Below, piece after piece: positions 1 to 64,000 of a stretch of DNA of 64,000 nucleotides; position 1 is the stretch's first letter, and every line of letters starts with the position of its first letter. Under the pieces are notes generated by a model. The model ran no database searches and was not told where the DNA came from. It saw only the letters and a program-made list of their open reading frames with translations. A program made the position numbers and the translations under genes. This DNA is from Paramacrobiotus metropolitanus (Eukaryota; Tardigrada; Eutardigrada; Parachela; Macrobiotidae): assembly GCF_019649055.1 (NCBI RefSeq), contig NW_026570259.1, positions 744,001 through 808,000 of the forward strand, in the 5' to 3' direction.

Positions 1-288
1 TCTGTGTCTGGTATCAAAAGCGTCTAAGTAGAGTTCTAATTCCGCCGGGTACACCCAAGTCGGGTCACGGACATGAACAGGAAAGTCGCGATATGCGGGG
101 TGAAACTGCGGAGTGATTACATCATAGTTTGGTACACTTGCTATATCTGCGCTACCAAAATGGTACTGCAAATCAGGCACATCCATGTACGTGTGAACGT
201 CATGCCTGTAGTTTATTGTAGCCGGTTTAGATGAACTGTAACCAATCACATGGAGCGTAACGATACTGACGACAGCAAAAATTTCCAT
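1..288 (-). CDS. Secreted protein, 5' end only
   Basis: An open frame starts at the ATG at 288-286 on the minus strand and stays open for all 96 codons to the left edge, so only the N-terminus is visible. The first residues (MEIFAVVSIVTLHVIGYSSS) form a short hydrophobic stretch typical of a cleaved signal peptide. The rest is rich in Tyr, His, Asp and Pro, with no cysteines and no domain I recognise. It is probably a secreted, lineage-specific protein. Function unknown. No intron is needed within the visible part. Confidence 0.5.
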   Translation of the reverse strand, partial: MEIFAVVSIVTLHVIGYSSSKPATINYRHDVHTYMDVPDLQYHFGSADIASVPNYDVITPQFHPAYRDFPVHVRDPTWVYPAELELYLDAFDTRHR

Positions 289-616
289 TGCAGCATGCTG
301 GGTTACCAAAAAATGGCAACTTATTACCGGAGCAAATGTGCGACCATGACCTTTATTGTTTAATTTTTGATACAGTACCTTTCAGCTGAATGCTAAATTA
401 ATGGTTATATCGCAACAATAGGAATCCTTCCTTAAATTTCAATTAAAAGAAAGACAATCATACAAAAACGCGCACCAGCGCTCGCAATATCACAGTTTTC
501 CGGAAAGATCAGTCCCAACGCGATTCTTAAGCACCACATTTTCTCATAGGTTATTCGACGAATTAAACAAATAAAAATGACAAACGTAGTGGATAATCCG
601 ACAAAAAAATCACAGT
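289..616. other. Intergenic gap
   Basis: AT-rich spacer between the start of the left-edge secreted gene and the end of the A20/AN1 gene. I see no convincing gene. A 62-codon open frame here has no recognisable feature. Confidence 0.4.
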
Positions 617-1192
617 TCACAATTTTTTTATTTTATCGCCTCTCACGACGGGATTATTCTTACGAATTTCTTCTGTTCCCAAAGAACGGTAATCAAACGG
701 GCATTTATGCGCATCATGATAACGATGTATGGCACAGAATAATCCGCCGCATCGGCATGTTACCCCAGTCAACCCCACACGCTTATTGCATTCTTTGCAC
801 CGATTGATCGATCGGCCTGGTCCTGTCCGAGACTCGTTACTGGATGACCGCGACGAGGCCTCTTTGTTATTGGGCGCGTCTATGGATTGGTTGATATTTT
901 CACTTTCTTCGCCGTTGGTTTCTAGCGGCATGAGATCAGGTGGTCGGACGGTTTCCGGGGTTTTATCCGGCGGTACATCGATAACAGGAGGTGCCACCGG
1001 AGGGTGTGTGGTAGCGTTGATATTCAGGCGATTGCGCGACGACCGCGCCGCCAAGGGAACGAAGGCGTTGACTGGTGGCGGTTGGGGGTGGTGGAGTTTG
1101 TAGCATTTGGAGCACATTCCGCCGTTGGACGGAGAGCCGAAGAAGCCGCAGCCATTAGTACAGAGGTTTGGCTGCTGGTCTTGGTTCTCCAT
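617..1192 (-). CDS. ZFAND5/6: A20/AN1 zinc-finger protein (ZFAND5/6 type)
   Basis: Complete intronless frame of 191 residues. Residues about 8-35 carry an A20-type zinc finger ([12 protein letters not shown] then MCSKCY: C-x3-C-x11-C-x2-C). Residues about 132-175 carry an AN1 finger ([31 protein letters not shown]) with the expected Cys/His ligands. The linker is rich in Pro, Ser and Asn. This A20-linker-AN1 order and the length match animal ZFAND5/ZFAND6, ubiquitin-binding proteins linked to proteasome function and stress responses. The visible sequence does not separate ZFAND5 from ZFAND6. It is head to head with LRRC34, about 300 bases apart, which suggests a shared promoter region. Confidence 0.9.
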
Positions 1193-1491
1193 CTGCGCAG
1201 ACGCTGCTACACGGGATCGTTGAACATTACAATAATGGGGGGCTATATAGAACTTTATGGGAGATTTTGCAGATTTGTGTACTGGAACAGTGCTTATGAG
1301 CTTCGTAGGGTATGCCTAGTTGCACCGAATGTTCGCATTGTACAGTACGTATTGTACCTTTGAAACACGTTGCCGTAGAAACTCGATCCACCTTGCGACG
1401 TGTTCCAACTGAACGGCTTGTGCTCCGTTCAATCGAAAAATGTGTGAATTCAGGCAGATTCTTTACAGCTGACAGAAAATTCTGACAAGTA
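1193..1491. promoter_or_regulatory. Shared head-to-head promoter region
   Basis: About 300 bases separate the start codons of the A20/AN1 gene (minus) and LRRC34 (plus), so promoters for both should lie here. No defined element was identified. The call rests on position only. Confidence 0.3.
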
Positions 1492-3774
1492 ATGACGAAC
1501 TATAGAGCAGCCTGCTATCCCCGGGAAGACCGTCTGAACAGTTCTGAATTCTCCATTTATCAACCGGATCCTGACGATGTTCCGGATCCCGAAGAGTTTC
1601 AGACTGCGGTAGCAAGATTCGGGCAGCGCCCTGAAAAAGATGCTGCACACTACTTGGAATCGTACATATCTACGTGCGAGGAAAATGAGGTTACACCGGT
1701 GCCACAAATGTTCAGATTATTGCAGGCTAAAGCCAAGAAAAATTTGGTGTAAGTTATGGTTGTACTTGTATGTTTTAAAAAAAAAGGCGAGCGGGTACTG
1801 TCTGAAAGAAGCTACTGGCATAAAAATAATGACAGACGGCACCAACGAGTTAGATATGACTTAATGAGCTATTAACCATTAAGACATGGTCGGTGTCAAA
1901 CTGTCAATCACTATCAGCCTTGTTGACAAGATTTTACTACTGTGTTTACTGTTTAGCGATCGTCTGCAAAATCGAAGAGCTTCTGTCTATTTACCTGGGA
2001 ACGATTCCGCGTCGAATCGGCGGTTGGATGATATTGACTTAGCAGTGATATGCAGTTTTATGGAGTATCACTTTCCGGATGGCATTCGAAGTATTGATTT
2101 AAGATATAACGTTCTGGAGGATGCTGAAGCGCTTTGCACGCTTTTGAAGGTCCGTACTTGCTGTTAATGTTATCAATAATCGCACTGATTAATAATCCTT
2201 GAGAGCAGAATTCTACTGCTATGAAGGCAGTTAACTTGATGTACAACCCTTTGACTGAAACGTCCATTGCGACGTTGGCATCTGCCGCATTGGTTAGTTC
2301 CTTCGTCGTTCTGTTAAGCGCAATACAACGACTACTATTTCACGAGTTTTTCCTATATGTGTCAAAATGCCTGGTGAATCTTTGCCTTAATGGAGTGAAA
2401 TTGGCGAAAACTAGTGGACTGATCATTGCGGATCTTGTTATAAACCTTCCAAGTTTGCGGTATCTTGGACTCGCATACTGTGAAGTGGCAAGTCCTATCG
2501 AAGACATCGATACCGATACTTGGACCTAAACTGAAACCTCTGTGAAAATCTTGCAGTAGAAGTTAGAAGTTCTCATTGCCATAATGATTCCCATCAAGAC
2601 CAACGTAATTGAACTGAGTGCTCTGGACATTACCAGTCCCAATATCCCGGACTGGGCCAGCAAAACGGTTTTTATTGACCAGTGCGCGGACATGCTGGTC
2701 CCATCCAAATACTTAAAAGAGCTTTATTTGGGCAAAATGGGCCTTGATGATTTCGCACTGGAGCGATTACTTCCTGCTTTGCAGAGGAATACATCATTGC
2801 AGCTTCTGGATCTGCATGGGTAAAACGTTTTGAGATACTGGGATTCCGATTAAGCAAAATGCGTCCATATGTGGATAATCTAACTTGGATAATAATGTGG
2901 ATAATTGTAAACATGAATAGTGTACCCGCCGCTGCTTTAACCAGCGCGGCTCGTAGATCGACCTAACCGTTGCTGCTTACAGTTTCCAGCTTTTACTGTA
3001 CAAAGTTTTTTTTCTTTATGTGGATATAAGCAAAACTGTAGTTTTCTGGAACAGGAATAAACTAAACCGGGACGGCGCCAGAATGCTGATGCGGCTGATT
3101 CAAAACGGCTCGCGACTTGAGGTTTTAAATTTGGACTGCTCCAGCTTTACGGATGAGGGGGCCGAATATATGGCCAACGCTATTTATGAAAGCGATTTTC
3201 TAAAAACGTAAAGTTTAATGTCGTTTCCACACTTACAGATGGTTACATAAATTTACTAAAGACAGGCCCTTTATGCGTTTTAGGATTTCCCTCCGATTTT
3301 GTCGCATCGGCGACCAAGGCATCGATTATCTATCAAAAGCCATAGCTCATGGAAAGGTCAGCCGCATTTATGTGTGGCAGGGGACATCGATCAAAGGACC
3401 GGGTTGCAAAGTAAGCGAGCACTTCGACGAATTTAACTGGCCTGGTAACACGGCTACATATCTCTAATAATTTGATTAGCTCTTTTTGCATCAACAATGG
3501 GTCAAAAGCGTGAAAAAACCACGATAATCTTTTACTTTTTTGTATGTGGCTTTTCTAGGCTTTCTGCGATTTGATGAATCGTGGTCGCATCCAGGAAGAT
3601 CAGACGGATGTACGCTTTTACAAAGTGGATGAAGTGTGTCAAATGGCGGAAAACAGCCATGCAGGAATCAGACGATGGGAATTGTACACTCCCAATTATG
3701 GAGGATATTCCCACCAGGCCTGCTATGACGGTTTTGCAGAGCCAGAACCCCAACCATACTTCAACACTTTTTAA
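1492..3774 (+). CDS. LRRC34: Leucine-rich repeat protein, LRRC34-like
   Basis: Eight exons: 1492-1748, 1957-2149, 2209-2292, 2347-2484, 2560-2819, 3055-3207, 3284-3410, 3559-3774. All have GT/AG borders and consistent phase, giving 475 residues. Exon 2 carries YLPGND and SIDLRYNVLED; later exons give further ribonuclease-inhibitor-type repeats (LKELYLGKMGLDDFAL, LQLLDLHGNKLNRDGARM, ISLRFCRIGDQGIDYLSKAI). The LRYN-type repeat after an L-x-GN motif and the length fit LRRC34, a protein of germ cells and ciliated tissue. The intron at 2293-2346 is 54 bases, in frame and stop-free, so it could be retained. The border at 2560 could instead be 2563. The C-terminal 60 residues match no repeat. Confidence 0.75.
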
Positions 3775-4473
3775 TGATCGTTGCCATCGTTCTTAATACT
3801 TAGCAAATTCAAACTTATGCGAGCCATTTTGATTTTCGATTCCATTCAGCGCGTTTTCACACGCAGCGCGAAGTACTTGGGTAAACGTCCAAAAGCCATC
3901 ATCAGCGCTCCAATGTCTGATGGCTTTTTTACAGTGTAAGCCTTTGCGTTGTTTAATAAACCCGACACATAAAGATTTTGTAAAGAAAAAAACTTAAGAC
4001 CGGTCTGTAGTCACAAATTACTAACACAAATCTGCAGAACCTACCTGCACGGAGCTTGTACGATAACCTTGTACCGGAGCAACTCGAGGAAAACAGCGTG
4101 TATTTTCGGACCAGGCAAAACTTTGTAACAGGTTTTGCCATTGCTTCAGTCGCTACTCGGTGTTGCTTTGTTCTCCAGTTTTGGTTTTGGTTCCGGTACT
4201 CCAGTTTCTTGCTTAAACGAAAACCGCAGAGCTGGCAAAACAGCCGAACTGTCCGGTTTTCGGCAGGCTTTCGTTACAGTGCACATGTGATCAACACAAA
4301 ACTATACGAGTACAGAGCTAGCATAAATAAATTCACTGACACTGAATAACTGAAGAAATAAATTCACCCGTTTTTTATTGAGCACTGCATTGACGAACAA
4401 GTGCCAGCAGAAAGGTCAAACTAAGAAACTCTCCAAACACGTTAACATTGTCCGTTTCGGCTTTGGCAGGGTT
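3775..4473. other. Intergenic gap with one perfect hairpin
   Basis: No gene seen between the convergent LRRC34 and the lysine-rich gene. An 11-bp perfect inverted repeat (AAAAGCCATCA at 3891-3901, its complement at 3918-3928) with a 16-base loop and a following T run lies here. A 97-codon open frame at 4056-4349 has no start context or domain that I trust. Confidence 0.4.
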
Positions 4474-6420
4474 TCAGCTAAAGCTGTAGTTTGCTACATT
4501 GACCTTTTCGAATGAAAAGTAGGTCTCCGGTTGGTCAACCATGATAATCATCTGCGATTTTACTGTCTCCGTAATTTCTTTCATAGATTCTTTGCTCGGA
4601 TTGTTCGCTTTATTGAAGTCGCTAACCAGCATTTTGTCATGGATATTGACGACCTGGGTCACGGTAACTTTCCTTTGGCGCGCAACCGCAGTGTAGAACT
4701 CTCCATTGGCCAGTTCGACAATATCGTACGGTGATGCTAAATTCATTCCTTTCTCTATCAAAGCCTCGTAACAACCGTTAAACAGCTGCCGCATATCTTC
4801 GTCCATTCGCAACTGGTTGATAGCCCGAATGACCTTAATCCACTGGGCTTCTCGCTGTATCCATGCCGGTTTGGAATGGCTTAATCGCTTAATCTTGATT
4901 AGAGATTTCCGCATAGTAGAGGGCAATATGTACGCTTTATTCAGTTTCGGAGATTTAGCGGAAAGTGGACGTTTGTTTTTCTTCGGCGGGACAATATCAG
5001 TGTCGGACGGCCAATACTTTTGCGGTGCGTTTTTCTTCCGCTTTCGTCCAGATCTTCTGCCTTTGCGTGAAGGCTTTTGCGACGAAAAGAAAAAAAACAT
5101 TTTTCGTCGTAATCATTTACAAAAATCACTATCGGGTTGCACTTACTTCTCGAGAATCCGACCGTGGACTTGACGTAGTTTTCTTCTCTCGACGTTTCCT
5201 CCTCGATATTTTTCCATCTCGCTGCAATGCTTTGGTTTCTTGTTCGCTTATCATGGTCTCCGGTTCATTCGCATGTTTTCGGATTTTTCCTTTTTTAGGA
5301 TTTATTTGCGGCTGGGTTTGTTGTTCTGCTGGTTCTTTTGGTGGCGGATACTTTGGGGCTTTCTTAGCGTCTTTCGAAGGTTGAGATTTTGAGCCTGTTT
5401 CAGGCTTTGGAGACTTTCCACCTTTCAGTCTTGCTGCTAACGACAGTTCTTCGCGCCGGTACTTTTGATCCAGTTTGGGTGTTTTGTTTTTGGCGTTTCC
5501 CTGCCTACTTTGCACACTAGTCTGGTTTTTCTTTTCAACAGGTTCCAACTTGTTTCCGGCAAAGGCAATCGAGTCGCCTTCCTTCTTTTTTGCAGGTTTT
5601 TTCTTGGCCGTATTGTCTGCTTTCTCATTCTTGTTAACCACCTGGCCAGGCGGGCTCTGGCGCTTAGTTTTCTTAAACTGTTCAAATTTCTCGGGCAAAC
5701 TCTTCACATTTGACCCAGCAAAATTCTACAAAGTACTCTCCACTGGTTAGTGTCTACCACAACTACATGTAACTAAGCCTACTCCATGTAAGTGATTTAT
5801 TTTCTGCTTGAAACAAGATAACAGGGTTGTCAAAAAATGCGCTCTTTTATCTACCTGTCTTGCAATTTTGGAATTCTGGATGGTTTGTGGATTCAAAGCG
5901 CTGACTTCCATAGTGTTGTTGCTCTGCTTATTTGTAGTTTTCTTTGCAATAGCTTCGAAATCATCCGACATTTTCAGGGACCGGTTTAGGCCGTTTGATG
6001 AAAATTCGTTGTTTCCTGAAGCACAAGTTTATGCTAGCCTCGTTAGTAGTACTTCTACTCTTAAAAATACAGAAAGTAACGAAAACTGTACTCTGCTTTC
6101 ATACCTTGCTTCTGTTTGGAGTGCGCGATCAGCTGTTTTTCTGGCGTCGGATGCGGAGACTTCCCGCGGGTTTTCGCCTGCTTCACAGCGGTTTCCATTT
6201 TTGGCGTTACAGGTTCTGTCATCAAACCTTTCCGTTGCTTACTTTCGTTCACGGGCTTATACAAGCTTTTCTCGTCGGAATAAGGGCTGAGTGACTTTGA
6301 GCCTGTTCTGCTTTTGGATTGCGCTTGTTTCCAAATCGGTGTGCCGTTGTTTTCTTTATCTTTAGGTTTTCCTTTAACCTTTGTGACCAACGCCTCGCCG
6401 GTGTTCTGCGTTTTATCCAT
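4474..6420 (-). CDS. Lysine-rich protein of unknown function
   Basis: Four exons in transcript order: 6420-6105, 6015-5855, 5725-5147, 5073-4474. Phases join exactly and give 551 residues. The first two thirds are low-complexity, very rich in Lys, Pro, Gln and Ser (blocks such as KKPAKKKEG and RRKRREKK), so probably disordered and basic. The last 150 residues look folded (segments KPAWIQREAQWIKVIRAI, MRQLFNGCYEALIEKGMNL, DIVELANGEFYTAVARQRK). I do not recognise this domain. The acceptor of the last exon (after a long T run, CAAAAG) is the least certain border. It lies just downstream of ANKMY1 on the same strand, with 126 bases between them. Function unknown; nuclear or cytoskeletal roles are possible from the charge only. 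Confidence 0.6.
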
Positions 6421-6546
6421 CGGTGAATGCAGAGTGTCGCTTTTGTCAGAGCGGAAACTAAAACTCAGGAAATTGTTGAGTATTCGCCGGAATTCTCATC
6501 TACTCTGTACTTATGTCAGGCCTTGATGTAAATGTAATGTAGAAAA

Positions 6547-9500
6547 CTACCTTAAGGTCGAGCTGCTGTAAGTAGTCCCTAAGGATGGTATGAGAATGTC
6601 GCTTGCAGTGCCCGGCTTTGAAACGCCTTTATTTCCTGGTTTTAATTTGCCATGACCTTTCGGACTGTGTTGGTGATATTTTAGTTTTTCCTGTGCTGTC
6701 CATTTTGTCTTATCGGATTTCGTCATTTCGAACGGGTCGTTCATGATATGTGGGCTCACTGGCGAAGCACTCGCAATGGAGCATGCTTCCGAATCGAGTT
6801 CTGGAATAGCCGTATACTCAGTTTCTGAGTCATCGCCAGTGAGTCGTCTACGGCGCTTCCTGGCACGAATTTTTTTATGATAAAGGTCAACGTGGTGCTT
6901 TCGTTTGGATATCTCTAAACAGTTTGCTTGATGGGCAGGCCAGTGCGCATCCAGGCATTTCTGGGAGCAGTAAAAGATTTTCTCGCAATTGGGACAAGGG
7001 AAAAGGGCCCGATTAGGTAGCGACGATTCACCGCAGCAGCTGCAGTATTCGTATTCCAAAGCGGTATGATCAATTCTGCAATTTTAAACACAGCATTTGT
7101 ACGTATGAATTCGGTTTTAGCGATGCAGCTTACGGGATATCGTCGCCGTTTTCGTCAATGATATGCACAGCCGGCACCAGGAGACCCACATGATCCGGAT
7201 CCGTAATGGGCTTGCCTAACTTTCCTTTCTTTCCCTTTTGCTTTTGCGATACCTCCACAACATTCAGTCCCCCAACGCCCAGTACTGACCGGTGGGTGAT
7301 AACCAACTCGTCCTCCGTAACGAAGCTTTCGTTATCCAAACTGCCATCAACGGACTCTGGAGAAGGAATATACGATCCACTTTCCGCTTCCTCGTCGGAA
7401 TCAGGACGAAGAGGATTTCGCATAACGGTTAGCGTTGGTCTCACAACCTTTCCATCCTTGACAGTATCTTCGGCGCGGCTAATTTGGTTAATTTTGGCAC
7501 GAAGACCCGGAAGAACTTTCAACAGGGGTCGGATTTCGGCGTTTTCGTAAAGACTGGCTTCGATCAAGGGATCTGATGCATCAATCAATTGCGGCTGCTG
7601 TCGCAGTAATGGTACGATTTCAGGATAAATTGCTCCTAAAATCGTAGCAGTAAAATTTTACGGTAATTAGAACTTGTTAATCAACGGAACGCAGATTAGC
7701 GTGACAATAAATGACCTTTGAATTTGAAATGCAGGGTGGCAAGTACCTGCAAGACTGATTTTTCGAAGACGGAGGACAGACCTTTGAGTAGCATCTTTGT
7801 AAGCGTCTAAAATGAAGCTGCGAAAATTTTCCAGTATATTCTTCAGTTGTGGGTTCATGTTGGCGCCTAATGTTTGCTAGAACGAGGTAAAAATGATGGC
7901 GTTTAACGCAGCTTCACTGAAATAAAACGCAGATAATGTACAGACTTACCTTGCCATAAACCTGCTTGGCGTAGTCCTACAAAATCATCATGTAGTGTGT
8001 TTTTGCACTTGAAGAAATAATAACGTTTCCAAAAATTTGACTTGCTTACCAAGGGTGAGCCCAAAGGCGGGGCACTGTTTCCCGAAGTGGAGGTCAGCGC
8101 AATTTTCACCGTGAAATCAGCATTATGCTGTAAGAGCACCTCGACCAGTCGCTGCAGAATGCCCACTTCCTTGTTAGTACGTAAAAATACGTCAGCTGTT
8201 GCTAGTGTTGCTGCTACACATAAAGCGTTCCCCAAGCCTCCTGTTAGATCTTGATTTTCGTCGCTTCCCGCGGCCAACAACGTTTCAACCATCTACAACC
8301 CATCTTCTAAATATTGCTTACCATATACAAATTACAGCATATTCTTAAAGTTACGTTATCTAGTGCAGAAGATCCACTACAAGAACTCAGAATTTATCAC
8401 TAAAACCAGGTTTATGTTCAAAACCTTTATGCTTCCTTGTTGAATGGACATTGCTAGCGGTGTTAGGCGATTCCAAGTGACGTCCACGCGAGCTCCATGT
8501 TTAATTAAGGAATTCAGAATATGAACTGCAACCTGTAAAAAACTGATTTTGTTAACAAAAAGAACGGAATGCATCTGTACATCTGAGAATTCATTAATAT
8601 AAATACATTTGCTTTTACGGCCAACGCACCAGTTCATTTGGTTCCCGCTGACAAGCGATGTGCATAACGTATCTACCGGCAAATGGTGCCACTTTGACCT
8701 TTTCCTTTCCTGTTGGGGGCTTTATGTAAAACCATTAACAACACTCAAAATGTGAAATTAGAGCGTAATCAAAGCCTGCGTTAACATAAAATTTGAATGC
8801 ATCGCGGATGGACGCAGGACGCTTAGCTGATTCGTTCGAAAATTATATTCGCTTACAGTACGTAATTGATAACGTAAGTACTTATGCAAAACCTAATAAT
8901 GTAAATACTTATGCATTCCATTTGATCAAGCTATTTCAAGCTGCTCGCGTTGGAATAGCAAATTTTCGTATCAATTATCAATGAAAAATATCTAGACACT
9001 TTTCTTACTGGCCGCGTATCAGTTTCGATGGCATTGGGATTCGCACTATTTTCAAGTAAAAGATCCACCACGTCTGGTGCACTTTTGCCAGGAACCGAAC
9101 AAGCTACCATCAGTGGCGTGACGGCAATGTTCTATGAACACGAACCAATGGAAACAGAAACGACTTACATAAAAAAACGTCAGCTAGCGTACCTGTCGCG
9201 TTAATAGTTCGTTGGAATCGCTTCCCTGTTCAAGCAACAACTTTACTAGATCGCCGTCTGACGCCCGGATAGCCACATACAACATCGGCAGCGGCCATAT
9301 ACATTTTTTCCAGTTGGCTCCGTGGCCAATGAGAGCCATTATAACATCCTTTATGCGATGCTGCCACTCCCTTAACCAAACTAGAAATAGGGGCTTCTCA
9401 AATTCTGGCTTATGGTAAAGGTCATCGTCAGTTAACAACGACCGGTGGCTTTGCATCTGAAGGCCAACGGAGACGAACTGTTGATTCTGTACATCAACCG

Positions 9501-11355
9501 GGACTTTTTTAAATGTTTGATCAGTTTTGAAAGATCCCTTCTGATCCACGTCTAGTCGCATTTCTGGATCTGGCCCCTACAAAAGTTTTATTGTGAATTT
9601 TAGTACTTTGCTGTAAACGAGGAGACTGGAAATATATTTTAAATTGTTTATCTGGCGGATTTTGACCCACGCTTAGATTAAAGACTGGCATTGTTATCTA
9701 CTGTTACTGTTGACTGTAAATTTAATCACTCTTATAATTTAAGAATATATATTGTCGTTCCCCAGTTTGTCTGAAATTAACTGCAAGTCCCAAGACATTA
9801 TACCTGCCTTTTAGTATGAGCCTTTCCACCTGCACTGGAAGATTTTGGTTTATCAGACTGGTTCGTCGCCGGATTTGGTGTCGATAATCTCTGCGGCACA
9901 ACTGAAGCGAGCTTCGATAGCGATGCTGATGCGTCGAAAATCAGCGACCCTTCGAGGGAATTGTTAAGCAGAGTTGGAATTTCAGGGTCCTTTCCTCTCC
10001 ACTGATTATACTTTTCGACAAAAATATGATACATATAACAGCATAGTTCCATGACGTTGTATCCATGGTTTGTCACGCGACTAAGGTCCGCTCCGAAATT
10101 CAATAATGTCTCGGCAATGACAGTTCGTCCGTTCAGCTAAGCCAATTAATATGTTGTGTATTTGTACCACAGTAATTAAATATTCAAGTACGACAGCTTG
10201 GCTATCTATTCCCGACAAATGTTTTAGCTTAGCATAAGTTCCCACTAAATAAATATTTCCCACTCTATAAGGGCCAAAAAATCACCACAAATATGTACGC
10301 GACCTTTACCGAAGCGGCCATCAATGCTGTTAACCCTTGCCCGTCGCAGACGTCCACATTCACACCAGTTAGAAACAGCAGATCTTGCACGAGCCTCATA
10401 TTACCATGTGCTGCTGCAGTTACGAAAGATATTGCTTCAGTTTCTTTTCGCCCGGGTGCTGCAAAGTGTGCTATCCTGTCCACGGAATTCACCAAATCAA
10501 CATCGTATTCCATTTTACCACACAACGGGTGCATTTTTGTGATAAACTTGTGCATCTCCATTAAGATATCGCTGTTGTTTGCAAATGTTTCTGTTTCTGG
10601 AATATCCTTGCGCATCGTGCTGTATTTTAGATGTTTCGCAAATTCCAAGTCCATGATTTCCCGGAATTCTACTAACGCCACTTCTCCAAGTGGCACAGCG
10701 GTAAGCTGAAACTGCTTGTCGGCCATCAGGACATTCCAGACTGCTGCTAACTGATCACCAGTAGCCGCATTTGTGCTTTGGAGCAACTGCTCTCGTGGAT
10801 TCCAGGTTAACGGAACGACGAACGGACAGTTGGCCATAATTTCAGTAAGGTATGGCACACGGTACGCTTCGGATACTGGATTCATTAATTGCAACAAATG
10901 ATTGCCTTGGAAAAGACCCACATCCTGTCGGTTGTCGGGATAAGACAAAACTCCGATGCCGTACGATTGATTCTGGCGGAACAGACCCTGAAAACAGGAG
11001 ATATGGATATGAAAAACCGTGTCTTCTCTAACAATTCACTGGGCTCTGACCTGATAGACTTCTCCATTGGGGAAAGTCTTCGTACCATACCCTTCTTGCC
11101 CATCACAGAAAAAGTATCCAATGTAAACGCTACCGTCAGAGAACGTTAACCGCCCTGGTCCGTGCTTCAAGCCGTAGTACCAGTAACCTTCATAAACCTT
11201 TAAAAAGCCTTTTCTTTGAGGCAAAGTAATGCCTTATAGCGTGGCAGTTCGAGGCCTGGAATTACCTCGTCATTAGGTGATATCAAACGACCCTTCCCGT
11301 GACGTAATCCCATCCATGTGTCACCCACGTAAACTTCATTCCCATTGTTTACCAT
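6547..11355 (-). CDS. ANKMY1: MORN / ankyrin / MYND protein ANKMY1
   Basis: Thirteen exons in transcript order: 11355-11266, 11197-11051, 10987-10310, 10136-9804, 9576-9193, 9131-9009, 8698-8630, 8532-8425, 8292-8050, 7976-7950, 7876-7747, 7635-7134, 7075-6547. Phases agree at every join and give about 1120 residues. Domains in order: MORN repeats (YVGDTWMGLRHGKGRL, YEGYWYYGLKHGPGRL), then ankyrin repeats spread over many exons (GRYVMHIACQREPNEL, ITPLMVACSV-like, HGARVDVTWNRLTPLAM), then a C-terminal MYND zinc finger (YCSCCGESS, FPCPNCEKIFYCSQKC, HWPAHQANC). This order identifies ANKMY1, a protein linked to ciliated cells. The exon at 7950-7976 is only 27 bases (9 codons). The start at 11355 is the first usable ATG; an upstream exon is possible. 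Less certain acceptors: 8698 and 11197. Confidence 0.85.
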
Positions 11356-12452
11356 TTTTCGATATCGTATCCTTTGCCATTATATATTAGGGAAACATCA
11401 GTCATTGAATTTAATTCTTTTTTTATTCCATGTTGACAGGCATGCGCGGGTGTTGAGTGTTGAAACCATAGGGCCAAGTTCTAACCAAGCTGTTGAAGTT
11501 CTCGCCAGAAATGTAGATGTATGTTCCTGTCACCTGATTCCCAACACGTTCTGGTGTGCAGTTCTGCATGGTCGCTAATTCAGTGCATTCGGTGCTATGG
11601 GGCAGTGCATTTAAATTGCAAAATGTCTAGAAAGAACGTTACCTAGGTAAAGGGACAAGCATGGAGGTTTTGGTCGACCGTATAACCGGCTTTCGCATGA
11701 TGTATTTGGCAAATCTTTTCCAGGATTTTTTTGCAGATTATCAGTAGAACATAAGCATATGTGTAGCAAAATCACAAGCAGACAGATACTGGCGGGTTAG
11801 AACATAACATAAGCGAAAGCAACAAGCGGAAATAAGAGAGAAATTCCAGCTTTGCTATGCTCTGAGGCTACCAAAAAGAGCAATTATACAGTAGAATACG
11901 TCATTTAAGTATTGTGTAGAGCATAAGTTATCAGTAAACTTACTGCAATTGTTCTTAAAAGCTAATAATATTGTGAATACTGTACTGAAATAAATACCAG
12001 TTAAATTTTTTTGGCAGGTTGGTTATGCTCAGTCTGTAACCGAACTATCAGGAAAATTAACTGGTGTGTTTTAGCATCTTTAAAGGGGCTGATCCCGGCT
12101 GGTGCACATTTGCTGCTTTAAGTTTGTATTTAGAACTATTTAGTTCTAAAACGAGCAATATGTACAGCTGTATGTCAGTCGGAATCAACCGCTATACAAT
12201 CGAAAACATCGAATGATCAGTCAATTTCTATTGTAAAACCAATAACGTTTTTGCAGATGACCTTCGTGTTGGTCCGAACAAAGCCTAACTTTCGTTTTTT
12301 TATGTGGTAGAGAGTGACCAGACTAGAGACGAGACTAGAGAGTAAGATATACCGTATACGTACGTACTGGCGTACGTGCAACAGGTGGCAGTCGCGTCTG
12401 TGTGCGCTTAATCACATCTGGGTAAATCAACACCAGTAGTACGAGTTTTATT
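11356..12452. other. Intergenic gap upstream of ANKMY1
   Basis: No convincing gene. A 50-codon minus-strand frame (about 11429-11580) ends in a stop and lacks a phase-compatible splice link to ANKMY1, so it is not annotated. The rest is AT-rich. The last bases, 12445-12452 (GTTTTATT), are the left copy of a transposon target-site duplication. Confidence 0.4.
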
Positions 12453-13128
12453 TAGAGATGGCAACGGCTTAGCCGAGGCCGGCTAAGCCGCGGCTTAGCC
12501 GGCTATTGGCCAGCTCGGCTGACGGTTTTGCAAGCCGCAGCCGACGTCAGGCCGGCTGCTTGCTGGTTGAGACTTCAGACAGCCGCGGCTTAGCCGGCGG
12601 CCGACTCGGCTGAAGCGGCTTGAACGGCGGCGGCATCGTTGTGCAATTTTGGCGGTAAAGATGGCGCCACTGAGTCACTTTGCGTCACGTTTTCTTCGGC
12701 TTGCGCCTAATTTCTGTCGCTTTCGCTAGTAATATTGTTTAACTTGGTCGTCATGATGCCATTTCAGTAGCAATGACGCCATTAATTGTTCAAAATTATG
12801 GAATTTTAACTCGTTCAGACTCGGAATTCCCGAATAATTGCTGTTTTTTTGCTTCAAATGTGTTCGAAAACCGTGTTTTCACAACATAAACGGAACAGCT
12901 TGTAGTTTTTTGGTGATTTAACTGCACTTTGCAACGTTATTTTCAAAATTTTGCGAATTTTTAAAGCGAGAATATAAACGGCTTAGCTACGCCAACCGGC
13001 TAAGCCGGCTGAAAATTTGGTCAGCCTTTCAGCCGGCTGAGACTTCCAGCCGCGTTGAGTTAGCCGGTTAGGCTTCAGCCGGCCGTCAGCCGAAAGGTCA
13101 GCTGTTTAGCCGGCCGTTGCCATCTCTA
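12453..13128. mobile_element. Non-autonomous hAT-type DNA transposon (MITE)
   Basis: The 676-bp element starts TAGAGATGGCAACGGC and ends with the near-exact reverse complement (GCCGTTGCCATCTCTA, with one base difference in the inner part), so it has terminal inverted repeats. It is flanked on both sides by the identical 8-mer GTTTTATT (12445-12452 and 13129-13136), a perfect 8-bp target-site duplication. An 8-bp duplication and TAGAG-type ends are the hallmarks of the hAT superfamily. No open frame for a transposase is present. The interior ends are packed with GGCTTAGCCG/GCCGGC palindromic words, so each terminus can fold; the middle is AT-rich. The intact duplication suggests a fairly recent insertion. 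Confidence 0.85.
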
Positions 13129-13352
13129 GTTTTATTCACATTTCACAGTATTGCGGAAAAACCTGCCGAAAGAACCGCCTGCTGAGCGAAGATTATTTAC
13201 CCTGTCAGCTCCCAAAATAGGCTCACACGAAACAGTGGGAGCAGAATTTAGGATTGACTAGACTCTAATTTTTATAACTTATTTATTTCAACAATTAGGC
13301 TTGGAAGTGTTTAGTGTGTTTTAGATTAAGATCTTCGTTATCCTATGTATCA

Positions 13353-15265
13353 ATGGCTTGCAGCAAGGGAATTTTTGGGATCGCCATGTTTTTCGGGACC
13401 GGTTTGGCGATTCTGCTTTTGAAGAATGACGTTGCTGCGTACTGTGCGTCCAATGAATCAGACAATTCAACCGTACTGCTGCTGCAAGAAGAAACCCAAC
13501 GAGTTGCCGCATGGGCTCCTATGGAATTCCAGTTCGGCCAAAAGAAATGTTGGTAAGTTTCATTTGAACTTCAGACAGGTCTGAATAATTGCAGTAGTAC
13601 TTATGTATTAACCAGAATGACTTAATTACGCTGAACGGTAGCGCGACAACTCTATGACCTTCGTTTCGCTGACCGACAATTTGATGACCGACTTGTTGCT
13701 GACTACCACAACTTGCTGACCGACAAATCGCTGACCGACAGTTCGCTTTTTTACAAACTGGCTGACCGACATCTTGCTGAAACTAATTTGCTGAACGACA
13801 GCTTACTTGTCGGTCAGCGAAATGTCGGTAATCGACAACTCACTGACCGACAACTTGTAGAAGACGAAAACTTGCTGACCGACAATTTGCTGATTAGTTC
13901 AACGCACATTTGCGATATTTACGCGAAAACCAGAATTTTCGTTGATTTAATAAAAAGGAAGCAATACTGTGACAGTTATAACTGAAATTCAACTTTTTGC
14001 CATTTAGTAGGCCGTATTAAGTTCACGAGTATGTTATGGTCTCAAATAATATTAATTATTACTAATAACTGTTAAAATGTTTTAATAATTACACCGGTTT
14101 CTTAGTGTCTTAGTATTCTGTAGGTTTCTTAAGTTTCTTAGGTTTCTTAGGTTTCTTGGGTTTCTTTGGTTTATTAGGTTTCTTAGGCTTAGGTTTGATG
14201 ACCGACTTGTTGACCGTTCTTAGGTTTCTTAGGTTTAAGTTTCTTAAGCTTCTTAGTTTCTTAGGTTTCTTAGGTTTCTTAGGTTCTTTTTTAGGTTTAG
14301 TTTCTTAGGCTCTTAGGTTTCTTAGGTTTTAGGTTTTAGGTTTCTTAGGTTTCAGTTTACTTCTGTTCCATGGACTTTAAGAAATTCCCTGTACGCGCTC
14401 GGGCAGAAAAAGCAGAAATGGACGACTGGAATTGTCAGATTGCTCCATAAGCCGGCAGGAGAAGTGTTTGTGGTATCCGATCATAATCACCCAAATTTAG
14501 GTTCAAGGAATTGATTGGTAACAAACTAAATTTGTTGTCAGCGAGTTGTCGGTATTTCCATAAAACGTCGGTCACTAAAATGTCGGTCAATTTAGTAAGT
14601 AAGTAAGTTGTCGGGTAAACATTCTGTCAGTCAACAAATGTCGTCAGCAAATCGTCGGTGTCAGCGAACTGTCGTTCAGCAAAATGTCGTTCAGCGATTT
14701 GTTGTTTCAACAAACTGTCGGGTCAACATTTTGTCGGTCAGCAAATAGTCGTCAGCAAGGTGTCGGTCAGCAAGATGACCGTCAGCGAGTTGTCGGTGTG
14801 CCGTGCTAACAATAAGTGAAACAACTGAAGTATTCACTTATTGTTAGCACACTTATTGTTATTGTTAGTATTCACTTATTTTTAGTGTTAGTATTCTGAC
14901 TTCCTCATTTCAACTTCATGCGTTAACGATCGTGAGTTCACAGTTGTAAGGAGTTGTAATAACCGTCGATGTTTTTCTAATTTTGTCTTCGAGTCTAATA
15001 TTGTGGATATTTTTACAGTGACTGGAGAGAATTCGCTTGTGCAGGATGGTCATCGCATCCCAATGTCACTCTGCCGTTTTTCTTTGAGATCACTCGCAAC
15101 AATGTCAGCATTCAGCACGGGAATTTTTACTTATGCGGCGACTGTCTGGCAGTCCTCCGCGATACCACGTTGGAATTGTTCAATCATCAGGGCAAATTAA
15201 TATGGCGTTCGGGCAAGGAAAAAAAAACCACAAGGAAAACAGTTCTGACGTGTTGTAGGTTTTGA
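13353..15265 (+). CDS. Small Cys-containing secreted protein
   Basis: Two exons, 13353-13552 and 15019-15265, with GTAAGT donor, TTTTTACAG acceptor and matching phase, giving 148 residues. An N-terminal hydrophobic stretch (GIFGIAMFFGTGLAILLL) looks like a signal peptide or anchor. The mature part has cysteine pairs (KKCCDW, CGDC, TCC) and a basic tail. A start 13 codons upstream at 13314 is also in frame. I recognise no family; it may be lineage-specific. The 1466-base intron is unusually long for this window and is filled with short repeats in opposite orientations. Function unknown; export from the cell is inferred from the hydrophobic start only. Confidence 0.5.
13660..13900. repeat. GCTGACCGACAA short tandem array (forward arm)
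   Basis: Roughly 15-base units with core GCTGACCGACAA plus two to four variable bases, repeated imperfectly about ten to twelve times. A few units are inverted. It lies in the single intron of the small secreted gene. The complementary orientation dominates at 14540-14800. Confidence 0.8.
14099..14355. repeat. TTAGGTTTC / TTCTTAGG satellite-like run
   Basis: Irregular repeat of TTAGGTTTC and variants (TTAGGCTC, TTAGGTTTT), about 25 copies over 257 bases, between the two inverted arrays. Some units contain TTAGG, but the period is mostly nine bases, so it is not a clean telomere repeat. Intronic. Confidence 0.8.
14540..14800. repeat. TTGTCGGTCAGC short tandem array (inverted arm)
   Basis: About fifteen degenerate units with core TGTCGGTCAGCAA or TGTCGTCAGCAA. 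This is the reverse complement of the array at 13660-13900. Together the two arms could form a long imperfect hairpin in the pre-mRNA of the host gene. Confidence 0.8.
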
Positions 15266-15566
15266 CCATCGCACTTTGTAGACTGTCAGCTGTTTATTTT
15301 TAACAGCAGAAACGCATACGTTGTGGCTGTTACAATATGTTGTTAGAATATTTTTTTCCGGATAATTTTACTTTGAACAGGATGTGTTGTAAGGAAATTA
15401 TTTGCAGTGGTTTTGGGTAGGTAGGACATGTTTGACCGCGGTTGTAAATAAAGAATGATGCATTTTATGCTTTTGCATACCGTGTCCAGTTGACGCAGCA
15501 ATCATCAACTTTCTAACAGTAAACTGACCGTAAAAAAGCTTCACTTTGGAACGGGCAGAACGTTAC

Positions 15567-18289
15567 TCAGCCATGTGAAACTCTTGATTTGCGCCGAGTC
15601 CTTTTCCCTTGACCATCAGACTCCACCGGAGCACCAGTAGTTGTATCAACGGTTGTTGGATCTCTTATGGCGTTTTCCTTGTCCGCTGCTTCCCGATGGT
15701 TTCTCTCACTTGATCCTTTCCGCTGAAACAACTCGCCCATCATCTCCTCAAAATGCGAATAAAATTGTTTGGCTCGTTCATCGTGCTCGATTTCCGCAAG
15801 AGTCAGTTCTGGATAAGACGGCACTTTCTGAAAGCTGGTCTGCGTGGTTTCTTCTGCCGTAGACTCGACTTCTATCTGTTCGCTTTCTATGGATGTTCTT
15901 TCTGGTCGGGTACTGTAGGCTAGTGAGGAAATAAAACTGGCTCCTGAACTTTCCCTGCTCTCTCTCGTAACTTCAGCAGTTGCGGGATCAGTGTCCGGCA
16001 AAACTGTGATATCTTCCGCCGACGGTGATTCCATTGACTCCAGTTCTTGCAATAATGGCGTTGAACTTTCCGGCGCAAAGAATATATCAAATTCACTATC
16101 AGTCATTTGATGTATTTGGTGTCTTAACCATTCACCGGTGCGGTCAATGTCAACCGAAGTTTTTCTAATATCCGCGTTGGTTTCGCTATTTCCCTTGGTG
16201 CCCGAACCGCTTAAATTTCTCAGTTGTGCACTGACCTCGTCATCATTACTGGTACGAATTGGGCGTCCCCAAATAATTTCTGGTGGATCCAGGGATTTAT
16301 AGTAAAATCTCTGCATGCGTAGATCGTTCTCGGCACGCCGAAGCCCGTCTTGAACAATAACGCTTTCCATACTGCGGTCTTTATCAACGGCTTGAAAACA
16401 CTTCTGCACAACGGTTAGTGGAATCTTGGAGAATTTAGCAATGATTTTGCGGACTGCGGCATGCATTTTGTCCACCATTTTGCCATAGTTTTCTTCTGGA
16501 GTGTCGAAATTTCTCCGATAGACACGGAAAATATTCTGACGCAACAGCGAAAGAGGCTTGTGTAATTCCTCTCTCCGGAATGTGCCGGTTTCATACTTTG
16601 CGTTATCGATCCTTATATCGTCAATTTCGTCAGCGATGTATTCGATCTATCATAAAATCAATGAAAAAATTACAGTGCATAGTCTATAGCTAAACCGCTG
16701 TTCTGTACAAAGTGACGGAAACCTGTTGCTTACGTACTTCTTCCTCTAATCTGTCGCATTCTGTCACAAGCCTTCCGCGCAACTCGGCTGCTGTCACAGC
16801 GTCCCTTTTCATTTTTCTCTGTAAATTCCTGCTCTCCTTTCTTAAGGCACTGACTTTAAAGCAAACGCTTTTACTCGTTCTGCACTGCAGATCCAAGCGC
16901 TGCACAATTTCCGAAGCTGTTAAGTTGGGTATTTCAGCACAAGCTCCATCATCGGTATCAATGACAGATGCTGTCTTATTAATCCCAGCAGTTAATACGA
17001 CGCTTATAAACCGATCCAATAGCTTGAGATCTTCCTCCATTCGGATGTTCTCGCAACGGATGCGATAGTTCTCGTTGATCACCTTCGTAAACGCGTCGTT
17101 AGCTCTGTCTCTGTGCTCCCGCTCAATGTTAGCCGCGTGAATGGCTTTCACGGTTTCTTCGTCATTGCACCGCAGTTGTACATCCAACTGCTTAGCTTGT
17201 TCTTCGCTAGCGTGCAATGCTTCAATCATCTGGTTGTTGAGATTGCCAACTTCATCTTTCATCCGTTGGAAGTTGTACACGCGTAACGCCATCTTTTGCT
17301 CCAGTCGTTGTTGGGAGCGAGTTCGCTCGATCATATGCCATTTTCCATCTTCTTGCATCCTGTGGTTTTTCCGAACAATGGCGAGGAATTGTGATTGCAA
17401 TGCCGAGTCATCATTATTCGGAGAATTTCCAACCTACCCAATAAGGCCCCTGATACAGACACATTACAGACCCTGACGTTAGCAAAGTTTTAGTACAAGC
17501 ATTTGAATTTATGCTAATTCAAGACGCACCCGGTTTCCAGTCTCTTACTATCGGCTTATTTGTCACACTGTCACCGCCTCCAATCCCGGCCAGATGTTCC
17601 GGGTTATTCCTGCTAGCGTATAGTCTCTGCATAACCGACCGTTGAGCAAAGTTTAACACAGGAACATGCACAAGTTTGTCCGCGAGCCTAATAGGTTCTG
17701 TCTGAATGCGCGTCTTCCCAGCGAAAGCCATGGTCACCTTTTCGGTTTTACGAGATTTCTTGAGAAATCGCTTCAATTCGTTTAAATCAAGAGACTGCTC
17801 TGGTTTTAGATACCGGTTCCGCTTGCGAGCATTCATCGATGCCATGATAGCTAGTGGATCTGTCTCGTGCGCAGATTTCTGTATTAGATCGGCTGAATGG
17901 GAAGATGGCGCTGGACCGTAGACAGCGTAGTCGGTTCGATACTTCTCCGCCATGCGTTGGACAAATAAGGGCGTTTCGCGATGAACAACGCGAACACTGC
18001 GTCTGGAAGACCGCCCGGGTGAGATGGTCCCGTGTGCTGACAGGGATGATTTCCGGACAGCATTTCTTCGAATAGGCGACGGTCCAATAGAAAACGTCTC
18101 AGATAAGCTTTTTAGTAAACGGTTTCGATTTGGTTGGATAGCACCGTTTTTCTTGTGTGCCTGGTCGTATTTCTTGGTTTCATTGGCAAGAGCGCGAAAT
18201 ACTCCATTAATTTTCAGCTCATAATCCGTTGGCCTACGAGGCTTTCCCGTCGCGGCAAAAGTCACTCGCCTGGTGGAAAGTTTGGCCAT
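15567..18289 (-). CDS. Coiled-coil protein of unknown function
   Basis: Three exons in transcript order: 18289-17549, 17433-16738, 16646-15567, phase 0 at both joins, giving 838 residues. Residues 1-247 are basic (RR and KK rich, SRKTEKVTMAFAGK). Residues about 250-480 have a strong heptad pattern with alternating charges (MIEALHASEEQAKQLDVQL, RLVTECDRLEEE), so a long coiled coil is likely. The C-terminal 300 residues are acidic, Ser/Thr/Glu rich and probably disordered, ending in a basic tail. The donor after exon 2 could instead be at 16723. No named family is recognised. The architecture would suit a cytoskeletal or ciliary scaffold, but that is inference. Confidence 0.6.
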
Positions 18290-18912
18290 TATGACCGCGG
18301 GATTAAAGCGGGATTTTCGTCACCCGCTATTGGTATTCAGCCGAAGTCTAAGCCTGGCTGTTTTTCAAACTACTGCACACCCAAATGACCGAAATGAATT
18401 TTAACTTATTTAAAGCACGCACTCTAATTGTTTTAGTTTCGTGCTTTCGCAAATTAGAGCTTACAATTAGACGAATAACTTTTATTGCCTATTGACAACG
18501 AGTATATTAACGTAAATAAGTAGCTATGACATGCACGATCTAACAGTAAGATGCGTAGAGTAGTCACCGCACAGTACCGTACATTTTGTACTTAACGTTA
18601 TTTATTAAAACTTCTTTATGGCAACTGCCGTAAAATTAGTACTTAATACAAAAAATGAAATATTACAGCCTTACATTAGATTTCAGCCAAACCAGGGCGC
18701 ATAGTATGGTAAATCAAATTATGTACAGTATCTACAAACGCGTAAGGCAGATTCTGTGGGGGTCGTTTTTTTACAACAATGAACACTGCTCGAATCACGA
18801 TTCACTACACCGTGTATTAAGTTATATAATTTTATTGGTTTAGTTATTAGACAGTAATTTACGCATCACTTACAAAAAACATTATAACACAAAGTAAACA
18901 GCATTAAAACCA
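18290..18912. other. Intergenic gap
   Basis: AT-rich spacer between the coiled-coil gene and the retroelement remnant. Nothing convincing seen. Confidence 0.4.
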
Positions 18913-19897
18913 TCAGAACATCACAGACAGCGCATTCCACCGCTGTATTTCAATACTAAGACGTTGCAACAAAAACTCGTATGATCGTTTTTCGCCAGAA
19001 GCATCCTTCAAGCGTTTTCCTAGCTCACGTAAAATTTCACAAGCTGGCCGCCGACGCCAAAAGTCTCGAAAGCTAAAGGACGAAGTCGTATTCCGGCGCC
19101 AGATATTCGTACTTTCGGAACTTTTCTTCTTCCGCTTTCCTGGCAGCTTCTCCGGCTTTGATGCTGCTGCTGATGACGTTAGACAAGGCCACGGTGTCAA
19201 CACATGTCACGTCCCAGGCGAGTCGTAGTCCGTTTCTCCAAGGCAACTGCGACACACCATCCGGCCGGCGATCATCCTCGTCGTTGGTCCCTCTCGGTTC
19301 CAGTACGGCCGGTATATTGGCGGTAACTAGGCTTCTCCGAATTATTTCGTTCAAGGAGGAGTGACGAAGAAAACGTCCAGCGCTCTTCTTACACGAAAGT
19401 CCATGGTGGCCGTATTGGTCGACAGGCAGACGGCAGTCAGCGCAAAAGTGGGGACTGCAAATTGGCGCGCCGACACGTAGTCGAACTGCTACACGGAAAC
19501 TCTCGTCTGACATCAACATTCCGAGTGAAGGTACAGGGAGGGCGTTAAGCCATTTGCCTGATTCCGGCCGCGCAACTGCAAGCAAACGCGCACAATGTGT
19601 AACATCATTTACATACAAGTTTGTGATATCTTCGCAAGCTTTTTTGACCACAGCGGCGTCCCACACTTTCTGCGTCTTTCGTTGGTTTTCTGACGGTAAT
19701 TCAGCACCCGATGCTGCTTGCCACAACCGGTGCACCAAGTCAAGGCTCTCCGTTCCAGGGGCGATGCTCGAAACTAGGGACGATGTGGCATAAACTAGGG
19801 ACACACCGTGTATGCCATTTAAGTATACACTGTGCTCCCGCATTGACTGCATAATTACTTCGAAATTCGAATTTATACACAAGAACAGTAGTGACAA
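18913..19897 (-). mobile_element. Dead retroelement fragment (C-terminal part of a reverse-transcriptase ORF)
   Basis: A 274-codon minus-strand frame (19897-19073) contains blocks I know from the C-terminal region of invertebrate retroelement polyproteins: GKWLNALPVPSLG, RVAVRLRVGAPIC, HHGLSCKKSAGRFLRHSSLN, PAVLEPRGTNDEDDRRPDGV and LAWDVTCVDTVALS. The E / RPDG / WDVTC spacing resembles a PD-(D/E)xK nuclease. The expected continuation (AFETFG, then ELGKRLKDASGEKRS and FLLQRLSIEIQRWNA) is present but shifted into two other frames, so at least two frameshifts separate the pieces. No reverse-transcriptase core lies upstream. It is a truncated, inactive copy inserted between two genes. The exact superfamily is not resolved. 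Confidence 0.75.
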
Positions 19898-19959
19898 AAA
19901 GACGACTCAGTGATACAGAGACTGATTAAAAAGCGATTTCGAGCACTTTAGATTCCCAT

Positions 19960-22900
19960 TTAACGATATCGGTTTTCTGGCAATGGATGTTTGGTCACAG
20001 CAATGCGTCGCTTTGTACGCACATTCCCGTCGCTTCCACTTGATCTAGCGTTGTTTGCGTTATTTTTAGGCATTTTGAACATGTCACCAAACAGTCCTCT
20101 GTCTAACGGAGCTAGCCATGAATCTTCTTCCGCGTCCGCTAAGGCGTTATGCCTTACGTGTTGGTGATTCTTCAGGTGGTGCACGAAGGTAACCGGTATA
20201 CCGTCTGGCGATAATCGTCCGTCAAATCTAGCGTCTTTAGGGCTCATGATAAGCTGAGCAGCTGCAATGAGAGTCTCTATACAAATATGAACTTGAAGAT
20301 CGAAAAGTTTTTTTGTACAGGCAGATAACATTGTTCACTTGTTGATGATGACCGTTCGTAAACCCTGACGCTCGCATTACGCCGTGTTAACAGAATACCT
20401 GTTTGTTTACGCTTAATGAAACCCTTTATTTTTTTCGTCAAGCTTCGCGGTGATAGGGTCTTCGCTAATTTGTGGCCTTCGCGTCCAAGAGTAGGAGAAA
20501 ACAAAGAATATGCATCGCCACCTGGAAGTGGAGCGATCGTCTAGATAAGTCAGTTGAGTTTGCCAAAGTTGGTTTATGCAGTCGTACCGTATTTTTGTAT
20601 GATGCTTTCAAGATGATTTGACAGTTCTTTCGTTTCTTGAATATTTCTCTCGACCTGAGCGACTAATTCCATGTCGTTAGAGGCACGGTGTGGCTCGTCT
20701 GTACCTTCGATAATCACCGGCTCGTAGGTGTGAATGTCATTATTACCCGGCAGTACAAATCGTACACCATGCTTCGTTTGAAAGAAGAAGTCCTCCGACA
20801 CGAAATCATCGTTATTAGGTTGAAGAAACTTTGGAATATTTAGAATCTCAAGAGTAATTTCTTCTGGATTTGCTTCCAGTGACTTCTTGTGCGAATCGCT
20901 CTGAGAAGCACCTATCGACATGGTCGACGCAGGCTCTTCTGTCAGCGATTGAAAATCCGGAGGAAGCGGAAAATTAGTGCTTCCCGTGGAATGAGAACCT
21001 GGGGGCTTTTGCGAAAGCGTATCTGTATCGGGCGCCTCAATAAAGACTGATGGTGAAGCACCGGAAAATGGGATGGTTTGCGCTGGTGAGGCCGTGCCGT
21101 TTTGTAAAGCAGAGGGCGAAATGTCGAGTGCTGAAGTGAGAACGTACATATAAATCATTTTCTACACTTCGAACATAAAAGCATCACACACTCGGGGATA
21201 CTTACGCTTGTTAAGAGAAATCCTGCTTGTCGCCGTGTCAGCCGCTGTTCTTCCTAATTGCACTGGACTAGACGGTTTCGAATTGGTGAACAATACTTCT
21301 GATTGGGTTAGCACCTGAGAATTTGGTGCCTGAGAGACCCTTTTTGTTTCGGGTTGCAAAGGGTTCGGTCCCTCGCCCCGATTGTCCAGTTTTTCAGACT
21401 CCTTTCTAATTTCTTCCGCCAAAGTTTCGTTATCAGCACTTGATGTGTCATTATCAGCAGTTGTGTTGTTAACCGCAGTTGATGCTACCGATGGAACATT
21501 ATCCACTGAGTTGTCCGCAAAATCTTGATCAAACACCCAGTCAGTAGTTTCGGGTGGCTCCACGTTTTTCTCCAGGGCTTCCTTGACCATTTCGTCAATA
21601 GTCTTTGCTTTGGAAGGCTTGCTCTCCCACATTATCGGCGTAACCTTCCCATCAATGGACAGCTTGGGTATTAGCAAGCGCAAACTTGGTGCTCGATCGG
21701 GTGCCATGTAAGTGACCTCGTCGCTTCTTCCCTCTATCTCCTGGAGCCTGGCTCGATCACGAGATTTTATAAAGGATTTGTACTGCACAACCAGAGAGTC
21801 TTTTTTGGCTATCTTAGCATTAAAGAGAGTGGCTGCTCTCTGTGAGGCATCAACTGAAATTCGCTTTTTGTAAGCCGGCTGCAGAGCTTCCGTCAAATAC
21901 GAATCCAGCAGAAAATGCTTGCCGTTCCGAAAATGATGGTTGGAAGTGCTGGCACGATTGTGCAACGGTACCACGGTCGTAAATAACGCAGTTTCGTGAT
22001 CATCATACAGGCGACTTTCCGTCTCTTCCAGTAGGTCACGAGAACGCTTGTCCGTTTGCGTCTTCTCAGAAAAAACATTTTCTGGGCTGGGCGGTCGTGG
22101 AGCGTCTTCATCACAACCCTTACAAATTCCGAAATGTCCCATTTCACCAGCGTTTTCGCACTGTTTCCGCTCATTCTCCGTCTCAGGCGCACCGTTTTGA
22201 AGGTTTTTCTGTGAAGACGAGCCAGAAGCTGCTGTATTCGAATGTGTTTGATTCTGAGCTTGTTCGTTCGTTCGTTGGCTTACAATCCTGTTTGCTCTCT
22301 TTCTGGCGCGCTTGCCGGGTTTTTGGCTGAGGGGATGCATCACTTCCAGCTTCCTCAATAACCATTGCGCCTGTTGTAACATTCCATCCTCGGAAGGCGC
22401 CGCTGTCACTCTGGCCTTACCCTCTTGCCTAACAATGTGGTTAACCGCCTTCTGCATTTCTCGAAATTGCGCATCCTGTTGGAATTTTGTTAGCCAACGT
22501 GAATGAGCTTTTTTCTCCAAGCTCTGGATACGACTCCCGAATGATGGAGCGTAGCTTTTACACACCGGTGCGTGATTCTCTTTCAGAAACTTTTGGCTGG
22601 TGTCCTGGCAGTCACGTAACAATTGTGGGTACTTTGTTTCAGGTTGCAGAGTTGCGCAAACTCCGGCGTTGTCCAATGTGCTCGAAGCATTGCGGCAAAT
22701 GCGGGCTATTAACTGGTGTGCAATTCGTATGCTTTCTGTAGAAAGAGAGGAAATACTGCATCTATCATCACTTTCCGAGGGAGTTTTTGGTGTTAAACGT
22801 ACCATCAACGATTCGGCATCATGTAGACGGATTGTCGATCGAACTCCAAACGGCATCTTTCTCCTAATTTCAAGATTTGTGTTCGGTGGTTGAAATTGTT

Positions 22901-23027
22901 TGTAAAGGCTTTCGCGAAATTTATCTGGTTTTGGATGAGCCGCTTTCTTTTTACTACTGATGATTTGCTTGCAGGGGATACCATCCTCTAATGTTGGGAG
23001 ACAAATAAATTTCAATTTTTCTGGCAT
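19960..23027 (-). CDS. Large Ser/Thr/Gln-rich protein of unknown function
   Basis: Four exons in transcript order: 23027-21206, 21130-20588, 20521-20339, 20291-19960. Phases match and give 959 residues. Two joins matter: the frame closes soon after 20588, but a GTACGA donor and TTCCAG acceptor join KYG to GDAYSLFSPTLGRE. A 47-base intron (20292-20338) then leads to the last exon. The protein is mostly polar and low-complexity, with basic patches (KPGKRARKRANRIV) and one more ordered block near residue 730 (DFFFQTKHGVRFVLPG). No known domain is seen. It is divergent from DRC3, with about 440 bases between the starts. The last two introns are the least certain. Confidence 0.55.
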
Positions 23028-23468
23028 ACTACCCTAGAAATTTACTACTTCAAATTTTTTAAGGCTTTTGCGGGTACATCAACATAGTTTGACCATTTCT
23101 TTTTACGGAAGTGTGCGGTTGCGCAGTCCGATGTACCACAGACTACGTACTTAGGCAACAATGTAACGACTAACGAGTATTATTTATTTTTTTTATAAAA
23201 CATACGCGAATCAGCGACAGTTTATTTAACACGCGATTTTTACAAAGTTACCTGGATACCGCCTTTAAACATTCTGAAACGAAGTGAAAATTCAGTACGA
23301 GTACTTCAATTATATAAAAATTAAATAGATATATTTAACTGTTCACGGCTAACCTTACTTTAGTGTCGTATTTTATTCGAATAGTTATGCGACATGCCAT
23401 AAAATTAGCGATTTCGTTCCTAAATCCACGCCACTAGCTTTCTAGACCGAGATTGTAAATTTTGCGAA
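23028..23468. promoter_or_regulatory. Head-to-head spacer before DRC3
   Basis: About 440 AT-rich bases between divergent start codons. It should hold promoters for both genes. No specific binding motif was identified. Confidence 0.3.
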
Positions 23469-26400
23469 ATGCGTGAACAAACAAAAATTATTCATAGTCT
23501 CAGCGATTTCAATCGAGGATTACATACTCGTCGGTATATTAAGCCGACAATATGCAGCCGAGATTTCTTAACCGGAATTGCTTTGGACATGCGACCGGAA
23601 AAAGAGTGGGGTTACCATTTGGCAAAGGCAACGGGCATCGATGTCAGCACAATCGTCGAAATCAATCTGGAATTTTTGAGTACGGGGTTTAACTACAGCA
23701 AGTCGAAATCTTTGTGCACTGCGACAGAGATAGAAATTTTGTGCACGTCGTGCACTGCAAGTGGAACCTAATTTGTCCGATAAATATTAGCTGCATAATT
23801 TGATAACATTAACGTCCAGTCATTAAAGACTGAAATCCTGAACGCAATTAATCGCGCTGGCTAGTGTTGATTTTCCTCCTTCTGTCGCGTTGAAAACTGT
23901 CTTGACCTTAATGAATTCTTTATGGTTCCATCAGGATTACTAAAGCACTCGTTCATATATCGCTTTTCCTTATACGAAATTATTACGAATACCAAATGTA
24001 TTTATAGTTACAATCTACAAGCCACTGAATTTTCAGATATCCAATCAACCTATGGCCTAGGGTACCTTAGATCTTGCCAGGTACTGAAAGTTAACAATAA
24101 CATCATCAGCCGGATCATTGGGCTGGAAGATCTGACCGAACTGAAGAGCTTGGGTAAGGTAAAGTTCTGGATTTTCTTCACATTTGCATCTGCAGAATGA
24201 AAACGCTAAACAACAATTTTGTCCTTGCATTCGTGCCATTCTTCTAATTATTTTCTACTAGTGAACTACTGTTGTGCGTTTTGCGGACTGCAGCCAATAG
24301 CGTCATGATATCTGTGTCGTTTTCAGAGCAGACCTCTCGTTCAACAACATTGAAAAAATTGAAGGCTTACAAGGATGTGCAAAGCTGGAGGAGTTAATGC
24401 TTTTTCACAACACCGTTGTCACCATTGAAGGACTCGAAACGCTAGAAAAGCTTGCATTGCTGAACGTGGGATGCAACCAAATCGGCGATCTGCAGGCTAC
24501 AGTAAGATTTGATTTTCATTAGAGCTCTTTTTATTAAAAGCTGTACTAAGCCTGCAATCCGCAATAGCCATGTTGAATCAAGCCGCATATGCTGTGCACC
24601 AGCTGGTCTGCCAATATGTGCTTAACTTCAACATTTTTTGGTGCTGACACTCTTGTTCACTGTTTCACAGTATTCTGTCTTACGACGAATGAACTCACTG
24701 AGAACAGTGAATCTGGAAAGAAATCCTGTGGCAAAGGTCAACCTTTACCGGGAGCATATGGTCGTTTATGTTCCTCATTTGAAGATTCTGGACTGGAAAA
24801 GAATACTGCCAAGTTTTGTAAGGAAGATTAATACTGCCTTTCATACTAATTAGGGGCTATGAATCAGAGATAGCTGAATATAAAAATTTTTTGATCTTTT
24901 TGTTTTGCTGTACATTTAGCGGGTAAAACCACTGGTTTTAGTTATACATTTACTATACAGTATGAAAATCGTGTTAATAAGTATTAATTGCGTGACCGCT
25001 GTATATGGTTTGCATTTTAGAAAAGCCAGGCTTATGAGCTGTTACGGGACGATTATCGTTCTTTTGTAACGAAAGAACGCCTGGAGGAAAAACGAAGGAA
25101 AATAAAGTCATTAACAGCGGAGAGAAAAGCACCAAAGTCAGTAAGTCAGTCCTGATGATTCGAAAACGCTTCTGAGAAAACATAAAACTGTACGTGAAAA
25201 TTCGTAGATTTTCTCGGTTGAAGCAGACAACAGCTTGTACAAATTCCTCAATCAGCCGTCGGACGAAATTGAATATTTGTTTGAACTGCTTGATGGCGGA
25301 GAGACTGCACTTACTTCTTACAAAGAGCAAGTTAGCCAGGTTGGCCAGGGAATAACCGACAGGGTGCTGGTCTTGGGGAATGCGTTAACCGAGTTGGAGA
25401 CCAGCTTGGACGATCAGATCAACCGCTATGTTAACGGTTATGGCACAACAGGGCGCCGGATCATGGAAGCACTTATGCTGAGAAAGGGAGATTATTTAGC
25501 TGCGATTATCCATGAAGTGGAGCAGCGAGGCAAGGATGCTCTGAAAGGTTACTGTGCCGTTTTGGACGATGTCAGCGTGGATCTGACGAGGCTGCTGATG
25601 CAGTTACAGCAACACGTTGAGGTACAGCTTGCAAGCGTATGCATATAGAAGTATCGATAAATCAGTAAATGCGTTAATGCAAGGGCTGGAAAGATTAGAT
25701 TAACCTAAGACTTTCCATGGGATGTAGCTTGCAAGCTTGTTACCTTCATTCACGTGGTCAATAGAAGAGTAATCGTCATTGTAGCACACCTGCCTTCTAT
25801 TTATGTAGTAAACTACTAATTTTGATATTCGTTCACTTACCAGTACACTGTTCACTTCACTAGCATACCATCTCAAGCAAAACGAAGAAGTTGGAACATC
25901 AACTAAATCATGATATCAGCTGGTTAACGCGTGAAATCGATATCCTTAAGCAGTTTGAACAGTTTCTGCAAGAGTGGGCCACAACTGCCCACAAAGACCA
26001 AAAGTTTGAAACTGTCTTACTGCCCCAAGAAGTCAAACATCTGAAAGAATTATTTGAACTGAAGCACCACAATCAGAGTACGGATTGGTTGGTACGTCGG
26101 TACTCAGTTAAGCTACGGCTTTTGTTCAGCACCGGATTTGATAGTCCTGTATTTTCTTGCAGGATGAGTTGAAATCCACAGCACTAGTACAACATTTGCA
26201 AGAACGCTTAAAGCAAAAACTTCGTCGGCTTGACCAGCTGCAATCCAAAATCACCGGAGAACAAACTGCTCGATTAGATGCCATTAAAGAGAAATTTTCT
26301 AAATATGAAATAGATATTTTCCACCAGCGGATGCGGGAGATTGTTGATCTGGTTGAGCAACATAAAGCGGAAGCGTACTTGCTACGGAAGCGGATGACGT

Positions 26401-26765
26401 ACCGCTTGGGTCGCCACGAGGAGGAGGAACTGCACATTCAACCAGCGGTCAAGAACTTAATGAAACGACGGCACAAAACTACTGCAATGAGCATTGCCGG
26501 TTCGGGTCGACCGAGAAAGGTGGAATTCGAAAACGAAGAGCCTTTACCGGATTATGTTGTAATGAAAGACTTCAAGGAGATTGTCGATCAAATCGCAAAC
26601 GTTCCCGTGGAAGAACGGGAACGCCTTTTTGAGATGAGGGTTGTGGAGATGGACGATATTGCTGACTATGTTGATATTAAGGATGAGCTGGATAAGAATG
26701 AATTTGCACAAAGTATGCAAGAGGGGATCAGTGCGGAACAAGGGGATCCGGATTTTGATTTGTAG
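23469..26765 (+). CDS. DRC3: Dynein regulatory complex subunit 3
   Basis: Eight exons: 23469-23679, 24037-24153, 24329-24501, 24671-24817, 25021-25140, 25208-25621, 25864-26091, 26163-26765, all GT/AG with matching phase, giving 670 residues. After a short N-terminus come SDS22-type leucine-rich repeats (residues about 70-215: VLKVNNNIISRIIGLEDL, DLSFNNIEKIEGLQG, LMLFHNTVVTIEGLETL). These follow the order seen in DRC3/LRRC48, including the DLSFNNIE repeat. Residues about 260-640 are helical and coiled coil (QHLQERLKQKLRRLDQL). DRC3 is part of the nexin-dynein regulatory complex joining outer doublets in the axoneme. The human protein is 523 residues; the extra length is in the C-terminal half. 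Confidence 0.9.
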
Positions 26766-27153
26766 TCTGTTCTGTGCAGTTGGAATATTAAAATAGTTAT
26801 AATTTATTAACTTCCGTTTCGTTCGTTCACAGTGCGTAGACGTGCTAACGCTAATATAAAATTTGGCCAATTGCATGCACGTGGTTTGGTTGAACTTTTT
26901 TTATTTCAAGAGTAACTTAACAGTATTGTTTTAAGTACCGCTGCCAATGTTGCCACAAAGTGCACTTCAAACTGGAAAATATTTATCTACATATGTTTTG
27001 CTTTACTGTATCAGCTGATATTGTTTTTAAACAGCAATACGATTTAACCCAAATCATACTGTAGCGATTCATCCACGCAAACATGAAATCGTTTATGATT
27101 GTACTCATAGCACTAATAAAGCATGCAAATAATAAGACAGCTTCACCAATCCA
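26766..27153. other. Intergenic gap
   Basis: AT-rich 388-base spacer between convergent DRC3 and the CCDC83-like gene. Nothing else seen. Confidence 0.4.
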
Positions 27154-28926
27154 CTATATTTGATGAAGAATTTCGTCCAAAAATACTGGTTTTGCGTAAT
27201 TCTGCAATGGGTCATCGTGGCGCACCTCTCGTTCGACGCTGGTGACCGCTTCTACAGTTTTTATAATATCCGTTTCCGGCATGTGCAGCAGATTATCTGC
27301 ACTGTTTGCTCTAGCATCAATGCTGGGGACTTCTAGAAATCCTGAAGATACAGCGAGGGCCAATGGCTTTCGTTCATTAATATTGGACAGCGGGACGATT
27401 TCTTTTGTCTTAAAGATGCCGGTTCCCACAACGCACAGTCCTCCGGATTTGGCTTTCACGCACTCCATTTCCCTAATACTGATTGTAGCGGTGTCTAATG
27501 TTTTTGGAAGACAACTGCCGTTCCCCGTCTTGTCGCCAAGAGAAAGCGTCGTATTCTGCAAAATACGGGCGCTGTGTTCATAAACGGAATTAGCTAGAGC
27601 TTGTGCTCCCGCTGTTTGATGTAAAATCTTTTTCTGCAAGTAGTCCGTTTCCTGCAACAGGTCCTGGTATATTTTGTCCAATGTAGCCAACTCGGCTGTT
27701 AAAATGTCGTTGTCTTCTATCCCCTGTAGCTCTTCGGGCGGGATGCGTTCCCGCACCATGTTAACATGCCGAACACAAAGTTCATTCAAGGCCTCTTTCT
27801 CCATATCCACCGAGACCTTTTCACTAAGAATGATCAACTCGTCCGTCAACGCTAAATACCGCTCACTATCGGTTTTCTGGCCCTCGATTGATTTTGTGAG
27901 GCTTTCGATATGAGCTAAATTCTGAAGCATAGCACCGTCACGGAACGCTTCCCATACGGCTACTTCCTTCTTTATTTTCTCGGTTTCAGCATTAGCATCA
28001 GCAATCTGGTTTCGGAGACGAGCAACAGTCGCTTCAGTTTCTCTCTGCAGAATCTCTGTTTCCTTTTCGACCGCCAGGATATGATGACTCCATTCATTTT
28101 CCAATGCGACTAAGTCGGCATCATCTTGCGCCTGGTCCGATTTGACTGCTTGCGCTTCCTGATCATACCTGCAAACAAATGCGTTATATTTCTTTGTTAA
28201 ATTAAATTTTCTATTGGAAAAAGCAAAGCTTTGCTCTAACTGACTAACCAGAATACTCCCGAATGACCTTTTACGTGTTTTCATAACTTGTTCGTGCAAA
28301 TAATTTCCGTGCTCTGTCGCCGTTTTGTATTCCAACAAATATCGTTTCAGTCGTTCTTCTTCAATAGCAATCTGGTAATTAAGAGATGCCTCTTCGGGAG
28401 TCATAAGATCTTCCATTACTGTAGGCTTTTTATCTTTCTTTTTCTTCTTTTTCGGTTTCTTCTTTTTCTTTTTTGGAACAGCACTATTCTGGACTGCTTT
28501 CCAGATGTGCTCATTGGCGTCTTCCGAAACCCAGTCACTGGAGTCATCGAATCCTTCCAATTGAATATCCACTGAATTTGGTTCTGTTTTGGCAAAATCC
28601 TGCACTTGGATGCTATGCATAACCGTCCGCCGGAATTTGGCATCCTCTGCTATTTCCCCAATAAGCGGCAGAGGCGGTAATCGAAACTCGGCGAAAAAAC
28701 CAAAATTTGCCATAATCTTATCATGCTGCTGTTTGTTTGTGGTGAGACAGTCGAGGAAAACCGATGGTTTGTGCAGCGACTCGTCATTGGTGATTCCCAA
28801 GCTTGCTAGTGGGTCTTTAAGAAATTCGGCATCCGCGCCTGGAGGCTTTGACCTTACAAAGCTCCTACTCGGTGTCGGTGGTGGGGGTTCGTCAGCAAGA
28901 AATGGGTTATCCATTAACGATCTCAT
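27154..28926 (-). CDS. CCDC83: Coiled-coil protein, CCDC83-like
   Basis: One exon of 590 residues. Residues about 1-140 are variable. A striking lysine block (VPKKKKKKPKKKKKKDKKP) precedes the segment EASLNYQIAIEEERLKRYLL. This resembles the start of the CCDC83 coiled coil, where a similar L-x-YQ-x-x-I-x-E motif opens the helix. Residues about 190-480 are predicted coiled coil with many Glu, Lys and Gln. A second shared feature is an IPPEEL motif near residue 400, where CCDC83 has a PPEE element. CCDC83 is a poorly studied protein expressed in testis and ciliated cells. The match is by a few motifs only, so the family call is moderate. A second ATG four codons in is also usable. Confidence 0.6.
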   Translation of the reverse strand: MRSLMDNPFLADEPPPPTPSRSFVRSKPPGADAEFLKDPLASLGITNDESLHKPSVFLDCLTTNKQQHDKIMANFGFFAEFRLPPLPLIGEIAEDAKFRRTVMHSIQVQDFAKTEPNSVDIQLEGFDDSSDWVSEDANEHIWKAVQNSAVPKKKKKKPKKKKKKDKKPTVMEDLMTPEEASLNYQIAIEEERLKRYLLEYKTATEHGNYLHEQVMKTRKRSFGSILVSQLEQSFAFSNRKFNLTKKYNAFVCRYDQEAQAVKSDQAQDDADLVALENEWSHHILAVEKETEILQRETEATVARLRNQIADANAETEKIKKEVAVWEAFRDGAMLQNLAHIESLTKSIEGQKTDSERYLALTDELIILSEKVSVDMEKEALNELCVRHVNMVRERIPPEELQGIEDNDILTAELATLDKIYQDLLQETDYLQKKILHQTAGAQALANSVYEHSARILQNTTLSLGDKTGNGSCLPKTLDTATISIREMECVKAKSGGLCVVGTGIFKTKEIVPLSNINERKPLALAVSSGFLEVPSIDARANSADNLLHMPETDIIKTVEAVTSVEREVRHDDPLQNYAKPVFLDEILHQI

Positions 28927-29211
28927 TTGTGTTATTGGACCGGTCCCACTGCTTGAGATATATAATCAACTAGATCACCAGGATTCTAGCAATCGTTGGG
29001 TTATAGCTGATAGCCTTATACCATGCCGGGTTTCCACGTTACGGCTGACAAGTTTTGAAGCACTCGGTGACTCGCGTTATTAAAAATCCATGAAAATTCC
29101 TTGAGCACGATAACGTGGAACGCTTAAAAATTTAGCCAGATTTCTTATTCCTTAATTATTCGCTTTGTGGTATTCCTTGTTGTATCAACATTGTCTCGCA
29201 CTCTCAACCAT

Positions 29212-29718
29212 ATGCAGGCCGACATTCGACGCAGAACGAGAATCGCAGATATCGCCACGCGTTTCTCGCCCACTCAATACGCCACTATAGAGCTCGGACA
29301 AGGAGATCGATGCGTGGATGTCGAAGATTTTCCGCACGAAAGCTATTGTCCTTTCATTCGACCAGTTTTACTCAAATGGATGATTCTCGAGCGTCAGGTG
29401 CGACAGAAAGCGTTGGAGTACGAAGAAGACGCCGAGCGATGTCAGGTCGACATAGTTAAAGAGATCTGTATTATTGCAGCGCTGGTGATACTACTGCCAC
29501 CTACGTTATGGCTGTCGTGGCTTTTCATGCTACCAAAAAATGTGTATTCTGTTTTAATGCCTGTCATATCGATTGCCACATTAATGTTTTTCCGCATTAT
29601 AAAACTGGTACAGCTTTTTGATTGCGAAAGCGAGTCGAAACAAGCCGCTGTTAAAGTGCAAAGAATTCTGGAGCTGGAAAGAGCACGATTGCTCCAATTA
29701 TTTGATGAACTGCTCTGA
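29212..29718 (+). CDS. Two-membrane-segment protein of unknown function
   Basis: Single-exon frame of 168 residues starting at ATG 29212. Residues about 90-108 (ICIIAALVILLPPTLWLSW) and 115-135 (VYSVLMPVISIATLMFF) are hydrophobic and separated by a short loop, so a membrane hairpin is likely. Both termini would face the same side. The N-terminal 85 residues are charged, and the C-terminal 35 form a likely helix (AAVKVQRILELERARLLQL). No family recognised. Its start lies about 285 bases from the divergent CCDC83-like start, so a shared promoter is possible. Confidence 0.55.
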   Translation: MQADIRRRTRIADIATRFSPTQYATIELGQGDRCVDVEDFPHESYCPFIRPVLLKWMILERQVRQKALEYEEDAERCQVDIVKEICIIAALVILLPPTLWLSWLFMLPKNVYSVLMPVISIATLMFFRIIKLVQLFDCESESKQAAVKVQRILELERARLLQLFDELL

Positions 29719-30137
29719 CAATGAGGGATAACAACTATTTGTAGTTCACTGTTCACACAATGTTGCTAATGTAAATGTTGCAATTATTTTTGTGGACATA
29801 GACCGCTATAATTTTTTGTTTTCTTAACTTGTGCCGGGTCTAGCAGATGCGACAAAATTTTTTCCTGTGCAAAACAAAGTGTCATTATTAAAATGGCGAA
29901 ACATGTAGAAGCATTACATAGTACATGCTACATAGTACTACGTTTTTAGCTCATATCTTATTTTTATTGATTTTGTGGGATACATTGGTCATGTCGGCTG
30001 ACAACTGAGGTTGTGGCACTCCGCTGCTCCGATCAGCGTAAGCGCTGGCAGCTGGCAACAGTTTTGGGTGTAGATGCGATAAAGCCGTGCTGCATAAGTT
30101 TACCTGAAAATACGCATGCCGTTATTATTGTTGCGTA
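29719..30137. other. Intergenic gap
   Basis: 419 bases between convergent genes. AT-rich, no gene seen. Confidence 0.4.
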
Positions 30138-31163
30138 TTAAATACTCGTATTATGGGCATCAAAAACAAAACACAATTTTAGCACGTCTTCCTCGTAGCT
30201 GCATACCAAGGATATATGATCTTCCCAGATATCCTTTGCCACATTCCATCCGAAATTGGGCCTGTTTGTGTCGTAAAACTGCGAATCCTCTACCGAGCGC
30301 AAGACATGCGCGCTCTTTTCAAACAGAAGCCGAAATGCATCGACCTTTTGGCGGAACTCCAAAAATCCGCTGGTCATCCGGTCATCACCAAACCGTCTAT
30401 GCAGAGGTACGCCAGCCATATTCAGCATGTTGTCGTTACTCTGCCACAGACTGGACGAACCGTTCTCGTGGAACTGAAAGTGGTCCTTTAGTGATCGATA
30501 CAAATCTTTGGGAAATTCCTGCATATCCGTTTTTCCAAATGTATCGACGATTATCTGTCCGGGATTTCTCTGCAAGGTGGTGGCATACCATTTGCGCCGG
30601 GAATGATCTTCCTCCGCATGGCCAAACAGCTGAGCACGCAAGATCTCCATTTTACATGCATTTTCTTCACCGTTTCGGAAATGGCGATCAAGGACATCTT
30701 CCACTGTTGGATCATGATCAAACGCCTGCTCTCGCAGACTGTCTAAGGCCGCGCTGGTCTTAACAGCGTCTGCAAGCTTTTGCGTTAGCAAAGCATTGGA
30801 TTCGCTCGTGTTCAAATCGACCTCGAGTATTTTCTTGTTTTTCCAGAATCTGCGACATAGTCGCGCTACTTGTTGGTTCTTTCGTTCAAGTAATCTTGAA
30901 CGAGGAAATGTCGCACTACGAATATTTAAGGCTGAGCGAATGTCATAACCTGCGTCCGAGCTGCCGTCCTCCAAATCATCGTTGTCGAACCTAAGCGAGC
31001 AGTCGGGTATTTCCGCAGGACCATCTTTCCAGCCAACTTGAAAGGGGTTTCTAATCGAACCATCCGGGCGCAGGACGTTTAGGTCGTAATAATCTTCGTC
31101 CGACAGACCTGCGATATTTAGCGCCCCCGTTGTACTACTTTCCGTATTCCTGTGGTGCTGCAT
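30138..31163 (-). CDS. Unknown protein, 341 residues
   Basis: Single-exon frame of 341 residues, mostly charged and helical in character, with few hydrophobic stretches. Segments such as LRFDNDDLEDGSSDAGYD and SFGKTD-like loops give no match that I recognise. A possible donor (TTG then GTATGC) close to the 3' end means the last 20 residues might be replaced by an unseen exon, but no acceptor downstream was convincing. Probably cytosolic. Function unknown. Confidence 0.5.
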   Translation of the reverse strand: MQHHRNTESSTTGALNIAGLSDEDYYDLNVLRPDGSIRNPFQVGWKDGPAEIPDCSLRFDNDDLEDGSSDAGYDIRSALNIRSATFPRSRLLERKNQQVARLCRRFWKNKKILEVDLNTSESNALLTQKLADAVKTSAALDSLREQAFDHDPTVEDVLDRHFRNGEENACKMEILRAQLFGHAEEDHSRRKWYATTLQRNPGQIIVDTFGKTDMQEFPKDLYRSLKDHFQFHENGSSSLWQSNDNMLNMAGVPLHRRFGDDRMTSGFLEFRQKVDAFRLLFEKSAHVLRSVEDSQFYDTNRPNFGWNVAKDIWEDHISLVCSYEEDVLKLCFVFDAHNTSI

Positions 31164-31881
31164 AGCTCACTGAGAGATATCAAACTTAGTGACCTTTAAC
31201 AGAAAAGGATGGTATTTTATAATGCACCCTTATGAGCGTAATAGCATGGGGTGCTGGTCGCTTCCTTTTGGTTTGGTAGGAATTCTCGCGGGGAGTGTCA
31301 CAAACATAGCTCCAAAAGAAATTTGTGTTACTGTATATAAATCTGTAAGTTTTAATTCTATAATTCTAAAAGCCTTTCCCTTGTACAGTAGCTGTTTGCG
31401 CGGATTTGCGTCTAAAGCTCGTTATGAGAACTGACACCGGAACTGGTCAGTAAAGTTGTAGCGACTCTTTTGCCTTAATAATAATGGCCCAGTTGATATT
31501 ACTCGAGTATTGTTTATAAGGTGGAAACTCTCAGATATGACTTCTGCAATACCTAATAAATGTGAAGTTTCATTTGTAGATGTACATATGTTAACTGAAA
31601 TTCTAAATATCATGAAGCAGCACTAATTACTGTATTCAAAAGTACGAGTACAGTATTTCGATTCAGTGAAAAACCCTTGAGTAAAACTGTAGTTAAAACC
31701 AAAATACAAAGATGACTTCACGCTTCTGTTGACATATCCGGGCCAGCTCGCTGGTAAGAAAAATATGGAAAGTTTTCATTCCAGCATAAACTCATCAAGC
31801 TTCCAATTGAGAAGCACCTAAAGGAAGCAAAGATCCATCAAGTGAAAGCGTAGCGCCTTATTAACCGTAACGTGTAATGTG
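31164..31881. other. Intergenic gap
   Basis: About 720 bases between the start of the 341-residue gene and the end of the LU-array gene. AT-rich, with only short open frames. Nothing convincing seen. Confidence 0.4.
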
Positions 31882-34800
31882 TTACCAATCGCTAGCAGCA
31901 GAGAATGGTCCGGTTGGCGACGGAAGCGGTGCTGGTTGCGGATTCGCCGCTGGGGCTGCCTGGAATGGGTATTTAAAATATCCGTAAGGTAAATACATCG
32001 GAACGTCCGGCTTTGAATCAACTAATATGACAGTATTAGGCCATCGACTGTCTTCGACCACACTGCTTGGTGATCGCGATGTGGTCTTTTTCCGTTTTGT
32101 CGTTCTTTGCGTGGACAACTTGCTGTCATTTACGTTGGGGTGTGGTGTAATGGGAAGCGAAATTGACAGCTCCATGTAGGAGTTTAGCGGATCGACTGGA
32201 GTAAACGCAAACTGCAACAATTTTACGGTTTAACGTGTCCAAGTATCTGTAGGTAACGAAAATTGGCGCTGCTCACCCATTGTCCTGTAGTCAGACTGAG
32301 GTATGATGCATTATCTTTTAAGGGCGTAAAGGCGTCGCTTAAGTCTTCATTACAAGAGGCCTGCCTCCAGCACCAGCATTCAAAAGCGGGATATGCTTCC
32401 GCACCCACCATTACAGCATTCAGTCGTCTGCACAAGTACGTTTGATCCGCAGTAACGTTATTATATACTGCGCCTTGGAACTCGGGTGCGTAATCGGAGC
32501 ACCCCCTAGTTAGTCCCACGCCTGGAAAACAGTTGAATTATTTTCTGTTTCAACCTGCAATGCTTTAAGGTTGATTACCTGCAACATATGTCACCGAACA
32601 AGTCTTTGCTGGGCACTGGACATTCTCAGCCACGTCGTCGGCCAAGGAAAGATCATTGCATGTTGGAATTTCTAAGCATTGATAACAGGATGAAGCATTG
32701 GCTTCTAAATTTTGCGGCTTCTCAGAGGCAGATGATGCTGATGGACGTTTATCTGTTGGTGATGAGCTTGTGGGGCGCAAAATCAGGTCAGGCCATTTCA
32801 AAAGAGAATCAGGTGGTGTATGACCCGGAGCGCCAGGATATACTTCGCTACCGGCAGGTGAGGACACCGGTGCGGCAAGTGTTTCGAGTGACATTGCAGA
32901 TGAGTTAGACGAGCTGTCGAATGACGGATCGTAGCCAAACTGAATAATAATTATAATGATATAAGAAATAAACTAATATCAGCTTCACGATTCCAGGGCT
33001 GTTCTGTCTCGAAAGTTTCCACTTACCCACTGATTGTCTGGCATCGCGATGTAAGTTGGATCGCGGGTCAGTGCAACGAACGATGATTCTGGGTGGCCGT
33101 TGCAGTATGGATGATCGAAGCAGTGACATTCAAACGCTGTGTAAGTGTTGCCACTGAGCACAAGGATGCTCTGGAAACGTTTACATATGTATGGTAGACG
33201 TGTGGTAACGTTGCCGAATGGTACACCTTCTACACCGTAGGTGAGGAATGAACATTCTCGGGTGAGTCCAAAATCTGGTACGTCAAAATTTACAGTAGGT
33301 AATTACTGGAATTATTTGGGTGGTTGACATTACACTTGACCGACACTTTTACCTGCAATATACGTCACCGAGCAGCTTTTGGCGGCACAATGGCTGCGCT
33401 CCGCGGCAGCTGCAGCCGGATCCTGAAGATCATTGCACGCAGGGACAGTAACACAGCGGTGGCATTCGGCTGCGTTTCCTTGAAATAATGCAGCACTTGC
33501 GGTGACACTGCTGGACGGTGCAGCTGCGTTAGTCGAAGAGGAAAGCGACGGCAAATCGGTGGTTGAACCGACAGAGTTTCCTTCAACATCGGTGGAATGT
33601 GTGGCATTTGCCGGTGATGGCGTAATAAAAGGACCCAGAGGATCGTACCCGAACTAAAAACACAAAATAATTTAAGTTTTGCTTAGAACAGCTTTCACTT
33701 TGTTATACCCATTCATCCACAGGAAAGCCTTGATACATAGGTGCATTGACTAGATCCAAGAACGATGTCTCGGGATGGACGTTACAGTAAGCCTGATTAG
33801 AGCAATGGCACTCAAAGGCAACTTGGGCGTTCCCTGTGACCACTATCTCTTTTAGACGCTTGCACATGTAAGTGAGTCCGGTTGTAATATCACCAAAAGG
33901 CACATCTTCCATACCAGGATGGATATATGAGCAGTCTCGCGTCAACCCAACACCTGCGAAACACACGTTAAGACTGGTAGGATAGTACGAGGTACCGCAC
34001 ATGGCTACACCTTGTTTTACCTGGGAAATACGTAACCGAGCAGCTCCTAGCAGCACAACGCACAGTACTGCTTGCATTACCGGAGTGCAGAAGATCGCTG
34101 CACGTAGGAATACTCTGGCACCGGTAACATGTATCAGCGCTACCAACGTACGGAACCGACGGAAGCAGTGTGGCATAGTTTAGTCGCACTTTGGTGCTCC
34201 TTGTCCTACCCCTCGTCGTAGGCGGTGGAGAACGTGTTACTTCCCGGTGCGGCTCAAACCCAAACCACTGATCGGAAAGGAAATTCGTGTAGCCTAAGCG
34301 TTCTTTGCTTAAATCCAGGAAGGCGCTTTCCGGATGCGCATTGCAATACGTGTGATTGAAACAGTGGCACTCAAACGCCGATGCTTGATTACCGGAAATC
34401 ACGAGATCTTTCAGACGTCTGCAGAGGTATGCAGAAGAAGTGGTTACATCTCCAAACGGGGTGCCTTCCATCCCAGGAACAATGTATGAACAGTCCCGAG
34501 TCAGACCGACACCTGCGTAACAACAGATTTTGCAAAAAGATGCAAACTGGAAAACGATTATGTTCCACAAAGCGCGATGTGCGTTACCGACGATCCAGGT
34601 TACGGAACAGCTCTTTGCGACGCAAGCAGCAGTTACCGGAAGCGCCGATCCCAAGGTCAGCAGATTATCGCAAAAGGGGTCAGTCGCATCGATAGAGTTG
34701 GTGCATCGATAACATTGATCTGCTTCGCGCTTAAAGCCTCCAGGAGCAATCGACGTAGCATAATCCAGCACCTTGGTGGTACCGATGACCGGTATCTCAG

Positions 34801-36702
34801 TGATAGCGGTTGTGACTGGCGATTTTGAATCGGGTGTATTCGCTGTCGTGGTTGAACTTCCTTGTGTGAAAGGAGGCGACTGTGTCGGCAACCATGATCG
34901 TGGTGTGAAGCCAAACTAAAGGTTTAAACGCATTCGATAGCAAAAAGCATTCGGTCAATAGAAACAAATTTCTAACGAACCCACTCGTTCCATTCGACTG
35001 ATTGTACTGCTGGATTTTGCCACAAATAATCAAATGCTGCTGCAGGTTGTGAATTACAAAACCACCGATCGGAGCAATGACATTCGAAAATTGTAGCCAT
35101 GGATTGTCTGAGGGGATCGTAACGCTGTCGCTTGATACAGAGATAATCATGGGGTGTGCTGATGTTCCCGTAAGGAGCGATATTTGTGGTCGTACGCGAT
35201 GGGTCAGTCGAGCACCCACGAACGGTTTGTCCGTCTATATATGTACTGCTTACATCAACTGCATACTATTGTACATGTTTAAATTCCGCTTTAAATATTT
35301 TACAAATACAGTCTAGTCTGCTCACTGATCAAAACAAAATTTAAAATTACGTACCAACAGCCCAATATTCAACACGGCAGCTTTTGATCACGCATTCGAT
35401 CGGCTTTTGTATCACATGGCTTGCATGCAACAAATCGTTGCAGACCGATCGATTCAAACATTCGTAGCAAAAGTCGGCCTGTAGAGGTGGGAGAAAATCT
35501 GGAGGATTTCGGGAATAAGAGTTGGCTGGGGTGGTTGGATCAATAACTGCTTCCTCAAAGCCGTTAAAGATCGAGGTGGTCGCTTGTAATGGAAACGGCA
35601 TGTTGCGAGGATTATAGGCAAACTGTAGAACAATAACACAGTTAAACTGCCGCACTTGGATTAAACGCGGTTAAGATTCCGCAGAATACCCAAACATTGT
35701 CCGGATGAGCTGTAAAATTGAGATACTTGATTGTTGTTGCGCTGTCCTTATTGCAGCCATTAATCACACAATGGCAGGTGATGTATCGGACATTTGCTGC
35801 AGTCCATTTCTTGCAAAGATACCATGAATGATAATTGAACGTCTCAGGGATGGAATCCGGGATCACTATGGGACTTGTCGTATCACCGGCACATGAGCGC
35901 AAATGGCCTTCCGTTCCTGCGTTGAGAACATTTGTGACAGTGTTGAGTTACTGCTGTATAAAGTGAGGCTAACGTACTCTGTAAAGTAGAATCGTAGATT
36001 AAGAAAGCTTTACCGAGATTGGTAACGAAGTAGCGCGTCACGCTGCAACCTTGCAGGCAGTTAGACGTAAAGTTTACTCGAGGTGGTAGACGTCCCGATG
36101 TCGGATCTAGGCTAGCGTCGCACATGGAATCATGGTAGCGCGTGTGACACTTGTAGCACTGCGTGGGCACTGTCTGCCGGGCCGCCAAAGGCGTTTTAGC
36201 ATGGTCACTGGGCCAAAAATCCACCTGAAACATAGTAGCAGATTGGTTATACAAAACATGTTTCTTTTCACTTTCTCGACGAGGAATAAAACAATAAAAT
36301 TTCATACATAGCTGTTGGAGAGAGTGTTTTCTTGAACAAATGCCCTTTGCGCACTGTAGTTGCAATAAGACTTAGAGCAGTAACAGCGGGAACCGCCTTC
36401 AGAAAGTCGCTTGCAGCGGTACGGAGCCATGAATGCCACATGGGGCTCTTCTGATTTGTGGCAGGCGCGGCGAAAGGTGCCATCTGTTAAGCACAGGGTA
36501 AAACCGCGACAACGACTGGCAAGAGACACTATGACAATATTCGACGCACCGTGAGAAACCTCGATGCCGCAAACACCGCTGCAGCGTTGTGTTCGCGAAG
36601 TAAGAGAGCCGAAAAGGTCATCGTCGCAGCCTTTGGCAGCCGTGCCAGATATAAGCTCTTCTCTAGTATCGCAGATGTAGCACACGGTTTCATATCCATA
36701 TC
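31882..36702 (-). CDS. Seven-module ten-cysteine (Ly6/uPAR-like) extracellular protein
   Basis: Thirteen exons in transcript order: 36702-36308, 36224-36014, 35916-35690, 35622-35355, 35234-34981, 34915-34588, 34512-34021, 33953-33709, 33653-33353, 33274-33027, 32939-32579, 32521-32277, 32211-31882; about 1301 residues. Each module has ten cysteines: CxxC, C-N/D-L, C, K-S-C-S-V-T, then DCS, LC-K/R-R-L, CHC and CN. This is the Ly6/uPAR (three-finger) layout. Modules 2-7 are split by a phase-1 intron after the SVTY-AG block. Phase-0 introns separate modules (QW before FGY), except that modules 4b and 5a are fused in one exon. Ser/Thr/Pro-rich linkers, which could carry O-glycans, separate modules. 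The tail is Pro-rich without a membrane segment. The first exon needs one more upstream exon, presumably the signal peptide, which I could not place. Confidence 0.75.
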
Positions 36703-37920
36703 CTGTTCAAAATGCATGGCTGATTAATGCCATTTCACTTTGAAAATAGTGGGACGGCCAACAGAAAGCAGGGCAGCTGCACAAACACAAGTATCGTATT
36801 CGAAATTATCTAAATTACAACTTTCGTATTCGGGACAGCTCTTTGGTGCAAATACTCGTATAATCAACAGCAGGAATGCGATTTAGGTGACGGAAGCCAA
36901 CGTATAACACATTTCCAAACTGCTTTCGGTGGTCTTTGCTCGTTTAGACTAGCTTGATTTTATGGCATACAACCCGCTTACATTTAGAGGTCGCCAGGTT
37001 TTGTTCAAAAACCTTTCGTAAAGTGATTTCGTTTACAAGCAGCAGTGGAAATCTACAGTAACTTCTGCATCCTCATCTCAGCTTTCACTGCATGACTCAT
37101 GCAGCATGAGTATCGAGAAAGTATAGCAAGATTTAACAAAACCTGCTATCATACATATTTGTCTATGATTTTTAATGGAAATGATAAAGTAGAAAATAAA
37201 AAATAAAGAATAAAGAAAGTTTAAAAGATAATTCATAATTAGCTTTTCCATTTCAAACTTTAGGAAACTGAAAGTTTCCACGTGCTCTGGCTGTGCGCGT
37301 TTTTCGATTTACCAAAAACTGTTGTATCCGTCCAGTGAAACTGCACCAGAAAAATGGCGTATGAAAAAAGCCCTGCCGGTTTTGCTAACGAAACGACATA
37401 ATAAAAAAGAAAGTCAAACGGATGAAAGTGTTCAAGCAAGATTTCTGCACCTGTCTTAATTAAGATGAGCACCGAATAAAAAAACAAACAAAAGATGATC
37501 ATTGAATACGTACTGCTCAATTAAAGCAGATGGGCAAAATAGATAGATGAAACGATTGCGAGCCGCCAACCGCTAGTATGTAATCCAACCAATTACTGAA
37601 TAAGCAAAGAATAAGCAACCGTAAAAGTTTTTCAATACTTGATATTCTTTGTAAGTAAATAATACGTGCTTAGTTTAACTTATTTAGCGTGCCATTGCGA
37701 AAGCGTATGCTGTAATAAATTTTATGACAACAGATTTCGTCATTGCTCCACTATGATCCATACCCTCCCTGCGACTAGAGCGACATATTTACGTACTCGT
37801 ATCACATCTCACTGTAGCGAGCGAAAGCAGGCATTAGGTTGCTAAGCAAACGTTTAATGCGGAATTTGCTAGGTTTTTTCGTCGCCCTTTAATCAGACAT
37901 CTGCTTACAAAAAATTTACT
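36703..37920. other. Region upstream of the LU-array gene
   Basis: Should contain the missing first coding exon and promoter of the LU-array gene. A hydrophobic minus-strand stretch near 36860-36900 (reading IAFLLLIIRVFA) looks like a signal peptide but has an in-frame stop before it and no ATG. A hydrophobic 86-codon frame at 37260-37520 is not supported otherwise. Confidence 0.35.
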
Positions 37921-38062
37921 GATGCCGAATCTAGGCTAGCGTCGCACATGGAATCAAAATAGTGCGTGAGGCATTTGTATTTTGTAGCACTGTATATATG
38001 GGTAACGTTTCGCGGGACAGTAAAAGGCGATTTATCGTGGTCGTTGGGCCAGAAATGTGGGG
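37921..38062 (-). pseudogene. Decayed copy of an LU-module exon
   Basis: This stretch closely resembles the module-2 first-half exon at about 36095-36225. Shared words include CTAGGCTAGCGTCGCACATG (37931-37950), TGTAGCACTG, and the run toward GGCCA-AAAT. It has small insertions and substitutions, lacks the partner second-half exon and has no open frame across its length. It is best read as a partial duplication of the neighbouring gene that has decayed. Confidence 0.75.
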
Positions 38063-38544
38063 CACTGACGGCAATTGCTTTACCACCTGATATTACTTGT
38101 AGTATGATTGTGTTCTTTTACCCAATTGAGTAACTCCAGACATTTTTTATCACAAGAATTTTTTGTTTTATTTTTGCTTTACCTTTGCAAGCGTTGCAAG
38201 TTTGCTTGAGTTACTCAAAGTTGAGTGTATCATCCTAATGGACTTACCATACATGGACTTAGTTCCATTCAGCAATTTCAGTATTATATTTCACAGATGT
38301 CTAGCAGCCATAGTGAATTTAATAACAGTGTACTCTGTAGTTGCAGCAGCGCCAGCCACAGTGCAAAACTTACTTTATACATTGTTGAGTGCCACACGGT
38401 GACAGAGATATACCGGTATGCGGTCTAAACAATACTCAACATACAGTTCATTGTAAGGTGTGAACAATAAGGATAAAGGGAACTTTTCAGAATCCCTTTG
38501 CAAAACTGGCTTTAACTTACAGATGTCCAAATTAAGCCGCATTT
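38063..38544. other. Intergenic gap
   Basis: AT-rich spacer downstream of the protease gene. Nothing convincing seen. Confidence 0.4.
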
Positions 38545-41254
38545 TTACGTAAGGTTAGCTACTATAATAATATAAAACCAGAGAAGATAATCAAACCAAC
38601 AATAAAAGCACAAAATAACATGTAAATAACATGTAAACAGAAAATAAAACAACTGTTTGTTGTCACAAAGCCGAGTGACGGTACCGTCGCTTGTAACGGT
38701 TGTCGTTGTACGATTGGACTTTCTGACAGGAAACGGGTTGGATCCACTACGCAAATGGTCAGCTAATGGCACGGACGTATCCTCAAACCAGCCTTCTCGG
38801 TGTTGTTCATACAATACCTCTATCAGATACGGGAGGGCAAAGCGCACGTTGGCATATACACCCGGCGTGCCTGACGCGCATCCACTACAAAAGCAATCAA
38901 GAATATTTTCAAAGCTCCTAATGACTTAGCGCAAGTACACCGTAAAAAAGCTTTACATTGTACTTGCGCTCTGTCATCAGTGGCTCAAGCAGTTATCGCC
39001 TCGGTTTTTTAAAAACTTTGCTTGCGTATTTTTCAGTAAAATGACGTGTATGAAGGTAAAAAAAAGGAAACAGGAAAATCCGTACAGGCCGAAAGAGGTC
39101 AGCGCTGTCAGTTCAAACTGCGCTGAAGGCGAGCCATCTGCTGCAGGCATCCGGCAAGTTAACGGTCCGCCACTATCTCCTTGACATCTGTGAGCAAAAT
39201 ACCACGAATCTACTCACGTGGAATGTCTGCCGAATAATAATGCTTGCTCTAGCTTTTAGCTTGTAAACTGAGCTTTAGACTTTTAGAACGCCAAACAAGA
39301 CTGACGTGTCTTTCCCGGGTCCGGTGGCACAGGTCATTTCCGGTGTCATTTGGATGTAGCTAACCGCGCATACAAACGGGTCCACGATATTCAAATCAAC
39401 CTGCTGGAGCTGACGGGCGTAGACGCCTTTCGGTCTGGGTCCGCTAGCGTTGCTCGGATTCGTATAGCCGCACCCGGTGGCTGTGCACACTGTCCCCACC
39501 CTTGGTTCATCGTATGGTCGGGGCAGACAAACAGGGCTTATCTGGTTCGACCATGTTATGGGCTAAAATCGCCGCAGTACAGAAACAAATATTAGGTCCA
39601 CCGTTCGACATATTTCCACAAAAACGCCTTCCGGTAAAGTACAGTACCTGCTCCAGCTCGAGAAAACAGAAGTCGTAATTTACGCCTGCCAATAGTGGGT
39701 GGAACCTGGGATGCGAATAGACTCCTTTCACTTTAACGGCGTCTGCATCAATCACCGGCCAACAGTCATGGAAGCCCATGTACAGCGTAAATTCCTCGGG
39801 TTTACGTTGCCTATAAGCAACAACTTCCGTCCATTCGTGCCGTCACACGGTTGTAAAAGTCGGCGTAAAATAAATGAAGCAGCAAGTACCTACACGCCGT
39901 CCTTCATACAGCAATGCGCAGCAGTCATAACCCATTGTTTTCCAATCTGCATCCATACACATTGCAGGTGTTATGTAAATAAAGCAGCTTAAAAATCCAC
40001 AGGTTACTGCAAAGCCACTAGCTTACCACCGAAGCGCCACAGTACGTTGTTGTTAACGAAAGGTAAACCTGCCATGGCCACGAATTCTGCACCGCCTGTT
40101 GTCAAACAATTTAAAATCACCACCACAATAAAAAAGCGATCAACGATAATGACGCTATTGAAATACAGTACTTTAAAACGAACAACTGACCGTGACGCCT
40201 CCAACTATGCGCACCGGATTAGCGCTTGGCTGTACGGCTGGAAGACCACAAGTGGAACTACAGACCTCATCTTCTCCATCTGGACAGTCCGGGACCCCTG
40301 CTCATAAGCATTTATTGTCAGCTGACGCCTGAATGGCAAAAATTTGTGTTAACCACCCAGTATTTACCTTACCATCACAGATACGCTCATTCGGTACACA
40401 AATAAAGTCATCTGAAGGGCACCACAAATCACCATATCCACATTCGGATCCTGTCCAATTTATGCATATACTCTTGAACCTCGTAGACAATTCAGAACAC
40501 GAAGAAATCACTAGTCCTACTTGTCACTGTGATCTTGAATCCTGAGAACTGCTGACTACCATCCGACAAAAACAACAGTGCCTACGCCAGAACGTCATCC
40601 ACATTTTTTATTTGCTAATGGACTGACTGAGGTTAAAAACTTACAACTTGGTCGCTGTATGAGGTGACGCTGAAGTTACCTTTGCCGCAAGCAATCAACA
40701 AGATATTGTATGGATCTACGAAACAAATTCGGTTAATAAATGGTAGCAACAATCATACGACCATATGAATAAAGATATAATAATAAATAAACTAGAGTAG
40801 GATACTAGGATACAATGAAAGTGCTCCACACTTAAATATTACATTTTAAATCCCATATGGCCAACCGGTCTGTTAAGCATCGGTTATAGGTTCGATCTTG
40901 ATCTTGTAGCTCATAAGTAGCATCAAGCTGCAATAATCCCAAAGCTAAACTAGTAAACTTGTAGAACTATAGACAAACTTGGTACAAATGAATCGACAGA
41001 ATGGTGAGGATACGTACTTGAATTGGGTACTGAGATCCGTTTATATAGTAGCTCTCGTTGGCCAGCGGAGGATAATTATCCGGATAACCAGGCGAAGTGA
41101 TTATAAATCCATCCGTATCCTTAACTATGTTGAGCTTATGATCGCTTTGAATTCCATCGATTACGGGTTGGTCAACTGATCTATACCATTTATTCGCTTG
41201 GCAGAAATTCAGAAAGATTAGCAGAGTACCACAGCACGAAACGATTCGCAACAT
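38545..41254 (-). CDS. CUB-LDLa-trypsin serine protease with hydrophobic tail
   Basis: Twelve exons in transcript order: 41254-41018, 40927-40843, 40715-40645, 40551-40521, 40450-40373, 40297-40191, 40095-40027, 39946-39894, 39810-39648, 39562-39306, 39187-39086, 38884-38545; phases agree and give 530 residues. Domains: signal peptide (1-20), CUB (about 45-140, starting GFIITSPGYPDNYPP), LDLa (about 143-182, ECGYGDLWCP to CPDGEDEVC), activation site RIVGG (about 197), trypsin domain. Catalytic residues are visible: His in VMTAAHC, Asp in NYDFCFLEL, Ser in CQGDSGGP. The Asp six residues before the serine (KDTCQGDSGG) predicts cleavage after Lys/Arg. After GVYANV a long extension ends in a hydrophobic segment that could anchor it in a membrane. 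The exon at 40521-40551 is only 31 bases. Confidence 0.88.
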
Positions 41255-41867
41255 TCCACAGCCAGTCTATAGGCCGACTGCATTCTACTGGTTTTTCTTG
41301 ATGTTCGCGTGCTGGTCTATCTGTATAACTGTTCAGTTAAACTGGAGAAAGGTTGCTATGGTCGGATATGACATCCAGCTGATTAAAGACTATAATTTCG
41401 GCGAAACTGGAAGCATGGGAATTTAAACATACGTAATTTGTCATCTTTAGGTCCATCTTGACCTCATAACTAGCATAAGTACGGACTACGGACCTTAGCA
41501 TATTTGGAATAATGATTGTTTCTCAATTGGGACGAAAAATGCGATCGGTTTATCCACAAGATGACCGACACCGACATGCACGACACCGAGTCTAAAATAC
41601 CTGTGTTAACACTTGAGGAAATCTACTCGAGTTAACAGTGTTAACCGTACAATCAGTTCTCAGTAGAAACAAGTCCTAATAAATACTCAGTATACTAAGT
41701 TTTCCCAGGATGTCAGCTCGCAGTGAGGGGCGACTTATTGCTGTTCATGTGGTGCTTTGATGCATCCTGAACGTCCAGAATGCTTTTTCGTATGACGTTT
41801 AAAATCCGTGGTATCTTAAATCGGCCATACCAACCGCCCCTCTTCTTCTGGATCATTCAAAAGCTGG
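41255..41867. other. Intergenic gap
   Basis: Spacer of about 610 bases upstream of the protease gene, expected to contain its promoter. No gene seen. Confidence 0.4.
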
Positions 41868-42738
41868 CTAATCAACCTCGGCATCTCCAATAATACCTTC
41901 TACAATTTCCCTCGCTTCGACAATGGTCCCTCCCGCTATGGAGCCGGTCAAACTCCACCCATCCCAGTTGGATCTCGTTCCTTTGAAGGCATGAATCGGA
42001 CAGTCCTGAGTGATGACTGTAACTTTCTTTCCGGAATGCGGTACGGAATAGCGCAGACTCCGCCGTTGTCGTTTGTCATGGACAAAACAACCTTTCATAC
42101 GCGGTGTCCGTTTGGCCAGCCGTACCGGATCCAGATGGCAATAAACAGGGATTTCCGTCTTCGTGCAGCAGTACTGACACACACTGGCCATTGTCAGAGG
42201 ATTATCCAGGGTTTCGTGTTTTGGCAGGGCGTCGTCGTCTGTAGCACCAAGAAGCGTATGAACGCGGTCACTGATGGTCTCTTCGGTGGGACCGCAACAG
42301 GTGAAATCCTGGACAGCGCCACACGAGCGTGATCCAAATGGTGGTACGATCACCTGCAACGAGCGGCTATGGATAAAGTCTGTTTACCAAAATTGTTTCT
42401 ACGTTATGTACACGTACCTGTTCGCATAAAAGCGGCCGTTTTGCTACACGACACCCAATGTCTCGGTAGCGTGTACGCAGATGGCGCTGCCAGTGCTGAC
42501 GCTGCGCTTGCTTGTAAGCGTCCCTTTGACTCCGTATAAACAACAGGGCTTCACGCCGTTCCGCTTCTCGTTTGAGAAAACAGCGGAGTTGCTCCAGAAC
42601 ATTATTTCCGCAACTTGCGCCACAATTAGTAATGGCACAGCTGACATCTGGATCAAGAACTCTTCCGTCGTTACAGTGAAAACACGGACAACAGTCTCCT
42701 GCTTCGCACTGCTCCAAAGGCCGGGCATAAACCGGCAT
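41868..42738 (-). CDS. Cysteine-rich protein of unknown function
   Basis: Two exons in transcript order, 42738-42418 and 42353-41868, phase 0 (CAG donor, GTTGCAG acceptor), giving 268 residues. Residues about 10-45 hold a cysteine cluster (CEAGDCCPCFHC, CAITNCGASCGNN). Later clusters are SCGAVQDFTCCGP and SVCQYCCTKTEIPVYC. The middle is basic, and RQRRSLR could be a protease cleavage site. Such spacing suggests a disulfide-bonded extracellular protein, but no signal peptide is present at this start, so an upstream exon is probably missing. I do not recognise the family; a cystine-knot-like ligand is one possibility, unproven. Confidence 0.5.
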
Positions 42739-43818
42739 GATAATGTTATGATTGAACGCCGTTCTACATGCCGGTTTTTGCGTGTTTTAAATTAAATTTT
42801 CACGTTTATGGTTCGGGGAGTAAGAATTTCAGGGAGTAAGAACAGGTTTTTCCACCACAATTACGGTTGAATAGTATGACGCAAGGAATCAAACAGTTCT
42901 TGAGTACGTGAAAAGATTCGAATAAATTTTTTTTGCGTTTTTTGCTTATGTTGACGATCGGCCTATATCTGTGCTCTATAACATGGTCGTTATTTAGTTT
43001 ATACTTATGGCCAACTGGCCAGTTGCTACACTGACCAGGCAAGTTTCCATGGCGTATTTTGCTTATTGCAAATGGTCATGACTCATAACGTTACATGTGG
43101 CTAAACTTTATTTTTTGAAAAAACCATTAATTTTGCTAACACTTCACAGCCGCGCTTTCCGTTGAAGCAGGCTCAGGTGGCCAGTCAGTTTCTTCTGCTC
43201 TTCGTATTAATTTGAAAATTGGATCTGACTTTCGCAAATTTGGTTTAAGACGCGTACTACGAGTACAGTAGTACGTATTTCATTAGAAGTAGATGCACGC
43301 TTTAAAAACCCTCCATTAGTTAAGAACACGCAGGAATTCTTTGCAGATGGAGGAAAGACCGCTGCAAGTTGATGCAGTTGGAGTCAAGATTTGTCTCGAA
43401 ATACGTGATGGAAGTGAAGACATCGTAAAACTTAATGATGAAAATGAATTCGTTGGTGAAGCTTTGTTATGCATGACTTTCAGTGCTGCTCTACGTTTCA
43501 TTAAAAGGTGCCGTTGAGTCGCCTAATTTTGGCTTCTCCTAGGTGCGCTCATCGTAATTTTCTACGATGTTCAGTTAATGTTATTTTCAGCTGCGAAAGA
43601 TCAGCCGCAAACCTGGCACTGTTACTGTTTTACAATCAGGTTTTCCCTTGTTAAGGAACAGGTTTATAAATAATTATTGAGCAATAGTAGCTAGTAAACT
43701 GACGGCAAGTATTACTTTGTGTTTCGGCCACACTATGTAGCAGCCGCAACGACGTTGTAAGCGCCGTTGAGGATTAACACGCGGACAGGCGATGGCCTTA
43801 TCAAAAGCACAGAACATT
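42739..43818. other. Intergenic gap
   Basis: About 1.1 kb between the Cys-rich gene and the end of AK9. Short open frames only. May contain the missing first exon of the Cys-rich gene and its promoter. Confidence 0.4.
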
Positions 43819-46800
43819 TCAAAAAGGCAGCAGCTTCCCGTATTCAACAATCAAGTCGGATTTAACATTCTCCAACTCACTACCTCTTGACAAAACGTCT
43901 TTTGCCACCGGCACCGCAGTGCTCCCAAACGGAACCTTGATATTAACGAACAGATCCGCGGCTAATTGTGAGACGTTTTCATATTTGCGTAATTTTTCCG
44001 CGTGCATATTGCGCTCATCCCACTGCATGTTAGGGTTTTTACCTGCAAAAACCACACTACTATCAGATTTTGTTTGCTGATAAACAGGAGGACATGGAGG
44101 ATTACGTACTTTTAAGGTAATTTGCTAGGAAAATCATGGCGGATTCTTTGTAGCCGCATCGAGGATACTTGGGCCTCAGCTCGGTCACCTCGATCAGGGC
44201 CTGCATAAGGAATGGTCCCAATCGGGTTTCCAAATACGGAACAATCGACACATCCGTTCTTTCCCCGGTATCACCGGGTGGCGGTGGCCGCTTCAATGGT
44301 GCTGGTGCTGCAGTGAACTTTTGTGGCTGACTGAAAACAGTTCAAGGTCTGAAACTGATGAGAACACCCAAACTTCAAACTACAAAGTATGGCACGTACG
44401 CGATAAATCGGTCCCGGTTTGCTTTATCCACAAACATGTACACCAGTCCATGGTAATCCGCCAGAAAATGCTCGCTTCCATAGATCAGCCCATCGGATCT
44501 ATTAAAAAAAGTTAAAAGCATTAAAGCACGATATCCACTGTTTATTTTATGCTCAAGATTTTCTGATAGTGCGATGAATTGCATCCACCATCATTAAGTA
44601 TTAGTATGATAATTATAATTATGTTGATGTTACTAACTTGCCGATTAAATTTTGAGTCTGTAGTTTATACCAGCGCAAGCTTCAATGTCACTTACCGGTA
44701 CTGCGCATCGTAGTAGGTTACAGGATCCAGGCCACTGAATCCCAACCGGAAACTCCAGTTAGACTCCATTTCATACATTTCAACTACCGCTGCACGCTGA
44801 TCTTGTGGAGGTACCGTGATCTCAGCTAGCGGTGGCAGATACTGTTCCGGTCGCTCAAGAAATCTGTCCATATTCTGCTTTGTAGCGAAGAGATAGTACT
44901 TCTCCTTATACTCCACTATCAGGAGATCATTCCGAGCTTCCAAACACTCGGTCAAGATGCCTTGCTCATTCAGAGTCACGGGACAGTACGATCCGTATGC
45001 ATCGGATAGTCGTGATCGCAGTTGGAAAGGTGTTACGCACAGACCGGTCAGTGGTGCAGGCAAGCCTGGAAATTTTTCGGTGTGGTTTTATGGCAGCCGA
45101 TATGGACAAAGCTCCAGAGAACAGTACCTTTTTCTCGCCTTTCCACATAGTCCTGCACTAGGACATATCGTTCGGCAATGACACTCAGAGCGGAATCCCA
45201 TAGTTTCCATTTGGAAGCTTCTCCGTCGTACTGTACGAGATTTCTTAAAATTCCGGATAGATAGTTGTTAATCTCGGGAAGGTTATTCTTGTAGTGCGCC
45301 AACCTCGTGGCAATGACATGGGAGTTATTGAAAACTGGGATTCGACTAAAATTGAAGAGAACGGTTCCAGCGGACATGTATAACGTAACCAATTATACGG
45401 TTATATCCTGTCGTTCAATCAGTGGCTCACGCATTTTTGGTGCTCATGTTTTCAATCACAGAGCGCAATACGCATGACTTATTGCTGGCTGTCAGTTCGA
45501 ACACCACCGTGGGAATTATGAATCGCTGCATCATGATGTTTAGCTTCGCTATGGTGGTTGGATAGCCATCCAGAATCCATCTATGAGAGCGCAAGACATT
45601 GAGTGAGCATCTATTGCGGTTGCGGCTGTTCAAATCTGACATGGAAATGTTATTTTCGTGCGGTGGTAAACTTCCGAAACATTTAAAGTATCGGGAATTT
45701 CCGTTCCTGATACTAGGTAGACCGACAAAATTCTGAAAAGCTCAGAATGTCCAAGACTTTCATGAACGTAACGCATGGCATCTCCAATCGTTATCCGCGG
45801 AACGCCAATCTCCTGTGCCAGGCGTTGGCTTACTGTGAATGACAACCCGCAATTAGTTACCATACCTTTCCATTCGTTTTTAGCAGACCTTGGGCGTAGA
45901 AACGCTAAACAACGTACAGACTGTCTTGCCACCTTTCGGTGGGCCAATAACAGCGATACGGATTGGAATGCACAACCGCGGTTTCACCTGACGAACATAA
46001 TGTTCCGGTCTACGAAGGAATTCTTCCCGTGCCGGCTGATCAGAACACAAGTAAATATACTGCCGGTAAACCACCGGGAACCAATCCGAACTCTGTGTAG
46101 CAGGTGGTGGAAACAGGTGACCTTTGCGAATCTACGATGATATCGAAGGAGACAACATTATTCTGGAGCCTGCTTCGCTCAGGGAAATGCGGAGCATGCT
46201 CACTTTGACGGGACACCATGTTCCAAACTTCCCCAGGCGTTTATAATGGACATCCAGCATCTGCTTGGCCATTGTGCCCGAAAGTGTGTACGCTTTTTCC
46301 ATAGCATGTTCCCGAGTCTCCAGGACCGACGTTAAATGCTTCTTCCACGACCTTTCTGCCTGAGCTTCAGTCTTCATGGTGTTGACGGTAAAGGAGTGAA
46401 CGTTTTGCTCTTCAAATACCTCCTAAACATCGTAGGCGTAGAATTAAGCTGTCAGATTCTGCGTTATGTGCGAATTACCATGATGCCGTCCAAGTTGCTC
46501 ATGGTACTTTCGACTTTCTCCTGCAGTTCCTCGTGAAGTCTCTCGTCAGCGTCTTCTTCGGTTTCGGATTCTTCGTCACCCTTTTCGTCGTCCAGCTGCG
46601 GTTCTGGGAATTCTGCTTCTAACAGTTCTTCAATTTCTGATACCTCATCGTCTTCGGCATCCTCTTCTTGCTCGACTTCTTCGGTGTCGCCCTTTTCCTG
46701 AGCCACCAAGCGAGCACGCTCTTTTTCCTGAAATACGATTCACTTCTTTTAAAAGCACTGCCAATCAGAATTTTAATCTACACCTATGGCACACTTCGAA

Positions 46801-49800
46801 CACGACATTTTTTTACGGCCATCCTTAGACGATGTAGTGCACCTTTCCGTTGTAGCCTATGTATTCGCAAAGGCTGTTTATACAATAATGACAAAATTTT
46901 TCCGTCATGCCCGTAGTTATCAGCATTTTCATTATTTTGTGCGGTGGCCTGTAGTAACTCGTAGTCTCGGACTCTCGGTTGTTTGCGTAGTTTTCGTTAG
47001 TCCCGGTAGTTTGTGTCGTTTTCGGTAATCTCGATAGTTTGGGTAGTTTTCAGTAGTCTCGGTAGTTTGCGTAGTTTTCTGTAGTCTCGGTAGTTTGCGT
47101 AGTCTTCGGTAGTCCCAGTAGTTTGTGTAGTTTCCTGTAGTCTCGGTAGTTTGTGCAGTCTTCATTGTAGTCTCATTGGTTGCGTAATTTTCGGTAGTCA
47201 CCAGTAGTCTCGGAAGCCTGTTTTTTTGAAGTTTCCTGTAACCCTAGTTCGTGTGGTTGCGTAGTCGCCTGTAGTTTTGTAGTTTTTGTGGCTCCCAGTA
47301 GTGTCGGTAGTCTTTGTAGTATACGTAGGCGCAAAACTACCAAGACTAAAACTACATAGCTCCAGACTGAGGAGAACTACAGAAACTACGCAAACTACCG
47401 AGACTACGAAACTCACTGGAAGCTACCTGAACTGAAACTCTAGCTTCACATAGCTTCAGACTACAGGAAACTACAGAAAACTACGCAAACTACCGAGACT
47501 ACAGGAAACTACAGCAAACTACGTAAACTACCGAGACTACAGGAAACTACAGAAACTGCAAACTACCAGAGACTACAAATAAACTACAGAAAACTACATG
47601 ACTTCGACACTACAGAAACTGCAATGACTACCAGGACTACAATAAACTACAGAAAACCCATGAGCTACGAGGACTACAGGAACACAATGAACTACCAGGA
47701 CTACAATAAACTACAGAAAACTACACCCAGCTACACTGCAGGAAACTGCATAAACTACCGAGACACAGAGCTACAGCCAGGCTACGTGAGCCACTGGGAC
47801 TACAGGAAACTACAGCAAACTACGCAAACTACCGAGACTACAGAGCTACAGCAAACTACGTAAACTACCGGGACTACAGGAATAACTACCGGGACTAAAG
47901 GAAACTACAGAAAACTGCACTACCAAGACTACGAGACACAGAAAACTTTAAACCTGAGACTACAAAAAACTACAGGTTACTGCCCAGACTAAGAGTGACT
48001 ACTAAGATTTTCGGAAGTCGACACACAGAATATGAAGTGTACAGGTTACTACGGTGGCTACTGGACTACGACGTGGAAGTGCGGTCATAAAAAACTGTTG
48101 TGTTCGAAGTGTGCCATATCTATAAACCTTTTGAGCAGATTATGTTGCTGATTTACCTCTTCTTTTTCCTTTTTCCGGACATCTAATTCATCTAAGAGAG
48201 CTTGCTTTTTATCACCACGCTTTTTTTCCTGTACAATAATAAGATATTATTACAAAATCCACTTCTGCTTTGTCATCAGATAATTGAAACAGAACAGAAC
48301 AGTCGCATTATTATGTGGTATATCCTGCATTTACCCAGTCGCGCTTCTTCATTGCGTAGCTGTTCAGTCGCTTTTCGTCACGCTTTTTTTTCTCTTGTGT
48401 CCAGTGAGCCTTCCATTTAGGATACTCTCTTTTTATGATACCGTCAGCTGATGCGGATGTCTTAATCAGCGCATCAGGGAATATTCCACGCTCTAGTAAG
48501 AACCGGGCATCTTCAGGGTACATCGGAAAGCCGTCGAACACCAGATTGTGTTCCCTAAATCAGTAGGTGTTAAAAACAATTGTGCCATACTTTCCTGGCG
48601 ATACCTACGCAAAAGGGCTTCCCTTCAACCACATATCAAACATTTCGGTCAGTACTTCAGTTGATAAACCCGTATCGCCAGAAAGGGCGTCAGCGTAGGC
48701 TTGTTCAGTGGCGGATAGTGGGATTGGGTTTTCTGGATCATCCTACAACGTATTTCATCACAGCTCACCTACAAAATTGTTATTGAAAAGACCCCCCTAA
48801 ATGGGCCATACCGAAAGAAATGGCAACTTGATCTTCTCACTCCTTCGGGTAATGCTTTATCGCGCTTTGGGACATCTGACGATCCCGGTAACGCTTGCTT
48901 TGGCAGTCTCCAGTATGGAGTTGGAGGATCTAAAGTATGCGTCTCCACCGGCGATTTCTGTAGTTTTGGTGTGCAGGCTTCGATCATAAAATTCCGAATG
49001 TTTATGACGAATGCATTTGTCATGTCGGCGATTTTGCGCGCGTGGGTGGTCTTTCCCGATCCCACAGCTCCCGTGACAAATATTCGCAATGGTGGCAACT
49101 GTGATACCATAAAGCACTTTACTGGTGAGTGATGACAAGAGAACAGGAAAAACACTAGCAAATACTTTGGGAGGTTGTAAATGTGGCAAATACATCTCCG
49201 GATCTTTGGTGAACTTCTCCTTGGCCTCTGGACTGCTAAAGTAACAGATTTTGTCCTTGTACATTGAAACCCCATTCTCCGCATTGCCCGGCCATAGTGT
49301 TTCCATTTCCTTTAGCGCCACTGGACAGTAGTTGGCTGTGTCGCCAATCGGCTTAGTTTTTTCAGAATTTTCGTCTGTTTTCTGCAACATATTGTTCAAC
49401 AAGCACTGCAATATGCAATGTGTTGTCGCTCTTTACTGTTTTTGCTGGCTTTGTCGTTCCATCTTCATTCTCTTCCTCCTCCTCTTCTTCGGGCTCCTCT
49501 TCCTCTTCTGGTGTTTCGTCATTGAAATCGTCAACCGAAAACCGGAATAATTCTATTAAGAAAACGTTTTAAGCAGCAATCAACCGACGACAATGTTTAT
49601 AAGGACTCACTCTCGTGGGAATCTATAACGATGTTCACCCAGTTGTCCGCGCTATCTCCAACCTGAAGGTCATGTATTCGTATCCCAGCGGCACTGCCAG
49701 CTTCTTTGAGCACAGCAATTTCCTTGTAGGCTTTGCGAAACGAGGCTTGCAGGTCTTCCCATTCTGGCTCCGTCAGTCCTAGAGTATTGCGGCCCAAGGG

Positions 49801-52800
49801 CTGTGTTGTGGTGGAAATGAAGGGAAGCGTCTTCACTCTCTCGTAGCGCACCATTACGCTGTTGTCATTGTAATGCTTCCGCAGCAATTCATAGGTCTCC
49901 GTAGAATCGCCCAGAATAACGACATCCGTAATCCGATTGATGAGCGGCAAATCCAACAGGAGAGAAAACACGTTTGGGTGAGGAAACAGATTGTCCATAA
50001 TCCACCCTTTACTGCGAAATAAGGTAATTCAAGACACAAAATACTGTAAATTATGGACTGAACCCCAATAATTACAATTGGCCGTTCTTATCCGTGACAG
50101 GCTCCATTGTGGCAGTTATTCTGTCTTTTGTCAACTGGACGTAGCGCTCGGCATCAAAGACCGACAAATCAGGAATGAAAGTTGCCATAAATCTTTCGAC
50201 GTCGCTCTGCACATCCGGATGCTCATCATCCAGGGCGGTCAATCTGGATGTCAAATCTTGGAAACTGTTGAGGGTCTGGACAATTTGCTTTTCCAGCTGC
50301 TCCATGCGGTCTACCTGTTCTTCGGTGAGATGCGGTGTCAAAGTGAAACGTGGCGTTTCCGGTCGCGTGAGCGATACAGATTCTGCAAACGACGATCTCT
50401 CTTCCAACGGTGTGTCTGGTGGGGTTCGCTCTGCAGTATGCAAATAAACTTCAACGCCTTACTCACCAAAAGTGGCTTTTGAAAAAACACTGTCAACATC
50501 CGCAGCTGTAACCATACCTTCGTTTAATATATCACTAACATCCACAGGTATATCCGCGTTCGGATTGATCATCCGTAGATCTTTGACTATGTTAAGAAAA
50601 AGCGAGACATCATGACAATCTTTCCGGAAAGCTTAAAAAAGCTATCTGTAAAAAGGTAGTAAGCAAGCATGCAAGCATACCTAGGTTCCGCATTGCTTCC
50701 TTAGTTTTAAACAACTCTTCCTCTAAGTTTGATCGAACGCGCTGGATGGCCGCTGCCGTGGCTTCTGCCCGGGCAGAGGCGAGAGCTTTTGCTTTCTGTT
50801 CTGCCGTAACCAGCTCCGCCAAATCTCCCACGTCGATAACCTTGCAATTAACGAAGCATAATTACCAGTACAACCGTCAATCAAGGAGGCAAGGTGGCGT
50901 ACGAGTACCATAGATTTGGTTTTGTCAGAAATCTTCTGAACCAGCGTAGTTTTGCCGCTTCCGATCGGTCCGAGAACAACTAGCCGCATCGGTACTCTGG
51001 GACTGGGCGGCAGCAGGTATAATCTGGGACAGCGGATGAATTTCTGCTGCCGTAATTCGTCCGCAAAAACGTACAACCGGTCCAGAAAGCTAAAGATATC
51101 ATGGTCTACATAATTAGCAACTGCGCTAGCGAAAGCGGTTTCTTAAATGTTCTACTCACGTTGAAACGAACGGCAATTTTCCGGAAATCATTTCTCCTTC
51201 GTAAACGCTGACCGGGCACAGTATACCAAAGACACTTTTCCTCCACTTCCACCGATGCGAAATGGCGCCCACATCCAGTGCTTGATCAAACTGTTTCTCC
51301 ACGTCATCTGGCACTTCTTCCATCAATGTTTGTAATGCAACCAAGTTGTTGAGAGGATGTGGAATTGGTGGCTTCTGCAGGCGCATGCATTCGAACCGCG
51401 AGAGTACCAACTGCCACGCAATTCAGAGTTATACTTCTTTTACACGTTTGCTATGCAGATACATTAAGGTTGAAATCTCATATTATACTTGCATTTGGAA
51501 TTTTGTGAAGCGGCATGTTGCCATCGATTTCCACCACTCGAAGCGGGTAATAAAGGGACATAAAATTCTAAACAAAAACAAATTCAATCACTAAAGGTGA
51601 CCTTTAAGATATTTCTTCCTAACCTCCAGCTCAGGCAGGAATGTCCGCTTATAGTCCAAATAATCTTCCTGCGTCCATTCTACCGAGTCTTCCAGCCGCA
51701 TGTAAACTGATTCACAGGGAAACTGAATCTTCCCGTTTTCAATCGGCTGTAACACAAACCATAGTTTATAGTTTACAGTTATCATGGATGCACCACATTG
51801 CACATCACATACAGCGTTGGGAAAATATAGTTGACGAAAAAAGACCAAGTCATTCTCGATGTCCTCGATCGGCTTGTCCAGTTGAGCGACTACAAGTTCT
51901 TCCGGTGTTTTTGGTCCGGTCAGATGGGTAGGTCGTCGATGATGGCCAAACGATGTCTTGGTTTTCTTGTCAAGAATGGATGGAAGGCTCGGACCCGCTT
52001 CATCGGCGCCATCAGCGCCCTTCTTGCCCTTTTTCTTCCCCGGCTTCTTTGCTGCCGCTCCAGCTGATTCCTGCTGCATTTCCGTTTCTTCTGCTCCCAC
52101 TGGTTCGGGTTCGACCTCGTCGGGTGCGTCGGTCTTCTCAGGATTGTCGTCGTCTTCCGCTTCAGAATGGTCATGGGTAGGCGTTACTAAAGCCGATTGG
52201 CCATCTACGGGCTCTCCTTCCGTGGCATACTCCTCTGGGCGCTCTGTCTAACACAATGTAGGTTTTGTAACAACAACAGGAATTCACGGTGAATGTTTCC
52301 CTCTTCAGCCGCATGTGAGAGCTCGCTCGCTTAACAAAAACCCTAAGCATACAAAACTAAACTTGAGAGATTTATGGCATAGTGCGTACTATGTTTAGTA
52401 TGCAATAAATCTCCCAGGTGATACAAGTTGGTGCTTGCTGCTATTCAGAATATTATGAATATTCAATATAATTTGATACTGAATATGATTTGGTTGTCTC
52501 ACTCACGTAAGATTTGGACTCTTCGAAAAAATTCTCCGGAACTAATACCCCGCTGGGACTGTGAAAGTACAACCTTTCTTTGCGGCGTACAGCATCCTCC
52601 AGAGGGAACTGCCAATGCAATCGACCGGTGAACCGACCGCAAATAGCATGTAGCACTCTGTTTCAATGAAATGTTCGTACTCTGATAATAATGACAAAAT
52701 CGATCTTCAGCTCCAATCGCTTCAGTATCTCAAACTGATCTTGAACGGTCATTATGCCGATATCGGGGGCAGGAAAGTCATCCAGCACGTATCCTGCAGA

Positions 52801-53398
52801 AGCGAAGATCACTTGTAAAGTCAATAGTCACTTAATACAATACATTACAAATGCCTGCTACTGAAGCATGTGCATACATGATAAAAATATATACAAACAC
52901 CAAATCCGAGTCCGAATGTGCAATGAACTCACCATAATGTTGCGCCTCGTCGGAGTGCACTTTGGCTCGAAATAGGTCCAGCACTACATCCTCGGGAACA
53001 CCGTGTGGGGAATTGAGGTGCTCTTTCAGTCGTTCTGATGTGTCCGCGCTGGCCAGGGCTTCCGTCACCACCGTTTCCGCTGTCAGCAACAAACGGGGCT
53101 ACTCACAACTGCACAAGAAGTACCAATCGATGCCCTTACGCGTCAATAAAAGGCATTTCCAAAACTGAGAGATTATCCGCGCCACAGTGCTTTTACCGGA
53201 ACCTGGGGGACCGAACACCGCGAAACAAGCAGGTTTTGTAGCCAGGTACGACGCGTTGCTCTGCATAAAAGATAAAAAATGAAGCGCAGCGGGACAGCCA
53301 ATGACGTATTCACTAAATCTGGATGAGCATCTTACCGCGATTTCGTCATAACAGTCGGGATCGGCTGTAATATCATACGCCTCGGCATGCGTCCGCAT
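43819..53398 (-). CDS. AK9: Adenylate kinase 9 (multi-domain nucleotide kinase)
   Basis: About 30 exons, about 1946 residues. In transcript order: 53398-53336, 53260-53107, 53079-52933, 52793-52681, 52608-52507, 52247-51813, 51746-51624, 51567-51493, 51410-51160, 51089-50903, 50840-50681, 50586-50467, 50430-50076, 50011-49611, 49552-49437, 49405-49166, 49098-48841, 48742-48609, 48554-48335, 48228-48157, 46727-46479, 46422-46204, 46092-45918, 45832-~45672, ~45610-45431, 45345-45128, 45065-44696, 44498-44400, 44330-44110, 44042-43819. Four P-loops mark kinase units (FGPPGSGKST, LGPIGSGKTT, TGAVGSGKTT, IGPPKGGKTV), with acidic linkers and repeated YCPV/WCPV blocks, as in AK9. AK9 phosphorylates nucleoside monophosphates and diphosphates and is linked to sperm motility. 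The intron 51494-51566 has a GC-AG pair (51492-51491 GC). The join near 45672/45610 is off by one base and unresolved. Confidence 0.88.
46940..47340. repeat. 28-base tandem array, first orientation (AK9 intron)
   Basis: Units of about 28 bases with core GTAGTCTCGGTAGTTTGCGTAG followed by TTTTC or TCTTC, about ten imperfect copies. It lies in the 1429-base intron 46728-48156 of AK9, by far the gene's longest. Confidence 0.85.
47330..48000. repeat. 28-base tandem array, inverted orientation (AK9 intron)
   Basis: About twenty imperfect copies of the reverse complement unit (core CTACGCAAACTACCGAGACT followed by ACAGGAAA). The switch point is near 47330-47345. With the neighbouring array it makes a large inverted repeat able to fold back in the AK9 pre-mRNA. 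Confidence 0.85.
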
Positions 53399-54045
53399 TT
53401 GTCTAATCTTGCAGATTCATAAATCACAGATCTGTCTTGCGATTCTTGCAGTTAGCAATAAATTCTCCAGAGCCGATGTACCATGCAAGATCCTCTGTGA
53501 AAATGCGAATGGTCGAACGGATGATGTTAGCCACAATACTGTAAAAGATACGTAGTTCCGCAGTTCTATTCCACCCCAGATTCGAAATCAACAGAAGAAC
53601 CGTTTGCCGTCTAACCAATAACTGTTAAGAAAGTAATTATTAATAGTAGCAGTTATGCTGAAAGCTTAGGAACGATAAATTATTCTGCTGCAGCGAAATC
53701 GGAATTTTTTTGTTTTGACACGTATAGTTCGGTCACTGCGATGCGTTTCAACGCACGATGCCGACGATTGCATAAGCACTTTCATAAATATCTACTGTAT
53801 ATTAATCCGATCGATGTCGTTAATTATAATAAGTATACTAGCACAGACTTTGCAATTTTAATGCCTTGCCAGCCAACTTTTGCCAAGTGGAAACCATGAG
53901 AGTCTTGCACGCACTCACTGCCACCGGTGCTCTCTTTATGGCACAAAATTTCCAGTTTTGTTACCAGTAAGTACCTAATTCTGCAGCAGTTGTAATAAGC
54001 ACAACTGGAGGTGCTTCCGGTTGCCTAACAACCAAACAGACACGT
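53399..54045. other. Intergenic gap upstream of AK9
   Basis: About 650 bases between the AK9 start and the end of the His-rich gene. No supported gene. A short plus-strand signal-like frame at 53896 was considered and rejected. Confidence 0.4.
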
Positions 54046-55591
54046 TCAGATATTAAGCCCAATGCGTCGTAATCTGCTCTGCAGTGAATCATCCACCCAG
54101 TACAGCAATAGACACGCACTAAGCGCCACAAATACTAATCCCTCCATAACATGCACCGGCGTCCTCACCCAGGTGTGCAGCAGATTCTGCACTTCATCCA
54201 CACCATCCCGGAATGATACAATCATGAGCTCCTCTGATTTATATTTTTCATCACGTTCGTATGCATCCAAATCCTTCATGATCTTACGACATGCACGGCT
54301 TTCATGCGCTGCATTCATCCTGCGCTTCTTTGGTGGTGGAACGTCCATCTTGTCAATCTGGAAGTCCTTACGCACACCCGCTGTAAAATAAATAGAAGGG
54401 GTGATATACAGCGACAGCTTTATCAGTATTTGGTTGGTTTGAAGAAATCTTACGAAGAGCGATGAATTTCTTGGTTTTCCCTGTTGTAGTATGTGTAGTC
54501 GTTGTCGCAGTTGTCGTCGTTGTTGGTTTGACCGATGGTTTCTCTGAACTGCTGAATTTAATCGGGTGTGCAGTTATCACCGGGTGGACACTACCCTTAT
54601 GATGTTCTTTTTCATGGTGGAACTTCTGAACTTTGGGTTTTTGATGGTGACCTTTTTCATCGTGTTTCTTGTGTACGATTTTTCCGTGATCATGGTGGAT
54701 TTCGGTCTCCTCCACAACTTTTGTCGGTGCGGATTCGTGCTCTTTCGGCAGCTTTGGTTTGTGCTTGTGCCCTTTTACATGGTGCTCATGATCGTTTTTC
54801 ACATCGGCCAACGCTTTGTGTATCTTCTCCGTTATCACGTGCTTGTGACGATGACGAGGGGATACCCTTTCTTCGAATTCTATGACACAAAGTTACTCTG
54901 GTCAAGCGTCGTTAAGAAAAACATAAAACCCACAATTTACGCGTAAAATTAGGTCACAGTACCTGTATCTTCTTCATCCTCGACATGCTTTTTTTGTGCT
55001 GCCCTTTTCAGCCGTCTGGAAGGTGGCTTTGGTTTCTGCACTAGAGGAAGCAGTTTTAGTACGGCATTACAGTCAGACTAACTGGCAAAAATCAGCGAAA
55101 CTTACGCAGTGTTTTCCTTTGCATGGATGCACCAGCACACCTTTCTTCTCATGCTCATCGCTGGTAATAATCCGGAAGGGATTCCCAATAAAATCGTCGA
55201 TATCGTCATCGTCGTCATCTTCATCCTTTTTCCGATGCTTGACCTTACGGTGCCGATGCGTGATCACTTTCGTATGGATCTTCGTCATGTTGGGCTCACT
55301 GATCTGCGCCGCCAGGATCTGATTACCGGATCCTGTGTGCAGCACAGCGACGTGCTTATCCGGCATCGGGGTGGTGGTGGTGGTATTGTAGGAGGATACA
55401 TTGGAGCTGCCATTGCGGACCTGCGCTATGTAGTCCAGAGAAGCCTTGCGTGCTTCCTGTTGGGCTTTCTGGTTAGCGACGGCTACCAGTATCTCTGCGA
55501 TACATAATCCTATAGCGCAACCGACAAAGAAGATTAATGCCCCTGTTTTCTTTGCCAAGGCCAGCGAATTGGCGTTCGAGGGCGCGTCCAT
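54046..55591 (-). CDS. Histidine-rich protein with N- and C-terminal membrane segments
   Basis: Four exons in transcript order: 55591-55106, 55035-54963, 54879-54454, 54380-54046, phases matching, giving 439 residues. Residues about 15-37 (ALIFFVGCAIGLCIAEILV) and about 405-425 (VFVALSACLLLYWV) are hydrophobic. Between them lie an acidic run (KKDEDDDDDDIDDF), a Cys pair (HPCKGKHC), and about 100 residues very rich in His and Lys (HHDHGKIVHKKHDEKGHH, FHHEKEHHKG). A Thr run follows, then a basic PPPKKRRM motif. Clustered histidines could bind metal ions, an inference from composition. No family recognised. It is head to head with DNAL1, 239 bases apart. Confidence 0.65.
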
Positions 55592-55830
55592 CTTTCGCTA
55601 ACAAGGATGATGCTCCCTCTGAGCATGCTCAGCCGTTGCTATGTGTCAAAACTGATTTTGAAGTTTAATACAGCGCAATGCTCACGCTAAAACAATAAAC
55701 GACCTGAGTACGTAAGTTGTAAGAGTTAGTATTTTTTCTCGAAGCTGTTGGTTTTAATAAGCGCTTTCAAAAGGCTTGCTTTTCTGATTCTTGATATCCT
55801 TCCCACGAGTTTACCGAACGTTTGCAGAAA
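55592..55830. promoter_or_regulatory. Head-to-head spacer of the His-rich gene and DNAL1
   Basis: 239 bases between divergent start codons, so both promoters must be in or near this interval. No defined element seen. Confidence 0.3.
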
Positions 55831-56801
55831 ATGGCGGTAAGAAGGCTAACTTTACGTTGAATATAGTAGTTTCTTTACTTTTAAAACGTCAAGACGTTAT
55901 CATAAATATTTGTTATTATTAGTATACTCGTACTGCTTTATTTTTAGAAAGGAGGCAATTCAACGTCCATAAAAGACGCGCTAGTGAAAGCGGTAATCAA
56001 AATTATGCATAATTTTAGATACCCATAAGCTTAAAATTAAAGAATTAACGATTACGAAATCTATGCAAATGTGCTTACAGCGCTTTACAGGAGGCGGCAG
56101 CAAAAGAGCGAGGTGAAGAATGGAGTTTAAAGATGATCAAGCTGAACGGTCAAATGCCACCTATTGACAAAATGGACAGCACGCTCAATATGCTCGGCGA
56201 ATGTGAGTAAGTTAAGTTGTATGGCGTGTAAAAATTAACTCACCATGATATTTGGGTATACAGGTATTTGTCACTCTCCACGAACATCATCGATCGCATA
56301 TCCAACCTGGGCGCGCTCAGTAAGAATGCTGCGATGAAAAAGTAAAGTGTCATGTTCCGATTGGTTATCTTGCAGAAAACCTGAAAATATTGGCCCTCGG
56401 AAGGAATTACATTAAATCCCTGGCGGGAATCGAAGCAGCGTCCGAAACGTTAGAACAACTGTGGTTATCGTACAATATGATCGATAAACTGAAAGGCATT
56501 CAAGCCATGAAAAAGTTGAAGATACTGTACATGGCGTATAATCTCGTTAAAGACTGGGCGGAGTATGCCCGACTGAATGAAGTTCCTACTTTGGAGGAAA
56601 TATGTTTTTTCGGTATGTACTACAAAACCGATGTAAGATCCGTGCTGACGATTAAAGCATTGGATTTTCCTAATAGGCAACCCAGTGGCCAATGCTTTCG
56701 ATGACCCGGAGGAATGGAGAAATCAAGCAAGTAAGCGAGCTCCGCGTCTCCGGAAAATAGACGGCAAACCGACCGGTTCCGCCCCATCTGGACCAGAGTA
56801 A
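55831..56801 (+). CDS. DNAL1: Axonemal dynein light chain 1
   Basis: Six exons: 55831-55836, 55948-55992, 56091-56206, 56264-56319, 56376-56612, 56677-56801, phases exact, giving 194 residues (human 190). The first coding exon is just six bases (ATGGCG). Conserved motifs run in order: [84 protein letters not shown] and GNPV. These match DNAL1 throughout. DNAL1 is a leucine-rich repeat light chain bound to the gamma heavy chain of outer-arm dynein that helps tether it to the microtubule. High confidence. Confidence 0.96.
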
Positions 56802-57117
56802 ATTCCAGCAACGTGGTGACTAGTGACACGTAATAACCACTTTCAGATCGAAGTTGTTTAATTCCGTGCAAGGACCAAACTGTTAATAAACATTCTAGCA
56901 GGGTGACAAAGCCAAAACTGTATCTTTTTAACACTATGCGTTACTGTCACACAATTAAAACGGTACGATACTTATCGTTAGTAAACGGTACTTAGTAAAC
57001 AAACAACAGAAAGCCAAAAGAAGTGCTTTTATCGATAATTAAACGATTCTTGTCTCGACTGCAGCGCGATTTTATAAAAAAGCTTACGATGCAAAGCTAC
57101 CACAGTGACAAGCCCAA
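56802..57117. other. Intergenic gap
   Basis: 316-base spacer between convergent DNAL1 and ADRM1. Nothing else seen. Confidence 0.4.
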
Positions 57118-59840
57118 TCAGTCAACTGACATCTCATCATCATCTTTTCCCGGCGCACTGCCACTTCCGCCACCAGAACCAGGAGTCGAACTGTCCTGTC
57201 CGGTCTGTGCACCATTTCGCTGCATTGCGGCCACAAAAGCAGCAAAATCTACAAATTTAACTTTGTATTACATTACATATAAACGTTCACGAGGAGTTGT
57301 TTTGCTGCATTTGGGGGAAAATTTCAAACAAATACAGTGTACAAATGACAGCGTTAACGCATAATACAATGCTACACATACAATACAGTACAATGCTACG
57401 TACCGCCATTATTCGCAGCCTGCACAGCCTCGGCGCCCAAATTGAATTCTTGAATGAGAGGTCCTAACTGACGAGTTTCGAAAGCGGAAGTAAAAGCTTG
57501 AATAGCCTGCAAATTCACAACTGTTACATTACCAAGTACCAACACAAACAGTTATACAATGCACCGTTTATCTCCAGCTCACACTGCAATGTCATTTCCT
57601 TGAAATACTTTGTACCTGCTGAAATTGTGGGCTTTGGATAGTACTCATCACTTCCTGGGGAGTGTGCGGAATAAGTGGATCTTGCGGCAGATGTGGGACG
57701 AGACGATCGACGAAGTCCTTGTTGGATAACAGTGGCTGCAGTACAGTTCGGGTTAAGGCTGGCGTCCAATCGACCGGTGGCTGTTCTGCGGTAGCTGCAA
57801 ATACAATAAACATTAATATTAGTGATTCTCTTTATATTCGAAGCATTTACGGTACAACTACGACTTAACTACTAATGTACAACGTGCAAAGACACAAAAC
57901 GATTTTATTATAACTGCTAACTTTGGTATAACTGAATGAAAAACGAGTAGCAACAGTCGTCGTCAATCGTCATTAGACATCGTCTTGATCGGGAGCCACA
58001 ACGCTAACAGAGGGAATTTCCGGGATGGTTTCAGGGATGCCGAACGGTAACGGGCCCTTATTCTCCGCCCTTTCCCCGCGAATCAGCTCCAGTTCTTTGG
58101 CACGCAACTCCGCTTCCAGTCTCAACTTAGCCTCCTCCTGAGCCCTGATCACCGCTTCCTTCTTCCGCTCCTCTTCCAAAATATGCATCTGTATCGACCT
58201 CTCCCGCTCTTCTCGAATGCGGTTAACCTCATCTAATTCGGCTTGAATCTCGGTTTTCTCCTGCTGCAACTGTTGATCTAGATGGCTATTCAGGGCTTCC
58301 TGCTCTAGCCAGCGACCGAGGTATTCAATCGGGTCTTCGGGACGGAGCAGAAGCGTCTCCGCAATCCCCCGCACCAGAACATCTCCAATGTGCTCTTTCA
58401 TCCATTGGAAATTGGGGCGATATGCTTCATCGGATGGCGGCGCAGGCGTCTGGGCCGTCGGAGTCTCTTCCGGAAGATCCGTCAAAGAGACGGGCGACTC
58501 GAAATCTTCCGACTCGGAAGCCATTTTTTTACTTTTAAAAAAACGAGTCTCTATACTAGACACACTTCTTACGCCTTATTTGTTGCTTGGAAACTTACCA
58601 ACAGCTGCAATAAATTTTTGTGCATGTTCTTATAATTTCGAATTGACTTACGCTGCACCGATCCGAGAATATTTCGCAAATCAGCCAACTGGATCTTTCC
58701 TGCAGCCGATCCGCGAGCCCCTGCAGCACGTTGCGCAGCTGGTTTAGCCGGGGCTCCGGTGGGAGCAGCGGGACGAGAGGCGGCCGGTGTCGCACCAGCG
58801 CTCACTGCAGCGGGCGTCGGCGAGCTGGGCGACGCGGCTGATCCATTGCTGGCGGGTCCCCGCAGCCCCTGCAGCAATCCAGCCCCAGCGCCGCCACCTG
58901 CACCTCCCAGTCCGAGCATCTGCAGCAACTGGTTGCGATCCACGCCCTGCAGGAGATCCTGCAGAGAACTTTCGTCTACACAACAAAAGCAAATGAATTT
59001 AACTTCCGCTAATGCTTCCGTCCCATAAAACACTGGCATAGCAAATATACGCCTAATAACTGCTTCCGTATTCTTACCGATTCCCAAAGACTGCAGATCG
59101 GGAGCGATGTTCCCGCCTTCAGTGCCAGGAGTGCGCGGAGGCGTCTTTCCAGCCAGATAATCGCTCACTTTCTTGAAAAGCTCTTCGTCCTTCGATGCAT
59201 CAGGCTCCTGTTGGACCAATATTTGTCAAAGATTTTCGAAAAAGGATCTTATTCTCGAACTCTAAATGAAAACTGATTCGAATAGCATTTAGTGTACGTA
59301 CAATATTCAACATTAAGCGATACAGAAAATAAGACGGAAAATTCGCAGAAAACAATTACAGAAAAAAATAATAAAACAGAAACTTCCCAACAAAAATAAA
59401 TCGTCTAATGTATAATAAATAAAAAAAACAAATGCCATTTGGACCTTCGGAGGCAAAATTCGTACCTGCATCCAGTAGAACAATTTTCGACTGGACCCTT
59501 TGAACTTCAGGAGAAAAACCCGACCAGTGGTGCACTGAGGAATCTTTTTAAATTCGACCTCGTTGGGAAAAATGATCACGTCCTGGAAATAACGTTTTTT
59601 AGCGATTCAGACACCAGATTACGCTGCAACTATGGATGTTCGTACGTCTTCGGGCGTCGTTCCATTGCGCTCCTTCCAGTACAAGTGCAGAAGTTCGTCA
59701 TCGCCCTTGGTGATGTAGACCAGTCCTTTGCGCGGATCAGCGTGGACGGTAGTGCCTTCCAGCTTCATGCGACCAGCCTTAAATTCCACCAGATAGCGAT
59801 TGCTACCGCGCTGCTGAGCGGGACGTCCAAATAAAGCCAT
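57118..59840 (-). CDS. ADRM1: Proteasomal ubiquitin receptor ADRM1 (Rpn13)
   Basis: Seven exons in transcript order: 59840-59646, 59582-59466, 59207-59078, 58975-58652, 57794-57616, 57506-57404, 57248-57118, phases exact, giving 392 residues (human 407). Residues about 15-110 form the Pru domain ([70 protein letters not shown]), which binds ubiquitin and Rpn2 in the 26S proteasome. A Gly/Ala/Pro-rich linker follows. The C-terminal DEUBAD domain ([50 protein letters not shown]) recruits the deubiquitinase UCH37. The chain ends in DDDEMSVD, close to the known acidic tail. The 857-base intron 57795-58651 contains another whole gene on the same strand. Confidence 0.95.
57973..58524 (-). CDS. DPY30-motif protein, DYDC1-like, nested in an ADRM1 intron
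   Basis: Single-exon frame of 183 residues from ATG 58524; an in-frame extension upstream lacks an ATG. Residues about 40-70 hold a DPY30-type dimerisation motif ([20 protein letters not shown] then PIEYLGRWL). This is the pattern seen in DYDC1 and DYDC2 (RP-x-DPIEYLA-x-W). A charged helix of about 90 residues follows ([18 protein letters not shown]), again as in DYDC1, then a Pro-rich end. DYDC proteins are linked to sperm acrosome and cilium biology; DPY30 motifs dock on radial-spoke or AKAP-like partners. The whole gene lies in intron 4 of ADRM1 on the same strand. Alternative: another DPY30-domain protein. Confidence 0.8.
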   Translation of the reverse strand: MASESEDFESPVSLTDLPEETPTAQTPAPPSDEAYRPNFQWMKEHIGDVLVRGIAETLLLRPEDPIEYLGRWLEQEALNSHLDQQLQQEKTEIQAELDEVNRIREERERSIQMHILEEERKKEAVIRAQEEAKLRLEAELRAKELELIRGERAENKGPLPFGIPETIPEIPSVSVVAPDQDDV

Positions 59841-60398
59841 CTATATTAAGATTTATAACTTATAAGCGAACTAGCAAAGAACGCCGAAGACTTAGTTTTA
59901 TTCATAAAATTTAAATGGTGAGACCGCTACGTTATGAACCGCGAACACTGAAAAAGGAAGAGTAGAGGAAAAGCTAAACCCGATCGAAAATCGAAAAAGA
60001 ATGCCGTTGCTACCACGGTACTGAAAGATCAAAGATATCATAACTTTAAAGTGTAAACTGTAAAGTGATAAGTCATGATAACTTTAAGATAAGCACAACT
60101 TTTTTCAGCCACTCGCACGTAGTACCTAAAAATTAATCAAGAAGCTAAGCTGCTAACTCAAACTGCTAATGATACTATGCGAGCGTTTGAAATATATCCA
60201 GCATTACGTCTTACCTTGAGCTAGTCAGTTATAAACTGGTTACGGATTACCGCTTTAATAGTCTGAATATGAAAAAAATTAAAGAAAAAAGTGAATATGT
60301 CGCGAACTCTTTTCGTGAAGAGAATAAATAAAATAATCCTTTAGCAAACTGCAAAGCGCAAACACTCCGGAAGTTTGTTTTCAGCTGCAGATGCACCG
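59841..60398. other. Intergenic gap
   Basis: About 560 AT-rich bases upstream of ADRM1, expected to hold its promoter. No gene seen. Confidence 0.4.
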
Positions 60399-60578
60399 TC
60401 ATCCGTAGTTGCTGTACTGCGACCGCCACTGTATCAGCCGGAAGTACTTTACCACAAGTGGAATTCCATAAGCCACAGCAATTAGCGATGTGAACTCCAA
60501 TCGGCGGTGGATTCCAAGTCCAAGTCGAAAGTTTTCTGGATGAGTACAAGAGTACTTACTTATCAGAAAATCAACCAT
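60399..60578 (-). CDS. Possible small membrane protein
   Basis: A 59-codon frame starting at ATG 60578. It has a basic N-terminal half (HPENFRLGLGIHRRLEF), then one hydrophobic stretch (TSLIAVAYGIPLVVKYF) and a short polar end (RLIQWRSQYSNYG). Single-pass proteins of this size and charge are common in mitochondria, but I recognise no family. Coding status rests only on the plausible composition. Confidence 0.35.
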   Translation of the reverse strand: MVDFLISKYSCTHPENFRLGLGIHRRLEFTSLIAVAYGIPLVVKYFRLIQWRSQYSNYG

Positions 60579-60951
60579 TGCTCCGAGTTTTATTTCTAGG
60601 ATTTTATGATTTTTATCATTAATATATTTATGCCTGATTGACTTTATTACCAATTTTGTAAGAAAGTTTCGCTCTCTAGTTTTTATATTTTAAACCTCAC
60701 GAAGTCTATTAACTTTTGTACACAGCAGGAACAGTACATATTCACTTGTGAGTGAATCATTCAGTTGTTTCTTATGACTTGTCACTTATCAATTTTTCTA
60801 GTTCGAAAAATTTAGATTTTAGCCTCGAACAGTCGAACTTGAGTTTTCTCGGCTTAGTTTAACTGAAACAGTGTTCTGGCTCCTGTTGAGTTGTATTTTG
60901 TTCAGGGAAGGAATCTGCAAAAGTGTCTGTACTCAGTGTACTGCGTTATTA
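60579..60951. other. Intergenic gap before the dehydrogenase
   Basis: AT-rich 373-base region expected to include the dehydrogenase promoter. No defined element seen. Confidence 0.3.
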
Positions 60952-62963
60952 ATGTACGAGCGAATGGCTGCAGCGCATATCGTTCCGGAACTTCTGTACA
61001 CGATATGGCTGGTGATCTACTACATCCTCGAAGCCGTCGTATTATCCCTCATTCCCAATCGCATGAAAGCGCGCAAAGATATTAGCGATGAAGTGGTCCT
61101 AATTACCGGTGGCGGACATGGTATTGGGCGATCGTTGGCAGTTCGGTTCGCGCGGTTGCGCTGTCGGGTGATTATTTTGGACAACAATCAGGAATGGTTG
61201 GATGAAGCACAGCGGATTATTGCATCGGAAGGAGCGGATGTGTATGCATATTTATGCGATGTCTCCAACAGACAGAATGTTTACGAATGCGCGCGGCTGA
61301 TTCAGAATGACGTGGGAGAAGTCTCCATTTTGGTAAATAATGCTGGCATCGTCTGCTCCAAGTATTTTATGGATCTCCCGGATGAAAGCATTACCGATGT
61401 TTTCCGCACTAATACGTTCGCGCATTTTTGGGTGAGTTAAATGGGTGTTGAAGTATTTATTATGATTTATTTTTTTAATAGGATCTTTTGCCCGTTAAAT
61501 ATCATTTGTTTGATATGCTATTCATGATTGATTATTGTAATTATTTTTAAAATTGTTATTAATTATTATGTAAAGCGTGTCGTATTTGAAAATTTTATGG
61601 ATGACTTCGATGCTAAACAGCAAACTGAACTTTGCTTTGTTTTAGATTTTAGCGCTTTGCTGCTTCTGCAGTCGCTGTCGCATATTCGAATTTTGGGAAT
61701 CTGACGAGCAAATTCGATTAATTTAAAGTTGTAAATGAAGAATTTGAAGTTTAAATTTTAGACTATAATTTCTTCATGTTGTAACATTGCTTTGTCTCAA
61801 TAATATATGTGCAAAAAACTATTACTGTAAGTAATTAAATAAAATTGTTTGTTTGGTCTTCCGTGGCCGAACGACGGCAGTTAGTTTATTTTAAGATGGC
61901 AAGACTGCAAGAGGTACATAGTGATTAATATTGCTTTCTGTTTGTAGACGCTGAAGGCTTTCCTGCCCTCCATGATGGATCGCAATCATGGCCACATTAT
62001 AACGATCGCCAGTGTAGTGGGTAAAGGGGCCGGATGCGCCGCGTCGGGCTACATCTCCAGTAAATTTGCCGCAGTGGGACTGCACGAAGCTTTAGAAATG
62101 GAGCTGAGGATGCTGAGACGAACCGGGATCCACATGACGCTGGTTTGCCCCGGCTTGGTTTCCACCGGCCTTTTCGAAGGCGCAGAATACAAGTATGCAC
62201 TTTATAATATAATATGTTTCCTACAGCTGCTTTTGGAAACCTGTTAGTAATTACGAGTACTCGTTGTGAAAATTCGGAATTTCCGAGTCCATAATTGTTT
62301 TACTTCTGGCTGATTTAGTAATCCAGTCACTTGCGTTGATGATGTTATACCTGATCTTAGTAGTTTTTGTGTTCCTCGATGTTTTTAATTTTGCGATCAT
62401 TATGTAGGTTTCCCCGGTTAGTTCCGGTGCTTGACGCGGATAAGCTAGCCGAAGATGTTGTTGACACTGTTTTGCGCAATGGCCATCTGGTGATTACTCC
62501 TTTCATGGCTGAACTCGGGGTTAGAGTCAAAAGGTGAGTGCCGTCCATTCACTTCGTCTGCGTCCAAAAAGTTATGTTATTGAGCGAAGTCCAAATCGCA
62601 TTGCCTGCACCTTTGATTATCGTCGCGCAATGAAATGGACGCACTTTGATCACGTATGTGTATTGTGATTTTGTGCGGCACGGCGCTTCTGCTTTCAGAA
62701 CACGATCTTGTAGTCATTTTGGTTATGCATTCAGTTCATCTGCTTATATTACGTATCTAAGGTGTCGTTAGTCGAATTGCTCTCATTATTGTCAGTGGCC
62801 ACATCATACCAAATTAGCTTATTGTACGCTGCGTGACGCTTCCCTTTTTGTTTGTAGCCTGCTTCCGGTGAAAGCGTGCAATGCCGTTATGGACTTTGCC
62901 GGTGCCACGACAATGCTCAATACATTCCGCGGCAGACAAACCACTACCACTGCTATTTCCTGA
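60952..62963 (+). CDS. Short-chain dehydrogenase (SDR16C / 17-beta-HSD11 type)
   Basis: Four exons: 60952-61431, 61948-62192, 62408-62533, 62858-62963, phases exact, giving 318 residues. An N-terminal hydrophobic segment (LLYTIWLVIYYILEAVVL) should anchor it to the ER or lipid droplets. Classical SDR signatures are present: cofactor motif TGGGHGIG (about 50-57), LCDVSN, NNAG (about 126-129), catalytic Ser in ITIASVVG and YISSK (Y-x3-K). Asp in VIILDNN after the second beta strand favours NAD+ over NADP+. The membrane-anchored layout matches the SDR16C group (17-beta-HSD11/13, RDHE2, RDH10), which act on steroids or retinoids. Substrate unknown. Another ATG at 60964 is usable. Confidence 0.9.
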
Positions 62964-63452
62964 GAATGATTCTCATAGCAGGCTCTCTGCACACCTCTGA
63001 CGTTCGATAATACTGGAGGAATTCTTAATGCCTTATGCATGCGGTATTGGTTATTTTGTATGTGTTTGCTCAAACCCCAGTGATATAGAATTTTTAAACT
63101 TTTGTCGCGTAACGCATTAAGTACTTTATTGGCATTTTTTAAAGATGTATGTACGCGGATTTCCAAATTACACAGGAAGTACACATCCCCTTTTTTATTT
63201 AAAATTTTGCAAAGGCATTTCAGTTTTTATTACAAATTTTGCAAAGGCGTTGAACAATGAACAATTTTTGTTTTGGAAGTCCTCAGTCCAAGATTAAACT
63301 CGTTAACCGAATGCTTTGGAAACCAATAAGAATCAAAACTGGAAGATAAAACATGAAAGCGCTGCTTAGAACGAGATACAACAACGTACAACAACAGTAA
63401 CAAACACTTGACAATCAAACAAATTTGAACAAAAATAACCAAAAGGCATGCT
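62964..63452. other. Intergenic gap
   Basis: Spacer between the convergent dehydrogenase and MED27 genes. Only unsupported short frames are present. Confidence 0.4.
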
Positions 63453-64000
63453 TCAAAAAGTTGTAAATGTGGCCATTCTGCACGACTCATGATAGGGCTC
63501 GAATCGTTTATAGTCCCTCCATGTGGAGGGCATGCCGCGATCGAGATATTTACCACATTTCCGACAGGGAAGACTGAACAATGTTGCAAGGGAATTCAAC
63601 CAGATCTGAAAAGAAAGAATACGCCTGAATTTTGATTCTCCGTGTCTCCCTCAATTAATCAAAATTCAACGATACAGGACCTGTACTACACACTCACGAA
63701 ATGCGTTCCAGAACATCATTAAAATTTTAATACTATTAACATCGATTATGTGTTCCCGAACTTCATTTCGTGTTTATTTCATTGCCTGTTCGGCAGTACT
63801 ATACAGTGGCATATGGACTGCGTACCAGGTAAGGCTTCAACACATGATCCGGATTTAAAGGATTGCAGAAATACAGGAGAGCGGAAGTAGCGTTGTTAGT
63901 CAGAATACGGTAGACTTCAAATTCAGAGGGCGACCACAGGTCCAAAGGCCGCAAAGATTTCGGCTCAAGGTTGAAATTCTCCTCGATGCCGCGGATATTG
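63453..64000 (-). CDS. MED27: Mediator complex subunit 27, 3' part
   Basis: Two exons are visible in transcript order: from beyond the right edge to 63826, and 63605-63453 (stop), joined in phase 0 by a GTACGC donor and CTTTTCAG acceptor. The first encodes LRPLDLWSPSEFEVYRIL and NATSALLYF. The second encodes FSLPCRKCGKYLDRGMPSTW and RDYKRFEPYHESC. These match the conserved C-terminal region of MED27, including its Cys-x2-Cys zinc-binding-like motif followed by P-x-TWRD. MED27 belongs to the Mediator tail/upper-middle region, which links transcription factors to RNA polymerase II. The N-terminus lies outside the window. Convergent with the dehydrogenase gene. Confidence 0.88.

What the first reader, a model, noticed from the sequence alone, without database searches (positions are those of the whole stretch)
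31882..36702. A seven-module Ly6/uPAR-like array protein built by a strict exon rule
Every module shows the same ten-cysteine pattern. Modules 2-7 are each encoded by a pair of exons: first half ends in KSCSVTY-AG at a phase-1 intron, second half starts GLTRDCS, runs to CHC..CN and ends QW at a phase-0 intron before FGY. Most Ly6/uPAR proteins have one to three domains; seven with long Ser/Thr/Pro linkers, no visible anchor and a Pro-rich tail is unusual. This looks like serial duplication of a two-exon cassette, and I know of no described protein of this form.
Basis: partly seen in the sequence, partly recalled or inferred. Interest (0 to 1): 0.75.

Follow-up and report, generated by a model that had tools for sequence, protein, structure and literature searches.

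The report
Seven-domain Ly6/uPAR-like array gene
A probable insect gene encodes a long, apparently secreted protein of seven small cysteine-rich Ly6-type domains joined by Ser/Thr/Pro-rich linkers; it looks like an uncharacterised member of a known family whose two-exon building rule was already described, with some unusual details.

Summary
On the minus strand, 13 coding exons (36702-31882) join in frame into about 1,300 residues: seven cysteine modules, Ser/Thr/Pro-rich linkers and a Pro-rich tail without a hydrophobic end. All six introns inside modules 2-7 are phase 1; six of seven module boundaries carry a phase-0 intron. Two details fail: 4b and 5a share one exon, and module 1 has twelve cysteines in one exon. 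Third-position-biased differences show constrained coding. Ly6/uPAR (LU) membership is likely, not proven: cysteine order ending in CN, one module matching Pfam QVR at E about 0.001 but below its cut-off, and a phase-1 intron placed as in 4 of 7 Ly6-like genes examined in this genome. Structure prediction failed (pLDDT 44 and 34). A second gene on contig C13, with two modules, follows the same exon plan and also lacks a hydrophobic end, so this is a small family. A review already describes the two-exon LU set and Drosophila proteins with 2 to 44 LU domains. Unusual here: phase-0 boundaries, linkers inside the cassette and no GPI-like end. Best reading: a secreted multivalent binder; that function is inferred.

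The parts
36308..36702 (-). Module 1, single exon, 12 Cys; phase-1 acceptor side, phase-0 donor
36014..36224 (-). Exon 2a (short linker + first half of module 2)
   Evidence: joined M2 matches Pfam QVR at 20.6 bits, cut-off 27.3
35690..35916 (-). Exon 2b (second half of module 2)
35355..35622 (-). Exon 3a (linker + first half of module 3)
34981..35234 (-). Exon 3b (second half of module 3); acceptor chosen by me between two in-frame phase-1 sites seen
34588..34915 (-). Exon 4a (S/T/P-rich linker + first half of module 4)
34021..34512 (-). Fused exon 4b+5a: second half of module 4, linker, first half of module 5; boundary intron absent
33709..33953 (-). Exon 5b (second half of module 5)
33353..33653 (-). 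Exon 6a (S/T/P/A-rich linker + first half of module 6)
33027..33274 (-). Exon 6b (second half of module 6)
32579..32939 (-). Exon 7a (longest linker + first half of module 7)
32277..32521 (-). Exon 7b (second half of module 7)
31882..32211 (-). C-terminal tail exon, no Cys, Pro-rich end, stop TAA, no hydrophobic C-terminal segment
37908..38117 (-). Open frame holding a degenerate partial copy of exon 2a upstream of the gene (protein match 38054-37920); first Cys replaced, truncated
38334..38382 (-). Weak candidate signal-peptide exon (MYKVSFALWLALLQLQ), poor donor site; unproven

Best explanation
The locus is one gene for a secreted, unanchored protein of seven Ly6/uPAR (LU) three-finger domains strung on Ser/Thr/Pro-rich, probably O-glycosylated linkers. 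It arose by repeated duplication of a frame-neutral (0-0) two-exon cassette (linker plus first half; second half), from an ancestor shared with a two-module paralog on contig C13. One boundary intron was later lost, and a partial copy of exon 2a was left upstream. It most likely acts as an extended, multivalent extracellular binding protein (matrix, cuticle, junction or mucus type). Shown: exon architecture, homology of the modules, the paralog. Supported but not proven: LU membership. Inferred: one transcript, secretion (from the paralog), glycosylation, intron loss rather than gain elsewhere, the direction of evolution, and multivalent binding.
For: In-frame 13-exon model with consistent phases. 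Modules homologous, M4-M5 56% identical over the alignment and E 4.5e-31 over one half. High synonymous and restrained nonsynonymous change. Nine cysteine columns and the Asn after the last are invariant in the seven modules plus the paralog's two; the fourth cysteine is present but offset in the alignment. M2 matches QVR at 20.6 bits, E 0.00094. Profile comparison with six LU-like sequences of this genome scores 20.5 (P 0.0059) over 83 columns, against 8.8-13.2 over 6-9 columns for one reversed and five column-shuffled controls. A phase-1 intron placed shortly before the sixth cysteine also in 4 of 7 Ly6-like genes examined. C13 paralog with two modules, boundary phase 0, in-module phase 1 and no hydrophobic end. 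Linker S+T+P 31-43% before M2-M7.
Against: No module reaches Pfam's QVR cut-off, and at E<=10 only 3 of the 9 aligned modules match it at all; the whole joined protein matched nothing at E<=1. In 3 of 7 Ly6-like genes I could not find a phase-1 junction: one pairing ran into a stop, one had no phase-1 donor and only a phase-0 one, one had donors of phase 0 and 2 only; in L017 phase-2 pairs were also possible. hhalign's own probability is 6.3%, and without M2 it is 2.3% with P 0.021. PF00021 found nothing in the genome, though its controls did not ring either. Both AlphaFold2 models have very low confidence, and none of the 50 listed (of 138) Foldseek matches is a three-finger protein. No PDB relative by sequence. 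No convincing signal-peptide exon for this gene. The tree pairs M2 with the paralog's M1 (85/87, long branches), which does not fit the simplest module correspondence. No transcript data.
Confidence: 0.7

Rival explanations
1. Two or more separate genes: for example M1 (which lacks the in-module intron and has 12 Cys), alone or with M2, is one gene and the M3-M7 array another.
For: M1 and M2 are divergent from M3-M7 (20-26% identity); no RNA data. I scanned for signal peptides only upstream of M1, so a start further in was not excluded.
Against: M1 joins in frame to 2a across a phase-0 intron. The C13 paralog has the same plan: a single-exon first module joined by a phase-0 intron to a two-exon module.
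Confidence: 0.13
2. The modules are a cysteine-rich repeat family unrelated to Ly6/uPAR that converged on ten cysteines.
For: Profile scores are weak and below Pfam's cut-off; structure models failed.
Against: Cysteine order, CN end, phase-1 intron before the sixth cysteine as in 4 of 7 Ly6-like genes examined, and a nearly full-length profile alignment above all six controls.
Confidence: 0.1
3. The protein is anchored in the membrane through an unrecognised 3' exon and works at the cell surface like other insect Ly6 proteins.
For: The review says that the 45 Drosophila LU genes are all predicted to encode GPI-anchored proteins (PMC6600238, passage).
Against: The tail exon ends at a stop and its last 40 residues have no hydrophobic stretch (best 12-residue mean 0.16, against 2.0-3.4 at the ends of eight Ly6-like frames of this genome); the C13 paralog's end also scores lower (1.19). 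I did not search systematically for a further 3' exon.
Confidence: 0.13

Closest known systems
Multi-LU-domain proteins (uPAR/PLAUR with three LU domains, C4.4A/LYPD3 with two; Drosophila proteins with 2 to 44 LU domains as stated in PMC6600238)
   Same: Tandem LU domains; a two-exon set repeated per domain
   Different: Here boundary introns are phase 0 rather than mostly phase 1; long S/T/P linkers lie inside the cassette; no GPI-like end; the first module has extra rather than missing cysteines. Which Drosophila genes are meant, and whether one is an ortholog, could not be checked
Insect quiver/sleepless-type Ly6 (Pfam PF17064 QVR)
   Same: Cysteine order, C-x-C near the end, CN end, phase-1 in-module intron in 4 of 7 genes examined here
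   Different: In the stretches read, those of this genome look single-domain and eight frames end in a hydrophobic segment; the array modules score below the Pfam cut-off
C13 paralog in the same genome (G000:C13:1515424-1512976, minus strand)
   Same: Single-exon first module, then a two-exon module, phase 1 inside and phase 0 at boundaries, EW|F junctions, unanchored tail
   Different: Two modules instead of seven; a signal-peptide-like start in the same exon as module 1; one almost pure Thr/Pro linker

Membership tests
Ly6/uPAR (LU) superfamily | Ten cysteines in the stereotyped order, Asn after the tenth | tested here: met
   M2-M7 have exactly ten ending in CN; M1 has twelve, ending in CN, and aligns with the ten. 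Disulfide pairing itself not tested
Ly6/uPAR (LU) superfamily | Two-exon set with the intron at the tip of loop 2 (between Cys5 and Cys6) | tested here: met
   6 of 6 for M2-M7; M1 has no such intron. Similar site and phase in 4 of 7 Ly6-like genes examined, 3 not resolved as phase 1. That the site is the loop-2 tip here is taken from the review, not from a structure
Ly6/uPAR (LU) superfamily | Exon set generally flanked by phase-1 introns | tested here: not met
   boundary introns are phase 0, 6 of 6 here and 2 of 2 in C13. The intron before M1 is phase 1. The source says 'generally' and 'mostly', so this is a typical, not a strict, feature
Ly6/uPAR (LU) superfamily | Three-finger fold | tested here: inconclusive
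   mean pLDDT 43.9 and 33.6; no match with E<=0.001
Ly6/uPAR (LU) superfamily | Match to a curated profile above its cut-off | tested here: not met
   best is QVR at 20.6 bits for M2 against a cut-off of 27.3; not a defining feature of the superfamily but a usual sign of it
Insect GPI-anchored Ly6 proteins | Hydrophobic C-terminal GPI signal | tested here: not met
   best 12-residue hydropathy in the last 40 residues is 0.16 here and 1.19 in C13, against 2.0-3.4 at the ends of eight Ly6-like frames; no GPI predictor was run
Ly6/uPAR (LU) superfamily | N-terminal signal peptide | tested here: inconclusive
   only weak candidates upstream. The C13 paralog begins with a hydrophobic stretch (2.07 over 12 residues) judged a signal peptide by eye

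The most novel reading that the evidence does not exclude
A distinct secreted branch of insect multi-LU proteins in which the duplicating unit is a 0-0 cassette that carries its own mucin-like linker. Copy number can then grow without frame or spacing constraints, giving soluble 'beads on a string' of three-finger domains (two in one gene, seven in this one).
Probability: 0.35. Interest if true: 0.5.

Novelty: new member of a known kind. Interest (0 to 1): 0.32.

Why it matters
LU domains are mostly single and often membrane-tethered. A soluble array with built-in linkers, together with a two-module sister gene in the same genome, would give a clean pair for studying how a domain family moves from few to many copies and from anchored to secreted. 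The function of this array is unknown.

Tried and rejected
PF00021 in the own genome: nothing, and its controls did not ring, so uninformative. AlphaFold2 on module 4 (an open frame that includes the in-frame intron, aligned with modules 3, 6 and 7 read through their introns) and on module 1 alone: very low confidence. PDB by sequence: one unrelated hit at E 1.7 with module 4, none with the profile. Alignments of half-modules, A2 and A3, were misaligned and dropped; A1 was not used further, and its C13 row begins with two intron-encoded letters. Tree of nine modules: no well-supported branch, long branches; it pairs M2 with the paralog's M1, which I do not use. The four QVR hits at C36:1137-1143 kb were checked as a possible second array: all four frames end in a hydrophobic segment, like separate short Ly6 genes. 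Weak hits elsewhere were set aside: C65 and C4 (E 0.33 and 2.77), C36:660 kb (E 0.146; read as a single-exon cysteine-rich frame) and C114 (E 1.39). Two further similarities were set aside: a 24-residue Pro/Ala-rich match of the tail at 58864-58932 and a 24-nt DNA match. A Drosophila gene name recalled by me (CG13492) was searched; the listing showed nothing on LU domains. Papers: PMC6600238 in passages and sections 4 and 16; PMC3058042 and PMC8914287 in passages; all others only as search listings; PMC4476152 is not held. No description of this protein was seen in the listings of searches, which cover open-licence papers only. The species was not identified; 'insect, probably dipteran' is my inference from short introns and Ly6 content, not a call result. 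No collection of other animal genomes was available, so orthologs were not sought.

Hydropathy was measured. Confidence went from 0.72 to 0.70, and the separate-genes rival from 0.12 to 0.13, because of the unresolved cases and the limited signal-peptide scan.

Full report
Check. Splicing the minus strand by GT-AG sites gives 13 coding exons from 36702 to 31882, all in frame, 1,301 residues. The first residue rests on an assumed base, because the upstream exon is unknown. The finding's coordinates are the first base of the module-1 exon and the last base of the stop codon. In-module introns of M2-M7 are phase 1 in 6 of 6. Boundary introns are phase 0 in 6 of 7 boundaries. The 4|5 boundary has none: the sequence runs ...SDQW FGFEP... 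inside one exon, exactly where the other copies are cut, so a precise intron loss is the simplest account (inference). M3-M7 have ten cysteines with similar spacing, M2 ten with different spacing, M1 twelve and no in-module intron. The acceptor of 3b was chosen between two possible sites visible.

Reality of coding. The search with M4 matches the second half of M5 at E 4.5e-31. M4, M5 and M6 are 48-56% identical. Their codons differ at position three about twice as often as at one or two; pS is 0.79-0.89 and pN 0.30-0.33. The duplications are therefore old and the protein is constrained. A degenerate partial copy of exon 2a lies upstream (protein match 38054-37920, 51% over 45 columns; 53%). 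Read, it has lost the first cysteine and is truncated.

What it is. Alignment of the seven modules and the paralog's two gives nine invariant cysteine columns and an invariant Asn after the last; the fourth cysteine is there but offset by gaps. Pfam QVR, the quiver-type u-PAR/Ly-6 domain, matches M2 at 20.6 bits (E 0.00094, cut-off 27.3) and M1 at 13 bits (E 0.21); M4, M6 and the whole protein gave no QVR match at E<=1. At E<=10, 3 of 9 modules match it. The genome has 55 QVR matches at E<=10, two over the cut-off; 34 of the 55 cover only one side of the profile, up to position 47 or from position 42, as split exons would (counted). I examined seven Ly6-like genes. In four (L014, L017, L021, L022) the halves join at a phase-1 intron 4 to 9 residues before the sixth cysteine, although in L017 phase-2 pairs were possible too. 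In three no phase-1 junction was established: a stop in one L020 gene, no phase-1 donor in the other L020 gene and in L018. Profile comparison with six such sequences, one of them a fragment, scores 20.5 (P 0.0059, probability 6.3%), against 8.8-13.2 for six reversed or shuffled controls; without M2 it scores 17.7 (P 0.021). Together this supports LU membership. It is not proved by fold: both models were of very low confidence and the structure search gave nothing at E<=0.001.

Relatives. One other gene of the same plan was found, on C13, minus strand, 1515424-1512976. It has a signal-peptide-like start plus a single-exon ten-cysteine module, donor GAATGG|GTATGT phase 0, a Thr/Pro linker plus half-module, a phase-1 intron, the second half, GAATGG|GTAAGC phase 0, then a tail FGFEP.... 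Of the window's modules its second module is closest to M5 (41%) and least like M2 and M1 (22%, 24%). The simplest history is a two-module ancestor whose second module multiplied here. The tree had no well-supported branch and paired M2 with the paralog's M1, so it neither tests nor backs this. Searches with M4, with M1 plus M2, with M3, with M7 and with each of the paralog's modules found no further member at E below 0.1. M5 and M6 were not used as queries, and the tool warns that a missing match does not show absence.

How it works. Shown: a seven-module array with linkers of 31-43% S+T+P before M2-M7, 14 N-glycosylation sequons counted within modules and tail, and a C-terminus whose last 40 residues reach a mean hydropathy of only 0.16 over 12 residues, against 2.0-3.4 at the ends of eight Ly6-like frames of this genome; the C13 end reaches 1.19. 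Inferred: a single transcript; secretion (from the paralog's start; this gene's own signal-peptide exon was not found); O-glycosylation; and multivalent binding of partners by three-finger modules. Ly6 domains are described as protein-protein interaction domains, and insect members act in septate junctions, chitin matrix and sleep or excitability (PMC3058042 and PMC6600238, passages).

Against what is known. The review PMC6600238 states that LU genes typically have a signal-sequence exon and two exons for the domain, generally flanked by phase-1 introns, with the dividing intron at the tip of loop 2. It adds that several human multi-LU genes preserve this structure for each added domain, and that a few Drosophila proteins hold 2 to 44 LU domains. 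So the exon rule and multi-domain arrays are known. Departures here are phase-0 boundaries, linkers inside the cassette, the missing hydrophobic end and a twelve-cysteine first module; a Ly6 domain with 12 invariant cysteines is itself known, in Coiled (PMC3058042). I could not check orthologs in other insects.

Verdict.

Noticed in passing
37908-38117 (-): Degenerate partial copy of exon 2a upstream of the gene, 85% DNA identity over 59 nt, truncated and without its first cysteine.
   Followed up: partly
34513-34587 (-): The 75-nt intron between 4a and 4b is in frame and free of stops, so its retention would only insert residues between Cys5 and Cys6.
   Followed up: no
48860-49411 (-): Open frame with a FAP206 match and a weak YHS match below its cut-off.
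   Followed up: no
620-1192 (-): Open frame with A20-type and AN1-type zinc fingers.
   Followed up: no
19076-19897 (-): Open frame that looks to me like part of a non-LTR retrotransposon protein (recalled resemblance); no Pfam match at E<=0.001.
   Followed up: no
L020 (G000:C36:1135500-1144500): Cluster of short Ly6-like frames; four of them end in hydrophobic segments.
   Followed up: partly
L031:906-1619 (+): Single-exon cysteine-rich frame with CFC..YCNN, a possible distant LU domain.
   Followed up: no
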